A DNA stretch of 64,000 bases, taken from the NCBI RefSeq assembly GCF_000012865.1, contig NC_007503.1:372001-436000 (forward strand), read 5' to 3'. Below the pieces are notes generated by a model. The model made no database searches, was not told where the DNA came from, and saw only the letters and a program-made list of their open reading frames with translations. Positions 1 through 64,000 of the stretch are shown here, in pieces; within the stretch, counting starts at the first letter, position 1, and every line of letters begins with the position of its first letter. The translations under genes were made by a program, and so were the position numbers. The DNA is from Carboxydothermus hydrogenoformans Z-2901. GTDB taxonomy: Bacteria > Bacillota > Z-2901 > Carboxydothermales > Carboxydothermaceae.

Positions 1-152
1 ATAGTGGGCCTGTTATAAAACAAAAACGTGAAATATGGAACAATCTTGAATTCCGATGAATACTGAATTCTAACATACCCAAAGGAGGTAGTGACCTTTA
101 TAAAACCGTTGTTTGACCCGGCAATTGTGAAATTTGTAACATTTAGAATATA

Positions 153-180
153 TTGAAAATTTAAATTTATATGGTAAACT
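153..180 (+). promoter_or_regulatory. Candidate promoter of the lactate permease gene
   Basis: TTGAAA (153-158) and TAAACT (175-180) are separated by 16 bp. The predicted transcription start falls just before or inside the operator at 192-200, which fits repression by a DNA-bound regulator. Upstream, 1-152 shows no convincing gene. Confidence 0.5.
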
Positions 181-190
181 AATAGTCAAG

Positions 191-218
191 AGGTCAGACC
201 ATCATACGGCCGTATGAT
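191..218. promoter_or_regulatory. GntR/FadR-type operator plus adjacent 18-bp palindrome
   Basis: GGTCAGACC at 192-200 has the GGT-N3-ACC core bound by LldR/PdhR/FadR-family regulators. The 14-nt stretch AGGTCAGACCATCA recurs at 5508-5521 in front of lutC, and a FadR-family gene lies between the two sites. Directly abutting is the perfect palindrome ATCATACGGCCGTATGAT (201-218), which is absent at the second site and may bind something else. Confidence 0.65.
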
Positions 219-255
219 TAGGTTATTGACAAATTTTTTTCAGGAGGGGTATTTG

Positions 256-2001
256 GTGACCTGGACGCAAAACTACGACCCGTTTAACAACATTGCACTG
301 TCGGCTTTGGTGGCAGCGATTCCGATTTTTTTCCTGTTCTGGGCGCTGGCCATCAAAAAGATGAAAGGTTATATTGCGGGCCTTTTAACGTTGCTTTTGG
401 CCATTATTGTGGTGATTTTCGAGTACAAGATGCCCGTAAATCTTGCTTTAATGGCTGCGGTAAACGGCGCATTATATGGTCTTTTCCCTATTGGCTGGAT
501 TGTTATTACTGCAGTTTACCTCTATAACCTTACCGTAAAAGCGGGACAGTTTGAAATTATTAAGGATTCCATTGCTTCTATTACCGAAGACCGGAGGCTT
601 CAAGCTCTGTTGATTGCTTTTGCCTTTGGAGCGTTTTTAGAGGGGGCCGCTGGCTTTGGTACCCCGGTGGCGATTACGGCAGCAATGCTCGTTGGTCTTG
701 GTTTTAACCCCTTGTATGCTGCAGGAATTTGCTTGATTGCCAACACTGCTCCCGTTGCTTTTGGAGGAATAGGTATCCCCATTATTGTGGCCGGACAGGT
801 AACGGGAATTGATGCTATGGCGATTAGTAAAATGGTAGGCCGTCAGTTGCCGCTTTTATCGGTAGCCATTCCTGCCTGGTTGGTCTTTATCATGTCCGGG
901 TGGAAGGGTCTTCTTGAGGTCTTACCAGCAGTGTTGGTTACCGGTATTTCCTTTGCCGGTGCTCAGTGGTTTTCTGCAAACTACCTTTCGCCGATGCTCC
1001 CAGACATAATCTCTTCCCTTGTTTCAATTATCGCTTTGGTCTTATTCTTAAAGGTTTGGAAGCCGAAAAATATCTGGCGATTTGCCAATGAACCTCCGGC
1101 AACATTACAGGTGAAGAAGCATTCCGCAGGGGCTATTTTAAAAGCCTGGTCGCCGTTTATTGTATTAACGATTTTGGTGGGCGACTGGGGGTTAAATCAG
1201 GTAAAAAATGTGTTAGACCTTGTTACCCTTAAGTTTCATGTTCCCGGCCTTGATGGTTTAATTTATAAGCCCGGTGCGGACAAAGCCATGGAAGCAGTCT
1301 TTAAATTTAACTGGTTGTCAGCAGCCGGGACGGCAATCCTTATTGCTGCAATAATTACGATTTTAATTTTACGAATTAGCTTTAAAGATGCGGTTTCGGT
1401 ATTTGTTGATACTCTTAAAAGCTTAAAATATCCGCTAATTAACATCGCAGCGGTATTGGGTTTTGCTTATGTCGCTAACTTCTCGGGTATGAGCCAAACG
1501 CTGGGTTTATCGCTAACCGTTACAGGAAAAGCGTTTGCCTTTCTTTCACCAATGCTTGGTTGGCTCGGGGTATTTATAACCGGTTCGGATACATCGGCTA
1601 ATGCTCTTTTCGCTAAATTGCAGGCTGCTTCAGCGGAAAAGCTGGGTATTGATCCGGTCTTAACTGTTGCAGCTAACTCTTCCGGTGGAGTTACCGGTAA
1701 GATGATTTCACCGCAAAGCATTGCGGTAGCTACCGCTTCGGTGGGCTTGGTGGGCAAAGAAGCGGAGCTTTTCCGGTTTACCGTGCTGCACAGCTTCTTA
1801 TTTGCTGTGGTGGTAGGCATCATTACTTATCTCCAGGCGTACTACCTGAAAAGCTGGATTCCGGTTTACAAAATGATTGAAAGTGCTGGAGCTGCAGCTC
1901 AAGCTCAGGTAGAAACCGGTCCAGGACTTACCATTCTCGGGATTACCGCAGTGGTAATTTTAGCCCTTTGGGGCTTAGTTGCAGCCCTTAATAAAAAATA
2001 A
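256..2001 (+). CDS. lctP: L-lactate permease, LctP family
   Basis: This is a 581-residue, very hydrophobic protein with many membrane segments from beginning to end and the glycine-rich signature region of the LctP family (for example EGAAGFGTPVAI near residue 130). It should import lactate or glycolate by proton symport. I place the start at GTG 256 because AGGAGGGG (242-249) sits 6 nt upstream; the earlier in-frame ATG at 214 lies within the operator palindrome and has no ribosome-binding site. The next gene, 63 nt downstream, encodes a 2-hydroxyacid oxidase subunit, which supports a lactate/glycolate substrate. Direction of specificity (L-, D-lactate or glycolate) cannot be told from sequence. 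Confidence 0.93.
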   Translation: MTWTQNYDPFNNIALSALVAAIPIFFLFWALAIKKMKGYIAGLLTLLLAIIVVIFEYKMPVNLALMAAVNGALYGLFPIGWIVITAVYLYNLTVKAGQFEIIKDSIASITEDRRLQALLIAFAFGAFLEGAAGFGTPVAITAAMLVGLGFNPLYAAGICLIANTAPVAFGGIGIPIIVAGQVTGIDAMAISKMVGRQLPLLSVAIPAWLVFIMSGWKGLLEVLPAVLVTGISFAGAQWFSANYLSPMLPDIISSLVSIIALVLFLKVWKPKNIWRFANEPPATLQVKKHSAGAILKAWSPFIVLTILVGDWGLNQVKNVLDLVTLKFHVPGLDGLIYKPGADKAMEAVFKFNWLSAAGTAILIAAIITILILRISFKDAVSVFVDTLKSLKYPLINIAAVLGFAYVANFSGMSQTLGLSLTVTGKAFAFLSPMLGWLGVFITGSDTSANALFAKLQAASAEKLGIDPVLTVAANSSGGVTGKMISPQSIAVATASVGLVGKEAELFRFTVLHSFLFAVVVGIITYLQAYYLKSWIPVYKMIESAGAAAQAQVETGPGLTILGITAVVILALWGLVAALNKK

Positions 2002-2064
2002 ATTAAAATAAAACTAAGCGGGGGGAGCTATTCCCCCCGGATAGTTTTGAGGAGGTTTTTTAAA

Positions 2065-3432
2065 GTGGAAGCACTGGCGAAGCTACAAAAAATTCTTGGT
2101 TCCGGGAAGATAAAAACGCAACCGGAGGAGCTTTTTGTTTACGGTTATGACGCTACCGCGGGGTTAAAAAACCAAATGCCTTTAGCGGTGGTATTTCCTG
2201 AAAGCACCGAGGAGGTAGTCGAGATTGTTAAATGGGCCAACGAATATAAAATTCCTCTTTATCCGCGGGGTTCAGGGACAAATTTAAGCGGTGGAACTGT
2301 GCCGACGGCAAAAGGGGTAGTGGTAGAGTTAAATCGTCTCAATAAAATCTTAGAGATTGACCTGGATAACCTTACGGCTACCGTGGAGCCGGGGGTAATC
2401 ATCAACGATTTAAATGAAGCGGTGAAACCCTACGGCTTGATTTATCCGCCGGACCCGGGAACGGTTACTACTGCTACTATGGGCGGTTCGGTGGCCGAGT
2501 GTTCCGGTGGGCTTCGGGGCCTAAAATACGGTGTAACCAAGCATTATATCATGGGCGTCGAAGCGGTAATTGGTACTGGTGAACTGTTGAAATTTGGCGG
2601 CAAGACCGTGAAAAATGTTACCGGCTATGATCTGCCTGCGTTAATGGTGGGAAGCGAAGGTACCTTAGGGATTATTACGAAAATTATCGTAAAACTTATT
2701 CCCGCACCGGTAGCCAAAAAAAGCTTCTTAGCTGTATTCAACAGTATTGATGATGCTGGGAACGCCATTGCTGAAATTATTAAAAACCGGGTTATTCCTG
2801 CAACTTTAGAAATTATGGACCAAACAACCATCCGGACGGTAGAAAAATTTAAAAACATTGGCCTTCCGGTAGATGCCCAGGCGATTTTACTGGTGGAAAC
2901 CGATGGTTATCCCGAACAGGTGGAAATGGAAGCTAAAATTATTCGGCAGGTCCTGGAAAAAAATCGGGGAGAAGTATCTGAAGCCAAAAATGATGAAGAG
3001 CGGGAAAAACTCTGGGAAGCACGGAGGGCGGCATTACCGGCTTTAGCCCAGGTAAGTCCCACCACCGTTTTGGAAGATGCTACAGTTCCCCGGAGTCAAG
3101 TTCCGGCTATGTTAAAGAGGTTAAAGGAAATTAGTGAAAAATATAATCTTACTATTGGTACTTTTGGTCACGCAGGTGATGGAAATCTTCATCCTACAAT
3201 CCTAACCGACGAAACTAACCGGGAAGAATGGCAGCGAGTGGAAAAAGCTGTAGAAGAAATCTTTAAAGCGGCGTTAGAACTTGGAGGAACGCTTTCCGGG
3301 GAACACGGCATTGGCATGGCGAAAAACCGTTTTCTCCTCTGGGAAATGGGGGAAGCGGGGGTTAATCTTTTAAAACGCTTAAAACTTGCTTTTGACCCCA
3401 ATAATATCTTAAACCCCGGGAAAATGGCGTAG
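2065..3432 (+). CDS. glcD: FAD-linked 2-hydroxyacid oxidase subunit (GlcD / D-lactate dehydrogenase type)
   Basis: The 455-residue product has an N-terminal PCMH-type FAD-binding domain (about 40-220; PRGSGTNLSGG and GGSVAECSGGLRGLKYG) and a C-terminal FAD-oxidase domain ending with the typical GTLSGEHGIG...NPGK region. It would oxidise glycolate or D-lactate and pass electrons to the iron-sulfur subunit encoded next. The GTG start at 2065 follows GAGGAGG (2049-2055); an upstream TTG at 2047 overlaps that site and is unlikely. The gap to the partner gene is only 12 nt, so the pair is co-translated. D-lactate is the likeliest substrate given the permease and the Lut genes downstream, but glycolate cannot be excluded. 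Confidence 0.9.
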   Translation: MEALAKLQKILGSGKIKTQPEELFVYGYDATAGLKNQMPLAVVFPESTEEVVEIVKWANEYKIPLYPRGSGTNLSGGTVPTAKGVVVELNRLNKILEIDLDNLTATVEPGVIINDLNEAVKPYGLIYPPDPGTVTTATMGGSVAECSGGLRGLKYGVTKHYIMGVEAVIGTGELLKFGGKTVKNVTGYDLPALMVGSEGTLGIITKIIVKLIPAPVAKKSFLAVFNSIDDAGNAIAEIIKNRVIPATLEIMDQTTIRTVEKFKNIGLPVDAQAILLVETDGYPEQVEMEAKIIRQVLEKNRGEVSEAKNDEEREKLWEARRAALPALAQVSPTTVLEDATVPRSQVPAMLKRLKEISEKYNLTIGTFGHAGDGNLHPTILTDETNREEWQRVEKAVEEIFKAALELGGTLSGEHGIGMAKNRFLLWEMGEAGVNLLKRLKLAFDPNNILNPGKMA

Positions 3433-3444
3433 GGGGGAAGGTTT

Positions 3445-4689
3445 GTGACCGAGATTAAACAGGAGTTTTTAAAATGTATGCGTTGCGGTAACTGCCAGGC
3501 GGTTTGCCCCATATATAAGGAAACAAAAATGGAAGCGGAAGTGGCCCGGGGCAAGATTCAGCTCATCAAAGGGGTTACCGAAGGGGTATTAAAACCTACC
3601 GAATACCTGGCGGAAAAAATTGCTACCTGCCTTACCTGTCTTGCCTGCCAGGAAAACTGCCCCAGCGGGGTTAATTATGAGAAAATTCTCTTATATGGCA
3701 GGGACTATTTGGCCAAAGAAAATGGCTTACCGCCGGTGAAAAAAGCAATCTTTAAAGTTTTACGCAAACCCCGACTTTTTAATTTTGGCCTGAAAATGGC
3801 TTCCCGTTTTCAGGGGCTTGCCCTGAAAAAGGTTAAAGGTCGGCCGGGAAGGAAACTCAGGTTTGGGCTCCTCGAAGACCATGAAAACCGGTTGTTACCC
3901 GAATTTTCCAAGGAAACTCTGGTGGAAAAGGCCAGGTCTAAACAAACTTCTGGGAAAGAAAAGCTTTTGTATTTCCCCGGCTGTATGATCAATAACGTTT
4001 ATGTTAACGTTGGGGAAGCGGTAATTGCTGTTTTGCAGCACAACGGAGCCCAGGTGGTAGTACCGGAAAAGCAAAGCTGCTGTGGGACTCCCGCCCGGGT
4101 GCATGGGGATATAGAGTCGGCCAAGAGCTTAGGACGTTATGTAATTGACACCTATCTTGCGATGGATGCCGATTACGTTATAACCAGCTGTTCTACCTGC
4201 GGGGTAACTTTACGACAGGGATATGTTGAACTTTTTGCCGATGAGCCGGAATACCTTGAAAAAGCCAAAAAGCTTGCCCAAAAGACCCGGGACATCAATG
4301 AATATCTGGTGGAAAAAGGCTTTATAAGACCTAAAAAACTAAATTTAAAAGTAACTTACCATGATCCCTGCCATTTAAACCGGAAGCTTAAAGTAAATAA
4401 ACAACCCCGGGAAATATTAAAAGTAGTTTTAGGGGAAAATTTTAGGGAAATGAAAAAGCCTGCTGTCTGTTGCGGCGGGGCCGGTTCTTTTTCCCTGACC
4501 CATTACCCACTCTCGAAAGCTATCGGTAAGAAAAAAGCGTTAGATATCATTGAAACCGGCGCAGAAGTAGTGGCAACTTCCTGCCCGGGCTGCATGCTCC
4601 AGTTAAATGATGCTTTAGCTAAAGAAGGTTCGAATATCAAGGTCTTACATGTGGCAGAACTTCTGGCGGAAGGATATAAAGAAAATTAA
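3445..4689 (+). CDS. glcF: Iron-sulfur subunit of 2-hydroxyacid oxidase (GlcF type, two CCG domains)
   Basis: The 414-residue protein begins with a ferredoxin-type 4Fe-4S motif (CMRCGNCQAVCP, residues 11-22) and a second one near residue 59 (CLTCLACQENCP), followed by two CCG cysteine-rich domains (LYFPGCM...SCCGTPARVHG, then HDPCHL...VCCGGAGSFS...CPGCMLQ). This is the standard architecture of GlcF and related heterodisulfide-reductase-like electron carriers. GTG at 3445 follows an AGGGGGGAAG site. It should receive electrons from the GlcD-like flavoprotein and hand them to quinone or another membrane acceptor; no membrane segment is seen. Confidence 0.9.
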   Translation: MTEIKQEFLKCMRCGNCQAVCPIYKETKMEAEVARGKIQLIKGVTEGVLKPTEYLAEKIATCLTCLACQENCPSGVNYEKILLYGRDYLAKENGLPPVKKAIFKVLRKPRLFNFGLKMASRFQGLALKKVKGRPGRKLRFGLLEDHENRLLPEFSKETLVEKARSKQTSGKEKLLYFPGCMINNVYVNVGEAVIAVLQHNGAQVVVPEKQSCCGTPARVHGDIESAKSLGRYVIDTYLAMDADYVITSCSTCGVTLRQGYVELFADEPEYLEKAKKLAQKTRDINEYLVEKGFIRPKKLNLKVTYHDPCHLNRKLKVNKQPREILKVVLGENFREMKKPAVCCGGAGSFSLTHYPLSKAIGKKKALDIIETGAEVVATSCPGCMLQLNDALAKEGSNIKVLHVAELLAEGYKEN

Positions 4690-4764
4690 TTCACCCCTTA
4701 GAAGGATTTAACGGAAAAAGGGAGAAAATATAAAGGCAAAAATTACTTTTGCCGGAGGTTTCGC

Positions 4765-5460
4765 ATGAATTTTCAGCAGATAAAAACCAAAAAAATTTAC
4801 GAAGAAATAATCGAGCAAATTAGGTTGCTAATTGCCCGGGGTGAATTAAAGCCAGGGGATAAACTTCCGTCAGAAAGAGAACTTGCCGAAAGCCTTGGGG
4901 TCAGTAGAGCTTCGGTTAGAGAGGCATTAAGTGCGTTAGAAGTATTAGGGGTATTAGAAGTAAGACCGGGGGAGGGTACTTTTGTCCGGGAAGTGGCCGC
5001 GGATAAGTCCTTTCATTCCCTAACTCTGTTGTTACTGTTAGGTACAACTTTGGAAGTTTTAGAAGTAAGAAAGATTTTAGAATCCGGAGCAGTAGTACTG
5101 GCTACAGAAAGAGCTACCGATGAAGATATAAAACGCTTAGAAGATGCCGTAGTAAAAATGGAAAAAGATTTAAAGCAGGGTGATTTAGGGGATGAGGCTG
5201 ATTTTATGTTTCATTACGGATTGGCTCTTGCTACCCATAATTCCCTTTTGGTACGTCTTATGAATTCCATTGCCGACACCATGCGCCAGTCTTTAAAAAT
5301 AAACCGTGAGCGGCTTTTTAGAACTCCGGGCATGCCTGAAATTTTTTATAAGTACCACAAAGAAATTTTAGAGGCGATTAAAGCTCGCGATAAAATTAGA
5401 GCGCAAAAAGTTTTAGAGGAACATTTAACGGTGGCTGAAGAAAAATTGTTAGAAGAGTAA
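4765..5460 (+). CDS. GntR/FadR-family transcriptional regulator, LldR-like
   Basis: The 231-residue protein has an N-terminal winged helix (PGDKLPSERELAESLGVSRA, residues 28-47, then VREALSALEVLGVLEVRPGEGTFV split across the recognition helix and wing) and an all-helical FCD effector domain (about 80-225) with the expected R..LE and two HxxxL-type histidine segments. FadR-subfamily FCD proteins bind GGT-N3-ACC operators and respond to organic acids such as lactate. Two such operators flank this gene, so it very likely controls the whole lactate cluster. ATG 4765 follows GGAGG. A small hairpin (GGCAAAA 4735-4741 / TTTTGCC 4747-4753) precedes the start and overlaps the approach to the ribosome-binding site. 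Confidence 0.88.
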   Translation: MNFQQIKTKKIYEEIIEQIRLLIARGELKPGDKLPSERELAESLGVSRASVREALSALEVLGVLEVRPGEGTFVREVAADKSFHSLTLLLLLGTTLEVLEVRKILESGAVVLATERATDEDIKRLEDAVVKMEKDLKQGDLGDEADFMFHYGLALATHNSLLVRLMNSIADTMRQSLKINRERLFRTPGMPEIFYKYHKEILEAIKARDKIRAQKVLEEHLTVAEEKLLEE

Positions 5461-5474
5461 TGGATTGAAAATAG

Positions 5475-5521
5475 TTTGATTTTAAAAAAGGGAAAATATA
5501 AAATCTAAGGTCAGACCATCA
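5475..5521 (+). promoter_or_regulatory. Candidate lutC promoter with second GGTCAGACC operator
   Basis: TTTGAT (5475-5480), 16-bp spacer, TATAAA (5497-5502), then the operator GGTCAGACC at 5509-5517. The 14-nt context AGGTCAGACCATCA is identical to that at 191-204. The site lies over the predicted transcription start, as at the first copy. Confidence 0.6.
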
Positions 5522-5548
5522 GGACATAATACCGAAGGTGGTGATTGG

Positions 5549-6076
5549 ATGTTAAAGGAAAAGTTTATTACGGAACTTACTGCGGTGGGTGGCGAGGTTA
5601 TTTGCGGTAAAACCTATGAACAGTTGATTGACAGTTTGGCGGGAGTACTGGCCGGTCTTGGTGTTCGGAAAGTGATGTACTATCCCCACCCGCAAGTTAA
5701 AAGGCTTTTAGAAAAGATAAGGGAAAAAGTGGCGGTAGAACTTCTTACTGAAGATTACCGTAAACCGGAAGAGGTTGAAGTAGGACTTACCGGTGCGGAT
5801 TTAGGTGTAGCCGAGTCCGGTTCGCTGGTGCTGGTAGCGGAGGATCCAAAACTTCGAAAAATGACTACTTTACCGCCGGTGCACATTGCAGTTTTGGAGG
5901 AAAGCCAGATTGTGGAAAAATATGAAGATGTATTTGAACATTATGCTGGGAAGTTACCGGGATACTTAAACTTTATCACCGGACCTTCCAGAACGGCCGA
6001 TATTGAAAGGGTTTTGACCATCGGGGTTCATGGACCGGGCCGACTTATAGTATTTATAAAAGAGGGTGAGGAATAA
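5549..6076 (+). CDS. lutC: LutC-like LUD-domain protein
   Basis: A 175-residue LUD-domain protein (LutC/YkgG family) with the family hallmark TGADLGVAESGSLVL around residues 87-101 and TTLPPVHIAVLEESQIV after it. LutC is one of three subunits of the LutABC L-lactate oxidation complex of Bacillus. ATG 5549 follows a GGTGGTGA site. The stop overlaps the start of the next gene by one base (TAATG), indicating translational coupling with the LutB-LutA fusion. It is slightly shorter than Bacillus LutC (about 240), as in many anaerobes. Confidence 0.85.
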   Translation: MLKEKFITELTAVGGEVICGKTYEQLIDSLAGVLAGLGVRKVMYYPHPQVKRLLEKIREKVAVELLTEDYRKPEEVEVGLTGADLGVAESGSLVLVAEDPKLRKMTTLPPVHIAVLEESQIVEKYEDVFEHYAGKLPGYLNFITGPSRTADIERVLTIGVHGPGRLIVFIKEGEE

Positions 6077-8196
6077 TGGCGAATAAAGAGAAAATTAAAA
6101 AAGCCCTTGGTAATCCTACCTTACGGCGTGCTCTAACCAATTTTGGAAATAATTATGTTTTGGCTCGGGAAAAAGTTTTTGCCGGCCTTGATTTTGAGGA
6201 ACTACGCCGGGAGATCAAGGCGGCCAGAACCGAGGTTAGAAAAAAGCTTGATTTTTACGTGGAACAATTCAGGATAAATGCCGAAAAAAATGGTGCCAGG
6301 GTAATAATTGTCCACTCGGCCGCTGAAGCAAAAAAAGCAATAGTTGATATTTTAAAGGCCAAAAACGCCAAAACAGTGGTAAAATCAAAATCCATGGCAT
6401 CTGAAGAAATTCACCTGAATGAAGAGCTTGTAAAACACGGCATTGAAGTAGTGGAAACCGACCTCGGGGAGTGGATTTTACAGCTTGACGGGCAAAAGCC
6501 CTCCCACATGGTAATGCCGGCAATCCACCTTACCCGTGAAGAAGTGGCTGCTATTTTTTCCAGGGCACTGGACCGGGAAGTAGCTCCGGATATTGCCCAA
6601 ATGGTTAAGCTTGCCCGACAGGAATTAAGGGATAAGTTTTTAAAAGCCGATGTCGGGATTACCGGTGGAAATATTGCGGTGGCAGAAACCGGTTCGATTT
6701 TTCTCTTTACCAATGAAGGGAATGCCCGGTTAACAACTACCTTGCCCAGAGTACGGATTAGCTTGGTGGGGGTTGAAAAAATTGTACCAACGTTAAAGGA
6801 TGCCATCCCAATCATGCGGGCTCTTCCCCGAAACGCTACTGCTCAGAAAATTACCAGCTACGTGACCGTGATGACTGCGGGAGCCGGTCAGGAACATTAT
6901 GTAATTTTAATGGATAATGGACGCATTGAGCTAAAAGACGACCCGGTGTTCGCAGAACTTTTCCAGTGTATCCGCTGCGCCGGTTGTTTAAATGTGTGTC
7001 CCGTCTACCAGCAAGTAGGGGGCCATGTCTTTGGGCATGTTTATACCGGACCTATCGGTACCCTTTTGACCGCTTTCTTTCACGGATTGGATGCAGCCAA
7101 AGACCCTCAGGCCCTCTGCGGCAGTTGCCTTAGATGTGCTACCGTTTGCCCTGCGGGCATAAATTTACCGGAATTGTTGTTAAAATTACGTCAAAGGGTT
7201 GTTGAAAGTTATGGACAACCGTTTGTCCAAAAATTTATCTTTGAACGAATTCTGGCCAATCCCAAGCTTTTCAACTCTCTTTTAGACCTTGGTCGAAAAT
7301 TTCAGGGGTTAATCGCGGAAAACGGCGAGATTAAATCTTTACCCTTTGGTTTGGATAATCTTACTTCTTTCAGGGTGTTTCCAGCTCTTGCCAAGGAGCG
7401 ACTTTATAAAAAATATCGGGTGCGTCCCAAGAAAAAAGGTACCAGGGGCAAAGTGCTGTTTTACAGCGGTTGCTTAATTGAACACATGTATCCCGATATT
7501 GGTGAAGATGTTTTCTTGGTTTTAGAGAAAAACGGTTATGAAGTGGTTTTACCGGAAGATCTGGGATGTTGCGGGGCTCCAGCATATTACTCCGGAGACT
7601 TACAGGCTGCCGTGAGGATGGCTAAAAACAACATTGAGGCGTTTTTAAAGCACGAGTATGATTATATAGTCACTGCCTGTCCTACCTGCAGCGAAACCCT
7701 AATGCATTATGAAAAATATTTAGAGGATGACGAAGAGTACCGGGAGAAAGCCAGGGAAGTATCGAGGAAGGTAATCGATTTTACCGATTTTGCTTATAAG
7801 TATTTGGCGGTGGGTGAAGGAAAACTGGCGGGGAGCTATACCCTTCATGACTCCTGTCATGCCCGCCGGGGCCTGGGTCAGGTAAAAGAGCCCCGGGAGC
7901 TAATTGTTAAAACCGGGGCAAACCTGGTGGAGATGGCCAATTCCGACCAGTGCTGCGGTTTTGGCGGTTCCTTCTCCATAAAGTATCCGGAAATCTCCGA
8001 AAAAGTGTTTCAGAATAAATACCAAAGCATCATGGAAACCGGTGCAGAAAAAGTAGCGGTTACCTGTCCGGGGTGTTTAATGCAAATTGCCGGCGGCCTG
8101 AAAAAACAGGGAGCTCCGGTAAAGGTAGAGCACTTAGCTACCATCCTGGCTAAAACCTTTAGGGACGGTTCTGAAAACCACCACTTTCTACGATAG
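6076..8196 (+). CDS. LutB-LutA fusion: LUD / 4Fe-4S / double CCG iron-sulfur protein
   Basis: At 706 residues this is longer than LutB (about 475) because it also carries the LutA module. Order: LUD domain (about 60-290, with TGGNIAVAETGSIFLF), two 4Fe-4S motifs (CIRCAGCLNVCP at 298-309 and CGSCLRCATVCP near 348), then two CCG domains (FYSGCLIEHMYPDIGEDV...GCCGAPAYYSGD and HDSCHARRGLG...CCGFGGSFS...CPGCLMQ). In Bacillus the CCG part is the separate LutA. With LutC it should oxidise L-lactate to pyruvate. The last eleven or so codons and the stop come from a hairpin repeat (8161-8227), so the C-terminus was reset by insertion of that repeat. Confidence 0.88.
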   Translation: MANKEKIKKALGNPTLRRALTNFGNNYVLAREKVFAGLDFEELRREIKAARTEVRKKLDFYVEQFRINAEKNGARVIIVHSAAEAKKAIVDILKAKNAKTVVKSKSMASEEIHLNEELVKHGIEVVETDLGEWILQLDGQKPSHMVMPAIHLTREEVAAIFSRALDREVAPDIAQMVKLARQELRDKFLKADVGITGGNIAVAETGSIFLFTNEGNARLTTTLPRVRISLVGVEKIVPTLKDAIPIMRALPRNATAQKITSYVTVMTAGAGQEHYVILMDNGRIELKDDPVFAELFQCIRCAGCLNVCPVYQQVGGHVFGHVYTGPIGTLLTAFFHGLDAAKDPQALCGSCLRCATVCPAGINLPELLLKLRQRVVESYGQPFVQKFIFERILANPKLFNSLLDLGRKFQGLIAENGEIKSLPFGLDNLTSFRVFPALAKERLYKKYRVRPKKKGTRGKVLFYSGCLIEHMYPDIGEDVFLVLEKNGYEVVLPEDLGCCGAPAYYSGDLQAAVRMAKNNIEAFLKHEYDYIVTACPTCSETLMHYEKYLEDDEEYREKAREVSRKVIDFTDFAYKYLAVGEGKLAGSYTLHDSCHARRGLGQVKEPRELIVKTGANLVEMANSDQCCGFGGSFSIKYPEISEKVFQNKYQSIMETGAEKVAVTCPGCLMQIAGGLKKQGAPVKVEHLATILAKTFRDGSENHHFLR

Positions 8197-8227
8197 ATAG
8201 AAAGTGGTGGCTGGTAGAACCGTCCCT
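8161..8227. repeat. Palindromic repeat, GGGACGGTTCT family, copy 1
   Basis: A 12-bp perfect terminal inverted repeat, AGGGACGGTTCT (8161-8172) and AGAACCGTCCCT (8216-8227), encloses a second perfect 13-bp inverted repeat (8178-8190 and 8198-8210). The whole 67-nt unit folds as one long hairpin. It overlaps the 3' end of the LutB-LutA gene and may terminate both it and the convergent gene. Two more copies with the same ends but another core are at 59366-59416 and 62170-62218. REP-like or MITE-like elements are the nearest known class. Confidence 0.85.
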
Positions 8228-8232
8228 TCCGG

Positions 8233-9903
8233 TTACTTTTTTGCTTCTTCCCGGAGAGCCCGCCGTAAAACTTTACCTACGGTAGTTTTGGGGAGTTCGG
8301 TTCTAAATTCCACGTACTTTGGAACTTTGTACTTGGCGAGTTTTTCCTGACAGTGTTTAATAATTTCTTCAGAAGTGGCGGTTTCATTTTCTTTTAAAAC
8401 AATGAAGGCTTTGACCACCTCTCCCCGGTACTCATCGGGAACACCTATTACTACCGCTTCTTTAACCTTAGGATGTTCGTATAAAACTTCCTCCACTTCC
8501 CGCGGATAAATGTTGTAACCGCCGGAGATTATTAAATCTTTTTTCCGATCCACAATATAAAGATAGCCATCTTCATCCATGCGACCTAAATCGCCTGTTA
8601 AAAGCCAGCCTTCTTTTAAGACCAGGGCGGTTTCTTCTGGGCGATTCCAGTAACCTTTCATAACCTGAGGACCTTTTACGGCAACTTCGCCTACTTCGCC
8701 AATGGCTACTGGATTTAATGTGTCCGGTTCAACTACCATACACAGGGTATCGGAAAGGGGCAGTCCCACCGAACCGGGCTTTTCCAGTGAATGAACAGGA
8801 TTGCAGTGGGTAACGGGAGATGATTCGGTCAAGCCATATCCTTCCACAATACGGCCGCCGGTAATTTCTTCAAACTTTTTCTTAACTTCCACTGGAAGCG
8901 GGGCTGAGCCGGAAATACACAGTCTAATTGAGGTAATGTCATAATCTTTTATTCTGGGATGGTTGATAATGGCAACGTAGATAGTTGGGGCACCTGGGAA
9001 GAGAGTGGGCCGGTATTTTACTATGGTTTTTAGCATTTCATCGACGTTAAAACGAGGCATAATAAGCAGGGTGGCGCCGGTTAAAACGGCCAGGTTTAAA
9101 GCAACCGATAAACCGTAAACGTGAAAGAAAGGCATTACTGCCAGAATGATATCTTGGCTGCTTCTTACGGGATCCCAGGCATTTACCTGCATAGCATTGG
9201 CAATTAAATTACGGTGGGTGAGCATTACCCCTTTAGAAATGCCAGTTGTTCCTCCGGTATACTGGAGTACCGCTAAATCTTCTTCGGGATTAATGGTAAT
9301 TTTCGCAAGGGGCTGGGGTGGTGATTTTAAAAGTTCCTGGAAACCAAGGATAAATGATTCTTTCGGGATTTCAATCCACCGTTTTTCTTTTTTTACTTTG
9401 ACAGGATACAAAAGTTTTAAAAGAGGTGGCATAAATTCTGAAAGTCGGGTTACCACTATTTTTTCTAACGAAGTTTTAGCTTTAATGTTTAACACCCTGG
9501 GGAGAATTAAATCCAGAGTTATCACAATTTTGGAGCCTGAGTCAGTAAGCTGGTGGTGAAGTTCCCGTTCGGTATACATGGGATTGTTCCAGACAACCAC
9601 TGCGCCTGCTTTTAAAGCGCCATAAAAGGCTATCACGGCCTGGGGGGAATTGGGTAAAATCAAGGCTACCCGGTCTCCCTTTTTAATTCCCAGGTTTTGC
9701 AGATTGGCGGCAAGGTTATCGGTGAGCTCTTTTAACTTTTGGTATTTAATTCTTGCACCGAAAAAGATTGTGGCGTCGGTGTCGGGAAATTCGTTGGCAG
9801 TTTTATCTAACTTTTCACCCAAAGAAATAGGGGGATAATCCAGGTGATATTTCACGTTTTTTGGATAATAAGGCCAGGATGGGGGATTATTTAAATCAAT
9901 CAT
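8233..9903 (-). CDS. AMP-forming acyl-CoA synthetase (long-chain fatty acid-CoA ligase type)
   Basis: The 556-residue protein carries the ANL-superfamily motifs in order: YTGGTTGISKG (A3, about residue 215), YGLTES (A5, about 358), TGDLGRMDEDGYLYIVDRKK (A7/A8, about 440) and the C-terminal catalytic lysine region PKTTVGKVLRR. It would activate a carboxylic acid as acyl-adenylate and transfer it to CoA. Overall layout resembles FadD/LcfA. ATG at 9903 has AAGGAGGG upstream on this strand. It is transcribed alone, convergent with the lactate cluster. Substrate chain length is not deducible here. Confidence 0.88.
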   Translation of the reverse strand: MIDLNNPPSWPYYPKNVKYHLDYPPISLGEKLDKTANEFPDTDATIFFGARIKYQKLKELTDNLAANLQNLGIKKGDRVALILPNSPQAVIAFYGALKAGAVVVWNNPMYTERELHHQLTDSGSKIVITLDLILPRVLNIKAKTSLEKIVVTRLSEFMPPLLKLLYPVKVKKEKRWIEIPKESFILGFQELLKSPPQPLAKITINPEEDLAVLQYTGGTTGISKGVMLTHRNLIANAMQVNAWDPVRSSQDIILAVMPFFHVYGLSVALNLAVLTGATLLIMPRFNVDEMLKTIVKYRPTLFPGAPTIYVAIINHPRIKDYDITSIRLCISGSAPLPVEVKKKFEEITGGRIVEGYGLTESSPVTHCNPVHSLEKPGSVGLPLSDTLCMVVEPDTLNPVAIGEVGEVAVKGPQVMKGYWNRPEETALVLKEGWLLTGDLGRMDEDGYLYIVDRKKDLIISGGYNIYPREVEEVLYEHPKVKEAVVIGVPDEYRGEVVKAFIVLKENETATSEEIIKHCQEKLAKYKVPKYVEFRTELPKTTVGKVLRRALREEAKK

Positions 9904-10018
9904 GAAAAACCCTCCTTAAAATGTTTTCTTAAGTTTATTATATTTTTGAATTGGATTCAGGCAATAAAAAATTTTAAAAATTCAAAAAATTATTGCTAAT
10001 AGTTTTTTAAATAAACAA

Positions 10019-10027
10019 TGATATAAT
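10019..10027 (+). promoter_or_regulatory. Extended -10 promoter of recO
   Basis: TGATATAAT at 10019-10027 is a perfect extended -10 element (TG-N-TATAAT); no good -35 is seen. Transcription would start near 10034, downstream of the in-frame ATG at 10029, which argues for the TTG at 10062 as the real start of recO. Confidence 0.6.
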
Positions 10028-10061
10028 TATGACAGCATATTGTTCAGAAGAGGGATGGATA

Positions 10062-10784
10062 TTGAAATTTTATTTGGATGAAGGGATTGTGTTAAAGGGT
10101 AGTGACTTCGGTGATGGCCACCGAATGTTGACAATTATAACGAAAGAGCTGGGAAAAATTAAAGCGGTGGCTTACGGTGCAAAAAAGGTAAAAAGCAAAA
10201 AGCGGGGAGCGTTACTGGAATTCAGTCGGACCAACATTTATTTGCGGCAAAGTAACGATTATTTTATCGTTGAGCAAGCGGAAGGCATAGAGTATTTTCC
10301 CAATCTTTATGGAAATAAAGATTTGTTACATGCGGCGGGGCAAATTGCGTGGCTGACGGATCGCTTTTGGCCTCTGGGGCAACTTAACCCTAAACTATAC
10401 AATTGGGTTTTATATAGTTTACGGTTACTAAATTCGGGAGTTTGGCCCAAAATTGTGTTAAGAAATTTTGAATTAAAACTTTTGGCTTTTACCGGCTTTA
10501 GACCTATAACCACTCACTGTGCCGTTTGCCGCAAACCTTACCGGGGTGAAGTATGGTATTTTGGAGCTGGGGAAGGAGGAATTGTCTGTCCTTCCTGTAG
10601 GCCCATAGAGGGGATTTATTTTGAAATATTTCCGGAAGTGGTAAAAGGGATGAACGCCTTACTTCTTGCTTCACCGGAAAAGTTACCGGAACTTTTATTG
10701 GATGAGCGGGTAGTGGATAGAGTTAAAACCATCTTGGAATATTTTTTGGGTTATCAATTGGGTGAGCCAATAAGACTTCTTTAA
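10062..10784 (+). CDS. recO: DNA repair protein RecO
   Basis: A 240-residue protein with the RecO N-terminal OB-fold opening ([20 protein letters not shown]) and a zinc-binding C-terminal domain ([11 protein letters not shown]...CPSCRP, about residues 150-180). RecO works with RecR and RecF to load RecA at single-strand gaps. TTG 10062 is chosen because AGAGGGATGG precedes it and the family normally starts a few residues before EGIVL. The gene stands directly upstream of the glyQS T-box leader, as in several Clostridia-like Firmicutes, but glyQS has its own promoter. Confidence 0.9.
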
Positions 10785-10785
10785 C

Positions 10786-10814
10786 TTGACTTTTTTCTTA
10801 GGCTTTGGTAAATT
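10786..10814 (+). promoter_or_regulatory. Promoter of the glyQS T-box transcript
   Basis: TTGACT (10786-10791), exactly 17 bp, TAAATT (10809-10814), with TG one base upstream of the -10 (extended). It starts within the end of recO and fires into the T-box leader. Confidence 0.75.
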
Positions 10815-10837
10815 ATTTCACAACAAATTAATAATGG

Positions 10838-11062
10838 ATTGGCAGTGAACCGGAGGAGTAGCTGTGATTTCCCTTAAAGAGAGCCGGGGGCTGGTGTGAA
10901 CCGGTAGGGATAAACGGTGAAGGCGCCGGGGAGCCGGCAGGAGGAAACCCCAAGGGGAGTAAAGCCTGCAGAGTTTTGAGGTGGGCCTTTTTTGGCCAAC
11001 CAGGGTGGAACCGCGGAAGGATGCCCCTTTCGTCCCTGGCAGCTTGCCGGGACAAAGGGGCT
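10838..11062 (+). ncRNA. T-box leader, glycine-specific, controlling glyQS
   Basis: The T-box motif AGGGTGGAACCGCGG is at 11002-11016. It is followed by a strong terminator: GCCCCTTT plus GTCCC pair with GGGAC plus AAAGGGGC across 11023-11062, and then a T-rich stretch. Stem I is recognisable by AGTGAA near 10843 and by an apical region resembling the Bacillus glyQS leader; in the matching place (TGAAGGC) the glycine codon GGC at 10922-10924 is the likely specifier. Uncharged tRNA-Gly would favour the antiterminator and switch on glyQS. Family knowledge supports the mechanism; the specifier position is my alignment by eye. Confidence 0.92.
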
Positions 11063-11146
11063 TTAAATTTATTAAGGTGTTTGTTTTTATTAGTTTTTCC
11101 AATTTCCAACATCCAACTTCTAATATCTAATATGGGGGTGTTTTTT

Positions 11147-12019
11147 ATGCTTACTTTTCAGGAGATTATTTTAAAGCTAAACGAATACTGGGGGCAGCAA
11201 GGTTGCATTATTGCTCAGCCTTACGATACCGAAAAAGGGGCCGGAACTATGAATCCTCATACCTTTTTGCGGGCTTTGGGACCGGAACCCTGGCGGGTGG
11301 CTTATGTAGAGCCGTCGCGAAGACCAACCGACGGACGGTACGGAGAAAACCCCAACCGCTTGCAACATTATTACCAGTATCAGGTGATTTTAAAGCCCAA
11401 CCCCGATAATGTGGTGGAGCTTTATATGGATAGCTTAAGATACCTGGGAATTAACCTCGAAGAGCACGATTTTCGCCTGGTGGAGGATAACTGGGAGTCC
11501 CCAACTTTAGGAGCCTGGGGTCTTGGCTGGGAAGTATGGCTTGATGGTATGGAGATTACCCAGTTTACCTATTTTCAGCAATGCGGCGGTATTGACCTTC
11601 CGGTAGTATCGGCGGAAATAACCTATGGGTTAGAGCGGATCGCTATGTACCTTCAGAAAAAAGATAGCGTTTATGACATTGTCTGGGTCGATGGAATAAC
11701 TTACGGGGACGTTCACTTAATGGGGGAAATTGAAAACTCCAAATATAACTTTGAGCTGGCCGATGTGGATAAGCTTTTTTCCTGGTTTAAAGATTTTGAG
11801 GCGGAGGCAAAACGTCTAATTGAAGCGGGAGTGGTTCTGCCGGCTTACGATTTTGTCCTAAAATGCTCCCACACCTTTAACCTTTTAGACGCCCGGGGAG
11901 CAATTTCGGTAACCGAAAGAACGGCGTATATCGGGAGAATCAGAAACTTGGCTCGCCTGGTTGCGCAGAAGTACATTGAGCAGCGGGAGAGTCTCGGTTT
12001 TCCGCTTTTAAAAAAATAA
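11147..12019 (+). CDS. glyQ: Glycyl-tRNA synthetase alpha subunit
   Basis: The 290-residue product starts [19 protein letters not shown], matching the conserved GlyQ opening, and contains the class II synthetase stretches [15 protein letters not shown] and [17 protein letters not shown]. It forms the alpha2beta2 enzyme with GlyS. ATG 11147 follows GGGGGTG; a longer in-frame reading that begins at 10976 runs through the T-box terminator and is not real. The leader just before the gene (11097-11133) has an odd CCAACTTCTAA-rich stretch. Confidence 0.95.
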
Positions 12020-12036
12020 TTTAGGGGGGAGAAAAA

Positions 12037-14109
12037 ATGGACTACTTACTGGAAATTGGTGTTGAAGAAATACCGGCGCGCTTTATTCCCGGGATTATTG
12101 AGGAGGTCAAAAATAAAGGGGAAGAATTCTTAAAGGAATTTGGGGTGCAGTATGAAGCGTTAATTTCCGAGGCAACACCCCGGAGGATTGTTTTTTACGT
12201 TAAGGGAGTTTTACCGAAGACCGAAGAAAAAATTCAGGAAGTAAAGGGGCCCGCTAAGAAGGCTTCTTATGATAGCGAAGGAAATCCGACCAGGGCTCTT
12301 TTAGGTTTTGCCAGAAGCCAGGGGATAGAACCTAACGAAGTAATCGAAAAAGAGGTAAATGGGGTTATTTACGTTTTTGCCCGGAAAAAAACCGGGGGAA
12401 ATCCGGTAGACGAATTGTTGCCTGAAATTGCCCGGAAGTTAATTAAAAACCTGTCTTTCCCCAAACCCATGCGCTGGGGAGATATAGATTTTAAGTTTAT
12501 TCGCCCGATTCGCTGGCTTGTTTCCCTGCTGGATGAAAAAGTGATACCCCTTGAAATAGCCGGAATTAAGGCGGACAGGATATCCAGGGGTCACCGCTTC
12601 TTGGGGCAAAAGGAAGTTGTTTTAGATAGAGCAGCCGATTACTTTGTTGCAATGAGAGAGAATTATGTTATTGTTTCCCTGAATGAAAGAATTGAGATGA
12701 TCAGGGCTCAGTTACATAGGGCAAGCGCCGAAGAAGGAGTTGTGGTAGATCAGGATGAGGAACTTTTACTGGAAAACGCCAATTTGGTGGAGTATCCTAC
12801 CGTGGTAATTGGAGAAATTAATAGAGAATTTTTAGAACTACCTAAAGAAGTAATAATTACGCCAATGAAGGAACACCAGCGCTATTTTCCCCTGTTTAAA
12901 AATGATGGAAGTTTGTACCACAAATTTTTAGCTGTTAGAAACGGAGGCAGGGAAAATTTAGCGGAAATTGCCGAGGGTTATGCCAAGGTTTTAAAGGCCA
13001 GGCTTTACGATGCCCGGTTTTTCTACCGGGAAGATTTGAAAAAACCGCTTGCCGCTTATAATGAAAAACTTACCCGGATAGTATTTCAGGAGAAGTTAGG
13101 AACGGTATGGGATAAAGTTTTACGCTTAAAGGAACTTGTGGTGGCTATTGGCAGGGAACTTAATTGTGATGATGAGGTAAAAAGTTACGCCGTCCGGGCA
13201 GCGGAGCTTTCTAAAGCAGATCTTGCTACCAATATGGTTTATGAGTTTCCCGAGCTCCAGGGGATTATGGGTCGGGATTATGCTTTAAAGTCCGGGGAAA
13301 GAAAGGAAGTAGCCGAGGCTATTTTTGAGCATTACCTTCCAAGATTTTCAGGGGATATTGTGGCAACCTCTGAAGTCGGAATTTTACTGTCCTGTGCCGA
13401 AAAAATAGATAACCTTACGGCATTTTTTGCCTTAAAACAAATTCCAACCGGTTCGGCGGACCCCTTTGGCTTACGGCGGCAAGCTTTAGGACTTCTTCGC
13501 ACGTTAATTGAAAACAAACGCTTCTTTTCTTTAAAGAAGGCTTTTGATGCTGCTTTTAATTTGTTACCCGCCGAGGTTCGGGAAAAAGCGAATTTCGCCG
13601 AAGTTTATGAAGAACTCTTGGAGTTTATTTACCAAAGATTTAAGGGTTTTTTACTGGAAGAGGGATTTTCTTACGATACCATTGATGCGGTGCTGGCTAC
13701 CGGAAAAGATGACTTTTATGACCTTTACTTAAGAGTTCGGGCTTTAGAAAATCTCAGAAACCATCCGAGTTTCACAGCTCTTACTACGACCTTTACGCGG
13801 GCGTACAACCTGGCCCGTAAAGGACAGGGAAGGGAAGTAGCTGAAAGTTTATTATATGAGCCGGCGGAAAAAGAGCTTTTTGCTGAGTTTCGCGAGATTT
13901 CCCTAAATGTTAAGGAGCTTTTAAGGGAAAAAGCTTACTTAAAAGCCATGGAAGAAGTGGCGGCATTAGCAAACCCTTTAGACCGGTTCTTTAACGAAGT
14001 GCTGGTGATGGCTGAAGACGAAAAGATAAGGGAAAATCGCCTTGGATTACTTGGAGCAATTGCCGGACTTGTTCTAGAAATTGCCGATTTGAGCAAAATT
14101 GTTGGTTAA
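12037..14109 (+). CDS. glyS: Glycyl-tRNA synthetase beta subunit
   Basis: A 690-residue protein of normal GlyS length that opens with YLLEIGVEEIPARFIPG and contains the conserved FPKPMRWGD and TPMKEHQRYFPL segments and a C-terminal DALR-like anticodon-binding region. It lies 17 nt after glyQ with AGGGGGGAG as ribosome-binding site, and shares the T-box control. It ends 103 nt before the ccpN-like gene. Confidence 0.95.
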   Translation: MDYLLEIGVEEIPARFIPGIIEEVKNKGEEFLKEFGVQYEALISEATPRRIVFYVKGVLPKTEEKIQEVKGPAKKASYDSEGNPTRALLGFARSQGIEPNEVIEKEVNGVIYVFARKKTGGNPVDELLPEIARKLIKNLSFPKPMRWGDIDFKFIRPIRWLVSLLDEKVIPLEIAGIKADRISRGHRFLGQKEVVLDRAADYFVAMRENYVIVSLNERIEMIRAQLHRASAEEGVVVDQDEELLLENANLVEYPTVVIGEINREFLELPKEVIITPMKEHQRYFPLFKNDGSLYHKFLAVRNGGRENLAEIAEGYAKVLKARLYDARFFYREDLKKPLAAYNEKLTRIVFQEKLGTVWDKVLRLKELVVAIGRELNCDDEVKSYAVRAAELSKADLATNMVYEFPELQGIMGRDYALKSGERKEVAEAIFEHYLPRFSGDIVATSEVGILLSCAEKIDNLTAFFALKQIPTGSADPFGLRRQALGLLRTLIENKRFFSLKKAFDAAFNLLPAEVREKANFAEVYEELLEFIYQRFKGFLLEEGFSYDTIDAVLATGKDDFYDLYLRVRALENLRNHPSFTALTTTFTRAYNLARKGQGREVAESLLYEPAEKELFAEFREISLNVKELLREKAYLKAMEEVAALANPLDRFFNEVLVMAEDEKIRENRLGLLGAIAGLVLEIADLSKIVG

Positions 14110-14212
14110 TTTTTTGCAAAAAATTATTAAATTAGGAGGTATTTTTTAAGTAAATATAGTATAATATATCCTGTAAGCTAATTAAATAATATAGCACATT
14201 TCCTTAAGGTAG

Positions 14213-14854
14213 GTGAATTATATCGAACTTACAAAACGTCAGGAAAAAATCCTTGAAATAGTGCGCAATCACGGTCCTATTACCGGGGAGGAGATTGCTC
14301 AAAAACTGAACATCAGTCGTGCAGCGCTAAGGCCGGATTTAGCGATTTTAACCATGGCTGGATTACTGGGAGCAAGACCCCGGGTAGGTTATTACTATAC
14401 CGGGAGGGAACCCCGGGATGTAATTGCCGGGGTTTTAGGAAATATTCGGGTGCAGGAAGTTCAGTCCCGCCCTATAGTCGTGCGGGAAACATCTACGGTA
14501 TATGATGCTATCGTCACGATGTTTATTGAAGATGTGGGGACAATTTTTGTTGTTTCCGAGGAAGGTTTTTTGGAAGGGCTGGCTTCACGCAAGGACATGC
14601 TCAAAGCAACTATGGGCGGTAAAGATATTAACAAGCTTCCTGTAGGTGTGGTAATGACGCGGATGCCAAACATCATAGTAACTTATCCCGATGAGTCGGT
14701 GTTAAGGGCAGCGGAGAAATTAATTCACCACCAGGTAGATTCCCTTCCGGTAGTAGAAACGGTGCTGCATGAAGGTCGGGAAAAATACCGGGTGGTGGGT
14801 AGGTTTACCAAAACCAACATTACAAGGCTTTTTGTCAGCCTGGCCGGAAAGTAA
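14213..14854 (+). CDS. ccpN: CcpN-like repressor: winged HTH plus two CBS domains
   Basis: The 213-residue protein has an N-terminal HTH (ELTKRQEKILEIVRNHGPIT, then GEEIAQKLNISRAALRPDL) followed by two CBS domains (about 80-205), matching Bacillus CcpN end to end. CcpN represses gluconeogenic genes. It sits directly before yqfL and ppdK, the same neighbourhood as in other Firmicutes, so it probably controls pyruvate/PEP flux. The start is odd: GTG 14213 lies inside the ribosome-binding-like AAGGTAGGTGA (14206-14216), whereas ATC at 14222 would be correctly spaced. Homology favours GTG. Confidence 0.88.
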   Translation: MNYIELTKRQEKILEIVRNHGPITGEEIAQKLNISRAALRPDLAILTMAGLLGARPRVGYYYTGREPRDVIAGVLGNIRVQEVQSRPIVVRETSTVYDAIVTMFIEDVGTIFVVSEEGFLEGLASRKDMLKATMGGKDINKLPVGVVMTRMPNIIVTYPDESVLRAAEKLIHHQVDSLPVVETVLHEGREKYRVVGRFTKTNITRLFVSLAGK

Positions 14855-14863
14855 AAGGAGGTA

Positions 14864-15697
14864 TTGGCAATTAATCTGAAGTTAGAGCAAATTCCAGTGG
14901 TTTATATTCTTTCTGATTCAATCGGGGAAACGGGGGAAGTGGTGGCGAAAGCGGCTGCCAGTCAATTTGATTCGGGCCGGGTTGATATTCGGCGGGTGCC
15001 GTACTTAAGTTCGGTTCGGGAAGTGGAAGAGGCGTTACAGGAAGCGGAAAGTGCAGGGGCCTTGGTGGTTTACACTCTGGTGCGCCCGGACTTAAAAGAG
15101 TACCTGGAAAAGCGAGCCCATGAACTTTCCCTTCCCCATGTGGATATCATGGGACCGATGTTGGAGGGTTTAAAGCAAATCACCAAGCAAAATCCTAAAT
15201 ACCAGCCCGGATTAATTCGCAAAATGGATGAAGCTTACTTTAGCAAGGTAGAAGCGATTGAATTTGCCGTTAAATACGATGACGGCAAAGAACCTCGGGG
15301 ATTGCTGCGGGCGGATTTGGTGGTAATTGGGGTTTCGCGAACTTCTAAAACTCCCCTTTGCATGTATTTGGCCCATAAGGGGATCAAAGCGGCAAACGTG
15401 CCGTTAGTACCGGAGGCTACTCCCCCGGAAGAATTGTTTAAAATTCCCCCTCATAAAGTTGTGGGACTTACCATAAAACCTTCAATTTTATTTGAGATCA
15501 GGAAGGAAAGGCTAAAAACATTGGGACTATCCCAAACGGCCGATTATGCTAACATGGAAAGAATTTTGATGGAGCTGGATTATGCTCTGGGTATTATGAA
15601 AAAAATCGGCTGTGCCGTAATTGATGTGAGTAATAAAGCGGTGGAGGAAACGGCAGCCAGGGTGTTAGAAATTTACAGGAAAGGGGTAGGGAGGTAA
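14864..15697 (+). CDS. Pyruvate, phosphate dikinase regulatory protein (bifunctional kinase/pyrophosphorylase)
   Basis: A 277-residue protein of the DUF299/YqfL/PpsR family. It begins VVYILSDSIGETGEVV, carries the P-loop-like GVSRTSKTPLCMYLA (about residues 152-166) and ends with the conserved AVEETAARVLEIY helix. These enzymes inactivate PPDK by ADP-dependent threonine phosphorylation and reactivate it with phosphate. The next gene is ppdK, with overlapping stop/start (TAATG). TTG 14864 is only two bases after GGAGG (14857-14861), while ATT 14870 has ideal spacing, so the true start is uncertain by two codons. Confidence 0.92.
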   Translation: MAINLKLEQIPVVYILSDSIGETGEVVAKAAASQFDSGRVDIRRVPYLSSVREVEEALQEAESAGALVVYTLVRPDLKEYLEKRAHELSLPHVDIMGPMLEGLKQITKQNPKYQPGLIRKMDEAYFSKVEAIEFAVKYDDGKEPRGLLRADLVVIGVSRTSKTPLCMYLAHKGIKAANVPLVPEATPPEELFKIPPHKVVGLTIKPSILFEIRKERLKTLGLSQTADYANMERILMELDYALGIMKKIGCAVIDVSNKAVEETAARVLEIYRKGVGR

Positions 15698-18354
15698 TGA
15701 CCAAATACGTTTACTTATTTCATGAAGGCCGCGCTGACATGAAAGATTTATTGGGGGGAAAAGGGGCCAATTTAGCGGAAATGACCAATATCGGTCTTCC
15801 GGTACCTCCGGGAATGACCATTACTACCGAAGCCTGTCGGGAGTATTACCGGCTGGGAGGTAAGTTCCCGGAAGGTTTAATGGAAGAGGTCAAGGAAAAG
15901 CTTGTTTATATTGAAGAAAAAACCGGTAAAAAATTTGGCGACCCCCAAAACCCTCTTTTAGTTTCGGTGCGGTCGGGAGCTAAATTCTCGATGCCGGGAA
16001 TGATGGATACTATCTTAAACCTCGGTTTAAACGAGGAAACGGTGGAAGGTTTGGCGCAAAACACTCAAAATCCCCGGTTTGCTTATGATGCTTACCGGCG
16101 GTTTATTCAGATGTTTGGGGATGTGGTTTTAGAAATTCCCAAACACGAGTTTGAACATATTTTAGACCGGCAAAAAGAAAAGGAAGGGGTAACCTTTGAC
16201 CAGGAACTTTCCGCAGAAGCTTTAAAGGAAGTTATTACCCGATATAAAGAATTGGTAGAAAGAAAAACTGGAAAGCCTTTCCCTTCTGATCCCATGGTTC
16301 AGCTTACCATGGCTATTGAAGCGGTATTTAAGTCCTGGAATAACGACCGGGCCATTGTCTACCGGAATTTAAATAAAATTCCCCATGATTTGGGTACTGC
16401 GGTTAACATCCAGTCAATGGTCTTTGGTAATATGGGCAACGACTCCGGTACCGGTGTGGCCTTTACCCGGAACCCTTCCACCGGGGAAAAGGTTTTATAC
16501 GGTGAATATCTGACCAACGCTCAAGGAGAAGATGTGGTTGCCGGCATTCGTACTCCGAGTCCCATTTCCAAGTTAAAAGAAGAAATGCCGGAAGTTTACG
16601 AACAATTTGTCAGTATTGCTAAACTCTTAGAAAGTCACTACAAAAACATGCAGGACATTGAATTTACCATTGAGCGGGGTAAACTTTATATCCTGCAAAC
16701 CAGAAACGGCAAGCGGACGGCCCAGGCTGCAGTTAAGATTGCCCATGACATGGTCGAAGAAGGGTTAATTACCAAAAAAGAAGCGATTTTAATGGTGGAG
16801 CCGGGACAATTAGACCAGCTTCTTCACCGGCAAATTGATCCTTCGGCCAAGGTGGAGGTAATTGCCAAGGGGTTACCCGCTTCTCCCGGGGCTGCCTCGG
16901 GGATTGTAGTTTTTGATGCCGATGAAGCGGAGAAACTGGGCAAAGAAGGGAAAAAGGTTTTACTGGTGCGGACCGAAACCACTCCCGATGATATCCACGG
17001 CATTGTGGCCGCCCAGGGAGTTTTAACCAGCCGGGGTGGTATGACCAGCCATGCGGCGGTGGTTGCCCGGGGCATGGGTAAGCCGTGTGTTTGCGGTTGT
17101 GAAGCCATCAAAATTGATTATGAGAAAAAATTGTTTACCGTAGACAATATTACCGTAAAAGAAGGAGACTACTTATCCATTGACGGTTCTACCGGACGGG
17201 TAATTCTCGGAACTGTCCCGATGAAAGATCCAGAACTATCTCCGGAATTTATTAAGCTTCTGGAATGGGCCGATGAGTTAAAGCGGCTTGAGGTTCGGGC
17301 CAATGCCGATACCCCGGAAGACGCCCAGAAAGCCCGGGAATTTGGAGCCAAAGGTATCGGCCTTTGCCGGACGGAACATATGTTTATGGGCCCCGAGCGG
17401 CTGCCTCACGTACAAAGAATGATTTTAGCCGAAACCAAAGAAGAGCGGGAAGAGGCTCTATCTCACCTTCTTCCCATGCAGGAAGAGGATTTCTATGGCA
17501 TTTTAAAAGCTATGGAAGGCTATCCGGTATGTATCCGGCTCCTGGACCCGCCCCTTCATGAATTTTTGCCAAGTTTAGAAGAACTGTTGGTGGAAACTAC
17601 CGAGCTCAGGGTGCGGGGAGATAATCCAGAATTACTTGCCGAAAAAGAAGCTCTTTTAAAGAAAGTAAAATCTTTACACGAATTTAACCCGATGCTCGGA
17701 CACCGGGGCTGCCGTTTGGGGATTACTTATCCGGAAGTTTACGAAATGCAGATTCGGGCCATCTTTAACGCTGCTGCTCGCTTAACCAAAGAAGGGTATA
17801 AAGTATATCCTGAGGTGGAAATTCCCTTAACCATTGATGTTAACGAAATGAAATTCTTTAAAGAAAGAATTGATGCCATTGCCCGGGAGGTAATGGAAAG
17901 GGAAGGGGTTACCTTCCACTACACCACCGGCACCATGATTGAATTACCAAGGGCAGCGCTACTGGCCGATGAACTGGCCGAAGTTGCCGAATTCTTTAGC
18001 TTTGGTACTAACGACCTAACCCAGACTACCCTTGGTTTTAGCCGGGACGACGCCGAAGGGAAGTTTTTAACCCACTACTTAGATATGAAGATTTTAAAGG
18101 AAAATCCCTTTATCGTCTTGGACCGCAAAGGTGTTGGGAAATTAATGAAAATTGCCGTAGAAGGCGGCCGGAAAACCCGTCCGGATTTACTGGTCGGTAT
18201 CTGCGGTGAGCACGGCGGCGAACCAAGCTCCGTAGAATTCTGCCACCAGATTGGGCTTGACTTTGTAAGCTGTTCACCTTACCGGGTGCCGATTGCCCGC
18301 CTGGCAGCAGCTCAGGCGGCGGTGGCGGAAGGAGAAATTGTTGGAACTAAATAA
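15697..18354 (+). CDS. ppdK: Pyruvate, phosphate dikinase
   Basis: The 885-residue protein has the full three-domain layout: N-terminal ATP-grasp (GGKGANLAEMTNIGLPVPPG; SVRSGAKFSMPGMMDT), the central phosphohistidine domain (LTSRGGMTSHAAVVARGMGK, catalytic His452, regulatory Thr450) and the C-terminal PEP/pyruvate barrel (GLCRTEHMF ... SFGTNDLTQTTLGFSRDDAE ... GICGEHGG). It interconverts pyruvate and PEP with ATP/AMP and phosphate/pyrophosphate. Following lactate oxidation to pyruvate, it is the entry into gluconeogenesis. A bidirectional terminator follows. Confidence 0.97.
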   Translation: MTKYVYLFHEGRADMKDLLGGKGANLAEMTNIGLPVPPGMTITTEACREYYRLGGKFPEGLMEEVKEKLVYIEEKTGKKFGDPQNPLLVSVRSGAKFSMPGMMDTILNLGLNEETVEGLAQNTQNPRFAYDAYRRFIQMFGDVVLEIPKHEFEHILDRQKEKEGVTFDQELSAEALKEVITRYKELVERKTGKPFPSDPMVQLTMAIEAVFKSWNNDRAIVYRNLNKIPHDLGTAVNIQSMVFGNMGNDSGTGVAFTRNPSTGEKVLYGEYLTNAQGEDVVAGIRTPSPISKLKEEMPEVYEQFVSIAKLLESHYKNMQDIEFTIERGKLYILQTRNGKRTAQAAVKIAHDMVEEGLITKKEAILMVEPGQLDQLLHRQIDPSAKVEVIAKGLPASPGAASGIVVFDADEAEKLGKEGKKVLLVRTETTPDDIHGIVAAQGVLTSRGGMTSHAAVVARGMGKPCVCGCEAIKIDYEKKLFTVDNITVKEGDYLSIDGSTGRVILGTVPMKDPELSPEFIKLLEWADELKRLEVRANADTPEDAQKAREFGAKGIGLCRTEHMFMGPERLPHVQRMILAETKEEREEALSHLLPMQEEDFYGILKAMEGYPVCIRLLDPPLHEFLPSLEELLVETTELRVRGDNPELLAEKEALLKKVKSLHEFNPMLGHRGCRLGITYPEVYEMQIRAIFNAAARLTKEGYKVYPEVEIPLTIDVNEMKFFKERIDAIAREVMEREGVTFHYTTGTMIELPRAALLADELAEVAEFFSFGTNDLTQTTLGFSRDDAEGKFLTHYLDMKILKENPFIVLDRKGVGKLMKIAVEGGRKTRPDLLVGICGEHGGEPSSVEFCHQIGLDFVSCSPYRVPIARLAAAQAAVAEGEIVGTK

Positions 18355-18369
18355 GGAAATTTAAAAATA

Positions 18370-18406
18370 AAGGGGCTACCGCAAAAAAATAAATGGGTAG
18401 CCCCTT
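18370..18406. terminator. Bidirectional terminator between ppdK and the convergent protease gene
   Basis: AAGGGGCTACC (18370-18380) pairs with GGTAGCCCCTT (18396-18406), flanked by A-rich and T-rich stretches on both sides. Its right arm touches the stop codon of the minus-strand gene. Confidence 0.8.
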
Positions 18407-19583
18407 ATTTAATGTTTTGGAACTTTTTTGTTCTAATCCTCTCTAATCTAATATCAAAGGATGATTTTCCGTATAAAGCCTCAGGGGTAGTTTTGAAAGC
18501 CAAGGCTAATTCTTCTAAAGCTTTTTCCGTGGTGGTTAAGCCAATTAATTTTATGGCGTAATCATCGGCTCTATATTCTCCAAGCTCTTCATATTTTATC
18601 CAGATAAATATTAATAAGAAAATAAGCACTAAACCGGCTGTATGTAAAAAATTTCCAATTACCGTATATCCCGTGGCCTGGTAGTAACTACTTAAAGTAA
18701 ACATAATAAGTAATCCCCAGGGTACGAGTACTGGCGAAATAATCATCCCAAACATTTTAAATTTGCGATCTAAAAGATGACCGGCTTCATGGGCAATTAA
18801 ATATTCCCGGTAGTTATCATTTTTTACGTATTCGGAATCGATAAAAATGCGGCCTTGGGGGTCGGCAAGGCCAAGGATAACTCCTTTAGAACTTAAAAAT
18901 GATACCAGAGGACTTACAAAAACGGGAAATCCATAGGCCTTTTTTAGTGGCTTGGAAAAAAAGCGAACGGTAATAAATGAATATTTTTTTGAAGTTCCTA
19001 TATAGGGTAATATCATTTTGCCAATGATAAGCCAACTAAAATACTTAAAAAGATCTTCGATGACTTCTAAAGGTAAGTAAGGTATTAGTAACTTTTTAAC
19101 ATTAAGAAAAATAAGGGACATCAAAAGGGGTGTTGTAAATAAAGCAAAGATACCAATAAAAAGGACCAGTAGGGTGATTATGAATATTTTCTTATTTGGG
19201 GGTTCGGCGTCTTCGAGGATTAAAGTTGAACCATCAGCGGTTTTGGAAACTTGTTTTAAACCCGGTAAATAAGCGATATTTCTGATAACTTTTTTTGATC
19301 TTGCTCCGTTAAATAAAGTCAACAGACATTGCCAAGTGGTAAGAGGGTATTTATCAATTAAAACCTTTGCAGAATAGATTTTAGTTGCCTTTATTTTGGG
19401 AAGTCCCATCCCCACCAGGTTTACTGCTAAACCGCCCAAAATAGTAACTAAGCTTTTAGCCCAAAGACCCTGGACATAGCCATCGGTAGCTTCAGCTAAA
19501 CTACCGGCTAAAGCAAAAGACAACCAAAAAGTAAAAAGTGCAGCACTTACGACCCAGGTCGCGATTTCCGCATATAAGATCAA
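18405..19583 (-). CDS. Membrane zinc metallopeptidase (M48/Ste24-like)
   Basis: The 392-residue protein has several hydrophobic segments (near residues 8-30, 45-65, 130-155, and two after 285) and the zinc-binding motif HEAGH within YLIAHEAGHLLDRKF, near residue 264, with a downstream glutamate-rich EELGEYRADDYA segment that would supply the third ligand (family M48). It is likely a membrane-embedded protease. Start is TTG 19583 preceded by AAAGGGTGAAAAG. It is a single-gene unit; substrate unknown. Confidence 0.75.
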   Translation of the reverse strand: MILYAEIATWVVSAALFTFWLSFALAGSLAEATDGYVQGLWAKSLVTILGGLAVNLVGMGLPKIKATKIYSAKVLIDKYPLTTWQCLLTLFNGARSKKVIRNIAYLPGLKQVSKTADGSTLILEDAEPPNKKIFIITLLVLFIGIFALFTTPLLMSLIFLNVKKLLIPYLPLEVIEDLFKYFSWLIIGKMILPYIGTSKKYSFITVRFFSKPLKKAYGFPVFVSPLVSFLSSKGVILGLADPQGRIFIDSEYVKNDNYREYLIAHEAGHLLDRKFKMFGMIISPVLVPWGLLIMFTLSSYYQATGYTVIGNFLHTAGLVLIFLLIFIWIKYEELGEYRADDYAIKLIGLTTTEKALEELALAFKTTPEALYGKSSFDIRLERIRTKKFQNIK

Positions 19584-19850
19584 AACTTTTCACCCTTTCA
19601 CAAGTGTTGGTAATAGTTAAAGAATACGGAAAGAAAAAGCTGAAAATTTTTTAAAATTTAGTATAAATCATTACTTCGTTTACATTTTAATTTAATGGTA
19701 CATTTTTTTGTCAAGAAGAATTTGTTTTTTGCTGTATAAAATTCCGCGGTTTTGCAAAATTTTTTCCCGGGCACCGATGAGGTGTTTTTCTTTGCCAGTT
19801 TTGACCGCAAAAAATAATTAACAAATATCTGTGATGCCATAATTACCCTC
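19584..19850. other. AT-rich intergenic region with one small hairpin
   Basis: About 270 nt without a supportable gene. CACC-GATGA-GGTG followed by TTTTT (about 19783-19801) could be a weak plus-strand terminator. No other structure seen. Confidence 0.4.
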
Positions 19851-19890
19851 TTGACAGCTTGCTTTCATACTGTTATATAATTATATAACA
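19851..19890 (+). promoter_or_regulatory. Promoter with 20-bp perfect palindromic operator
   Basis: TTGACA (19851-19856) and TATAAT (19876-19881, 19-bp spacer) form a promoter. TGTTATATAATTATATAACA at 19871-19890 is a perfect 20-bp palindrome that covers the -10 element. The third gene element of the operon is a YtrA-type GntR regulator, so this is its likely operator. Confidence 0.65.
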
Positions 19891-19918
19891 GCATGAAACA
19901 ATGACGGAGGTTTTGAAA

Positions 19919-20905
19919 ATGGATACTGGGCAAAGGGCGAAACCTGTTTTAAAGATTATTTCGGCAATTTTGTTAGGGTTAATGGCCTGGGTTGTACCGT
20001 ATCTGCCAATTAAACTTCTGCTGGTGCTTTTAGCAATCCTTTTAATTGGCCTTGGGCTTCCAAGAAGCAGGATATCTTTTATAATTTTAAGCTCAATTGT
20101 AGTAGTTTTTAGCTTTTTTACAAATCCGAATTTTATTGGGCAAGCGGCCAACTGGCCTGCATGGCTTAGCGATTTTGGTAGCTGGAAAAGTTATACAAAT
20201 AGCTTTGATAGTGCCCAGATGAAAAACTTTGACATTGAAAAGTATTTTTCCAAGACCCGGGTTAACCCTGACAAGAGAGTGCGCTTGACGGCCAAGACCG
20301 TAGAGATTGATACTGACTGCGGTGTGGAAATTTCACTGGTGGAGGGAGATTACATCGAATACCCGGCAGAGCTTCGGTTAAGCCAGAAAGGTGATATAGC
20401 TGTAATTTCTGGCGGGCAAAGAGGGGATGTAACCTATGTAATCCGTTTGGGAAAAGATAATTTGAAAAACTTAAAAATCTCTGCCGCCGGGGTAAAGTTA
20501 AAAGGGGAAGGGAACTTTGAAGAGGTTTTTATTGACTGCGCCGGGGCGTATCTTTCTTCGGACCTTAACGTAAAGAACTTAAACATCAATGCGGCGGGGC
20601 TTATGCTGAATGGTAATTTCGCAGGGGATAACCTTGAGGTTGATGGGATGGGAATGGAACTAAGGGGAACGTATCGGTTTAACAATATGAAAATAGATGG
20701 CATGGGGGCGGAGGTAAACATGAAGGTAGCTTTGAAAGAGCTCACGGTGGATTCCTTAGCCATTAACGGCCGGATTGAGATAACTGCAAAACCAAACGAT
20801 GAAGCTAAAATTAAACTTAATTCCCTGGCGGGGAATATTACTTTAAAAAATTTAGACGGAGTGGTTCTTGAGCATTCTGGTTTTACAAAAATTAACAGAG
20901 AGTGA
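19919..20905 (+). CDS. Membrane protein with LiaF/DUF4097-like beta-repeat domain
   Basis: The 328-residue protein has two or three N-terminal membrane helices (about 10-80) and a C-terminal region (about 125-325) of short repeating strands rich in N, G and hydrophobics (LNINAAGLMLNG, LEVDGMGMELRG, MKIDGMGAEVNM), typical of the beta-helical 'putative adhesin' domain in LiaF and DUF4097 proteins. Start ATG 19919 follows ACGGAGG. Such proteins sense cell-envelope stress in some Firmicutes. Here it heads an operon with a GntR regulator and an ABC transporter, so an envelope-related role is likely but not shown. Confidence 0.65.
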   Translation: MDTGQRAKPVLKIISAILLGLMAWVVPYLPIKLLLVLLAILLIGLGLPRSRISFIILSSIVVVFSFFTNPNFIGQAANWPAWLSDFGSWKSYTNSFDSAQMKNFDIEKYFSKTRVNPDKRVRLTAKTVEIDTDCGVEISLVEGDYIEYPAELRLSQKGDIAVISGGQRGDVTYVIRLGKDNLKNLKISAAGVKLKGEGNFEEVFIDCAGAYLSSDLNVKNLNINAAGLMLNGNFAGDNLEVDGMGMELRGTYRFNNMKIDGMGAEVNMKVALKELTVDSLAINGRIEITAKPNDEAKIKLNSLAGNITLKNLDGVVLEHSGFTKINRE

Positions 20906-21285
20906 TGGTGAAGATGTTAAGAAAGGTTGATAAACACAGCGGTATCCCGGCATATATCCAAATTGGCAATATGATCAAAGCAGAGATAATTCTGGGCAAT
21001 CTCCCCCAGGGGGCCCAGCTCCCACCGGTGAGGGATTTGCAATATATCTTTGATGTAAACATCAATACCGTGCTAAAAGCCTTAGACAAACTTAAAAACG
21101 AAGGCTTTATCGAGGCCGAACAGGGAGTGGGGTATTTTGTAAAAAAGGATATCAGCGTTGAGGAGGAGATAATTAAAACAGTAAAGGATTGCATTCAAAA
21201 AATAAAGGCTTTAGGAATAGATTTTTATACCATTATGCTGATTTTTGAGGAGGTATGGAAAAATGAAAGCTCCCCTGATGCCTGA
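20905..21285 (+). CDS. GntR-family regulator, YtrA subfamily
   Basis: A 126-residue protein consisting of a winged helix (PAYIQIGNMIKAEIILG, QLPPVRDLQYIFDVNINTVL, GFIEAEQGVGYFV) and a short helical tail, the size and layout of YtrA-type regulators that control ABC transporter operons. The start (ATG 20905, overlapping the previous stop as TGATG) is uncertain; ATG 20914 is possible. The palindrome at 19871-19890 is its likely target. The reading frame also overlaps the next gene's start region. Confidence 0.85.
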   Translation: MVKMLRKVDKHSGIPAYIQIGNMIKAEIILGNLPQGAQLPPVRDLQYIFDVNINTVLKALDKLKNEGFIEAEQGVGYFVKKDISVEEEIIKTVKDCIQKIKALGIDFYTIMLIFEEVWKNESSPDA

Positions 21286-21853
21286 TTTTGTCAATAAAAT
21301 GGAACTTTTTCTGCAAATAGAGCTAAAAGAAAAGATGGGAAGGCTATTTATCTTTTTGGTTTTGCTGTTTGTGCCCGGTTTTTCCGTTAAAACTATAGCC
21401 ATATTTTTCTTAAGCGCCTCAATGCTGCCGGCGGATATCAAAAACCGGCGGGATGAAGCTTTATATTTTCTACCCTTTTCCCGCAAAGAGCTCTACCTCT
21501 ATAACTTGGGATTTTTACTTTTGCTGGTTTTAGTTTCCTCGATTATAACCCAGGCCCTTTGGCCAACAACCATTGCCGAAAAAGGAATGTTCATCATAAA
21601 AAGCATTAACTTTACTTTGGCCATGTTCGGGGTGGTCATGCTTTGCGTTTCCCAGGGCTTAGATAATATCGGTTGGCCGTTTATTATCGTCTTGCTGGAT
21701 GCCCTCTTAGGAAGTATTGGCAGGGCGTCAATTAACCCTTATAACTGGATTAGCTTTACCAATCAGGGCAATATCCCCTTTGCTTTTGTATTTGCGGCGA
21801 TAATTTGCTTTGCTGGCTATTGGATATATCTGAAAAATGGTGGTGAGCTCTAA
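21263..21853 (+). CDS. ABC transporter membrane subunit, ABC-2-like
   Basis: The 196-residue protein has about five or six hydrophobic segments and no other recognisable motif. ATG 21263 follows GAGGAGG (21247-21253) and overlaps the end of the regulator gene by 23 nt. With the following ATPase gene directly attached, it is most likely the permease of an efflux-type ABC transporter. Family assignment is from context, not from a motif. Confidence 0.6.
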   Translation: MKAPLMPDFVNKMELFLQIELKEKMGRLFIFLVLLFVPGFSVKTIAIFFLSASMLPADIKNRRDEALYFLPFSRKELYLYNLGFLLLLVLVSSIITQALWPTTIAEKGMFIIKSINFTLAMFGVVMLCVSQGLDNIGWPFIIVLLDALLGSIGRASINPYNWISFTNQGNIPFAFVFAAIICFAGYWIYLKNGGEL

Positions 21854-22684
21854 ATGGTTTTAGAAGTAAAAAACTTAAGCAAGCAGATTAGAGGCAAGCA
21901 GATTTTAAGCAATGTCTCGTTTAGCTTGGAAAAAGGTGAGGTTTTAGCGTTAATTGGACCAAACGGTGCGGGCAAGACCACAACCATAAAATGCATTATC
22001 AATGCCCTTAAAAAAGATGAAGGCGAAGTTATTTTATTCGGAAAGCCTTTTGCCAATGAAGTAAAGACCAGAATAGCTGTTGTCCCTGAAGACCGCAAGG
22101 TTTTTCGCAATTTTACCGCGGCGGATTACCGAAGTCTTTGGCAGGGCCTTTATCCTGCCTGGAATGATGCGTTTTTTAAGGATTTTGTAGTAAGATATAA
22201 CTTTAATTTAAACCAGAAAGTGGAGAGCTATTCTATAGGGCAAAGAACCCTGTTCCTGCTTGGTCTTGCTCTATCCAGTGGAGCTGAACTTCTCTTGCTG
22301 GATGAGCCAACCCAGCATTTGGACCCTACCATTAGAAATGAGGTTATTCATCTCATCAACCAATATGCCCGGCTTGGCAATTCCCTTTTGGTGTCGTCCC
22401 ATGAGATCTTTGAATTAGAAGAATATGCCACTACCTTTGCCATTATCAAGAACGGAAAGGTTTTGTACACCGATTCCATTGACGACGCCAAGCAAAAGCA
22501 CCGGATAATAAGGCGGGGGGAGAGCTTTAAAGAGGGTGAGGTCATAGGGATGATTCACGATGAGATCCTTTTAAAAACCTCCGATGATATAGGTATGTAT
22601 CCCAAGTTGAATCATATTGTAGTGGGATATTTGCAGGGAAAGAGTGCCGATTTAAATTTGGCAGAAGATTTAAAAGAAAATTAA
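21854..22684 (+). CDS. ABC transporter ATP-binding protein (YtrB/EcsA-like)
   Basis: The 276-residue protein shows Walker A GPNGAGKTT (about residues 35-43), a signature-like YSIGQRTLFLLGLAL (about 124-138), Walker B LLLLDEPTQHLDP (about 146-158) and the switch His in SSHE. The signature is degenerate (SIGQR instead of LSGGQ), a feature common in YtrB-type ATPases. It pairs with the membrane protein just upstream. The substrate is unknown. Confidence 0.88.
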   Translation: MVLEVKNLSKQIRGKQILSNVSFSLEKGEVLALIGPNGAGKTTTIKCIINALKKDEGEVILFGKPFANEVKTRIAVVPEDRKVFRNFTAADYRSLWQGLYPAWNDAFFKDFVVRYNFNLNQKVESYSIGQRTLFLLGLALSSGAELLLLDEPTQHLDPTIRNEVIHLINQYARLGNSLLVSSHEIFELEEYATTFAIIKNGKVLYTDSIDDAKQKHRIIRRGESFKEGEVIGMIHDEILLKTSDDIGMYPKLNHIVVGYLQGKSADLNLAEDLKEN

Positions 22685-23201
22685 AATTTCCGGTACTATC
22701 GTTTCTGCTTTCAATACAGAAACAAGACCACCTGATAACACTGATACAGTTAGTATCAGTGTGCTACAATTTGCTTTATAAAGTTATTTTTTGTGTTTGC
22801 TTAACATTTTGAAACCCCCCTTATCTCCTATTTTCAGGAATACATTTCCAATTATTACTCTATTGTTGTTTTGTCAAGACAATTTTTAAAATTTTTTGTA
22901 TATAGGCCGGAGAAGCGTTTACAGTATTTTTCAAGCTAAAACAAGCATTGAAAAAGGTGAGTTGCTGGAATCCCATTAAAAAAGAAGTACTTTATATTAT
23001 TAAACGTTTGTGTTTGCAATTATCAAACTGGTGAAAAGAAAATTAAGTTAAATAGGTTTTACAAAAAACGCCAAAGCATTTTTAAGAATTAATTTTTCTT
23101 GCATTGGCAGGATTTTTCTTTTCTTTAGGGAGAAAAAAAGGATTTTTTACTTTTGCGGCAAATAATAAATATACTTATTTTATTGACAGTGGGGGATAAA
23201 G
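22685..23201. other. 517-nt intergenic region with two hairpins
   Basis: Hairpin 1: GTTTCTG (22701-22707) with CAGAAAC (22717-22723). Hairpin 2: ACACTGATAC (22738-22747) with GTATCAGTGT (22753-22762), a perfect 10-bp stem with a 5-nt loop but no T tract; either may end the ABC operon. The rest is AT-rich and I see no gene in it. Confidence 0.5.
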
Positions 23202-23735
23202 ATGCGTTTATTTTTTGCAGTGGATTTTCCCGAGGAATTAAAAGAAAAAATTCATCAGGATATTACACCTTTATTTAAATACAACGGGGTTAAGTGGGTA
23301 GCAAAAGAGAACTACCACTTAACTTTAGCTTTTTTGGGGGAAAAAGAGGAAAAGGAGCTTTTGCAAATTGACCGGGCGGCAAAGAGCGTACCTCAAGTCA
23401 AAGAGTCATTAATCAAAGTATTAGATTTTGGGGCTTTTCCCAATTTAAAAAGGCCTAAAGTTTTATTTTTAAAAATCGAAAGTCCCGGGCTTTTAACTTT
23501 AGCCGAGAATTTACGTCAAAATTTAAAAGAAAATAATATTTCTTTTGACGAAAAGCCGTTTGTGCCCCATTTAACCATAGGCAGGGTAAAAGGGGAAATA
23601 AAAAATTTAGCTTTACCAAAGTTTAACCCCAAAGAATTTTCTTTTAAAAACTTTTACTTAATAAAAAGCATTTTAACCCCTGAAGGACCGATTTACGAAA
23701 AAATAAAAAGCTACGAAATATTACAAAATGCTTAA
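23202..23735 (+). CDS. thpR: RNA 2',3'-cyclic phosphodiesterase (LigT/ThpR family)
   Basis: The 177-residue protein has both HxT motifs of the 2H phosphoesterase fold: HLTLAFLG (about residue 43) and HLTIGRVK (about residue 126), spaced as in ThpR. It opens MRLFFAVDFPEE like the family. It probably opens 2',3'-cyclic phosphate ends of RNA. GTGGGGGA precedes ATG 23202. The cellular RNA substrate is not known for this family in general. Confidence 0.88.
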   Translation: MRLFFAVDFPEELKEKIHQDITPLFKYNGVKWVAKENYHLTLAFLGEKEEKELLQIDRAAKSVPQVKESLIKVLDFGAFPNLKRPKVLFLKIESPGLLTLAENLRQNLKENNISFDEKPFVPHLTIGRVKGEIKNLALPKFNPKEFSFKNFYLIKSILTPEGPIYEKIKSYEILQNA

Positions 23736-23813
23736 GAATTTGTTAAAATTAAATTTTATGAAGGAAAAAGCCAATTAAAAAGCGTATTAGGAAGGTATAA
23801 AGGAGGCATATAA

Positions 23814-24431
23814 ATGAAGGTTGTTGTTTTAAATGGAAGTCCTAATAAAAATGGCAACTGTACTTATCTTGCGGGGGTAATAAAAAATCTTGCCAGTGAG
23901 TATAATGCAGAAACTGTAATTATCAATGTTGACGAGATTATGCGCCGCCAAAAAATCCCTTACTGCATCCATTGCTCGGCACCTTGTTCGGGGGTTTGCT
24001 ACAAGGGAACGGAATTAGAAGCTGCCTATCTTCAGCTTGGTTCCGCTGATGCAGTAATCATGCTCTCACCGGTTTACTTCGGCACTGTATCGGCGCAATT
24101 AAAAGCTTTTTGGGATAAAACCCGAAGACTTAGGGACAGAAAGCTTCTTGTTAATGTAGTGGGAGCGGCGGCCACCGTTGGCGGTTCGCGCTTCGGGGGC
24201 CAGGAGACCACTATATCTACCCTCCACGACATGATGCTGGTTCAAGGTATGACCGTTGTAGGCGATGGTTTGTTTACCGCCGATGCCGGACACCAGGGGG
24301 CGTGCTTTACCCGTCCGGCCGAAGAGGAGCAAAACGGTGTTAAAAGGCTTGAGATATTAGTAAAAAGGGTGTTGGAGGTAGCTAAAGCTACCGAAAGTTT
24401 AAGGGAAAAGCGGGAGGTTACTTTATTTTAA
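23814..24431 (+). CDS. NAD(P)H-dependent FMN reductase / iron-sulfur flavoprotein-like
   Basis: A 205-residue flavodoxin-fold protein: phosphate-binding loop LNGSPNKNGNCTYL at the N-terminus and SPVYFGTVSAQLKAFWDKT in the middle. A cysteine group (C..C....C...C, about residues 48-63 in YCIHCSAPCSGVCYKG) sits where iron-sulfur flavoproteins bind a 4Fe-4S cluster, though the spacing is not identical to the known ISF pattern. AAAGGAGG precedes ATG 23814. It precedes dgt by 14 nt. Its electron partner is unknown. Confidence 0.75.
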   Translation: MKVVVLNGSPNKNGNCTYLAGVIKNLASEYNAETVIINVDEIMRRQKIPYCIHCSAPCSGVCYKGTELEAAYLQLGSADAVIMLSPVYFGTVSAQLKAFWDKTRRLRDRKLLVNVVGAAATVGGSRFGGQETTISTLHDMMLVQGMTVVGDGLFTADAGHQGACFTRPAEEEQNGVKRLEILVKRVLEVAKATESLREKREVTLF

Positions 24432-24445
24432 CGGAGCGATAATTT

Positions 24446-25444
24446 ATGTTAATCCGGGAGACCATTGAAGAGCGGGAGCTTAGAGAATTATCTCCCTATG
24501 CGGCCAAGAGCCGTTTTACCAGGGGTAGACTTAAACCCGAAGAGGAATGTCCGATCCGTACCGCCTATCAGCGGGACCGGGACCGGATTGTCCATTCCAA
24601 GGCCTTTCGGCGGTTAAAACATAAAACCCAGGTGTTTATTGCCCCGGAAGGGGACCACTACCGGACTCGCCTTACCCATACTTTGGAGGTGGCCCAGATA
24701 GCCAGGACCATTGCCCGGGCTTTGTTTTTAAACGAGGATTTAACGGAAGCTATAGCTTTTGGCCATGACCTGGGGCATACTCCTTTTGGCCATGCCGGGG
24801 AAGACCAGCTGAACAGTTTGTTACCCGGAGGTTTCAAACATAATGCCCAGAGCTTACGGGTAGTGGATGTTTTGGAAAAGGGAGAAGGACTTAATTTAAC
24901 CTGGGAAGTTCGGGAAGGGATCTTAAAGCACACCTGGAGTGAGGAGCCGCCGGAAACCCTGGAAGGACAAATCGTACGGCTTGCCGACCGGATTGCTTAC
25001 ATCAATCACGATATTGATGATGCCATCCGGGCGGGGGTTTTAAAGGAAGAAGAACTGCCACGGGATTGCTTAAAAATTCTTGGCTTTCGCCACCGGGACC
25101 GGATTAACACCATGGTAACTGACGTAATTAAAAATAGCTTGGATAAGCCGCAAATTACGATGAGTCAAGATGTGGAATGGGCGATGTTAGAACTTAGAAA
25201 TTTTTTGTTTAGAACGGTTTATATTGGAAGCGAACCGAAAAAAGAAGAGAAAAAAGCCAAATTTCTTATAAAAATGCTTTATGAACATTATTTAGAAAAT
25301 GTATATCAATTACCCGAGGAATTTCAAAATATCGTTAAAAACGAAGGACCCGAAAGGGCTGTAGCGGACTATATTGCCGGGATGACCGACCGTTTTGCCT
25401 TAAAAGTATATAAAGAATTGTTTATACCTCATCCTTTGACCTAA
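24446..25444 (+). CDS. dgt: dGTP triphosphohydrolase-like HD-domain protein
   Basis: The 332-residue protein has the HD metal motif: [14 protein letters not shown] (H) and [14 protein letters not shown] (HD), followed by the H and D of HTWSEE...[13 protein letters not shown]. It belongs to the dGTPase-like group that is found next to dnaG in many Firmicutes. It hydrolyses dNTPs to nucleoside and triphosphate, probably in regulating dNTP pools. ATG 24446 follows a weak GGAGCG site. Confidence 0.9.
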
Positions 25445-25518
25445 AAACTTATTTGTCGAAGCAGCAGGAAAAAGCGAAAAAAAAGAGAATAACTATTATT
25501 AAGAGAGCGGTGAAAACC

Positions 25519-27246
25519 GTGTCCTTTCAAGAGGTTGTAGAAAAAATTAGGAACCGGGTCGATTTAGTTGATTTAGTTAGCGAATATACCAGGCTGAAAA
25601 AGTCGGGAAGGAACTATGTAGGATTATGTCCCTTTCATAATGAAAAAACCCCTTCCTTTTCGGTTTCACCGGAAAAAAACCTGTATTACTGCTTTGGTTG
25701 CCAAAAAGGCGGCGATATTTTTAGTTTTATCATGGAAAAAGAAAGGTTGAATTTTAAAGAAGCCGTCTTTTATTTGGCGAAAAAATATAACATTGAACTT
25801 CCGGAAACGGGAAAAGCGTATAATAAAAACGAACATCTGTACCGAATGTTACTTTTAGCGGCAAAATTTTACCATGAAATTTTAAAAACCGAAGCGGCCG
25901 GGAAAGCCCGGGATTACCTGCAAAGCAGGGGTATTACCGAGGAAACGGTTAAAGATTTTATGTTAGGCTTTGCTCCATCCGCCAAAGCTTTGCCGGCTTT
26001 TTTAAGCAGTAAAGGTTATAATCCGGGGGAACTGGTTAAAATAGGAATTGTGACAAAAAGTTATAGCGGAAACTTACATGACCGTTTTGCTGGAAGGCTT
26101 ATCTTTCCCATATTCGACCGGGAGGGCCGGGTGGTAGGTTTTGGGGGAAGAGCCCTGGGCGAGGAAAAGCCCAAGTATTTTAATTCACCCCAATCGGTGA
26201 TTTTTGACAAGGGTAAGCTTTTTTACGGTTTTAAACAAGCTCGAACCACAATCAGGGAAAAAAGACAGGCCATTTTAGTTGAAGGATATTTTGACGTGAT
26301 TTCTTTACATCAGGCAGGAGTTAAAAATGCTATTGCGTGTTTGGGTACGGCATTTACCGAAGAACATTTAAATTTTTTAAAAAACTACGGTTATATTGAG
26401 GAAATAATCTTAGCTTACGATAGCGACCAGGCGGGAGAAAAAGCAGCCTATAGAGCACTGGAAATGCTGGTTCGGGCCAGTGCTGATTTAAGCATTAAAA
26501 TCATTCGTCTTGGAGAATTTAAAGATCCCGATGAGCTTATTAAAAATCGGGGAGCAACTGCTTTTTTAGAAGAAATAGAAAAAGCCAAAACTCCTGCGGA
26601 ATTTTTATTAGAATTAGAGCTTAAAGAAAAGAGCAGTTTAAATCTTAACGAACAAAGGGCGCTGTTAAAAAAGCTTATCCCTTATCTGGTTTTAGAATAC
26701 GAAAAAACTCCGGCTTTGTTTGCCGAAAGAATAGGCGGCATTGCCAGCAAGCTTAAAATGAGCGAAGGGGCATTAGTGGACGAAATTCGCCGAGAGATTT
26801 ATAAAAATGAAGAAAAATCTTTAAATAATTCAAGTTTTGGAGAAAATATAACTAATGAACACAAAAATTATGGCCTTTTAAAAGTTGAAAGTGAGTTATT
26901 GGGTTTGTTATTAGAATATCCTGAGTATCAAAAAGAATTTTTAAATGACTTTTTTTTCTATGAGTTTCAGGGAAAAAACCAGGAAGTCTTTAATTACCTA
27001 AAGGAAAATAAGTTCCCTGACCGGGAAGATCCATTATATAGTTACATGACCTATTTAAGGATTAACTGCCCGGAAGGGGATCCGAAGACCCTTTATGAAG
27101 GGTATGTTCGCTATCTTGAAGAACATTATAAAAAGCAGCAAGTTCAAAGGTTAACATTGGAAATATCTTTAGCGGAAAAAGAAGGAAACTGGGAAAAACT
27201 CCAGTTATTATTAAACAAACTGCAGGAACTTACCCAAAAAAACTAA
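25519..27246 (+). CDS. dnaG: DNA primase
   Basis: The product (575 residues from GTG 25519) has the CHC2 zinc finger ([16 protein letters not shown]...[10 protein letters not shown], about 38-64), the DnaG catalytic core with TOPRIM motifs ([14 protein letters not shown] and [12 protein letters not shown]), and a C-terminal DnaB-interacting region. It synthesises RNA primers. The longer reading from TTG 25453 adds a basic stretch but has no ribosome-binding site; GTG 25519 is preceded by GAGAGCGGTGA and fits the family's usual N-terminus. It lies between dgt and rpoD, the macromolecular-synthesis arrangement. Confidence 0.93.
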
Positions 27247-27268
27247 CGAAGAAAGGGGGGAATGCGGC

Positions 27269-28381
27269 ATGAAGGAAATAATGCAAAATGAAAAGCTTAT
27301 GGAAATTGTTGAAAAAGGTAAAAAGCGCGGCGTTTTAACCTATAATGATTTACTTGACAGCTTACAAAACGTCGATATAAATTCGGAACAAATCGATGAA
27401 CTGTACGAATACTTGGCTAACCAGGGAATAGAAGTGGTACCGGAAATACCGGAGTTGGAGCTTGATTCTATTAATAGCTTAGATGACGACGTTGATTTTA
27501 AGCCTTCCGACATTGACGAGGTCGATTTAGATTTAACCATTCCGGAAGGGATTGCTATCGATGATCCGGTCCGGATGTATTTAAAAGAAATCGGCCGCGT
27601 TCCCTTGCTAACGCCGGAAGAAGAAATAGAGCTTGCCAAAAGGAAGGAAGAAGGCGATGAAGAAGCTAAAAGGAAACTTGCCGAAGCCAACTTGCGCCTT
27701 GTGGTAAGCATTGCAAAACGGTATGTGGGCAGGGGCATGTTGTTTTTGGATTTAATTCAGGAAGGCAATCTTGGTTTATTAAAAGCGGTGGAAAAGTTTG
27801 ATTATCGTAAAGGTTACAAGTTTTCCACGTATGCTACCTGGTGGATAAGACAGGCCATAACCCGGGCTATAGCTGACCAGGCCCGGACCATTAGAATTCC
27901 GGTACACATGGTGGAAACGATAAACAAATTAATTCGCGTCTCGAGAAATCTTCTCCAGGAACTTGGGCGGGAACCTACCCCGGAAGAAATAGCCAAGGAA
28001 ATGGGTATTTCTGAGGATAAAGTAAGGGAGATTATGAAAATTGCCCAAGAACCGGTGTCTTTGGAAACACCGATTGGAGAGGAAGAAGATTCTCACCTCG
28101 GAGATTTTGTCGAAGATCCCGATGCCAAAGCTCCCGTAGAAGAAGCTTCTTACACTTTACTGCGGGAACAGTTAGATGAGGTTTTAAAAACTTTAACCGA
28201 AAGGGAGCAAAAGGTCCTAAGACTTCGCTTTGGCCTGGATGACGGTCGTGCCCGGACCTTAGAAGAGGTCGGGCAGATCTTTGGTGTTACCCGGGAGCGG
28301 ATTCGCCAAATTGAAGCCAAGGCTTTACGAAAACTTCGCCATCCAAGCCGGAGTAAAAAGCTGAAAGATTTTCTGGAATAG
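27269..28381 (+). CDS. rpoD: Primary RNA polymerase sigma factor, sigma-A
   Basis: The 370-residue protein has a short region 1.1 and the intact regions 1.2 ([16 protein letters not shown]), 2.1-2.4 ([18 protein letters not shown] ... [16 protein letters not shown]), 3 and 4.2 ([20 protein letters not shown]). It is the housekeeping sigma factor. Length equals that of Bacillus SigA. It follows dnaG by 22 nt and is probably co-transcribed with it. Confidence 0.97.
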
Positions 28382-28418
28382 AAGTAAAAAATACCACAAA
28401 AATCTTTTAAAAAACTTC

Positions 28419-28447
28419 TTGACCAAATTAAAAATATCTCATATAAT
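28419..28447 (+). promoter_or_regulatory. Promoter of the tRNA cluster
   Basis: TTGACC (28419-28424), 17-bp spacer and perfect TATAAT (28442-28447), 29 bp before the first tRNA. Confidence 0.85.
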
Positions 28448-28476
28448 AAATCATGTCGCGGTAACAAATGAAATTC

Positions 28477-28551
28477 GGGCCCATAGCTCAGCGGTAGAGC
28501 TGCCGGCTCATAACCGGTAGGTCCCAGGTTCAAATCCTGGTGGGCCCACCA
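28477..28551 (+). tRNA. tRNA with CAU anticodon (elongator Met, or Ile2 after lysidine modification)
   Basis: Full cloverleaf: acceptor GGGCCCA / TGGGCCC, anticodon loop CTCATAA, T-loop TTCAAAT, encoded CCA. It lacks the three G-C pairs in the anticodon stem and the mismatched first pair of initiator tRNA, so it is not the initiator. Elongator Met and TilS-modified Ile cannot be separated by eye. Confidence 0.93.
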
Positions 28552-28586
28552 TGTTAAGGCCGGAAGGCTCGAAGTTAAGAGTATGT

Positions 28587-28662
28587 GGCCCCATGGTCAA
28601 GAGGCCTAAGACACCGCCCTTTCAAGGCGGTAACCCGGGTTCGAATCCCGGTGGGGTCACCA
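28587..28662 (+). tRNA. tRNA-Glu (UUC)
   Basis: Anticodon loop CTTTCAA with stem CCGCC/GGCGG; T-loop TTCGAAT; encoded CCA at the 3' end. Acceptor GGCCCCA pairs with TGGGGTC with one G-U. Only one base separates it from the next tRNA. Confidence 0.95.
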
Positions 28663-28663
28663 G

Positions 28664-28739
28664 GGGCGGTTAGCTCAGCTGGGAGAGCACCTGCCTTACA
28701 AGCAGGGGGTCGGCAGTTCGATCCTGTCACCGCCCACCA
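28664..28739 (+). tRNA. tRNA-Val (UAC)
   Basis: Anticodon loop CTTACAA with stem CCTGC/GCAGG; acceptor GGGCGGT / ACCGCCC; T-loop TTCGATC; encoded CCA. Confidence 0.95.
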
Positions 28740-28750
28740 AAGAATATAAA

Positions 28751-28779
28751 CCTCAAACCTGTAAGGTTTGGGGTTTTTT
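28751..28779 (+). terminator. Terminator after the tRNA cluster
   Basis: CCTCAAACC (28751-28759) pairs with GGTTTGGGG (28765-28773), then TTTTTT. Confidence 0.88.
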
Positions 28780-28864
28780 GTTTTTACTACCTTTTTTGGG
28801 GAAGATGCTGTATAATTATTGAAAATATAATTAAACATATTTAAAAAGTTACTCAGGAGGAAAA

Positions 28865-29563
28865 ATGGAGTTAACGGAAAGGTTAAAAGCGTTAGCAAAA
28901 CACGTAATTACCGGTGAACCTGCGGCTGATATTGGTACGGACCATGCAAAATTACCAATTTATTTAGTAATCCACAATATCTGTCCAAAAGTAATTGCTA
29001 CCGATTTAAATGAAATGCCACTGAATCACGCTCAGAGTGAAGTTAGAGAATACGGGCTTTTGGAAAAAATTGAGTTAAGACAGGGAGACGGGTTATCTCC
29101 TTTAAAACCGGGGGAAGTTAAAAGTGTGGTAATTGCGGGTATGGGTGGGAATACTATTGCGCGGATTATCGAAGGTCGACCGGAAATTGCCCGGGAAGTT
29201 CGCCTTATCCTGCAACCGATGACGGATAGTTATGCTTTACGCTTAAAACTGGTGTCAAGAGGTTACCGGATTATTGCCGAGGAACTGGTGGAAGAAAAAA
29301 GCAGACTTTACGAAGTTATTGTTGCTGAGGCCGGTAAAATGGAGAATTTAGATAAAGTTGAAATTGGCTTAGGACCGGTTTTGCTTAAGAATAGGGATGA
29401 ACTTACAAGAAAATATTTAACAGGGCAAAAAGAAAAATACCGGAAAATCCTGATTAATTTACAAAAGGCGCAAGTGAAAGATTTAGAAAAGGTTAGGGAA
29501 ATTAGTGAGATTTTAAATTATCTTAAGGAGGTGTTAAAAAGTTGGCCCATCCGCAGGAAATAG
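28865..29563 (+). CDS. trmK: tRNA (adenine(22)-N1)-methyltransferase
   Basis: The 232-residue protein matches TrmK/YqfN: MELTERLKALA opening, SAM-binding ADIGTDHAKLPIYLV (about 20-34), ATDLNEMPLNHA, VIAGMGGNTIARII (about 95-108). It would methylate N1 of A22 in the D-loop of certain tRNAs. CAGGAGG precedes ATG 28865. The last 22 nt overlap the next gene, as in the Bacillus yqfN-yqfO pair. Confidence 0.92.
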   Translation: MELTERLKALAKHVITGEPAADIGTDHAKLPIYLVIHNICPKVIATDLNEMPLNHAQSEVREYGLLEKIELRQGDGLSPLKPGEVKSVVIAGMGGNTIARIIEGRPEIAREVRLILQPMTDSYALRLKLVSRGYRIIAEELVEEKSRLYEVIVAEAGKMENLDKVEIGLGPVLLKNRDELTRKYLTGQKEKYRKILINLQKAQVKDLEKVREISEILNYLKEVLKSWPIRRK

Positions 29564-30648
29564 CGGCGGTTATAGAAGAAAAATTTCCACGGAAATTGGC
29601 AATGGAGTGGGATAATCCCGGCTGGCAGATTTATTTTGAAAAAGAAGTACATAAGGTCTTACTGGCTTTGGATATCACCGCAGCTACCGTTGATTTTGCA
29701 TTAAACGAAAAGGTTGATTTAATAATTACTCACCATCCCCTCTTTTTTAAACCGCTTAAGTCCCTGACTTTTGAGCGAAAGGAAACTCTGCCCCTGTTAA
29801 AACTTCTGGAAAAGCAAATTTCGGTGTATGCCATTCACACCAATTTAGATGTGGCTTTCGGGGGAATAAACGATTATTTAGCAGAGCTTTTAGAACTTCA
29901 GGAAGTTAAGCCCCTGGGGGAGGAAATTTTTGAGAAACTTTATAAACTTTCCGTTTTTGTTCCGGAATCCCACTGGGAGACGGTTAGAGAAGCGATGGGA
30001 GCTGCAGGAGCGGGTTTTATCGGCAATTATTCTCACTGTACTTTTAACACCCGGGGTATTGGGACTTTTTTACCCCTTGAAGGTACAAATCCGTATATCG
30101 GTGCGGTGGGAAAGCTGGAAAGGGTAGAAGAAGTTAAGATCGAAACAATTGTTCCGGAAAGACTTTTAGCAAAAGTGGTAAAGGCTATGTTAAAAGTCCA
30201 TCCCTATGAAGAGGTGGCGTACGATATCTATCCCTTGGAGAACAAAAATTATCTGGGAGGAATGGGAAGAATCGGGTTAACCGGTAAAAAAAGCTTTAAA
30301 GAGTTTTTAGCTTTAGTGGCGGAGAAATTAGGGATAGAAAATTTAAGATACGGGGGTGATTTAAATTCGGTTCCGAAAAAAGTGGCGGTGGTAACGGGAG
30401 CCGGCGGTAGCTATTGGCCAAAAGCTAAGTTTGCGGGGGCGGATATTTTTCTAAGCGGGGATATAAAATACCACGAAGCGGTTTCAATGATAGAAGCCGG
30501 TTTAAATTTTATCGATGCCGGGCACTGGGAAACGGAAAGAATATTTACTGAACTTTTGCTTCCCCTTTTAAGAAAAATTGAAGGCTTAAGTATTGTTGTG
30601 GAGATGGGGGAGCCGGTATTTAAATTTTTTAAAAGCAGCAGGGGGTAA
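29542..30648 (+). CDS. Nif3-like dinuclear metal-centre protein (YqfO type)
   Basis: A 368-residue NIF3/DUF34 protein with the PII-like insertion seen in YqfO. Metal-binding segments: ITHHPLFFKPLK (about 66-77), HTNLD (about 98-102), and the C-terminal DIFLSGDIKYHEA and DAGHWETE. TTG 29542 follows AGGAGGTG inside trmK. The family is widespread; GTP cyclohydrolase and metal-chaperone roles have been proposed but function is unsettled. Confidence 0.9.
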   Translation: MAHPQEIAAVIEEKFPRKLAMEWDNPGWQIYFEKEVHKVLLALDITAATVDFALNEKVDLIITHHPLFFKPLKSLTFERKETLPLLKLLEKQISVYAIHTNLDVAFGGINDYLAELLELQEVKPLGEEIFEKLYKLSVFVPESHWETVREAMGAAGAGFIGNYSHCTFNTRGIGTFLPLEGTNPYIGAVGKLERVEEVKIETIVPERLLAKVVKAMLKVHPYEEVAYDIYPLENKNYLGGMGRIGLTGKKSFKEFLALVAEKLGIENLRYGGDLNSVPKKVAVVTGAGGSYWPKAKFAGADIFLSGDIKYHEAVSMIEAGLNFIDAGHWETERIFTELLLPLLRKIEGLSIVVEMGEPVFKFFKSSRG

Positions 30649-30652
30649 TATT

Positions 30653-31366
30653 TTGCAGTATATTAGGGAATTATATATGTTTATGCTTTTAGAAGAAGAA
30701 GAGCGGAAATTAGCAAATGATGAGCGGATATTGGTTAATCGGGAAAGTTTTAATATGGCCCGGAAAACCTGGGAAAGCACCCGAAAAATATTTTATGAAA
30801 TTAAAGACGAGTTAGCAAAAACGGAAGAAGAAATCAAGAAATTAGAAGAGGAATTACTGGAATTGACTGACAAAATAAATGAGTTTGAGCAAAAGCTTTA
30901 CCGGGAAGGTACAAATTTAAAGCAAATTGAACAGTATCAGTTTAAGCTTGAATTATTAAAAAACGAGAAATCCGATAAAGAAGAGCGGTTACTGGAAATT
31001 ATTGACCGGGAAGAAGAATTAAAAGAAGAATTGAAAAAACTTAAAGATAAACTCACCAAGGGTAAAGAACGGCTTTTGAAATGGCAGGAAGAGATAAAGC
31101 TGGCAGAAGAAGAATATCGAAGAAATTTAGAGGCTCTTCGGCAAAAGTTAGCGCGGGAGCAAGAAAAACTTAAAGAAAATCCCTATTATGCAAAATATAA
31201 GGAGTTAAAAGAAAAGTATTTAAATCCGGTAGCGGTGGTAGAGAAAGAAACGTGTTATGGGTGTTTTATGAGTTTACCCTTTGAACTGACCAAAAAATTA
31301 AAGCTCGGGCAGGGAGAAGGAAGTATTTGCCCAAATTGTAAACGTTTGTTATATTATCCCGAATAA
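30653..31366 (+). CDS. Coiled-coil zinc-ribbon protein (DUF164/CdsZ type)
   Basis: The 237-residue protein is a long charged coiled coil (about residues 10-190, heptad-rich E/K/L) ending in a four-cysteine zinc ribbon (CYGCFMSLP ... SICPNCKRLLYYPE, residues about 202-237). This matches the C4-type zinc-ribbon family often encoded next to Nif3 proteins. TTG 30653 follows GGGGGTAA; an earlier frame opening at 30593 lies inside the upstream gene. Function of the family is not established; a role with nucleic acids or secretion ATPases has been suggested. Confidence 0.82.
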   Translation: MQYIRELYMFMLLEEEERKLANDERILVNRESFNMARKTWESTRKIFYEIKDELAKTEEEIKKLEEELLELTDKINEFEQKLYREGTNLKQIEQYQFKLELLKNEKSDKEERLLEIIDREEELKEELKKLKDKLTKGKERLLKWQEEIKLAEEEYRRNLEALRQKLAREQEKLKENPYYAKYKELKEKYLNPVAVVEKETCYGCFMSLPFELTKKLKLGQGEGSICPNCKRLLYYPE

Positions 31367-31462
31367 TGAAAATTTACAGATAAATAAAACAAAAAACGAC
31401 GAAAAAATTAAGAAATATCAGGGTTTTTATGGATTTGAGGTCATAAAAATTTTTTATTATTA

Positions 31463-31571
31463 TTGCAATTTACGGAGATATTACTTTATAATGAAGGTAA
31501 CTTCCTCTCTATTTATCCTTCAAATTTTAAGGCTATAAGCCCTCTTGAATAGGGCTTATAGCCTTTTTTTT
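31463..31571 (+). other. Possible short transcript: promoter and strong terminator
   Basis: TTGCAA (31463-31468), 18-bp spacer and TATAAT (31487-31492) would start RNA near 31499. A strong terminator, GGCTATAAGCCCT (31531-31543) with AGGGCTTATAGCC (31551-31563) plus eight T, ends it at about 31571. The hairpin also lies at the 3' end of the convergent rnpB gene. The RNA would be only about 70 nt. The hairpin may simply serve the upstream operon. Confidence 0.45.
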
Positions 31572-31780
31572 CAAGCGAGTAAGCCTGTAAGCCGAGTTCT
31601 GTCGAGGATGACCATCTATCTGAGACCTCTGTCACCAGAGGCCTTAAGCGACCAACCCGGGGACAGAGCGGGCCACTCTATAGTCCCCCTATTTGGTCTT
31701 GCTCCGGATGGGGTTTGCCTAGCCGGACAGTTACCTGCCCGCTGGTGAGCTCTTACCTCACCTTTCCACCCTTACCCTAC

Positions 31781-32221
31781 TGGAAGTTGGAGGTTGGAAG
31801 TTAGAAATTAGAAAAAACCTTATTTCCAATTGGCATATAAGCGATTTATTTTTTTAGCAAGTAATTCATACTCCTTATAAAAATATTGGTAAGTGTTTTC
31901 ATCTAAATAATTTAAATCCTTAGCAAAGTCCAGTAATACTAACACTTCATTACAAGAGCCAAGGCTATTTAAAATAAAACTTTTAAAAGTTAAAATTGAA
32001 CGTTTACGACCAAAGCCTTCCGCAATATTTAAAGGAATTGAAATTACGGCTCTGCGAAATTGACTTGCAAGCTCGTACTGCTCATATTTGGGAAAAGTTG
32101 TTATGATTTTATATATTTCAAGAGCAAGATTATAAGAAGTTTGGTAAACTTCTAAATCTTTAAAGGAGTAAATCATTTAATTTCTCCTTTCCAACTTCTA
32201 ACCTCTCACCTCCAACTTCCA
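31781..32221 (-). other. Protein-coding intervening sequence inside rnpB
   Basis: This 441-nt insert has perfect 14-bp terminal inverted repeats, TGGAAGTTGGAGGT (31781-31794) and ACCTCCAACTTCCA (32208-32221), with further imperfect complementarity inward (TTGGAAGTTAGAAA against TTTCTCCTTTCCAACTTC). It encodes one S23-family protein. Intervening sequences of this type are known within 23S rRNA genes, where RNase III cuts them out and the rRNA stays in pieces. I know of no report of one in RNase P RNA, but could not search. Confidence 0.92.
31820..32176 (-). CDS. Four-helix-bundle protein of the 23S rRNA intervening-sequence (S23/IVP) family
   Basis: The 118-residue protein opens YSFKDLEVYQTSYNLALEIY and carries the family core SIPLNIAEGFGRK (about residues 48-60) and LGSCNEVLVLLDFAKDLNYL (about 73-92), matching S23/four-helix-bundle proteins. 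ATG 32176 is preceded by GGAAAGGAG, so it is probably translated from the interrupted RNA. Members elsewhere are encoded within 23S rRNA intervening sequences and their function is unknown; the bundle is thought to form pentamers. Here the host gene is rnpB instead. Confidence 0.9.
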   Translation of the reverse strand: MIYSFKDLEVYQTSYNLALEIYKIITTFPKYEQYELASQFRRAVISIPLNIAEGFGRKRSILTFKSFILNSLGSCNEVLVLLDFAKDLNYLDENTYQYFYKEYELLAKKINRLYANWK

Positions 32222-32372
32222 ATAAGGCGGTTTGTTTCTGTGGCACTTTCCTTGGAGTCGCCTCCACCGGGCGTTACCCGGCATCCTGCCCTATGGAGCT
32301 CGGACTTTCCTCAGGGATTTCTCCCCGCGGTCATCCGGCTTACTCGCTTTTATTCAGTTTTGCCACTAAATA

Positions 32373-32401
32373 ATTATAATTTTTTCCTGATACCTCTGCA
32401 A
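32373..32401 (-). promoter_or_regulatory. Promoter of rnpB
   Basis: On the minus strand TTGCAG (complement of 32396-32401), 17-bp spacer and TATAAT (complement of 32373-32378) lie about 25 bp upstream of the mature 5' end of the RNase P RNA. Confidence 0.7.
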
Positions 32402-32419
32402 GCAACAAATAATGGTATC

Positions 32420-32743
32420 TTACATTTCGGGTTCGATATAAACGGCAGTTCCTGTTGCAACTACCATGAGCATTGACTGCCCAACACTTTCATAGTCTAA
32501 ACTTATGCCAATTACGGCGTTTGCTCCAAGTCGTTTGGCTCTCTCACTCATCTCATTTAAAACTATATTTCTTGCTTCTTCCAGCTGTTGCTCATAAGCT
32601 CCCGACCGACCGCCAATAATATCGCTAATGGATGCAAGTAAATCCCGGATAAAGTTTGTTCCCATGATTGCTTCTCCGGTTACAATACCCAGATATTTTG
32701 TAACTTTAAAACCATCCAATCTTCCGCTTGTAGCTAAAAGCAT
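32420..32743 (-). CDS. YbjQ/UPF0145-family protein
   Basis: The 107-residue protein matches YbjQ: LGIVTGEAIMGTNFIRDLLA, GGRSGAYEQQLEEAR and AKRLGANAVIGISLDYE. The family forms pentameric beta-rich rings of unknown function and is sometimes called heavy-metal-binding. ATG 32743 follows GGGAGG. It lies just upstream of rnpB on the same strand, but rnpB has its own promoter overlapping the 3' end of this gene. Confidence 0.87.
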   Translation of the reverse strand: MLLATSGRLDGFKVTKYLGIVTGEAIMGTNFIRDLLASISDIIGGRSGAYEQQLEEARNIVLNEMSERAKRLGANAVIGISLDYESVGQSMLMVVATGTAVYIEPEM

Positions 32744-32827
32744 TAAAGGACACCTCCCGGGTATTTTTTTTTTATTTTAACAAAAAATAAGCTGTAATAA
32801 TAGGGAAAATAAGTTACCTTATTAGTG

Positions 32828-32844
32828 TGTCGAGTAATGTCGAA
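32828..32844 (+). promoter_or_regulatory. Tandem Spo0A-box-like repeats
   Basis: TGTCGAG (32828-32834) and TGTCGAA (32838-32844) are spaced exactly 10 bp start to start, like tandem 0A boxes (consensus TGTCGAA). They lie between the divergent ybjQ gene and the RNA region at 33.0 kb. Confidence 0.35.
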
Positions 32845-32922
32845 AAAACTCATTATTTGTAACCATTTCTTAACATTACCTTAATATATTAGTAACAATT
32901 ATCAATTATTATGAAAACGAAA

Positions 32923-32992
32923 GGACAAGTCGGGAGGACAAAAAGAGGTCCCCCCCTCCCCACTCCCAATCCCCTCCTCCCGATAAATGTCC
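32923..32992 (+). other. Hairpin with C-rich loop; G-quadruplex motif on the minus strand
   Basis: Outer stem GGACA (32923-32927) / TGTCC (32988-32992) and inner stem CGGGAGGA (32931-32938) / TCCTCCCG (32975-32982). The loop has C tracts of 7, 4, 3 and 4, so the complementary strand holds four G runs with 1-3-nt loops, a strong G4 motif in AT-rich DNA. As RNA, the UCCUCCC and CCCCUCCC stretches resemble C-rich loops of sRNAs that pair with ribosome-binding sites. Confidence 0.6.
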
Positions 32993-33005
32993 CTGAATTT
33001 AAAAA

Positions 33006-33307
33006 ACAGCTCCCGCTTTAGTTCTTGCAAGGGAACTTAGGCGGTATAAGCTAAGGTTTTAAAAGAACAGGAAGCTCTAATTTAAGATAACGATGGGTAG
33101 CGGTTAAGGCATATATGGAAGCAAATATTGAGCTTTTGATGCTGGCAGAAAAAGGGCAGCAAACAAGCAGGGTATGTCTGAAATCTAAAGAAAGGGTTTT
33201 AAAAGTTTTTAAAAAAACAAATAAGAGCTTTTGGAGGAAAAAGACAAGCAAAAAGCGGGGCTGTTCTTTAAATCCCTCCACCGGTGGCCGAAAAGCCACC
33301 TTTTTTT
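33006..33307 (+). ncRNA. Candidate structured non-coding RNA with its own terminator
   Basis: A long-range helix closes the element: ACAGCTCCCGCTTT (33006-33019) pairs with AAAGCGGGGCTGT (33252-33264), 13 bp with one bulged U. Inside, GTTCTT (33021-33026) pairs with AAGAAC (33063-33068) around AACTTAG / CTAAGGTT, and GAAGCTC pairs with GAGCTTT. A clear terminator follows: GGTGGC (33283-33288), CGAAAA, GCCACC (33295-33300) and seven T. Reading frames through it lack ribosome-binding sites. It matches no RNA family I recognise (not tmRNA, SRP RNA, T-box or a common riboswitch; 6S RNA cannot be excluded). The next gene has a separate promoter. Confidence 0.6.
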
Positions 33308-33330
33308 ATTATTTTTTTTAAATAAAGAAA

Positions 33331-33339
33331 TGGTATAAT
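33331..33339 (+). promoter_or_regulatory. Extended -10 promoter of the DMT transporter gene
   Basis: TGGTATAAT (33331-33339) is a perfect extended -10, located after the terminator at 33283-33307 and 27 bp before the GTG start, so the transporter gene is not under control of the upstream RNA. Confidence 0.65.
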
Positions 33340-33365
33340 TAATTCTAAAAACGGAGGTTTTGGGA

Positions 33366-34238
33366 GTGGGGGATAACGAACGAATAAAGGGATTGGTTTT
33401 GGCGATTTTGGCTACTTCTTTGTGGGGTATAAACGGTACCGTTACCCGCTACTTATTGATTAACAATTTAGATCCGGTGGTTTTGGTACAGATAAGACTT
33501 ACCGTAAGCGCTCTTTTGCTGTTTATTTTGCTTTTTATTTTAAAAATCAATGTGAAAATTAGTAGAGATGATATAATCTCCTTACTTATCTTAGGGATTT
33601 TTGGCTTATCGCTGGTGCAAATGACGTATTTTTATACCATAAGCTTGACTAATGTAGCAACAGCGGTCTTTTTACAGTATCTGTCACCGGTATTTGTAGC
33701 CCTTTACGGTGTCTTTTTTAAAGCAGAAGAAATTACCGGAAGCAAACTTACCGCTATTGGTATGTCGCTCTTAGGAAGTTTTCTGATAGTAACCCAGAAT
33801 GGTGAGATACAACTACCTTTTATGGGATTACTTTCGGGTTTGCTATCGGCTTTATCCCAAAGCTTTTATATTATTTACGGAAAAAAAGTTTTAAACCGCT
33901 TTAGTCCTATAACGGTATTGGCATACGGCTGGCTTTTTGGAGCAGTTTTTTGGTGGCTTTTAATTCCCCCAAACAAAGCTTTAATGCACCAGGTTTTTAC
34001 CTTAAGAGATGTTTTTGGAATATCGTATGTAATTATTTTTGCAACCGTTATTCCCTTTTTATTGTATTTTGAAAGCCTGAAGTATTTAAACTCCACTACC
34101 ATGAGTGTGGTAAGTCTGGTTGAACCGGTGGTAGCGGTAATAGTGGCTTATCTTGTTTTAGGGGAAAAGTTAACGCCACTTTCCACCCTTGGTGCTGTTT
34201 TAATTTTGTTTGCCATTTATAAAATTACCAGAAGTTAA
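33366..34238 (+). CDS. EamA/DMT-family transporter
   Basis: The 290-residue protein contains ten predicted membrane helices arranged as two EamA repeats (LWGINGTVTRYLL in the first; YESLKYLNSTTMSVVSLVEPV-like segment, split, in the second: FESLKYLNSTTMSVVSLV). It is a drug/metabolite-type exporter of unknown substrate. GTG 33366 is preceded by CGGAGG at a good distance; TTG 33360 is too close to it. Confidence 0.88.
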   Translation: MGDNERIKGLVLAILATSLWGINGTVTRYLLINNLDPVVLVQIRLTVSALLLFILLFILKINVKISRDDIISLLILGIFGLSLVQMTYFYTISLTNVATAVFLQYLSPVFVALYGVFFKAEEITGSKLTAIGMSLLGSFLIVTQNGEIQLPFMGLLSGLLSALSQSFYIIYGKKVLNRFSPITVLAYGWLFGAVFWWLLIPPNKALMHQVFTLRDVFGISYVIIFATVIPFLLYFESLKYLNSTTMSVVSLVEPVVAVIVAYLVLGEKLTPLSTLGAVLILFAIYKITRS

Positions 34239-34250
34239 AGGAGGATTTTG

Positions 34251-34613
34251 ATGAAAGTTGCTTTAATAGCCCACGACGATAAAAAGGATGATCTTCTTGC
34301 TTTTGTAAAAACTCACCGGGAGTTTTTTGCCCGCCATGAACTTTTTGCCACCGGAACGACAGGGAAAATTATTTCAGAAAATACGGGGCTGACGGTCCAC
34401 CGTTTTTTGTCCGGGCCCCTTGGGGGAGATCAACAAATTGGAGCTATGGTAGCGGCGGGAGAGATTAAACTGGTAATTTTCTTTCGCGATCCCTTAACGG
34501 CTCAACCTCATGAGCCGGATATAACAGCTCTTTTACGGGTATGTGACGTTCATAATGTGCCAATTGCCACCAACTGGAGCAGTGCCGAATTGTTTTTACG
34601 AGCCTTAAATTAA
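34251..34613 (+). CDS. mgsA: Methylglyoxal synthase
   Basis: The 120-residue protein has the MgsA signatures: [38 protein letters not shown] and [15 protein letters not shown], with catalytic Asp in GGDQQ and His in PHEPD. It converts dihydroxyacetone phosphate to methylglyoxal and phosphate, a bypass used under phosphate limitation. AAAGGAGG precedes ATG 34251, 12 nt after the transporter gene. Co-transcription with the next gene is likely (13-nt gap). Confidence 0.95.
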
Positions 34614-34626
34614 AAGAGGGATGGTA

Positions 34627-35439
34627 ATGGGTTTGATTTTTAAAGATGTAGGGGTTATTGACCTGGACGGAAGCGTTACGCTCCAGGAAAACCTTTTACT
34701 AAAATTCAAACCCAAAATTATCAGTTTACCCCCGGAAAGTAACTTAAAAATTGTGACAAGTCTCGAAAATTACCAGGCGGTCTGTCAAAAACTCAGCAAT
34801 ACCGTTTATGGCGTGAATTTTTGCGGCCTGGGGGAATTTCACCACCTTGCCTATTACTTAATTAAAAGAGTTCCGGTTCAGGAAGTAGCGGTAGTGGTTT
34901 TTGACAACCATCCAGATTTACTGCCTACTTTTCCCGGATATATTTCTTGCGGTTCCTGGCTTTTAAATGTTGCTGAGTTAAAAAAGGTTGTGCAAATAAT
35001 AGTAGTAGGAGTTACAGAAATTTCGGGTTTAAAAAGCGCTCCGCCTACCTCGGTTAGAGAAAAAATTATCCTTTTTCTTCCCCAAACTCAGAAGAAGAAA
35101 ATTAAAAAAGCGACAATTCCGGTAAGATACTACGATGAAAACAATCTCTTGACGGAAATCCATAAAAGCTTAAAAGTTAAGGATATTTATATAAGTATAG
35201 ACAAAGATGTCCTTCACCCTCTTGATGCGGTTACCACCTGGGAGCAGGGAGAATTAAGATTAAACCAGTTACTTTCTGCGTTAGCGATGTTGAAAGAAAA
35301 ATATAAAATTTGGGGCATTGACATTTGTGGAGAATACGGAAGCGAACTTCTTAAAATTCAGCGGATAGGGGAGAGGTGGGCTACATCGCAAAACGAAAGG
35401 GCAAACCTTGAAATATTAGAGATTTTACTGGGAGAATAA
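34627..35439 (+). CDS. Arginase/agmatinase-fold protein of unknown substrate
   Basis: The 270-residue protein keeps the metal motifs of ureohydrolases in modified form: GEFHH (about residues 73-77) in place of GGDHS, FDNHPD (about 97-102) for DAHxD, and SIDKD (about 189-193) for SxDxD. All six usual ligand positions can therefore be filled, but the surroundings differ and the common SxDxDxxDP tail is altered. ATG 34627 follows AAGAGGG. It might act on a guanidino compound or another C-N bond. I cannot name the substrate. Confidence 0.65.
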   Translation: MGLIFKDVGVIDLDGSVTLQENLLLKFKPKIISLPPESNLKIVTSLENYQAVCQKLSNTVYGVNFCGLGEFHHLAYYLIKRVPVQEVAVVVFDNHPDLLPTFPGYISCGSWLLNVAELKKVVQIIVVGVTEISGLKSAPPTSVREKIILFLPQTQKKKIKKATIPVRYYDENNLLTEIHKSLKVKDIYISIDKDVLHPLDAVTTWEQGELRLNQLLSALAMLKEKYKIWGIDICGEYGSELLKIQRIGERWATSQNERANLEILEILLGE

Positions 35440-35601
35440 AAATAAAGAACCCCTTTACAGGGGTATTTAATGGGGTAGGTTATGGCATCTGATTAATAAT
35501 ATACACTGAAAATGTTAATAATACTCTGTGGTAAAAGTTAAAATAAAGTTAAAAAAGGTTATGCAAAAAGAAAAATCAGAAGAATAAAGGGTGATAAACA
35601 A

Positions 35602-36117
35602 ATGTATTTTGAAAATTTTCAGCTTAGAAGTTATGATTATAACTTTGTGAAAGAGTTTATTGAAACGAGGAAAAAAGATAGTCAGGTTATTATGTTACCG
35701 CAAAGGGGAGAATGGATAACAATTTTATTTGAAGATTCAGCAATAGGGGAAAAAATAATAATGGAGTTAACTAATGAACTGCAAACAAAAGCGTTTTTTC
35801 TTGAATCGGATGGTGATAAAAGCTGGAGCTTTATCCTGTATTCTGACGGCAAAGTGGTGGATGAATATTACAACGATCCGATTGCCGGTTTTGAGCCGGA
35901 AGATTACGACCGGGAACAGTTAAAGGAAATTTATGAAGCTATTCTTACCCCTCACAGTACTTTTGCAGATTTTTTGGAGTTTTTACAAGGGAAAAATAAA
36001 TTAAGTAAAAAAACTATGGAAAAATTTGCTTCCTTTTTTGGCTTAAAGGATGTGGAAGTCTCCTATGAACAATTTTATGACCGGGTAGAGGAGTTACAGG
36101 GAGCAATTATTTTTTAG
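35602..36117 (+). CDS. Hypothetical protein, acidic, 171 residues
   Basis: I do not recognise a family. The protein has no signal peptide or membrane segment. The N-terminal half alternates strand-like hydrophobics (SQVIMLPQRGEWITILFED, WSFILYSDGKVVDEYY); the C-terminal half is helical (KLSKKTMEKFASFFGL), a two-domain small cytosolic protein. The first part resembles proteins with a short alpha/beta sensory fold by composition only. ATG 35602 is preceded by AAGGGTGAT. It is a single gene, convergent with aroH. Confidence 0.6.
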   Translation: MYFENFQLRSYDYNFVKEFIETRKKDSQVIMLPQRGEWITILFEDSAIGEKIIMELTNELQTKAFFLESDGDKSWSFILYSDGKVVDEYYNDPIAGFEPEDYDREQLKEIYEAILTPHSTFADFLEFLQGKNKLSKKTMEKFASFFGLKDVEVSYEQFYDRVEELQGAIIF

Positions 36118-36118
36118 C

Positions 36119-36484
36119 TTACCAGTCCGGGCGTAAAACTTTCGCTCCTTCGAGGTAAAGGTGCTGAACCTTCTGGTTTTCGGGTAGATAAGTAAGGATG
36201 AGAACACGGATTACTTTCTCTAAGCTTCCCGGTACGTCCATTTCCTGAGCACAAAGCAGGGGTATCTCTGTAAGACCGGCTTTGCGTGCCGCAGTAGCTG
36301 GAAATTGGGCGTTTAAATCGGGAGTGGCAGTAAAAAAAATGGAGATAATTTTTTCCTTTTGAAGACTATTTTTCGACATTATTTCGGCCAACAATTTTTT
36401 TGTTTGGCGTTCAATAGCCTCTGGCGAATTTTCCGGAACGGTTATTGCCCCGCGAATGCCTTTTACTACTTCCAAGGTTTCCAC
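36119..36484 (-). CDS. aroH: Chorismate mutase, AroH type
   Basis: The 121-residue protein matches monofunctional AroH chorismate mutase: VKGIRGAITVPENSPEAI at the start, FFTATPDLNAQFPATAARKAGL in the middle and HLYLEGAKVLRPD at the end, with the catalytic Arg residues of RGAIT and ARKAGL. It converts chorismate to prephenate. It is the last gene of the minus-strand aroF-tyrA-aroH operon, 4 nt after tyrA. Confidence 0.95.
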   Translation of the reverse strand: METLEVVKGIRGAITVPENSPEAIERQTKKLLAEIMSKNSLQKEKIISIFFTATPDLNAQFPATAARKAGLTEIPLLCAQEMDVPGSLEKVIRVLILTYLPENQKVQHLYLEGAKVLRPDW

Positions 36485-36488
36485 CTCC

Positions 36489-37574
36489 TTAACGTAAAAC
36501 CGGCCTATACCCTTCTTTTTCTAAAAGGGAAAAAGCTTTTTGCCGTTCTTCAAAGGTAGCAAAGGAAAGCTTTAAGACTCCTCCGTCGCCCTCCCGGGCT
36601 TTTAATATTTCTATATCTTTAATGTTTATGTTAAAGCGGGCTAATAGCCCGGTTACTTTAGCGAGCATTCCCGGGCGATCGGGAATATTGGCGGTAAGGT
36701 CATAAAGGGGTAAAAGATAGCCCTTGCCATTTTGGTTTAAATTTGTCCGGAATTCCTGGCCTTCTTTTAAAAAAGCGCTGATCTCGTTTTTATTTCCCGC
36801 CATAAGTAAATTTTTAAGAGTAAGAAGCTCCCCAATAAATAAATCGATACTTTTGGCCACTTCTTCACGGTTGTATAATAAGATTTCGCTCCATAGTTCG
36901 GGGCTTGAGGCCGCGATGCGCGTGAGGTCCCGAAAGCCTCCGGCAGCAAGTTTCAATAACAATTCGTTGTCTTCTTCCTTTTGGCACATCCGGCATAACG
37001 AATAAGCAATGGCATGAGGCAAATGGCTTAATTGGGCGGTTATCCGGTCGTGGGTTGTAACATCGCTGACAATTACCAGAGCTCCTATTTTCTCCAAAAG
37101 CCCTTTGAGCTTGGTGACCGTATCCTCGGGCGCGTCCGGACCGGGAATTAAAAAATAGTAGCTGTTTTCAAAAAGGAAACGGTGACCGGCCTGATAACCT
37201 CCTCTTTCCATTCCCGTTAAAGGATGACCGCCGATAAAATTTTTAGCATTATTTAATTTTTCCCGGGCAGTTTGCATAATTTCTCCTTTAATGCTAACGG
37301 TATCGGTAATTATGGTCTCGGGCTTTAAAAAATTTAAAGCCGGTATGAGCTGCAATGTTGTTTCAGGCGGAGTTGCCAAAAAAACGACATCGCAGGAAGT
37401 CAGGAGATTTAAATCGGAATGGTTATTAACAATTACTTTTTCCCTGTAAGCAAGTTCAACATACTGCGAATTTGTATCGATACCGTAAACCTGGTAACCG
37501 AGGTAGCTAAAAGCCCGAGCAAGGCTGCCGCCTATTAGGCCAAGCCCTACGATGCCGATTTTCATTTCCATCAT
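36489..37574 (-). CDS. tyrA: Prephenate dehydrogenase with C-terminal ACT domain
   Basis: The 361-residue protein has a Rossmann NAD-binding start (IGIVGLGLIGGSLARA), TyrA-specific GGHPLTGMERGG and HDRITAQLSHLPHAIA segments, and a C-terminal ACT domain (about 285-355; ANIPDRPGMLAKVTGLLARF). The ACT domain predicts feedback by tyrosine or another aromatic amino acid. ATG 37574 overlaps the aroF stop as ATGA. It produces 4-hydroxyphenylpyruvate for tyrosine. Confidence 0.95.
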   Translation of the reverse strand: MMEMKIGIVGLGLIGGSLARAFSYLGYQVYGIDTNSQYVELAYREKVIVNNHSDLNLLTSCDVVFLATPPETTLQLIPALNFLKPETIITDTVSIKGEIMQTAREKLNNAKNFIGGHPLTGMERGGYQAGHRFLFENSYYFLIPGPDAPEDTVTKLKGLLEKIGALVIVSDVTTHDRITAQLSHLPHAIAYSLCRMCQKEEDNELLLKLAAGGFRDLTRIAASSPELWSEILLYNREEVAKSIDLFIGELLTLKNLLMAGNKNEISAFLKEGQEFRTNLNQNGKGYLLPLYDLTANIPDRPGMLAKVTGLLARFNINIKDIEILKAREGDGGVLKLSFATFEERQKAFSLLEKEGYRPVLR

Positions 37575-38581
37575 TTAAACCCCTCCAGAACCTGTTGTAA
37601 AGTATTTAACTCGGCATAAAGCGTGGAAAACTCGGAAAAATTAAGAGACTGAGGGCCATCCGATAAAGCTTTTTCCGGTTCTGGATGAACTTCTATCATC
37701 AGGCCATCGGCGCCAAGGGCTAAAGCAGCCCGGGATAAGGGTAAAATTAATTCCCTTTTGCCCGTGGCGTGGCTGGGGTCCACGATTACCGGGAGGTGTG
37801 ATAATTGCTTCACCAAAGCAACCGCACTTAAATCAAGGGTGTTACGGGTAGCAGTTTCGAAAGTTCTGATTCCCCGTTCGCATAAGATAACCTTTTGATT
37901 TCCGCCGGACAGGAGGTATTCGGCAGCTAAAAGCCACTCTTCAATAGTGGCGGATAAACCTCTTTTTAAAATTACGGGATTTTCTACCTGGGAGAGCTCT
38001 TTTAAAAGGGCAAAGTTTTGCATGTTTCGAGCGCCTACCTGGAGGATGTCGATTCTTTCGGCAACAAATTCTACATCTTTGGCTTCTAACACTTCCGTTA
38101 CGGTAATGAGACCGTATTCCTGCCCGATTTCCTGTAAAATGATTACGCCTTCCTCACCCAGTCCCTGAAACGAGTAAGGAGAAGTTCGGGGTTTAAAGGT
38201 ACCTCCGCGTAAAAACTTAATTCCCTTATCTTTTAAGAATTGAGCTACTGCTTTTAAACTTTCTCTACTCTCTACAGCACAGGGACCCGCGATGATGGTA
38301 AAATTACCGGAACCTATCGTTTCCCCCTTAATATTAATTTCCGTTTTTTCCCGAAATTCTTTGCTGGCAAGTTTATAGGGCTTTAAAATTGGGACTAAAG
38401 TATCTACTCCGGGCATTAACTCAAGGTTTAAATCGGCTAAGTTCCTCTTATCGCCGATAATGCCAATAATGGTTCTTTCCACCCCTTCGGAAAGGTGGGG
38501 GGTAAACCCGGATGCTAAGAGTTTCTTTCTAACGGCCTCAATTTGCTCGCGGGTAGCGGATTTTTTAAAAACCACAATCAT
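37571..38581 (-). CDS. aroF: 3-deoxy-7-phosphoheptulonate synthase (AroF/AroA-I-beta type)
   Basis: The 336-residue enzyme has an N-terminal ferredoxin-like regulatory domain (about 1-75) and the catalytic barrel with IAGPCAVESRE, FLRGGTFKPRTSPYSFQG, VGARNMQNF, KRGLSATIEEWLLAAEYL and VDPSHATGKRE. It makes DAHP from PEP and erythrose 4-phosphate, the first shikimate step. I start it at ATG 38581 (GGGAGG upstream); the frame open to 38680 reads through the leader terminator. Leader attenuation is likely. Confidence 0.95.
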   Translation of the reverse strand: MIVVFKKSATREQIEAVRKKLLASGFTPHLSEGVERTIIGIIGDKRNLADLNLELMPGVDTLVPILKPYKLASKEFREKTEINIKGETIGSGNFTIIAGPCAVESRESLKAVAQFLKDKGIKFLRGGTFKPRTSPYSFQGLGEEGVIILQEIGQEYGLITVTEVLEAKDVEFVAERIDILQVGARNMQNFALLKELSQVENPVILKRGLSATIEEWLLAAEYLLSGGNQKVILCERGIRTFETATRNTLDLSAVALVKQLSHLPVIVDPSHATGKRELILPLSRAALALGADGLMIEVHPEPEKALSDGPQSLNFSEFSTLYAELNTLQQVLEGFK

Positions 38582-38599
38582 AAATAAAAAACCTCCCTT

Positions 38600-38745
38600 T
38601 CGTAATTTTGCAGGGAGGAAGGGTGAAAAGGAAAAAAACTCCCTAAGGGAGTATAAAAAATTATTCTCCCTTCCTACCATCCTGCTATGTCCTGCAATCT
38701 AACCTACCCATCCATCCTACTAAACTGCAAAAAACAATACCAATT
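38600..38745 (-). promoter_or_regulatory. Leader of the aroF operon with terminator and alternative pairing
   Basis: Minus strand: ACTCCCT...AGGGAGT followed by seven T (about 38635-38653) is an intrinsic terminator 55 nt before aroF. Upstream AAGGGAG (within GGAAGGGAG, about 38670-38680) can pair with the CTCCCTT of its left arm, giving a mutually exclusive antiterminator. Further 5' lie repeats of AGGATGG and several TAG/CAG triplets. No T-box motif is present. Confidence 0.6.
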
Positions 38746-39011
38746 TTTCTGGTATTATAAAACATTTTTTCTTGAATAACAATAGGGGGTAACAAATTTT
38801 TTTAAGAAATTAATTTTAAAATTGCTCAATCGTAGCGTAAAATTAATAAAATATTATCAAATAATGCGAAAAAAGGGGTTTATCGTTAAAAAAACAAGAA
38901 ATAGCGAAAATATACACAAGAATTTACGAAATAACCTTTTGCTCTTGACTGTTAAATAAAGTATTCTAAAAGAGACGATTTATAGCTTAAAATAAGGGGG
39001 TTTTTTGTTGC
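38746..39011. other. Divergent intergenic region between aroF and the oxidoreductase operon
   Basis: AT-rich. TTGACT (38945-38950) with a weak -10-like TAAAAG (38967-38972) may serve the plus-strand operon. Nothing else seen. Confidence 0.35.
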
Positions 39012-41687
39012 ATGAATCCAAGAAAGGTGGAGGAAGTTAAAAAGAAACAGGGATCTTCTTCAAGGGAGGTGGAGTGGGTACCAACAATTTGCAACTTTTG
39101 TTCTACCGTCTGCAACCTCAAAGTAGGGGTAAAAGAGGTTAACGGGAAAAAAGTTGCGGTAAAAATTGAGGGAAATGAAAATAGCCCTCTAAACCGGGGT
39201 AAAGCCTGTGCCCGGGGACAGGCCGGTTTTCACCAGACCTACGACAAGGCCAGGCTTACTACACCTCTAATTCGGGTTCCAGGAAGTAAACGGGGTGAAT
39301 GGAATTTTAAGCCCGCCACCTGGGAAGAAGTTTACAGCTACATTATGCAAAAAATGCAGGAACACCAGATTATGCCCTGGGAAATTACCATGATGGGTGG
39401 ATGGACTTCCTGTGTTTTTTACATGCCTTTAGCTTTGGGCTTTGCCATTGCTAACGGTATCCCCAACATCGTAGCTGCTCCTATGCAGCAGTGTGTAGCC
39501 AGCGGTCATTTGGGCACCGATATGGTCACCGGTAACTTTAACGTTCACGATGAAGTTTTAGCGGATTTTGAAAATGCCAGATATATTATCTTTTCTATGA
39601 CCAATTCCGGAGTTGCTGCTGCTTCCACCAGCCGCCTGGTTCGATTGGCGGAGGCTAAAAAACGCGGGGCAAAAATTGTCGTTTTGGATCCCAGGCTTTC
39701 AGAACTGGCGGCTAAAGCTGATGAATGGCTTCCTATCAAACCCGGAACTGACAGCGCCTTTTTCCTGGCTATGATTCACGTTATCCTGCGGCGCGGACTT
39801 TTTGAACGGGAATATGTGGTAAAGCATACCAACATGCCGTTTTTAATGGTTGAACATCAGGGGATGTTTGTACCTTTAATGGAGCAAAACGAGCAGGGAT
39901 ACCCCAAAGCCTTTTTTGTTTATGATGAAATTTCCGGGGAAATCCGGAAAATTCCTGGTTACTTTAACCACAATTATACCGATGTTGATGGCAAGGGAAT
40001 TCGGCCGGTTTTAACCTTACCGGAAGGTGTAACCTTTAACGGCCAGAAATTGAAAACTGTTTTTGAACTTTTAATAGAACAGTCAGCTCCTTATACTCCA
40101 GAGTGGGCTTCTGAAGAAACCGGAATACCTGCCGAAACCATTGAGAGAATTGCGGTGGAGTTTGGTACGATTAGACCGGCAATGATGGATCCCGGCTGGC
40201 ACGGTGCACGCTATGAAAACGTTATTAATACCCGGCGACTTCAGGCGATGCTGCAGGCGTTAGTAGGCGGTATCGATACCGTTGGCGGATGGCTAATGTC
40301 TGCCGAATACCGGGAAAAAATCATGCTGGCGATGGAGAAAATGAAAGCCGGGGATGAAGGTCCGGTACTGTACCTTCCGGGAATCCAATTTCCCTTAAAA
40401 GCTTCAGGAATCCTTTTTGATCCTAATTCCTGGTATCATGGCCATCCCCATTATGCTATTGCCAAGGTTATGCAGGATAAAGCCGAAGGCAAGGAAACTA
40501 TCGTTTTCCCCGCTTTTTCCGATTACGGTTTAAAAGAGGCGGTAGAAGGGAAATTAATGTTTAACGGTGAACCGTACCGCATTAAAGCAATTATCTTAAA
40601 TGCATCCAACCCTATTCGCCATTACTATCCTGAAAGCCGCTGGCAGGAAATTCTGACTAATCCCAATTTGGCCCTTGTGGTGGCTATTGACGTGCTGCCC
40701 TCAGATACGACCTTATATGCTGATGTTATTTTACCTAACTTAAACTACATCGAGCGGGATGAGCCGTTTATTTACGGGGCCGGACCATCACCGGATCTCG
40801 CTTACACCACCCGGTTTAAAGCGGTAGATGGACCGGAACAGGCTAAAGGTACTACCGATATTTTATTTGAATTTGCTATAGGCTTTGGTAATTTGGAAAA
40901 ATTCATGGCTACCGTTGCGGCGTTGGCTGGTTTTGACCATGAAGATATCAAGCAGGAAGTGGGCAAGGCTTTGGAAGGAAAACAAACCTTTACCCGGGCC
41001 ATGCGCAACGTTTCTTTTAAACATTATGCCAAGATGCTAAAAACTACTCCGGAAAAACTCGAAAAGGAAATGCGGGAAAAAGGGGTTATTTTGGTAGAAA
41101 CCAAGGAGCATTTAATGGAGGATGGAACCCTTTTAAAACACCTGCCGGTTCCCACCATGTCCGGGCGGCTGGAGTTCTACTCCTACTTAATGGCCGGTTT
41201 CGTCCAAATGTACGGTTATCAGAAAAACTGGGACCCGGGACTTGTTTATATTCCGCCGGAAACAAAAGATGTAAAACTTGCGGCCAACGAGTTTCATTTT
41301 ATTTACGGTAAAGTACCAACGGTGTCATATGCTTCTACCAACTCCAATAACCCCCTTTTAATGGCTTTGTCGAAAGTAAAAGGCGGGAAGTTTTTAGGGG
41401 TCTGGGTTAACCGGAAAAAAGGTAAGAGTTTAAATTTAAAAGATGGTGATGTGGTGGTACTGGAAAACGCCCAAAATCCGGAGTATTCTGCGAAAGCGGT
41501 AGTGTTTTTAACGGAAATGATTAGGCCGGATACCGTATTTATTTCGTCAAGCTTTGGTACCAAAAACCCCCTGTTAGAAAACGCAGCGGGAATGGGTATA
41601 CCTTTAAATAATTTAGTTCCGTATAAAGTAGAACCTTTTGTGACCGGTTTTAAGTCTCAGGAATTTACCGTTAGGATAATAAAGTAA
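39012..41687 (+). CDS. Molybdopterin oxidoreductase catalytic subunit (PsrA/PhsA-like, CISM family)
   Basis: The 891-residue protein has the N-terminal 4Fe-4S motif (CNFCSTVCNLKVGV...KACARGQAG, residues about 27-75), the Mo-bisMGD domains and a C-terminal dinucleotide-binding domain. A cysteine in MQQCVASGHLGTD (about residue 160) is a candidate Mo ligand. The three-gene set with an FeS subunit and a NrfD-type membrane subunit resembles polysulfide/thiosulfate or arsenate/tetrathionate reductases. No twin-arginine signal precedes the FeS motif, so the subunit probably faces the cytoplasm. Substrate is not deducible. Confidence 0.85.
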   Translation: MNPRKVEEVKKKQGSSSREVEWVPTICNFCSTVCNLKVGVKEVNGKKVAVKIEGNENSPLNRGKACARGQAGFHQTYDKARLTTPLIRVPGSKRGEWNFKPATWEEVYSYIMQKMQEHQIMPWEITMMGGWTSCVFYMPLALGFAIANGIPNIVAAPMQQCVASGHLGTDMVTGNFNVHDEVLADFENARYIIFSMTNSGVAAASTSRLVRLAEAKKRGAKIVVLDPRLSELAAKADEWLPIKPGTDSAFFLAMIHVILRRGLFEREYVVKHTNMPFLMVEHQGMFVPLMEQNEQGYPKAFFVYDEISGEIRKIPGYFNHNYTDVDGKGIRPVLTLPEGVTFNGQKLKTVFELLIEQSAPYTPEWASEETGIPAETIERIAVEFGTIRPAMMDPGWHGARYENVINTRRLQAMLQALVGGIDTVGGWLMSAEYREKIMLAMEKMKAGDEGPVLYLPGIQFPLKASGILFDPNSWYHGHPHYAIAKVMQDKAEGKETIVFPAFSDYGLKEAVEGKLMFNGEPYRIKAIILNASNPIRHYYPESRWQEILTNPNLALVVAIDVLPSDTTLYADVILPNLNYIERDEPFIYGAGPSPDLAYTTRFKAVDGPEQAKGTTDILFEFAIGFGNLEKFMATVAALAGFDHEDIKQEVGKALEGKQTFTRAMRNVSFKHYAKMLKTTPEKLEKEMREKGVILVETKEHLMEDGTLLKHLPVPTMSGRLEFYSYLMAGFVQMYGYQKNWDPGLVYIPPETKDVKLAANEFHFIYGKVPTVSYASTNSNNPLLMALSKVKGGKFLGVWVNRKKGKSLNLKDGDVVVLENAQNPEYSAKAVVFLTEMIRPDTVFISSSFGTKNPLLENAAGMGIPLNNLVPYKVEPFVTGFKSQEFTVRIIK

Positions 41688-41698
41688 GGAGGAGAACA

Positions 41699-42295
41699 AT
41701 GGCACGCTACGGAATGGTAATTGACCTTCGAACCTGCGTCGGCTGTCAGGCCTGCAGTGCTGCCTGTGCCACCGAAAATCAGACGCCATACTGGTCCGAT
41801 AAGTGGCGCACCCGGGTGCTGGATATCGAAAAAGGTGAATATCCCAATACCGGCCGGCATTTTGTACCAACAATTTGTATGCACTGCGAAGAACCGGCTT
41901 GTTTAACCATCTGTCCATCTCAGGCAACTTTCCGGGATGAAAACGGCAGCATTCTGGTAAATTATGATACCTGTCTTGGTTGTAAAGCCTGCATGGCGGC
42001 CTGCCCCTATGGGGCCAGGTATGTTTACGATAAGAACGATGTTGCCAAAAACCGGGAAATTCACGGGGAACTTTCACAACATAAAGTGGTGCATATTGAC
42101 AAGTGTACTTTTTGCTTTGACCGGGTAGAAAGAGGCCTGGAACCGGCTTGCGTGTCAACCTGTCCGGCTCATGCTAGGATTTTCGGGGACTTAGATGACC
42201 CGCATAGTGAAGTTGCCAGACTGGTGGCATCAGGAATTGCCAAGCCTTTAAGACCGGATTTAAATACCAAACCCAAGGTCTTTTACATTTACTAA
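41699..42295 (+). CDS. 4Fe-4S ferredoxin-type electron transfer subunit (PsrB/NrfC-like)
   Basis: The 198-residue protein contains four 4Fe-4S motifs in the DmsB/PsrB order: CVGCQACSAAC (about 14-24), CMHCEEPACLTICP (about 60-73), CLGCKACMAACPYGA (about 92-106) and CTFCFDR...CVSTCP (about 138-160). It relays electrons between catalytic and membrane subunits. AAGGAGG precedes ATG 41699, 11 nt after the catalytic subunit. No signal peptide. Confidence 0.93.
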   Translation: MARYGMVIDLRTCVGCQACSAACATENQTPYWSDKWRTRVLDIEKGEYPNTGRHFVPTICMHCEEPACLTICPSQATFRDENGSILVNYDTCLGCKACMAACPYGARYVYDKNDVAKNREIHGELSQHKVVHIDKCTFCFDRVERGLEPACVSTCPAHARIFGDLDDPHSEVARLVASGIAKPLRPDLNTKPKVFYIY

Positions 42296-42308
42296 GGGGG
42301 GATGGCCG

Positions 42309-43184
42309 ATGTCGGTGGAAAATAGTCTGCCTTTTGAACGTCAGGAAGCTTATGAATGGCCTTTAGCGGTATACTTGTTGCTGGGAGGTATTGGCGGGGC
42401 GTTTATTTCTCTTTCGTTTATTTTGCATTACCTTTTTAGCTGGTCGCCAGTTGGCAATTACGGCATGCTTATTGGGATGGGACTTTTTGCCTTGGCGGGT
42501 TTGACCCTTCTTTTTCTTGACTTAGAGCGGCCGCTGAATGCGATATATTCTTTAAATAATATTAAAACCTCCGGGATTTCCTGGGACGTAGTCTTAATTG
42601 CTTTAAGTTTTGGCGGTGCATTGTTATACGTTTTGCCGTTTTACGTTTCTATACCGGTCTTGGAAAGCTTACGGCTTTTGTTTGGCGGTATAGGAGCTTT
42701 AGCCGGATTCTTATTTCCGGTGATTTCCGGCGGGTTAATTTCTGCTCCGGTATCGGTGCCGCTATGGCATACTCCTCTTTTGCCTGTGCTGTTTTTAATA
42801 AATAGTTTTGGAGTTGCTTTTGCAGCGATACCGGCTTTGTTTGCCCCGGGTTCAGAGATTTTAGCGTTTATTTTTAACTTAGCAGTGTTTATGGCAAATC
42901 TGGTGATTTCGGGAGGTTTCATTGCTTTTTACGAGCATGCCCATAACGGCCCGGTAGAAGCCTGGTACGGTTTTCAGGAAATGTGGAAGAAATTTAATTT
43001 TCAAGTGGGCTTTTTAGTTGTGGGTTTACTTTTTCCGTTAATTCTTAGCGGTTATATGTTCTTTACCGGAAACTTTTTGTCCTGGGGATTTGGGGCCCTT
43101 GCGGTTGCTCAACTAATTGGCGGCTTTGCTTTAAGAAACTGCCTGTTAAAACACGGTTACCATACTTATCCCTGGCCGTATTAA
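42309..43184 (+). CDS. NrfD/PsrC-type membrane subunit
   Basis: The 291-residue protein has about eight membrane helices and the family features EWPLAVYLLLGGIGGAFIS near the N-terminus and a conserved LDLERP loop. It would exchange electrons with menaquinone. Such subunits lack haem. It ends the operon; a cobalamin riboswitch follows 70 nt later. Confidence 0.9.
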   Translation: MSVENSLPFERQEAYEWPLAVYLLLGGIGGAFISLSFILHYLFSWSPVGNYGMLIGMGLFALAGLTLLFLDLERPLNAIYSLNNIKTSGISWDVVLIALSFGGALLYVLPFYVSIPVLESLRLLFGGIGALAGFLFPVISGGLISAPVSVPLWHTPLLPVLFLINSFGVAFAAIPALFAPGSEILAFIFNLAVFMANLVISGGFIAFYEHAHNGPVEAWYGFQEMWKKFNFQVGFLVVGLLFPLILSGYMFFTGNFLSWGFGALAVAQLIGGFALRNCLLKHGYHTYPWPY

Positions 43185-43249
43185 ATTTTATAAAAAAAGA
43201 GGAATTTTCAAATTAATAGCGAATATAAAACCAAGAAAATTTCATAAAC

Positions 43250-43486
43250 GCCTTTTGGTGCCCCATCAGGGGAGAATAGGGAAGTCAGGTGCAAGTCCTG
43301 CGCGGTCCCGCCGCTGTAACCGGAGAGCCGATAAAACCACTGCTTTTTGCGGGAAGGTTTTATCAAAGGGCAATGACCCGGAAGCCAGAAGACCTGCCAA
43401 AAGGTGGAGCTTTAGCGGTACGGCGATACCGCTTTAAGCGTGGGTGATGGTAAAGCCCACAGCAGTAGAACTGCTGTGGGCTTTTT
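43250..43486 (+). ncRNA. Adenosylcobalamin riboswitch with terminator
   Basis: The aptamer is clear: GGGAAGTCAGGTGCAAGTCC (about 43279-43298), CGCGGTCCCGCCGCTGTAACCG and the B12 box AGCCAGAAGACCTGCC (43383-43398). The expression platform ends with AAAGCCCACAGCAG (43452-43465) paired to CTGCTGTGGGC (43471-43481) and T5. It controls cobT 25 nt downstream; cobalamin should turn it off. Upstream of the aptamer, 43185-43249 shows nothing. Confidence 0.95.
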
Positions 43487-43511
43487 AAATTATAAAAGGG
43501 GGAGATGAACT

Positions 43512-44573
43512 ATGTTAACGGAAGTTTTAAACCAGATTGGGGATCTTTACCCGGAGCCTATGGTAAAAGCACAAAAGCACTTAGACAGCCTGATTAAACC
43601 GCCGGGAAGCCTTGGAGTCCTGGAGGAAATGGCGGTAAAATTAGCCGGGATTACCGGAGAGCTTGCGCCGAATTTAAGCAGGAAAACGGTGGTAGTTATA
43701 GCCGGCGACCACGGAATAACCGAACATGGGGTGAGCGTTGCTCCCGTGGAAGTAACAGCCCAGATGACCCGCTGTTTTCTTGAAGGTATAGCGGGAATTA
43801 ACGTTTTATCCCGGCATACCGGGGTAGAAGTTAAGGTTGTAGATATGGGAGTCAGGGCGGAGCTTAACTTACCCGGGCTTATCGTTAAAAAAGTACGTTC
43901 CGGTACGTCTGACTTTACCCAAGGCCCGGCCATGACCCGGGAGGAAGCCCTACAAGCCATAATGGCCGGGGTAGATGTTGCCCAGGATTTAATCGCTCAA
44001 GGAAGCAAGGTTTTAATTACCGGGGATATGGGCATCGGCAATACTACACCTTCGGCAGCGATTTTAGCGGTTTTAATGGATATTCCAGTAGAGCAGGCGG
44101 TAGGTCGGGGAACGGGGATTAAAGCTGAAATCTTACAAAAGAAAATAGAGGTAATCAAAAAAGGGTTAAGGATTAATCAGCCGGATAAAAACGATGCGGT
44201 TGATGTCCTTGCTAAAGTTGGCGGTTTTGAAATTGGTGGCCTTGCCGGCCTAATATTAGGGGCAGCAGCCCGGAGGGTGCCGGTAGTTATAGATGGGTTT
44301 ATTTCTTCCGCGGCGGCAATGTTAGCCGTTTCTCTAAATTCAAAGACTAAAAACTTCCTTTTTCCTTCCCACTTATCCGACGAACCGGGCCATAAGCTGA
44401 TGATGGAATACCTGGGGTTAACCCCTTATCTTCATCTAAAGATGCGCCTTGGGGAAGGAACCGGGGGAGTTTTTGGAGCCTTTTTCCTGGAAGCCGCTAC
44501 CAAAGTCATGCGGGAAATGGGAAGTTTTGCATCGAGCGAAGTTTCAGCCTTACTGGAAGAAAGAATGGCTTAA
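43512..44573 (+). CDS. cobT: Nicotinate-nucleotide--dimethylbenzimidazole phosphoribosyltransferase
   Basis: The 353-residue protein matches CobT: LIKPPGSLGVLEEMAVKLAG, VVIAGDHGITEHGVS, TGDMGIGNTTPSAAI and DGFISSAAAMLA, with the catalytic Glu near the C-terminus in LRMGEGTG-like MRLGEGTGG. It makes alpha-ribazole phosphate for the lower ligand of cobalamin. ATG 43512 follows GGGGGAG. Single gene under the riboswitch. Confidence 0.97.
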   Translation: MLTEVLNQIGDLYPEPMVKAQKHLDSLIKPPGSLGVLEEMAVKLAGITGELAPNLSRKTVVVIAGDHGITEHGVSVAPVEVTAQMTRCFLEGIAGINVLSRHTGVEVKVVDMGVRAELNLPGLIVKKVRSGTSDFTQGPAMTREEALQAIMAGVDVAQDLIAQGSKVLITGDMGIGNTTPSAAILAVLMDIPVEQAVGRGTGIKAEILQKKIEVIKKGLRINQPDKNDAVDVLAKVGGFEIGGLAGLILGAAARRVPVVIDGFISSAAAMLAVSLNSKTKNFLFPSHLSDEPGHKLMMEYLGLTPYLHLKMRLGEGTGGVFGAFFLEAATKVMREMGSFASSEVSALLEERMA

Positions 44574-44592
44574 AAGCAATTATTAAAGAAAA

Positions 44593-44621
44593 AAGAGGGT
44601 GTAAGTTTGGCACCCTCTTTT
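44593..44621. terminator. Bidirectional terminator between cobT and hemY
   Basis: AAAGAGGGTG (44593-44602) pairs with CACCCTCTTT (44611-44620), with A- and T-rich flanks on both sides; its right end touches the hemY stop codon. Confidence 0.85.
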
Positions 44622-46005
44622 ACTTATTTAAAAGATTTCTTACCGCCTCCCGGCCGCTTTTAATGCAATCGGGAACTCCGATTCCCCGGTAGGAGCTACC
44701 GGCTAAAGCAAGTCCCGGCATTTCAAAAACCAACTCCTCGATTTTGGCAAGTCTCTCTAAATGACCAACCTTATACTGGGCCATCCCCCTGGGCCAGCGG
44801 AAAATTTCGTAAAAAAGGGGTTTAGCTGTAACGCCGAGGATATCTTTTATTTCCGCTAAAACCAGTTCGACCATCTCTTTTTCCGGTAAAAAGACATCGT
44901 TCTGGTTGGTAGCTCCCCCTAAAAAACCCCGGACTAAAAGATAGCTATCATCGGGTACCCGGTAGCTCCACTTTACAGAACTATAAGTTAAGGCCATTAA
45001 ATGTCGTTTTTCTATCCTGGGAACTACAAAGCCAAAGGTATTTACTTTAAAAGGCCAGTCTTCTTTTCTATAGGCTAAAGTGATTGTAGCGGAAGAGGCA
45101 AAGCCGGTTTGGGCTAAAAGTTCGGCCAGATCTTTATTTATCTCTTCCAAAAGTTCAGCCGCATTATAAGCGGGCACTGCCAGGATAACGTGCTTACTTT
45201 CAATTATTTCCCCATCAGTTAAATAGGTCCGGTATTTTCCCTTTTGATAGGTAACCTTAACGGCTTTTTTGCCGGTAAAAAGTTTGTAGTCGGGAAGATT
45301 TTTAACAATATTCTCGGCAAGTTCTCCCATACCCTTTTGAAAGCTCATAAAGTAAGTGGTATTCGACTTAGTTTTAGGTCTATTTGAGGAAGCTTTTTTC
45401 GCCGCCAGCATTCCCCGGATAAGGCTTCCATATTTCTTTTCCATCTCTACAAAGCGAGGAAAACTTGCCTTAACGCTCATTTCTTCGGGGGTTCCCGCGT
45501 GAATCCCACCAATTAAAGGTTCGGCAATTTTTTCTAAAGCTTCCCGGCCAAGACGCCGGGTTACAAAGCTGTAAAGGCTTTCATCTTCATCATCTCTTTT
45601 CCGGGGAATAAACAGGTCCATACCCATGCGGATTTTCCCCGGCCAGGAAATCAATGGGCTTAAAGCAAAGGGGATTATTCTGGTAGGTACCATCATCATT
45701 AGTCCTTCCGGTAGCTCGTGAAGCCTTCCGCCGGAGAGGATATAAGTACCTTTAAATTCATCATTGGTACCGATAATTTTATCTTCAAATTTAAGTTCCC
45801 GGGCAATTTGAAATACCTGTGGCTTTTCCGAGAGAAAGCAGTCAGGACCACCTTCGATTATAAAACCCTCGCGTTCTATTGTTTTAACTTTACCACCGAA
45901 ATAATCGTTTTCTTCGATTAAGATAAAATCCTGACCTTCGCGGAATAATTCATAGGCAGCAGCAAGTCCGGCTATACCCCCACCTATTACTAAAAAATCC
46001 GGCAA
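44620..46005 (-). CDS. hemY: Protoporphyrinogen/coproporphyrinogen oxidase
   Basis: The 461-residue flavoprotein opens with a Rossmann FAD motif (FLVIGGGIAGLAAAYEL) and shows the HemY pattern EGGPDCFL, MSVKASFPRFVEMEKKYGSLI and GVPDCIKSGREA at the end. TTG 46005 follows GGAGGGG. In Gram-positive bacteria HemY oxidises coproporphyrinogen III before iron insertion. These enzymes normally use O2, which is notable in a presumed strict anaerobe. Third gene of the minus-strand hemE-hemH-hemY operon. Confidence 0.93.
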   Translation of the reverse strand: MPDFLVIGGGIAGLAAAYELFREGQDFILIEENDYFGGKVKTIEREGFIIEGGPDCFLSEKPQVFQIARELKFEDKIIGTNDEFKGTYILSGGRLHELPEGLMMMVPTRIIPFALSPLISWPGKIRMGMDLFIPRKRDDEDESLYSFVTRRLGREALEKIAEPLIGGIHAGTPEEMSVKASFPRFVEMEKKYGSLIRGMLAAKKASSNRPKTKSNTTYFMSFQKGMGELAENIVKNLPDYKLFTGKKAVKVTYQKGKYRTYLTDGEIIESKHVILAVPAYNAAELLEEINKDLAELLAQTGFASSATITLAYRKEDWPFKVNTFGFVVPRIEKRHLMALTYSSVKWSYRVPDDSYLLVRGFLGGATNQNDVFLPEKEMVELVLAEIKDILGVTAKPLFYEIFRWPRGMAQYKVGHLERLAKIEELVFEMPGLALAGSSYRGIGVPDCIKSGREAVRNLLNK

Positions 46006-46007
46006 TT

Positions 46008-46886
46008 TTACCCCTCCATTTTTTGTACCAGCTGGTGTAAAGCTTTAATTAATAAAGGATGGTCATTTAAAGCTGGAAGCCTTACGATATTAACAGTGGA
46101 AAACTTTTCTTTAAGCTCGATATCTAAATCGTACAGCGTTTCAATATGGTCGGCTACAAAGCCGATGGGATTAATTATAATGTTTTCCACACCCTGGTTT
46201 TGCCAGGAAATAATTACATCATCTACTTCCGGTTTTAACCATTCTTCGCCCGATTTTCCCTTGCTTTGAAAGGCATACCTCCAGGGAAAAGGAAAGGTCC
46301 GGGCGATTGCTTCCACCGTCTTTAAAAACTCGGCAAAATAGGGGTCGCCCTGCTCTATAGCTTTTTTGGGCAAATTGTGGGCGGTAAAGATGATTCCGGT
46401 GTTTTTTGGAGAAAAAGGTTGTAGAGCCGTTGTTAGAAGCTGACGGTGAGCTTCGATGAAATACGGTTCTTCAGCCAGTCCACCTTTAAAATAAAATTTA
46501 ATTTCCGGGAATTTTTCTTCTAAATTTTTTATTGTTTTTTGATAGGCTCCGGTGGAAACCTGGGAATTAAAAGCGGACATCGGCAGAAAATAAATAGTTT
46601 TTGCCCCTTTTTGGACTAAATTAAAAACAACCTCAGGGATTTCCGGCCGCCAGTACTGGTAAGCAAAATCCACTAAAAACTCGGAACCCAGTAAAGTTTT
46701 TAAAGCCCTGGCCTGCTGGCTGGTTATTTCCGTTAGCGGGGATTTTCCGCCGATTTTTTCGTAGCGACTCCTGACAGCTGCAATCAGTGCTGGCGGAGGC
46801 GTTCTGCCCATGATTCTTTCCATAAAAGGTCCAATGTTTTCCAAACAATCGGGACAGCCAAAGGCCACCAGAACTACGGCTTTCAT
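46008..46886 (-). CDS. hemH: Ferrochelatase (coproporphyrin type)
   Basis: The 292-residue protein matches HemH/CpfC: VLVAFGCPDCLENIGPF, GGKSPLTEIT, FTAHNLPKKA (catalytic His) and NPIGFVADHIETLYDLDIE (catalytic Glu). It inserts Fe2+ into coproporphyrin III (or protoporphyrin). GGAGG lies upstream of ATG 46886. hemE ends 3 nt earlier, so the genes are tightly packed. Final decarboxylation to haem b (HemQ) is not encoded in this window. Confidence 0.93.
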   Translation of the reverse strand: MKAVVLVAFGCPDCLENIGPFMERIMGRTPPPALIAAVRSRYEKIGGKSPLTEITSQQARALKTLLGSEFLVDFAYQYWRPEIPEVVFNLVQKGAKTIYFLPMSAFNSQVSTGAYQKTIKNLEEKFPEIKFYFKGGLAEEPYFIEAHRQLLTTALQPFSPKNTGIIFTAHNLPKKAIEQGDPYFAEFLKTVEAIARTFPFPWRYAFQSKGKSGEEWLKPEVDDVIISWQNQGVENIIINPIGFVADHIETLYDLDIELKEKFSTVNIVRLPALNDHPLLIKALHQLVQKMEG

Positions 46887-46889
46887 CTT

Positions 46890-47942
46890 TTAAGCCTCCA
46901 AAAGTTGTTCATAACTTAAACTGCTCAATTCGTGGACTACTTCTACTAAGTATTGGGCGTTTTCCACGGGGGTTTCCTTATGGATGCCATGGCCCAGGTT
47001 AAAAATGTGTCCCGGGCGTTTCCCGGCTTTAATTAAAATTTCCTTTACTTTCTGGCGAATTACTTCTTTAGGAGCAAAAAGGGCTACGGGGTCGAGATTA
47101 CCCTGAACGCCCCGGTCAAAACCAACGGTTTGCCAGGCCCGGTCAAGGCTTACCCTCCAGTCAAGGCCTATGACATCGCCGCCGGCAGCAGCTACTAATT
47201 CTAACATACTACCGGCATTATTGGCAAAGTGAATGACCGGAACTCCGGTTTCTTTTAAATTGTCAAAAACATATTTGCTGTGAGGTAAAACATACTTTTC
47301 GTAGTCTTCCGGGGAAAGGGTTCCTACCCAGGAGTCAAAAACCTGGACCGCCTGGGCTCCTGCCGCAATTTGTGCCTTTAAATACCGGACTGTGGATTCG
47401 GCAATTTTTCCTAAAAGCTCATGCCAGGCCTCCGGAGCTTCCCACATTAACCTTTTACACTGAATATAATTTTTGGAGCCGCCTCCTTCTATAATATAAC
47501 TGGCCAAAGTGAAAGGGGCTCCGGAAAAGCCAATAAGCGGTACTTTGCCGGCAAGCTCCCGGCGTAAAATTTTTATAGCCTCCAAAACATACGGTACATC
47601 TTCTTCAGGAGTAATAACCCGAACTTTTTTCACATCAACTATGGTTCTAACCGGATTTTCAATTACCGGACCTTCGTCTCTGGCAAAACGAAAACCAATG
47701 CCCATTCCTTCTAAAGGGAGGAGGATGTCAGCAAATAAGATGGCTGCATCAACTCCAAGCTTTCTTACCGGTTGCAGGGTTACTTCTACAGCCAGTTCGG
47801 GAGTTTTACACATTTCCAAAAAAGAATACTTATTTCGTATTTCCATGTATTCTGCCATGTAACGTCCTGCCTGACGCATAAGCCACACCGGCGTATAGGG
47901 AGTATTTTCCCGACGGCAAGCTTTTAAGAAAGTATCGTTCAT
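46890..47942 (-). CDS. hemE: Uroporphyrinogen decarboxylase
   Basis: The 350-residue enzyme has PVWLMRQAGRYMAEY (active-site Arg), FADILLPLEGMG, GFSGAPFTLASYIIEGG, VFDSWVGTLSPEDY and FNLGHGIHKETP. It converts uroporphyrinogen III to coproporphyrinogen III. ATG 47942 is preceded by AAAGGAG; the longer frame to 47972 reads through this site. It heads the hem operon, divergent from the ammonia-lyase gene. Confidence 0.96.
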   Translation of the reverse strand: MNDTFLKACRRENTPYTPVWLMRQAGRYMAEYMEIRNKYSFLEMCKTPELAVEVTLQPVRKLGVDAAILFADILLPLEGMGIGFRFARDEGPVIENPVRTIVDVKKVRVITPEEDVPYVLEAIKILRRELAGKVPLIGFSGAPFTLASYIIEGGGSKNYIQCKRLMWEAPEAWHELLGKIAESTVRYLKAQIAAGAQAVQVFDSWVGTLSPEDYEKYVLPHSKYVFDNLKETGVPVIHFANNAGSMLELVAAAGGDVIGLDWRVSLDRAWQTVGFDRGVQGNLDPVALFAPKEVIRQKVKEILIKAGKRPGHIFNLGHGIHKETPVENAQYLVEVVHELSSLSYEQLLEA

Positions 47943-48040
47943 TTTGTTTCTCCTTTCTGCTACCAATTTCACAAATTAATATATATATTCAATATTTTCT
48001 TGCTGATTCCTTTATTGAAAAAAGAATTTTTTTAAATAAA

Positions 48041-48067
48041 AAGCCTGTGCCCTTGCAGGTTTTTTAA
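48041..48067 (+). terminator. Weak hairpin with T tract upstream of the ammonia-lyase gene
   Basis: AAAGCCTG, loop TGCCCTTG, CAGGTTTTTT. It looks like a terminator on the plus strand, although no plus-strand gene precedes it closely; a leader role is possible. Confidence 0.4.
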
Positions 48068-48119
48068 AATAAAGTTAAAATTATACTGTATACAAAATAC
48101 AAAACGAGGAGCGGTGGCA

Positions 48120-49382
48120 ATGAGAATAAAAGATGTCCTTTTTGTTAAAGGAAGTTCCGGGTTTTATTTTGATGACCAGAAAGCAATAAAGAGCGGTGCT
48201 GTCACCGATGGCTTTACCTATAAAGGGAAGCCTTTAACCCCTGGTTTTTCCCGGGTGCGCCAGGGAGGAGAGGCGGTCTCGATAATGCTTTTCTTGGAAA
48301 ACGGCGAAATAGCCGTTGGCGATTGCGTGGCGGTACAATATTCAGGGGTAGATGGCCGGGATCCGGTCTTTTTAGCGGATAATTTTATAGAAGTCCTTGA
48401 GGAAGAGATTAAGCCCAGATTGGTAGGGTATAACCTCGTTCGCTTTAGGGAAGCAGCCCGCTATTTTACTAATCTTACCGATAAACGGGGTAAGAGATAC
48501 CACACTGCTTTGCGTTACGGTTTAACTCAGGCCCTCTTAGATGCGGTGGCTAAGATAAACCGTACCACCATGGCCGAAGTAATTGCGGAAGAGTATGGGC
48601 TCGACCTTACTTTAAATCCGGTGCCGCTATTTGCCCAGTCGGGGGACGACCGGTATATCAATGCCGATAAAATGATCTTAAAACGGGTTGATGTTCTGCC
48701 CCATGGTTTATTTAACCATCCTGCCAAAACCGGGGAGGAAGGGAAAAATTTAACCGAATACGCATTGTGGTTAAAACAAAGAATAAAAACCCTGGGTGAC
48801 CACGATTACCTGCCGGTGTTTCACTTTGACGTTTACGGTACCCTGGGAACGGTATTTAATGATAATTTAGACCGGATAGCCGATTACTTAGCAAGACTGG
48901 AAGAAAAGGTTGCTCCCCATCCTTTACAAATAGAAGGGCCGGTGGACCTTGGCTCAAAAGAAAGGCAGATTGAAGGACTAAAATACTTGCAGGAAAAACT
49001 TATTACTTTGGGAAGTAAGGTGATTATTGTAGCCGATGAGTGGTGTAATAATCTATCTGACATTAAAGAATTTGTTGATGCTGGTGCCGGTGGGATGGTG
49101 CAAATTAAATCTCCCGATTTAGGTGGGGTAAACGATATTATCGAAGCGGTTTTATATGCCAAGGAAAAGGGTACCGGTGCCTATTTGGGCGGTAGCTGTA
49201 ACGAAACCGATGTATCGGCCAAAATTACCGTTCATGTGGGACTTGCTACAGGCCCGGCTCAACTCCTGGTTAAACCGGGGATGGGAGTTGATGAAGGATT
49301 AACCATTATGCGTAATGAAATGATGCGGACGCTGGCGATTTTACAGAGAAACAAGGTCACATTTCAGAAAAAAGTTGGTTAG
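48120..49382 (+). CDS. mal: Methylaspartate ammonia-lyase
   Basis: The 420-residue enolase-superfamily protein carries the MAL active-site pieces: HGLFNHPAKTG (His), FHFDVYG, IEGPVDLG and VADEWCNN (Mg ligands), and MVQIKSPDLGGVND (catalytic Lys). It interconverts threo-3-methylaspartate with mesaconate and ammonia (glutamate mutase pathway). A thermostable enzyme of this kind has been characterised from C. hydrogenoformans. ATG 48120 is preceded by GAGGAG at 8 nt; GTG 48114 is too close. No glutamate mutase genes are present in this window. Confidence 0.95.
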   Translation: MRIKDVLFVKGSSGFYFDDQKAIKSGAVTDGFTYKGKPLTPGFSRVRQGGEAVSIMLFLENGEIAVGDCVAVQYSGVDGRDPVFLADNFIEVLEEEIKPRLVGYNLVRFREAARYFTNLTDKRGKRYHTALRYGLTQALLDAVAKINRTTMAEVIAEEYGLDLTLNPVPLFAQSGDDRYINADKMILKRVDVLPHGLFNHPAKTGEEGKNLTEYALWLKQRIKTLGDHDYLPVFHFDVYGTLGTVFNDNLDRIADYLARLEEKVAPHPLQIEGPVDLGSKERQIEGLKYLQEKLITLGSKVIIVADEWCNNLSDIKEFVDAGAGGMVQIKSPDLGGVNDIIEAVLYAKEKGTGAYLGGSCNETDVSAKITVHVGLATGPAQLLVKPGMGVDEGLTIMRNEMMRTLAILQRNKVTFQKKVG

Positions 49383-49409
49383 CCGGAAGGAAAACCTTCC
49401 GGTTTTTTT
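49383..49409 (+). terminator. Terminator of mal
   Basis: CCGGAAGG (49383-49390), AAAA, CCTTCCGG (49395-49402) and seven T. Confidence 0.95.
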
Positions 49410-49455
49410 ATTACTTTTTGCAATAATTTCAAGAGATAAAATAACAAAATGGAAT

Positions 49456-49484
49456 TTTACAAATAAAATAAATTAATATAACAT
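49456..49484 (+). promoter_or_regulatory. Candidate promoter for the selC-like tRNA and dehydratase-like operon
   Basis: TTTACA (49456-49461), 17-bp spacer, TAACAT (49479-49484). The predicted start coincides with the tRNA 5' end at 49491, so the RNA might begin without a leader. Confidence 0.4.
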
Positions 49485-49490
49485 AAAAAC

Positions 49491-49584
49491 GGGAGGAAAG
49501 GGTCTGGTGGCCCCCGTGGACTGCAAATCCACTGGCCCGAAGTAAACCTTCGGGAGTGAGGTGTGAACCCACTTCCTCCCTCCA
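49491..49584 (+). tRNA. Unusual selC-shaped tRNA with GCA (Cys) anticodon
   Basis: The 94-nt element has an 8-bp acceptor stem (GGGAGGAA 49491-49498 / TTCCTCCC 49573-49580), U73 and encoded CCA, a 5-bp D stem with tetraloop UGGU, an anticodon stem GTGGA/TCCAC around CTGCAAA (anticodon GCA, 49523-49525) and a long variable arm (CCCGAAG 49536-49542 / CTTCGGG 49548-49554). That architecture is of tRNA-Sec, yet the anticodon and U73 are cysteine identity elements. The T arm is irregular (GUG-A-GG with CC-CAC and loop UGUGAA) and lacks the T-psi-C consensus; position 8 is A. It is 25 nt before the next gene. Confidence 0.8.
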
Positions 49585-49609
49585 GATAAAAATTAAAAGG
49601 AGGAGAGCT

Positions 49610-50875
49610 ATGGACAATCGGGAGTTGTGGAAGGTACTAAATGTTGATTTAGAAAAGCACGATGAATTTTTAGCCCCGGTGCCGGCGGTTTATCGTGAGC
49701 TTTTTTTAAATCGTCCCAATCGTCCCAGGGCAATGGCTTACTTTGACGCGGTAGTGGGGGATATTCACGGTATCCGGGTACATGAACTTTATAACTTAAA
49801 ACAAGAAGGCAAAAAGGTTTTTGCTACTTTTTGCGTTTATGTACCGGAAGAAATAATAAACGCTACCGGCAGTGCTTGCATCGGTCTTTGCGGTGGTGCT
49901 CAGTATACTGTACCGGCGGGGGAAACGGTGTTACCGCGTAATCTCTGCCCTTTGATTAAGTCGGCGATGGGTTTTAAAATTGAAAGGATTTGTCCTTATT
50001 TTCAGGTGGCCGACTACGTGGTTGGGGAAACTACCTGTGATGGCAAGAAAAAGGCCTGGGAGATTTTAAATGAATATATTCCAGTTTATGTAATGGAGTT
50101 ACCTCAGAAAAAAGAAGAACGGGATCGGAAATTCTGGGAAGAGGAAATTAAAGATTTTGCGCAATTTGTGGAAGAAAAAACGGGAGTTAAACTAAATGCA
50201 GAAAATTTAAGGGCGGGCATTGAAAAAATAAACAAAAAAAGAAAAGCTTTAAAAAGGCTTTCCGATTTAAGAAAACACAACCCGGCTCCCATCCATGGCC
50301 TTGACGTACTGTTAATTAACCAGCTGGCCTTTTTTGATGACCCCGAGCGTTTTGCCACAAAGGTTAATGAACTCTGCGACGAATTGGAAGAAAGGGTGGC
50401 TAAAGGCGAAGGGGTAGTTTCCAAAGATGCTCCACGAATCTTAATTACCGGTACTCCCCAGCCCATACCCCACTGGAAAATCCATGCTTTAATTGAAGGC
50501 GCCGGCGGTGTTGTAGTGGGTGAGGAAACCTGCATTGGGGAACGATATTTTAAAGATTTAGTAGAACCGGCGGCGGATGTGGAAGGTATGCTTAAAAATA
50601 TTGCGGCCAGGTCTTTAAAGGTAAATTGTGCCTGTTTTACCCCTAATACCGGCAGGCTTGAGGATATCTTATCTATGGTGCAAAAACTTCAGGTAGATGG
50701 GGTTATCCATTATTCTCTGCAGTTCTGCCAGCCCTATGGAGTGGAAAGTTACTTAGTCGGACGGGAATTGGAGAGAAGAAATATTCCTTTCTTAAAGCTT
50801 GAAAGTGATTTTTCTGAAGAAGACCAGGGGCAATTAAAAACGCGGATTGAAGCCTTTTTGGAGATGATAAAGTAG
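49610..50875 (+). CDS. Double-cubane-cluster protein-like / 2-hydroxyacyl-CoA dehydratase D-family protein
   Basis: The 421-residue protein belongs to the BcrC/BadD/HgdB family, with cysteines at the places expected for metal clusters (CIGLCGG, LCPLIKS, ICPYFQVADYVVGETTCDGKKK split across the middle, EETCIGERY, NCACFTPN, QFCQPYG). It is a single subunit encoded with one activator ATPase and without a second dehydratase subunit or CoA-transferase, which is the arrangement of the double-cubane-cluster protein characterised from C. hydrogenoformans that reduces small molecules such as acetylene and azide. ATG 49610 follows AGGAGGAG. Its physiological substrate is unknown. Confidence 0.85.
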   Translation: MDNRELWKVLNVDLEKHDEFLAPVPAVYRELFLNRPNRPRAMAYFDAVVGDIHGIRVHELYNLKQEGKKVFATFCVYVPEEIINATGSACIGLCGGAQYTVPAGETVLPRNLCPLIKSAMGFKIERICPYFQVADYVVGETTCDGKKKAWEILNEYIPVYVMELPQKKEERDRKFWEEEIKDFAQFVEEKTGVKLNAENLRAGIEKINKKRKALKRLSDLRKHNPAPIHGLDVLLINQLAFFDDPERFATKVNELCDELEERVAKGEGVVSKDAPRILITGTPQPIPHWKIHALIEGAGGVVVGEETCIGERYFKDLVEPAADVEGMLKNIAARSLKVNCACFTPNTGRLEDILSMVQKLQVDGVIHYSLQFCQPYGVESYLVGRELERRNIPFLKLESDFSEEDQGQLKTRIEAFLEMIK

Positions 50876-51612
50876 TGTTTGCAGGATTAGATTTGGGCTC
50901 AACCAACTCAAAATTGGTGATTATTAAAGAAGATGGAAGTTATACTTTTAAGGTTGTCCCTACCAGGTATGAACCGGTGAAAGCCGGGGAGTTATTACTG
51001 AAAAATACCGGTGAGATCAGGAACTTAGTTGTTACCGGATACGGACGGGTAGCTTTTAACCGGGGAAAAGTCGTAACGGAAATAACCTGTCAGGCCAGGG
51101 GTTGCCATGAATTATTTCCGGAAGTGGATTATATCTTAGATTTAGGCGGTCAGGATGCTAAAATTATTAAAAAAGATGGTCAAGGAAGGGTAGTTAATTT
51201 TTTAATGAATGATAAATGCGCTGCCGGTACGGGGAGATTTCTTGAAATAATTTTAACGGCAATCGGTGATGATTACCGGGATGAGGATTTGATTAATGAA
51301 GAAAATGCCGTGCCTATCAATTCCATGTGCACGGTTTTTGCCGAATCGGAAGTCATTTCTCTCCTTGCCCGGGGAACTTCCAAGAGAGCAGTAATTGCAG
51401 GATTATTTAAAACAACCGCCAAAAGATTGGCTAAATTTGCAGAAAGCCTTGGTAAGCCTCGTAAGTTGATTTTTACCGGAGGAGGAGCAAAATATCCGGC
51501 TTTAAGACTGTTTTTGCAAAAGGAAATGGGTGTCGAGGTGGTTGTACCCCCAGAACCATCGGTGACCGCTGCCCTGGGTGCGGCTTTAATTGCCAGAGAA
51601 ACCGGGAGTTAA
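50875..51612 (+). CDS. ATP-dependent reductase of the double-cubane-cluster protein (archerase family)
   Basis: The 245-residue protein is an ASKHA-type activator: GLDLGSTNSKLVI at the start, DLGGQDAKII, the cluster-binding Cys of NDKCAAGTGRF (about residue 120) and SMCTVFAESEVISLLARG (second Cys, about 156), and TGGGAKYPAL. Dimers hold one 4Fe-4S cluster between subunits and use ATP hydrolysis to inject low-potential electrons. GTG 50875 shares its first base with the stop of the previous gene. The pair is surely a functional unit. Confidence 0.93.
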   Translation: MFAGLDLGSTNSKLVIIKEDGSYTFKVVPTRYEPVKAGELLLKNTGEIRNLVVTGYGRVAFNRGKVVTEITCQARGCHELFPEVDYILDLGGQDAKIIKKDGQGRVVNFLMNDKCAAGTGRFLEIILTAIGDDYRDEDLINEENAVPINSMCTVFAESEVISLLARGTSKRAVIAGLFKTTAKRLAKFAESLGKPRKLIFTGGGAKYPALRLFLQKEMGVEVVVPPEPSVTAALGAALIARETGS

Positions 51613-51628
51613 CCTTCCCGGTTTCTTT
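51601..51628 (+). terminator. Terminator of the double-cubane operon
   Basis: ACCGGGA (51601-51607) pairs with TCCCGGT (51616-51622), then TTCTTTTT. The stop codon lies inside the loop region. Confidence 0.85.
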
Positions 51629-51657
51629 TTAAATTAAAATTTTCACAAATGCAGAAA

Positions 51658-51687
51658 TTGTTGAATTAATGCGAATTTTGTTATAAA
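51658..51687 (+). promoter_or_regulatory. Promoter of the glycine cleavage operon
   Basis: TTGTTG (51658-51663), 18-bp spacer, TATAAA (51682-51687), about 25 bp before the riboswitch. Confidence 0.5.
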
Positions 51688-51714
51688 ATGTATACAGAAA
51701 ACTTAATAGGGCGG

Positions 51715-51926
51715 ATGAAGGCAGCAGGAGAGACCCGGTTTTTCGGGCGCCGAAGGAGTAAGCCTTTAAAGTGTTGCTTGGCTTTAAAGGTGAAACTCTC
51801 AGGCAAAAGGACTGTTGCCGGACGAAACTCTGGAGAGTCCCTTAAAGGGCACCCACGGGGAGTTTAATCTCTCAGGTCAAAGGACAGAGGCTAAAGCAGT
51901 TTGTTTTAGCTATCTGTCTTTTTTGT
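51715..51926 (+). ncRNA. Tandem glycine riboswitch with terminator
   Basis: Two aptamers: the first about 51728-51822 (GGAGAGA ... GAAACTCTCAGGCAAAAGGAC), the second about 51823-51890 (GACGAAACTCTGGAGAG ... TCTCTCAGGTCAAAGGACAGAGG). The terminator GACAGA (51883-51888) / TCTGTC (51913-51918) with inner CTAAA/TTTAG and T6 overlaps the end of aptamer 2, so glycine binding would prevent termination and turn on gcvT. Confidence 0.95.
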
Positions 51927-51981
51927 TTTTCTTGGGATGAAAAAAGTGTTGCTGTTAAAACTATTAAAAAGGGGTGATGGG

Positions 51982-53064
51982 ATGGAGAACTTGAAAAGGA
52001 CGCCGCTTTATGAGGAACATATTAAGCTTGGTGCGAAAATGGTTCCCTTTGGCGGATGGGAGATGCCGGTCCAGTATACCGGTATTTTAGAAGAACATAT
52101 GGCCGTTCGGACCGATGTAGGCATGTTTGATGTTTCCCACATGGGGGAAATAGAAATTACCGGAAAGCAAGCGGAACGGTTTGTTAATTACCTTATCACC
52201 AATGATGTTTCCCGCCTTAATTCCGGCGACGTAATTTACACTACTATGTGCTATCCCGATGGAGGTACCGTTGACGACCTTTTGGCTTATAAGTATTCGA
52301 CCGAACGGTATTTGTTGGTGGTAAACGCAGCCAATAAAGATAAAGATTTAGCTCATATTCTCCAATACAGGTGGGACGATGTTACTGTTACCGATTTATC
52401 CGACGAAACCGCCGAAATTGCTTTGCAGGGTCCAAGAGCCCAGGAGATTTTGCAGAAGTTAACCGCTTTTGATTTAAATCAAATTAAATATTTTGGTTTT
52501 GCCGAAATTGAGGTTGCAGGCGTTCCCTGTCTTGTTAGCCGCACCGGATATACCGGTGAAGATGGCTTTGAAATTTATTTTGCTCCAAATTTGGCTACAA
52601 AAATCTGGAATGAACTCTTAAATCTTGGTGTCAAGCCGGCAGGTCTTGGTGCCCGGGATACGTTAAGATTTGAAGCCTGTCTTCCTTTATACGGCCATGA
52701 ACTTTCCGCCGAAATCACACCCTTAGAAGCCGGACTGGGCTGGGCCGTTAAGTTTAATAAGGAAGATTTTATAGGAAAAGAAGCTTTACTTGCCCAAAAA
52801 AATGCCGGGCTTAAAAGAAAAATTGTTGGTTTGGAAATGATCGGAGCAGGAATTCCACGCCAAGGCTACGAAATAGTATTTAACCAAAGGGGAGTAGGTT
52901 TTGTCACCTCCGGTACCTTTGCACCGTTCCTCAAGAAAAACCTGGCAATGGCTATGGTGGATCTTGAGGCGGCGGAAATTGGTACCGAGGTGGACGTAAT
53001 CATTCGGGGGAAGGGCGTGCGTGCCCGCGTAATTTCAAGACCATTTTATAAAAGGGGGAAATAA
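51982..53064 (+). CDS. gcvT: Glycine cleavage system aminomethyltransferase (T protein)
   Basis: The 360-residue protein shows the GcvT hallmarks: [41 protein letters not shown] and [12 protein letters not shown]. It transfers methylene from the lipoylated H protein to tetrahydrofolate with release of ammonia. ATG 51982 follows AAGGGGTG; the upstream frame portion is leader. First gene of an operon of at least seven genes. Confidence 0.97.
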
Positions 53065-53066
53065 GC

Positions 53067-53459
53067 ATGAGTGTGGTACCTAAGGATTTAAAGTACAGCC
53101 GTGAGCATGAGTGGATTAAGGTAGATGGCAATATCGGTATTATCGGTATTACCGATTTTGCCCAAAAATCTTTGGGAGATATCGTATTTATTGAGCTTCC
53201 CGGTGTGGGGGATGAAATTTCCGCCGGAGATAGCTTTGGAGTTGTAGAGTCGGTAAAAGCTGCTTCCGACTTATATGCTCCCGTTTCCGGAAAAGTTGTG
53301 GAAGTTAATGAAGAAGTTATTGAATCGCCGCAACTGGTAAATGAAGATCCCTATGGTAAGGGGTGGATGATTAAAGTGGAAATTAGTAACGAAGCGGAGT
53401 TAGACGAACTGCTCTCCCCCGAAGATTACGAAAAACTTCTGGAAGAGGAAGGAGAGTAA
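53067..53459 (+). CDS. gcvH: Glycine cleavage system H protein
   Basis: The 130-residue lipoyl-domain carrier contains EHEWIKVDG and [17 protein letters not shown], with Lys64 as the lipoylation site. It shuttles the aminomethyl group between P, T and L proteins. ATG 53067 is 3 nt after gcvT. The lipoyl-making genes stand four genes downstream in the same operon. Confidence 0.97.
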
Positions 53460-53460
53460 T

Positions 53461-54795
53461 TTGAAATATACTCCCCATACCCCGGACGAAGTCCGGGAAA
53501 TGTTAAGTAGCCTTGGCTTAAGTAGCATCGAGGAATTGTTTTCGGACATCCCGGAAGAGGTTAAACTTAAAAGGCCCTTAAATCTCCCTTCCGGGATGTC
53601 GGAATTGGAAGTAAAGAAACACCTGGCAAACTTAGCGGCTAAAAACGGTTCGGCGGATAAGTATACCGTTTTCTTGGGAGCAGGGGTATACGACCATTAT
53701 GTCCCGGCGGTGGTCAACCACATTTTGCTGCGCTCGGAGTTCTATACCGCTTATACTCCTTACCAGGCGGAAATGAGCCAGGGAGTTTTACAGTCGATCT
53801 TTGAATATCAGACCATGATTTGCGAACTAACCGGTCTTGACATCACCAATGCCTCGATGTATGATGGCGGTTCGGCTTTGGCTGAAGCCGCTCTGATGGC
53901 GGTAAGCCAAACCCGGAGAGATAAAGTTTTGGTGTTAGCCACCGTTCATCCCGAGTACCGAAGTGTGGTAAAAACCTACACCTGGGGCCCGGAAATTGAG
54001 GTAGTAGAAGTGCCCTATAAAAGCGGTACCGTTGACCTGGAAAAATTAGAAGAACTAATAGACGATAAAACTGCCGCGGTCCTGGTGCAACATCCAAACT
54101 TCTTTGGCCAATTAGAACCGGTTGAGGAAATCAGCCGGTTGATTCATGCCCAAAAAGGCCTTTTGGTGGTGGCAGTAGACCCCATTTCCCTGGGTATTTT
54201 AAAACCGCCCGCGGAATACGGCGCTGATATTGCTGTGGGTGATGGGCAGGCTCTGGGTAATGGCCTTGCTTTTGGTGGTCCGCACCTTGGCTTTTTTGCC
54301 GCCCGGAAGGATTTAGCCCGCCGGATGCCGGGACGCCTCGTAGGTTTAACTACCGATAAAGAGGGTAATCGCGGCTTTGTTTTAACCTTGCAGGCGCGGG
54401 AGCAGCATATTCGGCGGGAAAAGGCAACTTCCAATATCTGCAGTAACCAGGCTTTAAATGCCTTAGCCGCAACCGTTTATCTGGCTACTGTTGGCAAGAA
54501 GGGATTAAAAGAAATTGCTCTGCAAAGCTTACAAAAAGCCCATTATGCTTTTGAACGTTTAATTGGTGAAGGTTACGAACCTTTATTTAGCGGACCGTTC
54601 TTTAAAGAGTTTGTGGTAAAAGTTAAAAATGAAGAAGAAATTACCCAAAAACTTCTAAAACATCATATTTTGGCGGGGCCGGGTATCAGCCGTTTTTATC
54701 CGGAGTTAGCACCCGCTTTAATGATTGCGGTTACGGAAAAACGCACCCGGGAAGAAATTGACAATCTGGTGGAAGTACTGGGAGGTGACCGGTAA
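53461..54795 (+). CDS. gcvPA: Glycine dehydrogenase (decarboxylating) subunit 1
   Basis: The 444-residue protein is the N-terminal half of P protein (split form): [17 protein letters not shown] at the start, YHTPYQAE-like [14 protein letters not shown] and [14 protein letters not shown]. The pyridoxal lysine is on the partner subunit. TTG 53461 follows GAGGAAGGAG inside the gcvH stop region. Its stop overlaps the ATG of gcvPB (TAATG). Confidence 0.96.
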
Positions 54796-56255
54796 TGGGA
54801 AGCTATCCTCTGATTTTTGAATTATCTAAAGAAGGAAGAACCGGCTTTGAGCTTCCTGAGTTGGATGTTCCCGCTAAAGATATCAATAATCTCATTCCTG
54901 AAGAAATGCAAAGGAAAACCGAACCGGACCTCCCGGAAGTGGCTGAAGTAGATGTGGTTCGTCATTATGTGGGCTTATCCCGGCGGAATTTTGGCGTGGA
55001 TAACGGCTTTTATCCTCTGGGAAGCTGTACGATGAAGTATAACCCCAAGATTAACGAAGACACTTCAAGGCTTGCCGGTTTTGCTGAACTTCATCCCTAT
55101 GTGCCGGAGGAACTTGCTCAAGGGGCTTTAGAGCTGCTGTACGATGCGGAACAGTACCTTAAAGAAATTACCGGCATGGATCGTTTTACTTTCCAGCCGG
55201 CGGCGGGAGCCCACGGAGAATTTACCGGATTGATGATAATAAAAGCCTACTTGGAGAAAAAGGGCGAGAAGCGGACAAAAGTTATCGTTCCCGATTCTGC
55301 CCACGGTACCAACCCGGCAACCGCTGCCATGTGCGGTTTTAATGTGATTTCCATTAAGTCCAATGAACGGGGACTGGTAGACCCGGAGGAACTGGCAAAA
55401 GTTTTGGATAAAGAGGTTGCAGCATTAATGCTTACCAACCCCAATACCCTGGGACTTTTTGAAGAAGAAATTGTAAAAATTGCCAAAATGGTCCATGATG
55501 TCGGCGGGCTACTGTACTATGATGGAGCTAACTTAAATGCCATTATGGGGGTAACCCGCCCGGGAGATATGGGCTTTGATGTCATGCACATTAACCTTCA
55601 TAAAACTTTTTCCACTCCCCACGGCGGCGGTGGACCCGGTTCCGGACCGGTAGGGGTTAAAGCCCATTTAGCCGAGTTCCTGCCGGTACCGGTGGTGGAG
55701 AAAGACGGAGATCGGTACTACTTTAATTACAACCTGCCCAATTCCATCGGCAAAGTAAGGACCTTCTACGGCAACTTCCTGGTAGTGGTTAAAGCTTATA
55801 CTTACTTAAAAGCTTTAGGTGGCGAAGGCCTTACCGATGTCAGCCAAAAAGCTGTTTTAAACGCTAACTATTTAAGAGAAAAGCTTAAAAAATACTTCTA
55901 TCTGCCCTATGACCGGCTCTGCAAGCACGAGTTTGTCCTGTCCGGTAAGTGGCAGAAGGAAAAAGGGGTTCGGACTTTAGATATTGCTAAACGTCTGTTG
56001 GACTATGGAGTTCACCCACCGACCATTTACTTCCCGCTTATTGTTGATGAAGCGTTGATGATTGAGCCCACGGAAACCGAGTCCAAGGAAACTTTAGACC
56101 GGTTTATTGAGGTAATGATTGCAATAAGCCGGGAAGTAGAGGAAAATCCCGAACTTCTCCATGAAGCTCCCCACGTCACCCCGGTGAAGCGGCTGGATGA
56201 GGTGGGTGCAGCGAGAAATCCAATTTTGAGGTGGAGTAAAGATTGGCAAAAATAA
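54795..56255 (+). CDS. gcvPB: Glycine dehydrogenase (decarboxylating) subunit 2
   Basis: The 486-residue protein is the C-terminal half of P protein, with the PLP-lysine motif [18 protein letters not shown] (about residues 262-279) and [12 protein letters not shown]. It decarboxylates glycine and loads H protein. It overlaps the next gene by 13 nt, showing the operon continues into the lipoylation genes. Confidence 0.97.
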
Positions 56256-57046
56256 CTTTCGTTTATCCCCATAAAACCAAACCGGTTACCGTTACCGGCC
56301 CCCACTGTGCCTTAAACTGTGCCCACTGTGGGGGCCATTATTTAAAAAGTATGCTGCCGGTTGAAAAGATACCAGATTTACCTGAAGTTAAAAGCCTTTT
56401 AATTAGCGGAGGCTGTACCAGAGACGGTAAAGTCCCGTGGTTAAAACATGCCGAATTTTTAGCCGAGCAAAAAGGAAACTTGAAATACAATTTTCATGTG
56501 GGATTAATCGATGACGACCGGGAAATTGACCTTTTGGCCCAAATAGCCGATGCGGTGTCCTTTGATTTTGTGATAGATGACGAAACAATTGCTAAAGTTT
56601 ATCACTTAAATAAAACCGGGGAAGATTATTTAAACACCTACCGGAAACTTAAGACGAAAGTTCCGGTGCTGCCGCATATAACTGTTGGCCTTCTCGGTGG
56701 AGAAATTAAAGGGGAATTTGAGGCAATAAAAGCTCTTTTAGAATTTAACCCACCGGCCATTGTGTTTATTATCTTTCGCCCTACGCCTGATACTGACTTT
56801 TCTGACCGTCAGCCGCCGGAAATTGCCAATGTTGTGGAAGTTTTTGAATATACCCGAAAACTTTTTCCGAAAACCCCGTTATATTTAGGTTGCATGCGCC
56901 CCGGGGGTAAGTACCGGAAAGAAATTGATTTAAAAGCGTTGGAGCTGGGCTTTGCGCGGATTGTGCAGCCCCATCCGGAGGTAGTGAAAAAAGCCCGGGA
57001 ATTGGGATATGAAATTGAGGAAGCGGGAGAGTGCTGCGTGTTATGA
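56243..57046 (+). CDS. Radical SAM protein, LipS-type lipoyl synthase subunit
   Basis: The 267-residue protein has the radical-SAM triad CALNCAHC (residues about 24-31) and SGGC...GKVPW nearby, but no second cysteine cluster motif typical of LipA. TTG 56243 follows GAGGTGGAG within gcvPB. With the next gene it forms the pair known as LipS1/LipS2, a two-protein lipoyl synthase first shown in Thermococcus. The operon position right after gcvPB and before an octanoyltransferase supports that role. Which of the two genes is LipS1 is not assigned here. Confidence 0.8.
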
Positions 57047-57993
57047 GGGCATCGATTGGGACCCTGGCGGCGTTAAAGCTTAAAAAAGTCAAGGTAGAGG
57101 CTCTTCCCACTACTGCATATTTTATGCTCGGTGAAAAGTGCCAGCATGATTGTGCCTTTTGTTCCCAGGCGCGCTCCAGTCACGCCACTCCTGAGCTTTT
57201 ATCCCGGGTAACCTGGCCAAAAATAGAGGAGGAGGCGGTTTTTAAAGCGCTGGGGGAGGAACCTTCTGAAATACGCCGGGCTTGTTTTCAAGTCGTGCGC
57301 ACTAAAGAAAGTTTTGCGGAAATTTTGGAGAAGGCCAAAAAGTTAAAAGAAAAAGCGGCAATACCTCTTTGTGTTTCGTACAATGTTCGGGATGCCATTG
57401 AGGCTCAACAGATATTTGCGGCCGGGGCTGACCATATAAGTCTTCCTTTAGACGGTGCGGTTAAAAGGGTTTATGAAAAAGTTAAAGGCAAAAATTATGA
57501 GAAGTTTTACAATAAGCTTCTGGACTTAGCCGAGAAGTTTCCGGGGAAAATAGGTACCCATTTAATTGCGGGCCTTGGGGAGACCGAAGAGGAAATGCTG
57601 AAAGTAATGGACGATCTTCTAAAACACCAGATTACCATAGCTTTATTTGCTTTCACTCCCGTACCCGGGACCCGGTTAGAAAAAGAAAGTCCACCGGATA
57701 TAAAAAGTTACCGCCGGATTCAAGCGGGTTTTTATCTTTTAAAAAAGAATTTAAAAAGTATTTCTGAATTTACCTTTAAAAATGGACGGGTAGTAAGCTT
57801 TGGCTTGACGCGGGAGGAAATCCTGGAAATTTTTCAGGATGGCGAAGCTTTTCGCACCAGCGGTTGTCCTGACTGTAACCGTCCTTATTACAACGAACGG
57901 CCGGGAGGAACAATATATAATTATCCTCGCCCGTTGACTCCTGAAGAAAGAGAGCGGTGTTTGGAAGAACTTTTAACCGAACTGGAGGTGTAA
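57043..57993 (+). CDS. Radical SAM protein, LipS-type lipoyl synthase partner (biotin synthase-like)
   Basis: The 316-residue protein contains the radical-SAM motif CQHDCAFCSQAR and a C-terminal cysteine pair SGCPDCNRPYYNERPGG that could bind the sacrificial cluster. It resembles biotin synthase in fold. ATG 57043 overlaps the preceding stop (ATGA), so both radical-SAM genes are translated together. In the LipS pair the two proteins divide the two sulfur insertions at C8 and C6 of the octanoyl chain. No bio genes are nearby, so biotin synthesis is unlikely. Confidence 0.8.
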   Translation: MRASIGTLAALKLKKVKVEALPTTAYFMLGEKCQHDCAFCSQARSSHATPELLSRVTWPKIEEEAVFKALGEEPSEIRRACFQVVRTKESFAEILEKAKKLKEKAAIPLCVSYNVRDAIEAQQIFAAGADHISLPLDGAVKRVYEKVKGKNYEKFYNKLLDLAEKFPGKIGTHLIAGLGETEEEMLKVMDDLLKHQITIALFAFTPVPGTRLEKESPPDIKSYRRIQAGFYLLKKNLKSISEFTFKNGRVVSFGLTREEILEIFQDGEAFRTSGCPDCNRPYYNERPGGTIYNYPRPLTPEERERCLEELLTELEV

Positions 57994-57994
57994 T

Positions 57995-58804
57995 ATGGAA
58001 ACCTGGCGCTTTATCGATCACTGCTCCTTTTCCGGAGCAGAAAATATGGCGATTGATGAAGCATTATTACAGGAAGCTATAAATAATCACGGGGCGCCGG
58101 TTTTGCGCTTTTATACCTGGACCCGCCCGACTTTAAGCCTGGGTTATTTTCAAAAAGCTCAGGAAGAGGTGGATTTTTCCGAATGTGAAAAATTGGGGGT
58201 TGAAGTGGTACGCCGGCCTACCGGTGGGCGGGCGGTACTCCACGAATTTGAACTGACTTACTCGATTGTTGGCAGCATCCAGCATCCCAAGCTTTCTGGA
58301 ACGGTTTTGGAGTCGTATTTAAAAATAAGCAAAGGTCTTTTACTGGGTCTCAAAAACCTGGGAATTGAAGGGGAAATTGCCGAAGGGAAAAAAACATCCG
58401 ATTTATCGGCAATTTGCTTCGAAGCCCCTTCCTGGTACGAGCTGACGGTTATGGGGCGAAAAGTTATCGGAAGTGCTCAGGTTAGGCGGGGAGATTACCT
58501 TTTGCAACACGGGGCTATTGTTATAAAAATGGATGTGGATAAACTTTTTCGGGTACTAAAATTTAAGTCTTTAGAGCAAAAAGAACGAATACGGGCAAGT
58601 TTTCACAGAAAGGCGGGAGCTATTCATGATTTTTCATCCCGGGAATTTTCGCTGGCGGAAATAAAAGAAGCGTTTTTGGCGGGGTTTTCCGAAGGGTTTG
58701 AAGTTAATTTTATACGAAGTGAACTCTCCCTAAAAGAGCGTGAACTCAGTAGGCAATTACTGAGGGAAAAATACAATACCCGGGAGTGGTTGTTTCGCTT
58801 TTAA
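57995..58804 (+). CDS. lipM: Octanoyl-[acyl-carrier protein]:protein N-octanoyltransferase, LipM-like
   Basis: The 269-residue protein has the LplA/LipM fold signatures RRPTGGRAVLH (about 71-81), and CFEAPSWYELTVMGRKVIGSAQ split as catalytic Cys141 (ICFEAPSWYE) and GRKVIGSAQVRRGDYLLQHG. The Cys before EAPSWYEL is the LipM nucleophile, which favours an octanoyltransferase over an ATP-using lipoate ligase. It would load octanoate on GcvH as substrate for the two radical-SAM proteins encoded just upstream. Confidence 0.88.
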   Translation: METWRFIDHCSFSGAENMAIDEALLQEAINNHGAPVLRFYTWTRPTLSLGYFQKAQEEVDFSECEKLGVEVVRRPTGGRAVLHEFELTYSIVGSIQHPKLSGTVLESYLKISKGLLLGLKNLGIEGEIAEGKKTSDLSAICFEAPSWYELTVMGRKVIGSAQVRRGDYLLQHGAIVIKMDVDKLFRVLKFKSLEQKERIRASFHRKAGAIHDFSSREFSLAEIKEAFLAGFSEGFEVNFIRSELSLKERELSRQLLREKYNTREWLFRF

Positions 58805-58832
58805 AAAGCCCTGGCATGAGCCCGGGCTTTTT
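58803..58832. terminator. Bidirectional terminator after lipM
   Basis: AAAAAGCCC (58803-58811) pairs with GGGCTTTTT (58824-58832); it also ends the small gene on the minus strand. Confidence 0.88.
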
Positions 58833-59007
58833 AAGTTTGATCCAAACTTGTCAGTACCGGATCAAACATCTTAATTTGGCAGGTAGTACCGTTCCAGTGG
58901 CGACAAGCTTCACAGCTTTTAGTACTGGTTTTACCGGTTTTTGCAGAAAATTTTGGGCAGTTTAATCCTACCAAGTTGAGCTGGTCGGAACTGGCAAAAT
59001 TGGTCAT
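58831..59007 (-). CDS. Small cysteine-containing protein, 58 residues
   Basis: Translating the minus strand from ATG 59007 gives a 58-residue protein with four cysteines: NCPKFSAKTGK, then SCEACRHWNGTTCQIKMFD. The CxxC...C spacing and HW suggest a small metal- or cluster-binding protein. GGGAGGTG lies 6 nt upstream of the ATG and the shared terminator directly at the stop. I do not recognise a family. Good ribosome-binding site and clean bounds make it a likely real gene. Confidence 0.7.
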   Translation of the reverse strand: MTNFASSDQLNLVGLNCPKFSAKTGKTSTKSCEACRHWNGTTCQIKMFDPVLTSLDQT

Positions 59008-59114
59008 TTTTCCACCTCCCGTTTTTCTCCTTTATTTTTTGAAGTAAAAGTTTTAAATATGCATTTAGTTAATAGAAAACGGGGAATACTAAGAAAAAAT
59101 TTGCCGGGGGTGGA

Positions 59115-59354
59115 ATGATGCGGGAAAACGTAGGTACTTGGGATGCATTTTTACGCAGTTCCATGGGAGCAATGCTTCTGGGGTTAGGTATCGTAAATAA
59201 ATCAAAAAGTTTAATTTGTGTAGGAGCTATGGAGCTGGCTACCGGGATCACCCGCTGGTGTCCGGTGTTTGAGCTTTTTGGAATAAATACGGCCGAAGAA
59301 GATTTTTATTTTGAAGAGGATGAAGAAGAAATTTCTATTCCGTCGCCTAGTTAA
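59115..59354 (+). CDS. Small membrane protein, YgaP/DUF2892-type
   Basis: The 79-residue protein has NVGTWDAFLRSSMGAMLLGLGI and a second hydrophobic segment ending in the CPVFELFGI motif typical of the DUF2892 family. Its C-terminus is very acidic (EEDFYFEEDEEEIS). The family occurs alone or fused to rhodanese in YgaP; its role is unclear. GGGGGTGG precedes ATG 59115. Confidence 0.8.
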   Translation: MMRENVGTWDAFLRSSMGAMLLGLGIVNKSKSLICVGAMELATGITRWCPVFELFGINTAEEDFYFEEDEEEISIPSPS

Positions 59355-59365
59355 ACGCCTAAATA

Positions 59366-59416
59366 AGGGACGGTTCTGTAATTTGCGTTTTAACGCCTAA
59401 TGTAAGAACCGTCCCT
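59366..59416. repeat. Palindromic repeat, GGGACGGTTCT family, copy 2
   Basis: AGGGACGGTTCT (59366-59377) and AGAACCGTCCCT (59405-59416) with core TTTGCGTTTTAACGCCTAA. The flanks carry further TAAACGCCTAAA and TAACGCAAAT pieces, so the mobile unit may be longer than the core. Confidence 0.8.
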
Positions 59417-59456
59417 TTTTAGTGCTATAACGCAAATAGTGGAACGGACTTTAAAA

Positions 59457-60668
59457 TTATTCCATTATCCTTTTTTCACCGGAAATCGCCTGCAACGGCT
59501 TGATATCCTGGGTAACTTCCAAGACCCCCATAAACTCTCCCTTTTCATCCCTAACAGCAATATAACGGATCAAAACATATTTTCCTTGATAGTGAATCCA
59601 GAAATCTTCAAAATCTTTGCGCCCGGATTTTAAATCGTCCACTAACTTTTCTACAATATGGACGCTGGCCGGGGGATGGCAGTTTTCAACCCTTCGGCCA
59701 ATAATGGTTTTGGGTCGGACGAAAACCCGGTCCTTACTTTCGGAAAAGTATTTTACGATGCCATCTTTGTCCACAAAAGTTATGTCTACCGGCAGGTGGT
59801 TAAAGATTAAACCTATTTCTTTTTGGGTTAAAAGACCGGTACTAAACTTTATATAACCTTCCTTTGTTATTTCCTGGTTCTTTACTGAAATTTCCCGCTT
59901 TGGTTTCCACCCGGTTTGCGGTTCAATTAAACAATAACCTATTTCATCGCTTTGTTCGTAAATTGCCCACCATTCGTCTTCGGTTAAAGTTTCAAGACAC
60001 ATGGGAAATAAGATTTTTTCTTCCTTAAAAATCATTTCTTCAATTTTTGCCAAAACAGCTTCGGTTTTTTGGATTAGCTCTGCTTTTTTGTCTGGATCGT
60101 AATGTAATGCTAGAAGGCGGGCTTCCTTTAACGCTGCCCGGATTTCATCATCAACTCCCCACATAACTTTGGGTGGCCCCATGATGTTGTGCTTTTCTAA
60201 AAAAGGAAAGAGAAGATTTTCCTTACGGCTGTAATGTTTATCTAAATCTAAAAGTAGGTTTAATTTTGCGGTAAGTTCTAATGAGATGTTTTTTTCTTCG
60301 CCGGCGGTGGTTGCTTTAAATTTTGCTAAAATTTCCCTTATTTCCTCAATGAGCTTTTCCACCGCACGGTTTTCTTCTTTAAAGGTATAAACCGGATGGC
60401 CGGGCTGGGTTTCCGGGGCAGGTTGTTCTTCTAAGGATTCTTTAAAGACTGCGGCGTGAACGTCGCAAAGCCGTTGAACTTCTTCAACAGGTAAGCCTTC
60501 CTGTATCAGCATTTGTTCAATTAAGGTTATTTCGGTAGGAGCAACATCTTTTATAATCTCATCAAAACGCTCTTTTACTTCTTCTACCGTTTTGCCCCGG
60601 TGTAAATCTAAAATAATTTCCTTAATGGCTTTTTTTCTAAACTCCCGGTTGTTAATAAGTTCACTCAT
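59457..60668 (-). CDS. DUF438 / hemerythrin / PAS sensor protein
   Basis: The 403-residue protein has an N-terminal DUF438 domain (about 10-85), a hemerythrin HHE-type domain (about 95-240; HPVYTFKEE, HYSRKENLLFPFLEKH, EEMIFKEEKILFPM) that can bind a di-iron centre, and a C-terminal PAS domain (about 285-390). No output domain or membrane segment is present. Such proteins are thought to sense oxygen or NO. ATG 60668 follows GGAGGGG. It diverges from the peroxidase-like gene, with 115 nt between. Confidence 0.85.
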   Translation of the reverse strand: MSELINNREFRKKAIKEIILDLHRGKTVEEVKERFDEIIKDVAPTEITLIEQMLIQEGLPVEEVQRLCDVHAAVFKESLEEQPAPETQPGHPVYTFKEENRAVEKLIEEIREILAKFKATTAGEEKNISLELTAKLNLLLDLDKHYSRKENLLFPFLEKHNIMGPPKVMWGVDDEIRAALKEARLLALHYDPDKKAELIQKTEAVLAKIEEMIFKEEKILFPMCLETLTEDEWWAIYEQSDEIGYCLIEPQTGWKPKREISVKNQEITKEGYIKFSTGLLTQKEIGLIFNHLPVDITFVDKDGIVKYFSESKDRVFVRPKTIIGRRVENCHPPASVHIVEKLVDDLKSGRKDFEDFWIHYQGKYVLIRYIAVRDEKGEFMGVLEVTQDIKPLQAISGEKRIME

Positions 60669-60783
60669 AAAAACCCCTCCTTTTTAATTCTGTCTTTAGT
60701 TTATCCCAGATTTTTCTACTTAACAGTGATATATTTAACAATTTTTGCATAAATTTTTACAGGATTTTTTAGGAGGTGAGAGT

Positions 60784-62151
60784 TTGAAAGTTCGCTATGT
60801 ACCTTTAAGGCCAAACAAAAACTTGGGAATAGCGGGGAAAATTTTTCTTTTAATTGGTGTCATTTATTTACTATTTTTAGTTTTTTCCTGGGGATATGTT
60901 AAGGTAGATAAAATTTTGCTGGACAAAAGCTTTTCCGAAATTATGAAGGAAGAAAAGGCCAATAAACCAAAAATAATGGCCAAGCAGCGAAAACTTTTAG
61001 AAGAAAGGTATAATCTTACCCCAAAAACTACAACCGAAGTAACCATGAGCGGGGGAAAACCGCTTCCAGTAGGACCTACTGCCAGACTGAAAAATGGTCT
61101 TACTTTTGAAGATTTAGCCAGTATGTCTCCCGAAGAAATTAAAGAAAAAGGTGTCTTTCCCTATTTACCGTTACCCCACCCCCACCCTCAGAACGGCGGG
61201 ATGGTTTTTCCACCGGTGCAGACTAAGATTCACCCGGAGTTAGTGCGCTTTGACGTAGATTTCGATTTACCCGATGCCTTTTTACCGGAATTTCCTCCGC
61301 CTCTATATCTTACCACCCATCCCGAATTGGGGGATGTATCCAAAGGAAAAGAAATTACCTTGGATAACTATTACGAACTTTTTAAAGATATTTTAACTCC
61401 GGTGCAATTAGAAGGCCTCAGGCTTCTTTTAACCAAGTTTCCCCAGCAGCAGTTTAACGCTACTGATGACCGGAAAAGTGAAAAACCAAGCCTTGGAGTG
61501 TCGTGCTTTGATTGTCACGTCAACGGCCATACCACCGGACAATTCCATTTAAATCCGGATAATCGCCCTCAAGAAACCCGTTTTCGAATTGATACGGTGA
61601 GTTTAAGGGGCACCCATATACAACAATTATTTGGTTCTAAACGCTCCATTCGTTCGGTAGAAGATTTTTGTGAATTTGAGCAGCGGTCAGCTTATTTTGA
61701 CGGTGATCATACTTTGGCGGCCAAAAAAGGAATAAACCCGCTCTCCCGGGAGCAGGTAATGCATATGGCCCAGTTTATCAATATCATTGATTTTCCGCCG
61801 GCACCCAAATTAAATCGTTATGGCAGGCTTGACCCGGCCAAAGCTACCGAAAAGGAACTTTTAGGAGAAAAAATCTTTTTTGGCAAAGGTAAATGCGGCT
61901 ACTGCCATCCGGCACCGTACTATACCGACCAGTTAATGCACGATTTAAAGGTGGAGCGCTTTTACCAGGGTCGGCCGGAAGGGCCCATCAAAACTTTTAC
62001 CTTAAGAGGACTTAAAGATTCACCGCCTTATTTTCACGATGGCCGCCTGTTAACCATTGAAGATACGGTAGAATTTTTTAATCTTGTCCTGGAATTAAAA
62101 CTTACCCGGGAAGAAAAGGAAGCGCTCGTTGCGTTCCTACGCCAGCTTTAA
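60784..62151 (+). CDS. Membrane-anchored dihaem cytochrome c peroxidase-like protein
   Basis: The 455-residue protein has an N-terminal membrane anchor (about residues 14-36), then a proline-rich linker and two CXXCH haem motifs: CFDCH (about residue 244) and CGYCH (about 372), the layout of the MauG/CcpA peroxidase superfamily. It should sit on the outer face of the membrane and reduce peroxide. TTG 60784 follows AGGAGGTGAG. The hemerythrin/PAS gene beside it suggests oxidative-stress function. Confidence 0.85.
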   Translation: MKVRYVPLRPNKNLGIAGKIFLLIGVIYLLFLVFSWGYVKVDKILLDKSFSEIMKEEKANKPKIMAKQRKLLEERYNLTPKTTTEVTMSGGKPLPVGPTARLKNGLTFEDLASMSPEEIKEKGVFPYLPLPHPHPQNGGMVFPPVQTKIHPELVRFDVDFDLPDAFLPEFPPPLYLTTHPELGDVSKGKEITLDNYYELFKDILTPVQLEGLRLLLTKFPQQQFNATDDRKSEKPSLGVSCFDCHVNGHTTGQFHLNPDNRPQETRFRIDTVSLRGTHIQQLFGSKRSIRSVEDFCEFEQRSAYFDGDHTLAAKKGINPLSREQVMHMAQFINIIDFPPAPKLNRYGRLDPAKATEKELLGEKIFFGKGKCGYCHPAPYYTDQLMHDLKVERFYQGRPEGPIKTFTLRGLKDSPPYFHDGRLLTIEDTVEFFNLVLELKLTREEKEALVAFLRQL

Positions 62152-62169
62152 AACTAAACGCCAAATTTT

Positions 62170-62218
62170 GGGACGGTTCTTTTTTTAGGCGTATAAACGC
62201 AAATATAAGAACCGTTCC
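62170..62218. repeat. Palindromic repeat, GGGACGGTTCT family, copy 3 (inverted)
   Basis: GGGACGGTTCT (62170-62180) and AGAACCGTTCC (62208-62218), one mismatch. The core AGGCGTATAAACGCAAAT is the reverse complement of the copy 2 core type, so copies 2 and 3 point towards each other across 59.4-62.2 kb. Confidence 0.78.
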
Positions 62219-62276
62219 TTTTTTGCTTTATCTTTTTGCGGAAGTGGTGTATTTTAGGGGTAGGGGGTGTAAAAAG

Positions 62277-62669
62277 GTGGAGATAGTGCTGCGGCCGATT
62301 GGCTACGTGCGTAACAGCTTTAATTCCAAAGAAAAAATGGATTACGATGAGGATATTTCGGAAATTGTAGTCTATGAGGAATTTGTTCCGGGGCTTTACA
62401 GGATTGAAGACGAAGAGTACATAACTATTATTTTTTATTTTCATTTAAGCAATGAAGAAAAACTCATTACTGTTAGAAGAGACGGCAAGGAAACCGGGGT
62501 TTTTGCCTCGAGAAGTCCCAATCGTCCCAATCATTTAGGGATTGCCACCGGAAGGCTTTTAAAACGGGAAGGAAATGTCTTAACTGTAAAGGGAATTGAC
62601 TGCTTAAACCAAACACCTGTTTTAGACATTAAGCCTAAAAGCCGGAAATTTGACGGGGTGGATGGTTAA
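62277..62669 (+). CDS. TsaA/TrmO-like protein
   Basis: The 130-residue protein matches the TrmO/YaeB (UPF0066) core: LRPIGYVRNSF, TGVFASRSPNRPNHLGIATGRLL and DCLNQTPVLDIKP. TrmO methylates t6A37 in tRNA with SAM; this is a short single-domain form lacking the C-terminal extension of E. coli TrmO. GTG 62277 follows TAGGGGGTG; the frame upstream overlaps the repeat and is not used. Confidence 0.85.
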   Translation: MEIVLRPIGYVRNSFNSKEKMDYDEDISEIVVYEEFVPGLYRIEDEEYITIIFYFHLSNEEKLITVRRDGKETGVFASRSPNRPNHLGIATGRLLKREGNVLTVKGIDCLNQTPVLDIKPKSRKFDGVDG

Positions 62670-63215
62670 ATGGTGGAGTTTGTTTTTCTCGGAGATTCTT
62701 TAACTTACGGTTTTCCCTATGGACCTACCGCTTCCTGGGTAAATCTTAGTGCAGAAAAACTTGGAGTAAGTTTTCTTAATCTCGGAGTTTGCGGTGATAC
62801 TTTAGAGGATATGAAGGAAAGATTTAAAAGAGAGCGGATTTTAGGTAATACCCTTGTACTTTTAGGGGGTACCAATGATATATACGTTAATCGTCCGACC
62901 TCAGAAATCTTACAGGATGCACGGGAGATAATAACTGTGGCGAAAGAAAGAAATTTTTCTGCCATCGTATTAGCTTCTCCTCTGCCGGTTCTGGAAGAAG
63001 AGTGGGCTGATGAAAGATTAAAGATACTTGGAAGAAAATACCGGGAAATAGCCGGTGAATTGGGGGTAAAATATTTAGATTTTTACGAACCGTTTAAAAA
63101 GCTTTTAAAAAATAATCCGGGAGTTTTAATAGATGGTCTTCATCCCTCCCGGGAGGGTTACCGGTTTATGGCTCAAATCTTTTTGAGCTTTTTGGGTATT
63201 GAAAATGATTTTTAG
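62670..63215 (+). CDS. SGNH/GDSL-type hydrolase
   Basis: The 181-residue protein has the four SGNH blocks: GDSLTYG (Ser, residue about 9), the Gly block NLGVCGDTLEDM, GGTNDIY (Asn) and DGLHPSREGY (Asp, His). It is an esterase or lipase-like enzyme with no signal peptide. ATG 62670 overlaps the preceding stop (TAAATG), so the two genes are coupled. Confidence 0.9.
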   Translation: MVEFVFLGDSLTYGFPYGPTASWVNLSAEKLGVSFLNLGVCGDTLEDMKERFKRERILGNTLVLLGGTNDIYVNRPTSEILQDAREIITVAKERNFSAIVLASPLPVLEEEWADERLKILGRKYREIAGELGVKYLDFYEPFKKLLKNNPGVLIDGLHPSREGYRFMAQIFLSFLGIENDF

Positions 63216-63342
63216 TCTAAATTACTCAAAAAAAAGCAAAAATTAAAAATAAGTTAAAAAAGCTAATAAATCCTTGCTAACAGTCACTTTTTCCTGCAAA
63301 AATAATATATAATAATAAAAAAGTTTGCGGGAGTGTTTGGTT

Positions 63343-64000
63343 TTGAACGATAAAAAAGTTTCCTGGGCAAAACTTTCGATTATCTCCAATACTCTTCTGG
63401 TGCTTTTTAAGATTGTCGTTGGCCTTTTTACCGGTTCGGTAAGTATTATTGCCGAGGGCTTACATTCGGGAGTGGATTTATTGGCTTCCATCATTACCTT
63501 TTTTTCCGTAAAAGTTGCCAGTCGACCGGCGGATGTTCGTCACCCTTACGGCCATGGTAAAGTGGAAAATATTGCCGGAACAATTGAAGGGCTTTTAATT
63601 TTTTTAGGAGCGGTATTAATAATAAAAGAAGCTTTACCCAAGTTTTGGCATCCGGAAATGCCCGAAAGCCTTGGCTGGGGCATGGGAGTCATGGCAGTTT
63701 CAGCTTTGGTTAATTTTTTTATTTCCCAAACTTTATTAAAAATTGCCAAAGAAACCGATTCTCCAGCCTTAGAAGCGGATGGCTGGCACTTAAGGACCGA
63801 TGTTTATACCTCTGCGGGTGTGTTGTTAGGTCTACTTTTAATCAAACTTACGGGCATAACTTACTTTGACCCCATTTTGGCTTTGATTGTGGCCGGTATG
63901 ATTTTAAAAGCAGCTTATGAGATTACCTTTGAAGGCTTTGCCAACATGGTTGACACGGCATTGCCGGAAAAGGAGATTGCTTTAATTAAAGATTCCATTG
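63343..64000 (+). CDS. Cation diffusion facilitator (CDF) transporter, 3' truncated by window
   Basis: The first 219 residues are present; the gene runs off the window. They show six membrane helices and the paired metal sites HSGVD (EGLHSGVDLLAS) in helix 2 and HLRTD (DGWHLRTDVYTS) in helix 5, typical of zinc/iron-exporting CDF proteins. TTG 63343 follows GCGGGAG. Metal specificity is not determined; the HxxxD type fits FieF-like proteins. Confidence 0.9.
   Translation, partial: MNDKKVSWAKLSIISNTLLVLFKIVVGLFTGSVSIIAEGLHSGVDLLASIITFFSVKVASRPADVRHPYGHGKVENIAGTIEGLLIFLGAVLIIKEALPKFWHPEMPESLGWGMGVMAVSALVNFFISQTLLKIAKETDSPALEADGWHLRTDVYTSAGVLLGLLLIKLTGITYFDPILALIVAGMILKAAYEITFEGFANMVDTALPEKEIALIKDSI

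Follow-up and report, generated by a model that had tools for sequence, protein, structure and literature searches.

The RNase P RNA gene (rnpB) of Carboxydothermus hydrogenoformans Z-2901 lies on the minus strand of the window, by which we mean the whole 64,000-nucleotide stretch of DNA that was analysed. With cmscan, window positions 31572-32346 (-) were aligned end to end with covariance model RF00010 (model positions 1-367 of 367) at 294 bits (E 1.7e-96), against a gathering score of 100, and this full-length match together with the conserved core marked the gene product as a bacterial type A (class A) RNase P RNA. The initial annotation had claimed from the letters alone that the two halves of a type A RNase P RNA stand here in order on the minus strand; indeed, both were aligned by the model as one RNA. 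The sole long insertion in the alignment fell between model positions 136 and 137, in the loop of P12, which was recognised by its flanks ACAGAAA..ACCGC and GGUAAGGGUG. A second intact rnpB elsewhere in the genome had been named beforehand as evidence against a split gene, and the genome-wide RF00010 search returned a single match in the one contig (2,401,520 bp). The features of the locus are as follows.

31572 to 32349, minus strand: rnpB (type A RNase P RNA) including the intervening sequence; RF00010 match at 31572-32346, the only rnpB in the genome
32228 to 32346, minus strand: 5' portion of the RNase P RNA, from P1 to the start of P12 (cmscan; identical in C. islandicus)
32222 to 32227, minus strand: CCUUAU, 5' strand of the P12 base; the outer CC is conserved in rnpB and the inner UUAU may derive from the element
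31781 to 32221, minus strand: intervening sequence (IVS), 441 nt; 30% G+C (rnpB parts 58%, window 43%)
32208 to 32221, minus strand: left terminal inverted repeat, TGGAAGTTGGAGGT, the start of a heptamer-repeat arm that reaches about 32189
32184 to 32190, minus strand: AAAGGAG, Shine-Dalgarno-like, 7 nt upstream of the ATG (from sequence)
31820 to 32176, minus strand: 118-amino-acid four-helix-bundle IVS protein (PF05635/TIGR02436, S23p; from Pfam, NCBIfam and AlphaFold)
31781 to 31794, minus strand: right terminal inverted repeat, ACCTCCAACTTCCA; heptamer arm from about 31813
31775 to 31780, minus strand: GUAGGG, 3' strand of the P12 base
31572 to 31774, minus strand: 3' portion of the RNase P RNA, from J12/11 to the 3' end (cmscan; identical in C. 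islandicus)
31529 to 31565: GC-rich hairpin adjoining the 3' end of rnpB, scored as a terminator on the plus strand only

The 441-nt insert was found at 31781-32221, exactly where it had first been placed, and the proposal that its 14-bp terminal inverted repeat prolongs P12 was upheld: the repeats are perfect and, together with the flanking CCUUAU/GUAGGG, fold into 20 continuous base pairs, followed after a 2-nt internal loop by 17 base pairs more. The predicted fold of the insert plus flanks had an energy of -130.4 kcal/mol (z = -7.4), a stability reached by none of 100 shuffled sequences. The arms of the insert are built of imperfect heptamers (TGGAAGT TGGAGGT GAGAGGT TAGAAGT), and in the C. 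islandicus copy a lag of 7 scored best among lags of 4 to 12. The attribution of all six flanking pairs to the host stood only in part; CCUUAU/GUAGGG does fold continuously with the repeats, but only the outer two pairs, C-G and C-G, recur in a congener whose rnpB is uninterrupted (G002, described below). The inner UUAU/GUAG may instead have arrived with the element, since it is absent from G002 and closely resembles the ends of an IVS in the 23S rRNA gene of genome G059 (CTTACTGGAGG...CCTCCAGTAGGGG; also CTTACTGGAGG...CCTCCAGTAGGG). Part of the supposed host stem could thus belong to the element.

The view of the insert as an extension of P12 was likewise confirmed by the fold, but the insert is no mere spacer, as an intact, 118-codon open reading frame (ORF) in the same orientation as rnpB had been overlooked. 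Its product matched PF05635 at 114.6 bits (cut-off 33.8; E 3.1e-33) and TIGR02436 of NCBIfam with an E value of 3.2e-31, and its AlphaFold model was a confident four-helix bundle (pLDDT 91) for which the best solved structures were 2gsc (XCC0516; TM 0.87) and 2rld (S23 family). Avd, the accessory protein of diversity-generating retroelements, is a four-helix bundle like S23p and was recovered as a distant match (Foldseek TM 0.58, E 0.17), but at 24.7 bits in NCBIfam it fell below the family cut-off of 80. The same genome holds a second gene of the S23p family (G000:C1:2364042-2364368, locus L080), whose reading frame is broken by a TAA and around which no inverted repeats are evident.

The rnpB genes of other Carboxydothermus genomes, a comparison proposed at the outset, provided both an occupied and an empty site. 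Carboxydothermus islandicus (G001) carries the same element at the same P12 site, with 9 substitutions in the 441-nt insert (2%) and none in the rnpB parts. Within the insert ORF, 5 changes were synonymous and 2 were nonsynonymous (dN 0.007; dS 0.075), and the probability that no more than 2 of 7 changes would be nonsynonymous under uniform mutation was 0.004, indicating that the S23p ORF is under purifying selection. In G002, a third Carboxydothermus, rnpB is 339 nt long without interruption and is nearly identical to the interrupted gene outside P12, and no homologue of the insert protein was detected in this genome at E values up to 1e-6. Presence of the insert within the genus is therefore sporadic (in G000 and G001, with none in G002). 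Because the empty site of G002 keeps a P12 capped by a tetraloop (CCGGCGC-GAAG-CGCCGG), the IVS has taken the place of the P12 tip. An assembly artefact was rejected, as the same insert occurs in an independently sequenced species and analogous inserts occur in three other genomes.

Those three genomes belong to a second family, which emerged when the spans of rnpB matches were read in approximately 320 genomes of the phylum. The rnpB of G304 spans 773 nt, and its P12 is interrupted, at precisely the position used in the window, by an IVS whose S23p ORF is intact (CCGCCTTCTGGAGGTTGG ... CTAACCTCCAGAAGGTAAGG). That of G413 (767 nt) is likewise interrupted at this site by an IVS with an intact ORF, as is that of G412, where the locus is broken off by a contig end. 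Three of the five genomes of the family (G304, G412 and G413) carry the IVS, and in the other two, G387 and G411, the P12 hairpin is an ordinary one. The three proteins are 53-56% identical to the protein in the window, and G304 and G412 differ with a dN of 0.15 and a dS of about 2. The letters of the outer stem vary, yet the pairing is kept (UUAU/GUAG, UUCU/AGAA and UAAAA/UUUUA). Split partial RF00010 matches in G111, G217, G271 and G282 were also considered as inserts; they lay mostly at contig ends and were not counted.

Homologues of the insert protein were then placed by location. Among the phylum genomes, homologues with scores above about 109 bits all lie within a 23S rRNA gene or rnpB, and the 23S copies occupy helix 45 wherever the site could be read. 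The nearest homologues lie in 23S rRNA genes, that of G059 having 55% identity, with others in G057, G100, G082, G120 and G274, and the 23S-resident copies bear the same heptamer inverted repeats. Multiple copies within a genome were seen in G057, in which at least three rrn operons have an S23p-bearing 23S IVS (L116, L129 and L137), and in G100, in which at least two do (L115 and L130); one copy per genome has its ORF shifted out of frame by a single base. A search for viral carriers of the element found none.

All of the lower-scoring homologues tested were free-standing genes except one, a fragment in the 23S rRNA gene of G082, and some free-standing S23p genes also have inverted repeats. 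Another inverted motif, around ACGAAGCCCGTWTCG, flanks the free-standing S23p genes of Omnitrophota and Syntrophaceae (L046, L047 and L050), which suggests a second class of S23p-associated repeat. Genes of the S23p family also occur in arrays of three to four, about 1.3-2.8 kb apart (G304:C150:3987-8802, L186; G289:C1:31034-35439, L190). In the tree, the rnpB proteins grouped with all of the rRNA-resident proteins and apart from 9 of the 12 sampled free-standing ones (support 99/99); the other three, distant sequences recovered by a search of genome contigs, fell inside the rRNA/rnpB group. A single clade of all rnpB IVS proteins was not retained, as the best tree places them at two points within the mostly rRNA-resident group, though such a clade is not rejected (p-AU 0.37), so that there may have been one entry into rnpB or more.

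P12 without an ORF also varies widely in length in the phylum, from about 25 to 200 nt. The helix was read in about 79 distinct rnpB loci, a biased sample in which many had been picked for length, and purine-heptamer hairpins without an ORF were present in P12 in at least a dozen genomes from about eight families (G059, G017, G134, G058, G284, G307, G186, G049, G087, G153, G235, G076, G096 and G283). Loci with such hairpins include L021, L042, L087, L154, L210, L228, L234, L239, L241 and L204. The lag-7 score alone is no proof of a heptamer hairpin, since it was also raised in a few loci without the purine motif. Both forms coexist in G059, which has a full IVS in helix 45 of 23S rRNA and, in rnpB, a short P12 hairpin whose ends are the same (TACTGGAGGTT...CTAGTA). 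Most simply, elements would enter P12, shed the ORF and leave a hairpin behind; the reverse order, with the hairpin first and the ORF gained later, is also admissible. Heptamer repeats within rnpB are reportedly present in heterocystous cyanobacteria as well, as the STRR repeats described by Vioque in 1997. These resemble the P12 hairpins without an ORF and could be related to them; we know of no S23p ORF in them. In C. hydrogenoformans itself, heptamer motifs are also dispersed at other places in the genome. Heptamer inverted repeats without an ORF occur there in the 23S-5S spacer of two rrn operons (G000:C1:1893826-1893987 and 1392799-1392960; L070 and L071), and others, again without an ORF, lie beside or within a cluster of tRNA genes (G000:C1:278325-278753; L079).

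The closest known counterparts are the IVSs of 23S rRNA from Coxiella burnetii and Leptospira (helices 9, 25 and 45), in which a tetraloop is replaced by an extended stem that is cut by RNase III (PMC4990558). The likeness extends to size (428-444 nt in Coxiella versus 441 nt here), to the substitution of an extended stem for the tetraloop of a peripheral hairpin, to near-perfect terminal inverted repeats, and to heptamers beside a sense-strand S23p ORF in a sequence of low G+C content; the Coxiella IVS encodes S23p and has heptamer repeats beside its ORF (PMC4990558). The state of the ORF differs, being intact and under purifying selection in rnpB and decaying in Coxiella, where S23p is apparently not made in vivo (PMC4990558). 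The principal difference is the host: previously described IVSs sit in rRNA, and here the host is the RNase P RNA and the site is P12 of rnpB. The IVP insertions of CPR bacteria likewise place the same protein family within structural RNA genes, but that survey covers 16S and 23S rRNA genes only and does not mention RNase P (PMC11270868). As S23p-bearing IVSs were already known from 23S rRNA and, in CPR, from 16S rRNA (PMC4990558, PMC11270868), what is new here is the host RNA and its recurrent use. No earlier description of an IVS in rnpB was found in the literature searched, with most subscription journals lying outside its coverage. The tip of P12 also tolerates growth in the RNase P RNAs of archaea and eukaryotes, but the expansion segments there are noncoding, protein-binding helices, whereas the insert in rnpB is coding and looks mobile (PMC12974513).

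Together, the replacement of the P12 loop, the heptamers that prolong P12, the S23p ORF, and the conserved, single-copy rnpB identify the insert, on sequence grounds, as an IVS. The initial annotation had already likened it to those of 23S rRNA, a reading now strengthened by the S23p ORF, by kin in 23S rRNA with the same heptamers, by the empty site of the congener, and by the use of the same site in a second family. Moreover, since IVSs of the second family and at least a dozen genomes with hairpins lacking an ORF point to the same helix, P12, as judged from these genomes, is a recurrent landing site of IVSs.

In the mechanism that we propose, rnpB and the IVS would be transcribed as one precursor of about 775 nt, and RNase III would cut the long P12 duplex, as it does in 23S IVSs. 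The IVS RNA would be freed and then degraded or translated, and the two pieces of RNase P RNA would be held together by the P12 stub and the remaining fold, so that excision would likely yield a two-piece ribozyme. If left uncut, the IVS would be a harmless extension of P12. Either state could be tolerated, because P12 is peripheral and is absent from some natural RNase P RNAs (PMC8172020, PMC2858038). The element would be mobile among stable RNA genes, accepting hairpin tips that the host RNA need not keep continuous, and frequent loss of the ORF would leave P12 longer, by a heptamer hairpin, in many lineages. Taken as a whole, a 23S-type IVS in the tip of P12, with an S23p ORF, excision by RNase III, a two-piece RNase P and mobility, is the best explanation of the data, and we hold it with considerable confidence.

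Retention of the IVS in one mature molecule of about 775 nt, with a giant P12 and an ORF that is silent or translated from it, would suit the peripheral position of P12, the intact core alignment, the variable length of P12 in the phylum, and the expansions that the P12 tip often bears in archaea and eukaryotes (PMC12974513). Against this, a duplex of 20 plus 17 bp is an expected substrate of RNase III, and comparable 23S IVSs are cut (PMC4990558); we regard retention as unlikely, at perhaps one chance in a handful. Far less probable is a chance hit on rnpB by a MITE or other transposable element that bears inverted repeats but is unrelated to IVSs. Dispersed heptamer motifs and free-standing S23p genes with inverted repeats could be taken to favour such an element, but the highest-scoring homologues are confined to 23S rRNA genes and rnpB, the lower-scoring free-standing ones form, for the most part, a separate group, and the same site is used in a second family. 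In addition, there is no transposase in the insert, of which S23p is the only ORF, and no target-site duplication is evident at its junctions. Intervening sequences of structural RNAs are often introns, but a self-splicing intron that leaves a ligated, normal RNA is highly improbable, as positions 30500-33500 gave no match to group I or group II intron families at E values up to 1 and the insert contains no ORF for a homing endonuclease or reverse transcriptase. Finally, that an essential RNA gene with a 441-nt insertion is a decaying pseudogene, its activity supplied from elsewhere, has next to nothing to recommend it, given the single rnpB, the lack of any match over the cut-off to HARP (protein-only RNase P), rnpB parts that are identical in two species while the IVS diverged by 2%, and near-perfect conservation outside P12 relative to the uninterrupted congener.

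A broader reading can be built around the preferred one, that of a 23S-type IVS excised from P12, and to this we give roughly even odds of being correct. IVSs and S23p would be parasites of RNA genes beyond rRNA, and P12 of rnpB would be a second standing host site that was entered with an ORF at least once, and probably at least twice, with remnants lacking an ORF in many lineages. The host would live on a fragmented RNase P, decay of the elements would give rise to lineage-specific expansion segments of P12, and S23p, whose fold is Avd-like, may aid mobility at the RNA level.

For annotation, rnpB genes of about 770 nt exceed the 250-550 nt that one annotation tool gives as its range for rnpB (PMC7191817). 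More broadly, the finding adds the catalytic RNA of RNase P to the rRNAs as a host of IVSs, and it predicts that a cultivable thermophile has an RNase P ribozyme naturally made of two pieces. Since one family includes three rnpB genes with intact elements as well as empty members, and since the site in G002 is empty, natural before-and-after pairs exist, and the role of S23p, the movement of IVSs and the growth of lineage-specific helices in RNase P RNA become testable.

What the first reader, a model, noticed from the sequence alone, without database searches (positions are those of the whole stretch)
31820..32176. S23/IVP four-helix-bundle protein encoded within RNase P RNA
The insert encodes a protein from the family otherwise found in 23S rRNA intervening sequences, with a good ribosome-binding site. 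Its presence in another structured RNA shows that the element can enter RNA genes in general, at an exposed helix tip. The protein may bind or help process the host RNA, which would couple translation with maturation of a ribozyme precursor.
Basis: partly seen in the sequence, partly recalled or inferred. Interest (0 to 1): 0.75.

Follow-up and report, generated by a model that had tools for sequence, protein, structure and literature searches.

The report
Ribosomal-RNA-type insert inside RNase P RNA
A small protein-coding insert of the kind known from ribosomal RNA genes sits in the tip of one arm of the only RNase P RNA gene of this bacterium, and the same kind of insert recurs at the same arm in other bacteria, so this essential RNA enzyme may exist naturally in two pieces.

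Summary
The window's only RNase P RNA gene (rnpB, 32346-31572, minus strand) carries about 449 nt in place of the tip of helix P12. This encodes a 118-aa S23/IVP four-helix-bundle protein (PF05635, E 3e-33; modelled fold matches 2GSC, TM 0.92). A congener has the same insert and another has an empty 13-nt P12 tip. The insert has the anatomy of a 23S rRNA intervening sequence (IVS): near-perfect inverted arms of 7-nt repeats (GRRRTTR)n, the ORF in the loop, and sense orientation. S23 ORFs in 23S helix 45 of other members of the phylum have the same kind of arms. All rRNA- and rnpB-inserted S23 proteins form one clade (100/99), separate from 24 free-standing homologues. The finding recurs: rnpB of three genera in another family also carries S23 ORFs in P12, ORF-less heptad hairpins occupy P12 in at least five more genera, and one genome has them in 16S rRNA as well. 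dN/dS is 0.07-0.09, so the protein is, or recently was, made. I infer that RNase III excises the insert and leaves a two-piece RNase P RNA; this is untested. No IVS in RNase P RNA was found in the open literature searched. This is a new variant of a known kind of element.

The parts
31572..32346 (-). rnpB, class A RNase P RNA gene with insert (775 nt; 339 nt in the congener without the insert)
   Evidence: Rfam RF00010, 294 bits, model 1-367 complete; only copy in the genome
32226..32346 (-). 5' part of RNase P RNA, ending in the 5' strand of P12 (ACCGCC)
   Evidence: cmscan alignment; three-way alignment with G001 and G002
31778..32225 (-). intervening-sequence element; replaces a 13-nt P12 tip (GGCGCGAAGCGCC) found in congener G002
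   Evidence: three-way alignment with G001 (filled) and G002 (empty)
32177..32225 (-). 5' arm: 7-nt repeats (GAAGTTG GAGGTGA GAGGTTA GAAGTTG GAAA)
   Evidence: duplex with the 3' arm -61.6 kcal/mol against -23.7 +/- 3.8 for shuffles, z -10
32184..32189 (-). Shine-Dalgarno-like AAGGAG, 7 nt before ATG, at the top of the predicted stem
31820..32176 (-). S23/IVP four-helix-bundle protein, 118 aa
   Evidence: PF05635 and TIGR02436; AlphaFold pLDDT 95.7; 2GSC TM 0.92; dN/dS 0.09 against G001
31778..31819 (-). 3' arm: complementary 7-nt repeats (TTTCTAA CTTCCAA CCTCCAA CTTCCAG)
31572..31777 (-). 3' part of RNase P RNA, beginning with the 3' strand of P12 (GGTAAGGGTG)
   Evidence: cmscan alignment; 97.6% identical to G002 over 212 nt

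Best explanation
This is an intervening sequence of the S23-coding type, known from 23S rRNA helix 45, that has inserted into the tip of helix P12 of RNase P RNA. Shown by sequence: the inverted heptad-repeat arms extend P12 into a near-continuous duplex of about 40 bp with the ORF as its loop; the protein belongs to the rRNA-inserted clade of S23; the insertion recurs at P12 in separate lineages; the reading frame is under purifying selection. Inferred: the element is transcribed inside the RNase P RNA precursor and S23 is translated from that precursor; RNase III then cuts the long stem, as for rRNA IVSs, and no ligation follows. RNase P RNA would thus work as two pieces held by its remaining helices, since the P12 tip is a tolerant site. 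The protein, a likely pentamer (as 2GSC) structurally related to the Avd proteins of diversity-generating retroelements, serves the element (binding its stem, protecting the broken RNA or helping the element move) rather than tRNA processing.
For: Complete RF00010 match through the insert. Filled and empty sites in the same genus at a syntenic locus. PF05635/TIGR02436. The same kind of heptad arms around S23 ORFs in 23S of other genomes. Inserted S23s form one clade, 100/99, against 24 free-standing ones, and among the phylum hits the best by E-value all lie in 23S or rnpB. S23 ORFs also in P12 of G303, G416 and G417, with ordinary P12 in the family members G386 and G415. ORF-less heptad hairpins in P12 of G035, G059, G185, G201, G283 and G306. 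Arm duplex z -6 to -12 in the folded heptad inserts, apart from the divergent G076 at -3.9. dN/dS 0.094 (G000/G001; 5 of 7 changes synonymous, p 0.004) and 0.07 (G303/G416). Compensatory changes in the arms of G303/G416/G417. RNase III excision and a fragmented but working 23S are established for rRNA IVSs (PMC4990558). P12 is absent in some organisms and dispensable in cyanobacteria (PMC2858038; PMC8172020).
Against: No RNA or protein data exist here: excision, fragmentation and translation are inferred. The presence of an RNase III gene was not checked. In Coxiella the analogous protein seems not to be expressed (PMC4990558). Expansion segments in 5S rRNA can be retained rather than excised (PMC7812874). 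How the element moves is unknown; no nuclease or transposase domain was found in S23.
Confidence: 0.66

Rival explanations
1. Retained expansion: the insert stays in mature RNase P RNA as a long P12 arm whose loop also acts as an mRNA; nothing is excised.
For: Some inserts in 5S rRNA are retained (PMC7812874). P12 is a peripheral helix tolerant of length change: natural P12 spans vary widely among relatives.
Against: A near-perfect duplex of about 40 bp is a classical RNase III substrate and the arms are kept complementary. The rRNA IVSs cited in PMC4990558 are excised.
Confidence: 0.2
2. Domesticated subunit: the S23 protein has become a host factor of RNase P, binding P12 and helping ribozyme folding or stability at high temperature.
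For: Strong purifying selection in two lineages; kept in an essential single-copy gene; intact in all five rnpB copies, whereas 6 of 13 assessable 23S copies are broken.
Against: Sporadic presence, with empty P12 in a congener and in family members. 23S copies have the same signature residues, so no rnpB-specific change is evident. Broken rRNA copies lie in multi-copy operons, where decay is cheaper.
Confidence: 0.1
3. Dead passenger: the element inserted recently, the ORF is a relic and only the heptad hairpin matters.
For: Coxiella S23p seems unexpressed and is decaying (PMC4990558). ORF-less heptad hairpins are common at P12 and elsewhere.
Against: dN/dS 0.07-0.09, intact frames over genus-level divergence (76% aa identity at closest between genera), and an SD-like motif before each copy.
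Confidence: 0.08

Closest known systems
S23-coding intervening sequences of 23S rRNA (Coxiella burnetii helix 45; Leptospira)
   Same: ORF family, sense orientation, complementary arms, 7-nt repeats before the ORF (Coxiella GACAGAT heptamers), replacement of a helix tip, ORF in the loop of a long stem, size 428-444 nt against about 449 nt
   Different: host RNA is RNase P RNA (single-copy ribozyme) not rRNA; heptad sequence differs from Coxiella; ORF under purifying selection with a good ribosome-binding site, whereas Coxiella's is decaying
ORF-less rRNA IVSs (Salmonella helix 25/45)
   Same: extended hairpin at a tolerated helix tip, sporadic distribution
   Different: no protein; rRNA only. 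Here the ORF-less P12 hairpins of G201, G059, G283 and others are the counterparts
Heptanucleotide STRR repeats in rnpB of heterocystous cyanobacteria (Vioque 1997, from memory)
   Same: 7-nt repeats dispersed in the genome and inside rnpB
   Different: tandem repeats without inverted arms plus S23 ORF; exact helix not checked here
Avd protein of diversity-generating retroelements
   Same: four-helix-bundle fold (4DWL and 8UBB in the fold search; weak NCBIfam match)
   Different: no reverse transcriptase was looked for beside this element; identity about 10%; below the Avd family cut-off

Membership tests
S23 / 23S_rRNA_IVP protein family (PF05635, TIGR02436) | matches the curated profile over its length | tested here: met
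   114.6 bits against cut-off 33.8, residues 6-111 of 118; TIGR02436 107.8 against 24
S23 / 23S_rRNA_IVP protein family (PF05635, TIGR02436) | four-helix-bundle fold of 2GSC/2RLD | tested here: met
   model pLDDT 95.7; 2GSC TM 0.92, 2RLD TM 0.80
S23 / 23S_rRNA_IVP protein family (PF05635, TIGR02436) | belongs to the clade inserted in RNA genes, not the free-standing homologues | tested here: met
   18 inserted rows form one side of a branch, support 100/99
rRNA intervening sequence (IVS) | complementary arms forming a long stem that replaces a helix tip | tested here: met
   empty site G002; duplex z -10
rRNA intervening sequence (IVS) | lies in 23S or 16S rRNA | tested here: not met
   lies in RNase P RNA; it is built like an IVS, in another host RNA
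rRNA intervening sequence (IVS) | sporadic presence among close relatives | tested here: met
   G001 filled, G002 empty; G303/G416/G417 filled, G386/G415 empty
rRNA intervening sequence (IVS) | excised by RNase III without ligation | not testable with these tools
   needs RNA; only the stem that would be the substrate is shown
Self-splicing intron (group I or II) | matches intron ribozyme models | tested here: not met
   no intron family in cmscan of the window at gathering scores
Homing endonuclease or transposase insertion | ORF with nuclease or transposase domain | tested here: not met
   only PF05635 (and a sub-threshold bAvd match) in Pfam

The most novel reading that the evidence does not exclude
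S23 proteins and heptad-armed hairpins form one family of mobile elements that targets exposed helix tips of structured RNAs in general (23S H45, 16S near its 3' end, RNase P P12) and creates naturally two-piece RNase P RNA. The Avd-like S23 protein would act on RNA, perhaps with a reverse transcriptase, to place the element.
Probability: 0.35. Interest if true: 0.88.

Novelty: new variant of a known kind. Interest (0 to 1): 0.72.

Why it matters
IVSs are described as rRNA elements. Finding the S23-coding kind repeatedly in the essential, usually single-copy RNase P RNA shows that it is not bound to the ribosome, and it gives a natural test of whether a bacterial ribozyme can work in two pieces. 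It also makes the long-open question of what the S23 protein does directly testable: the rnpB copies are single, intact and under purifying selection, unlike the decaying Coxiella copy. Practically, such inserts in P12 (tens of nt up to about 180 nt without an ORF, about 449 nt with it) can mislead RNase P RNA annotation.

Tried and rejected
1) A scan of about 85,000 species genomes for long P12 inserts was spoiled by my own error: 7 instead of 6 unspecified bases between two anchors. The 3' anchor matched 0 of 30 known rnpB genes (some of those loci were read on the wrong strand, but the correctly oriented ones also failed), so that scan says nothing; its single hit (L070) is a normal rnpB. 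2) Group I/II intron, homing endonuclease and transposase readings were rejected. 3) Pseudo-rnpB was rejected: only copy, full model match, core nearly identical to the congener. 4) Origin from the genome's other S23 gene (2364054) was rejected: it falls in a distant free-standing clade, has no heptad arms and has an internal TAA. 5) A single entry of the S23 element into rnpB is neither shown nor excluded: the best tree needs two, AU p 0.11 against one. 6) Literature: ten searches found no report of an IVS or S23 ORF in RNase P RNA; most subscription papers are not covered.

Full report
What is there. The window's minus strand from 32346 to 31572 is a complete class A RNase P RNA gene (RF00010, 294 bits, model 1-367), the only one in the 2.40-Mb single-contig genome. 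Between the two strands of helix P12 lies an insert. It holds one long reading frame, 32176-31820, 118 aa, in the same direction as rnpB. The protein is a clear S23/IVP member (PF05635 E 3.1e-33; TIGR02436). Its model (pLDDT 95.7) is the four-helix bundle of Xanthomonas XCC0516 (2GSC, TM 0.92), with the S23 protein 2RLD and the Avd proteins of diversity-generating retroelements behind it. The genome is probably Carboxydothermus hydrogenoformans (inference from its size, single contig and four 23S loci; four 23S copies are published for CP000141 in PMC2672173). In the passages read, that paper reports variation among this species' 23S genes but does not name it among those with 23S IVSs.

Empty and filled sites. 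Of two congeners, G001 has the same 775-nt gene and G002 a 339-nt gene whose P12 tip is GGCGCGAAGCGCC between ACCGCC and GGTAAGG. Outside the insert the RNase P RNA core is nearly identical, and the flanking genes align on both sides in G002. The insert therefore replaced a short hairpin tip, as 23S IVSs replace the tips of their helices (PMC4990558).

Anatomy. The arms are degenerate 7-nt repeats: 5' TTGGAAGTTGGAGGTGAGAGGTTAGAAGTTGGAAA, 3' TTTCTAATTTCTAACTTCCAACCTCCAACTTCCA. They extend P12 into a near-continuous duplex of about 40 bp (-61.6 kcal/mol against -23.7 +/- 3.8 for shuffles). AAGGAG lies 7 nt before the ATG, at the top of that stem.

Link to ribosomal IVSs. In the related genomes searched, the S23 proteins most like this one lie inside 23S rRNA at the helix-45 region (my reading of the position) or inside rnpB; weaker homologues lie elsewhere. 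Several 23S copies are flanked by the same type of heptad arms, for example G059 GGAGGTTAGATGTTAGAGGTTAGAAGTTGGAA ... TCCAACATCCAACTTCCAACATCTAACCTCCA. On a maximum-likelihood tree of 42 S23 proteins the 18 inserted ones (13 in 23S, 5 in rnpB) are separated from the 24 free-standing ones with 100/99 support; shuffled labels never did as well. The Coxiella 23S IVS also has heptameric repeats before its S23 frame (PMC4990558), so the 7-nt periodicity is a known trait of at least one S23-type IVS.

Recurrence in RNase P RNA. A pattern search for heptads just behind the 5' strand of P12 found 8 of 398 genomes of the phylum, with zero matches of the reversed control. G303 carries its own S23 ORF in P12. 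A search of its class added G416 and G417, again with intact S23 ORFs in P12, whereas the family members G386 and G415 have ordinary P12 helices. G201, G059, G283, G185 and G035 have ORF-less heptad hairpins in P12 (in G035 the gene is split over two contig ends), as does G306, found by another route because its P12 starts ACCACC. G076 has a divergent version. G299 has a heptad hairpin near the 3' end of 16S rRNA and a broken S23 IVS in 23S. The tree places the rnpB S23 proteins in two spots within the 23S clade; one single origin is not rejected (AU p 0.11).

The reading frame is under selection. Between G000 and G001, 5 of 7 coding changes are synonymous (dN/dS 0.094, p 0.004). Between G303 and G416 dN is 0.148 with dS about 2 (dN/dS 0.07; dS near saturation). 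All five rnpB frames are intact; 6 of 13 assessable 23S frames are broken (a tally of my reading of the loci). The arms of G303, G416 and G417 differ by 3 to 7 compensatory pair changes per comparison in the basal 30 pairs, assuming their insertion is shared by descent.

Wider distribution of the repeats. Heptad arrays occur in 54 of 398 genomes and are commoner in those with inserted S23 (12 of 16 against 42 of 382; Fisher p 1.5e-8; partly circular because the arms themselves count). In this genome they lie in tRNA and rRNA spacers and between genes.

How it most likely works. Shown: location, arms, clade, recurrence and selection on the frame. Inferred: S23 is translated from the precursor; RNase III cuts the stem without ligation, as shown for rRNA IVSs (PMC4990558); RNase P RNA then works as two pieces. 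P12 is absent in some organisms and dispensable in others (PMC2858038; PMC8172020). What the protein does is open; the structural relation to Avd makes RNA binding, possibly with a reverse transcriptase, a reasonable lead and no more.

Limits. No expression data. Outside this phylum I have no valid search: the one collection-wide scan used a faulty pattern. The literature library lacks most subscription papers, so 'not reported before' is provisional.

Noticed in passing
window around 10750-11130 (genome 382750-383130): A T-box-like leader before a glyQ-like gene is followed by a heptad array just ahead of the start codon; Rfam did not report the T-box at its gathering score.
   Followed up: no
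L002 1459-1860 (genome 2364054-2364368): The genome's second S23-family gene is free-standing, interrupted by a TAA, has no heptad arms and belongs to a distant clade.
   Followed up: yes
L178 1500-1650 (G299): Heptad-armed insert in 16S rRNA near its 3' end (helix 44 region, my reading), in a genome that also has a broken S23 IVS in 23S rRNA.
   Followed up: partly
L055 1640-1810 (G082): An S23 ORF in 23S rRNA is itself interrupted by further heptad arrays, as if elements nest or the repeats expand.
   Followed up: no
G336, whole genome: 184 heptad matches in one genome, far more than any other; may be an active or runaway dispersed repeat.
   Followed up: no
L076, L078, L082 (genome 278300-278760 and 1392800-1392950): Heptad arrays sit between tRNA genes of a tRNA cluster and between 23S and 5S rRNA genes in this genome.
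   Followed up: partly
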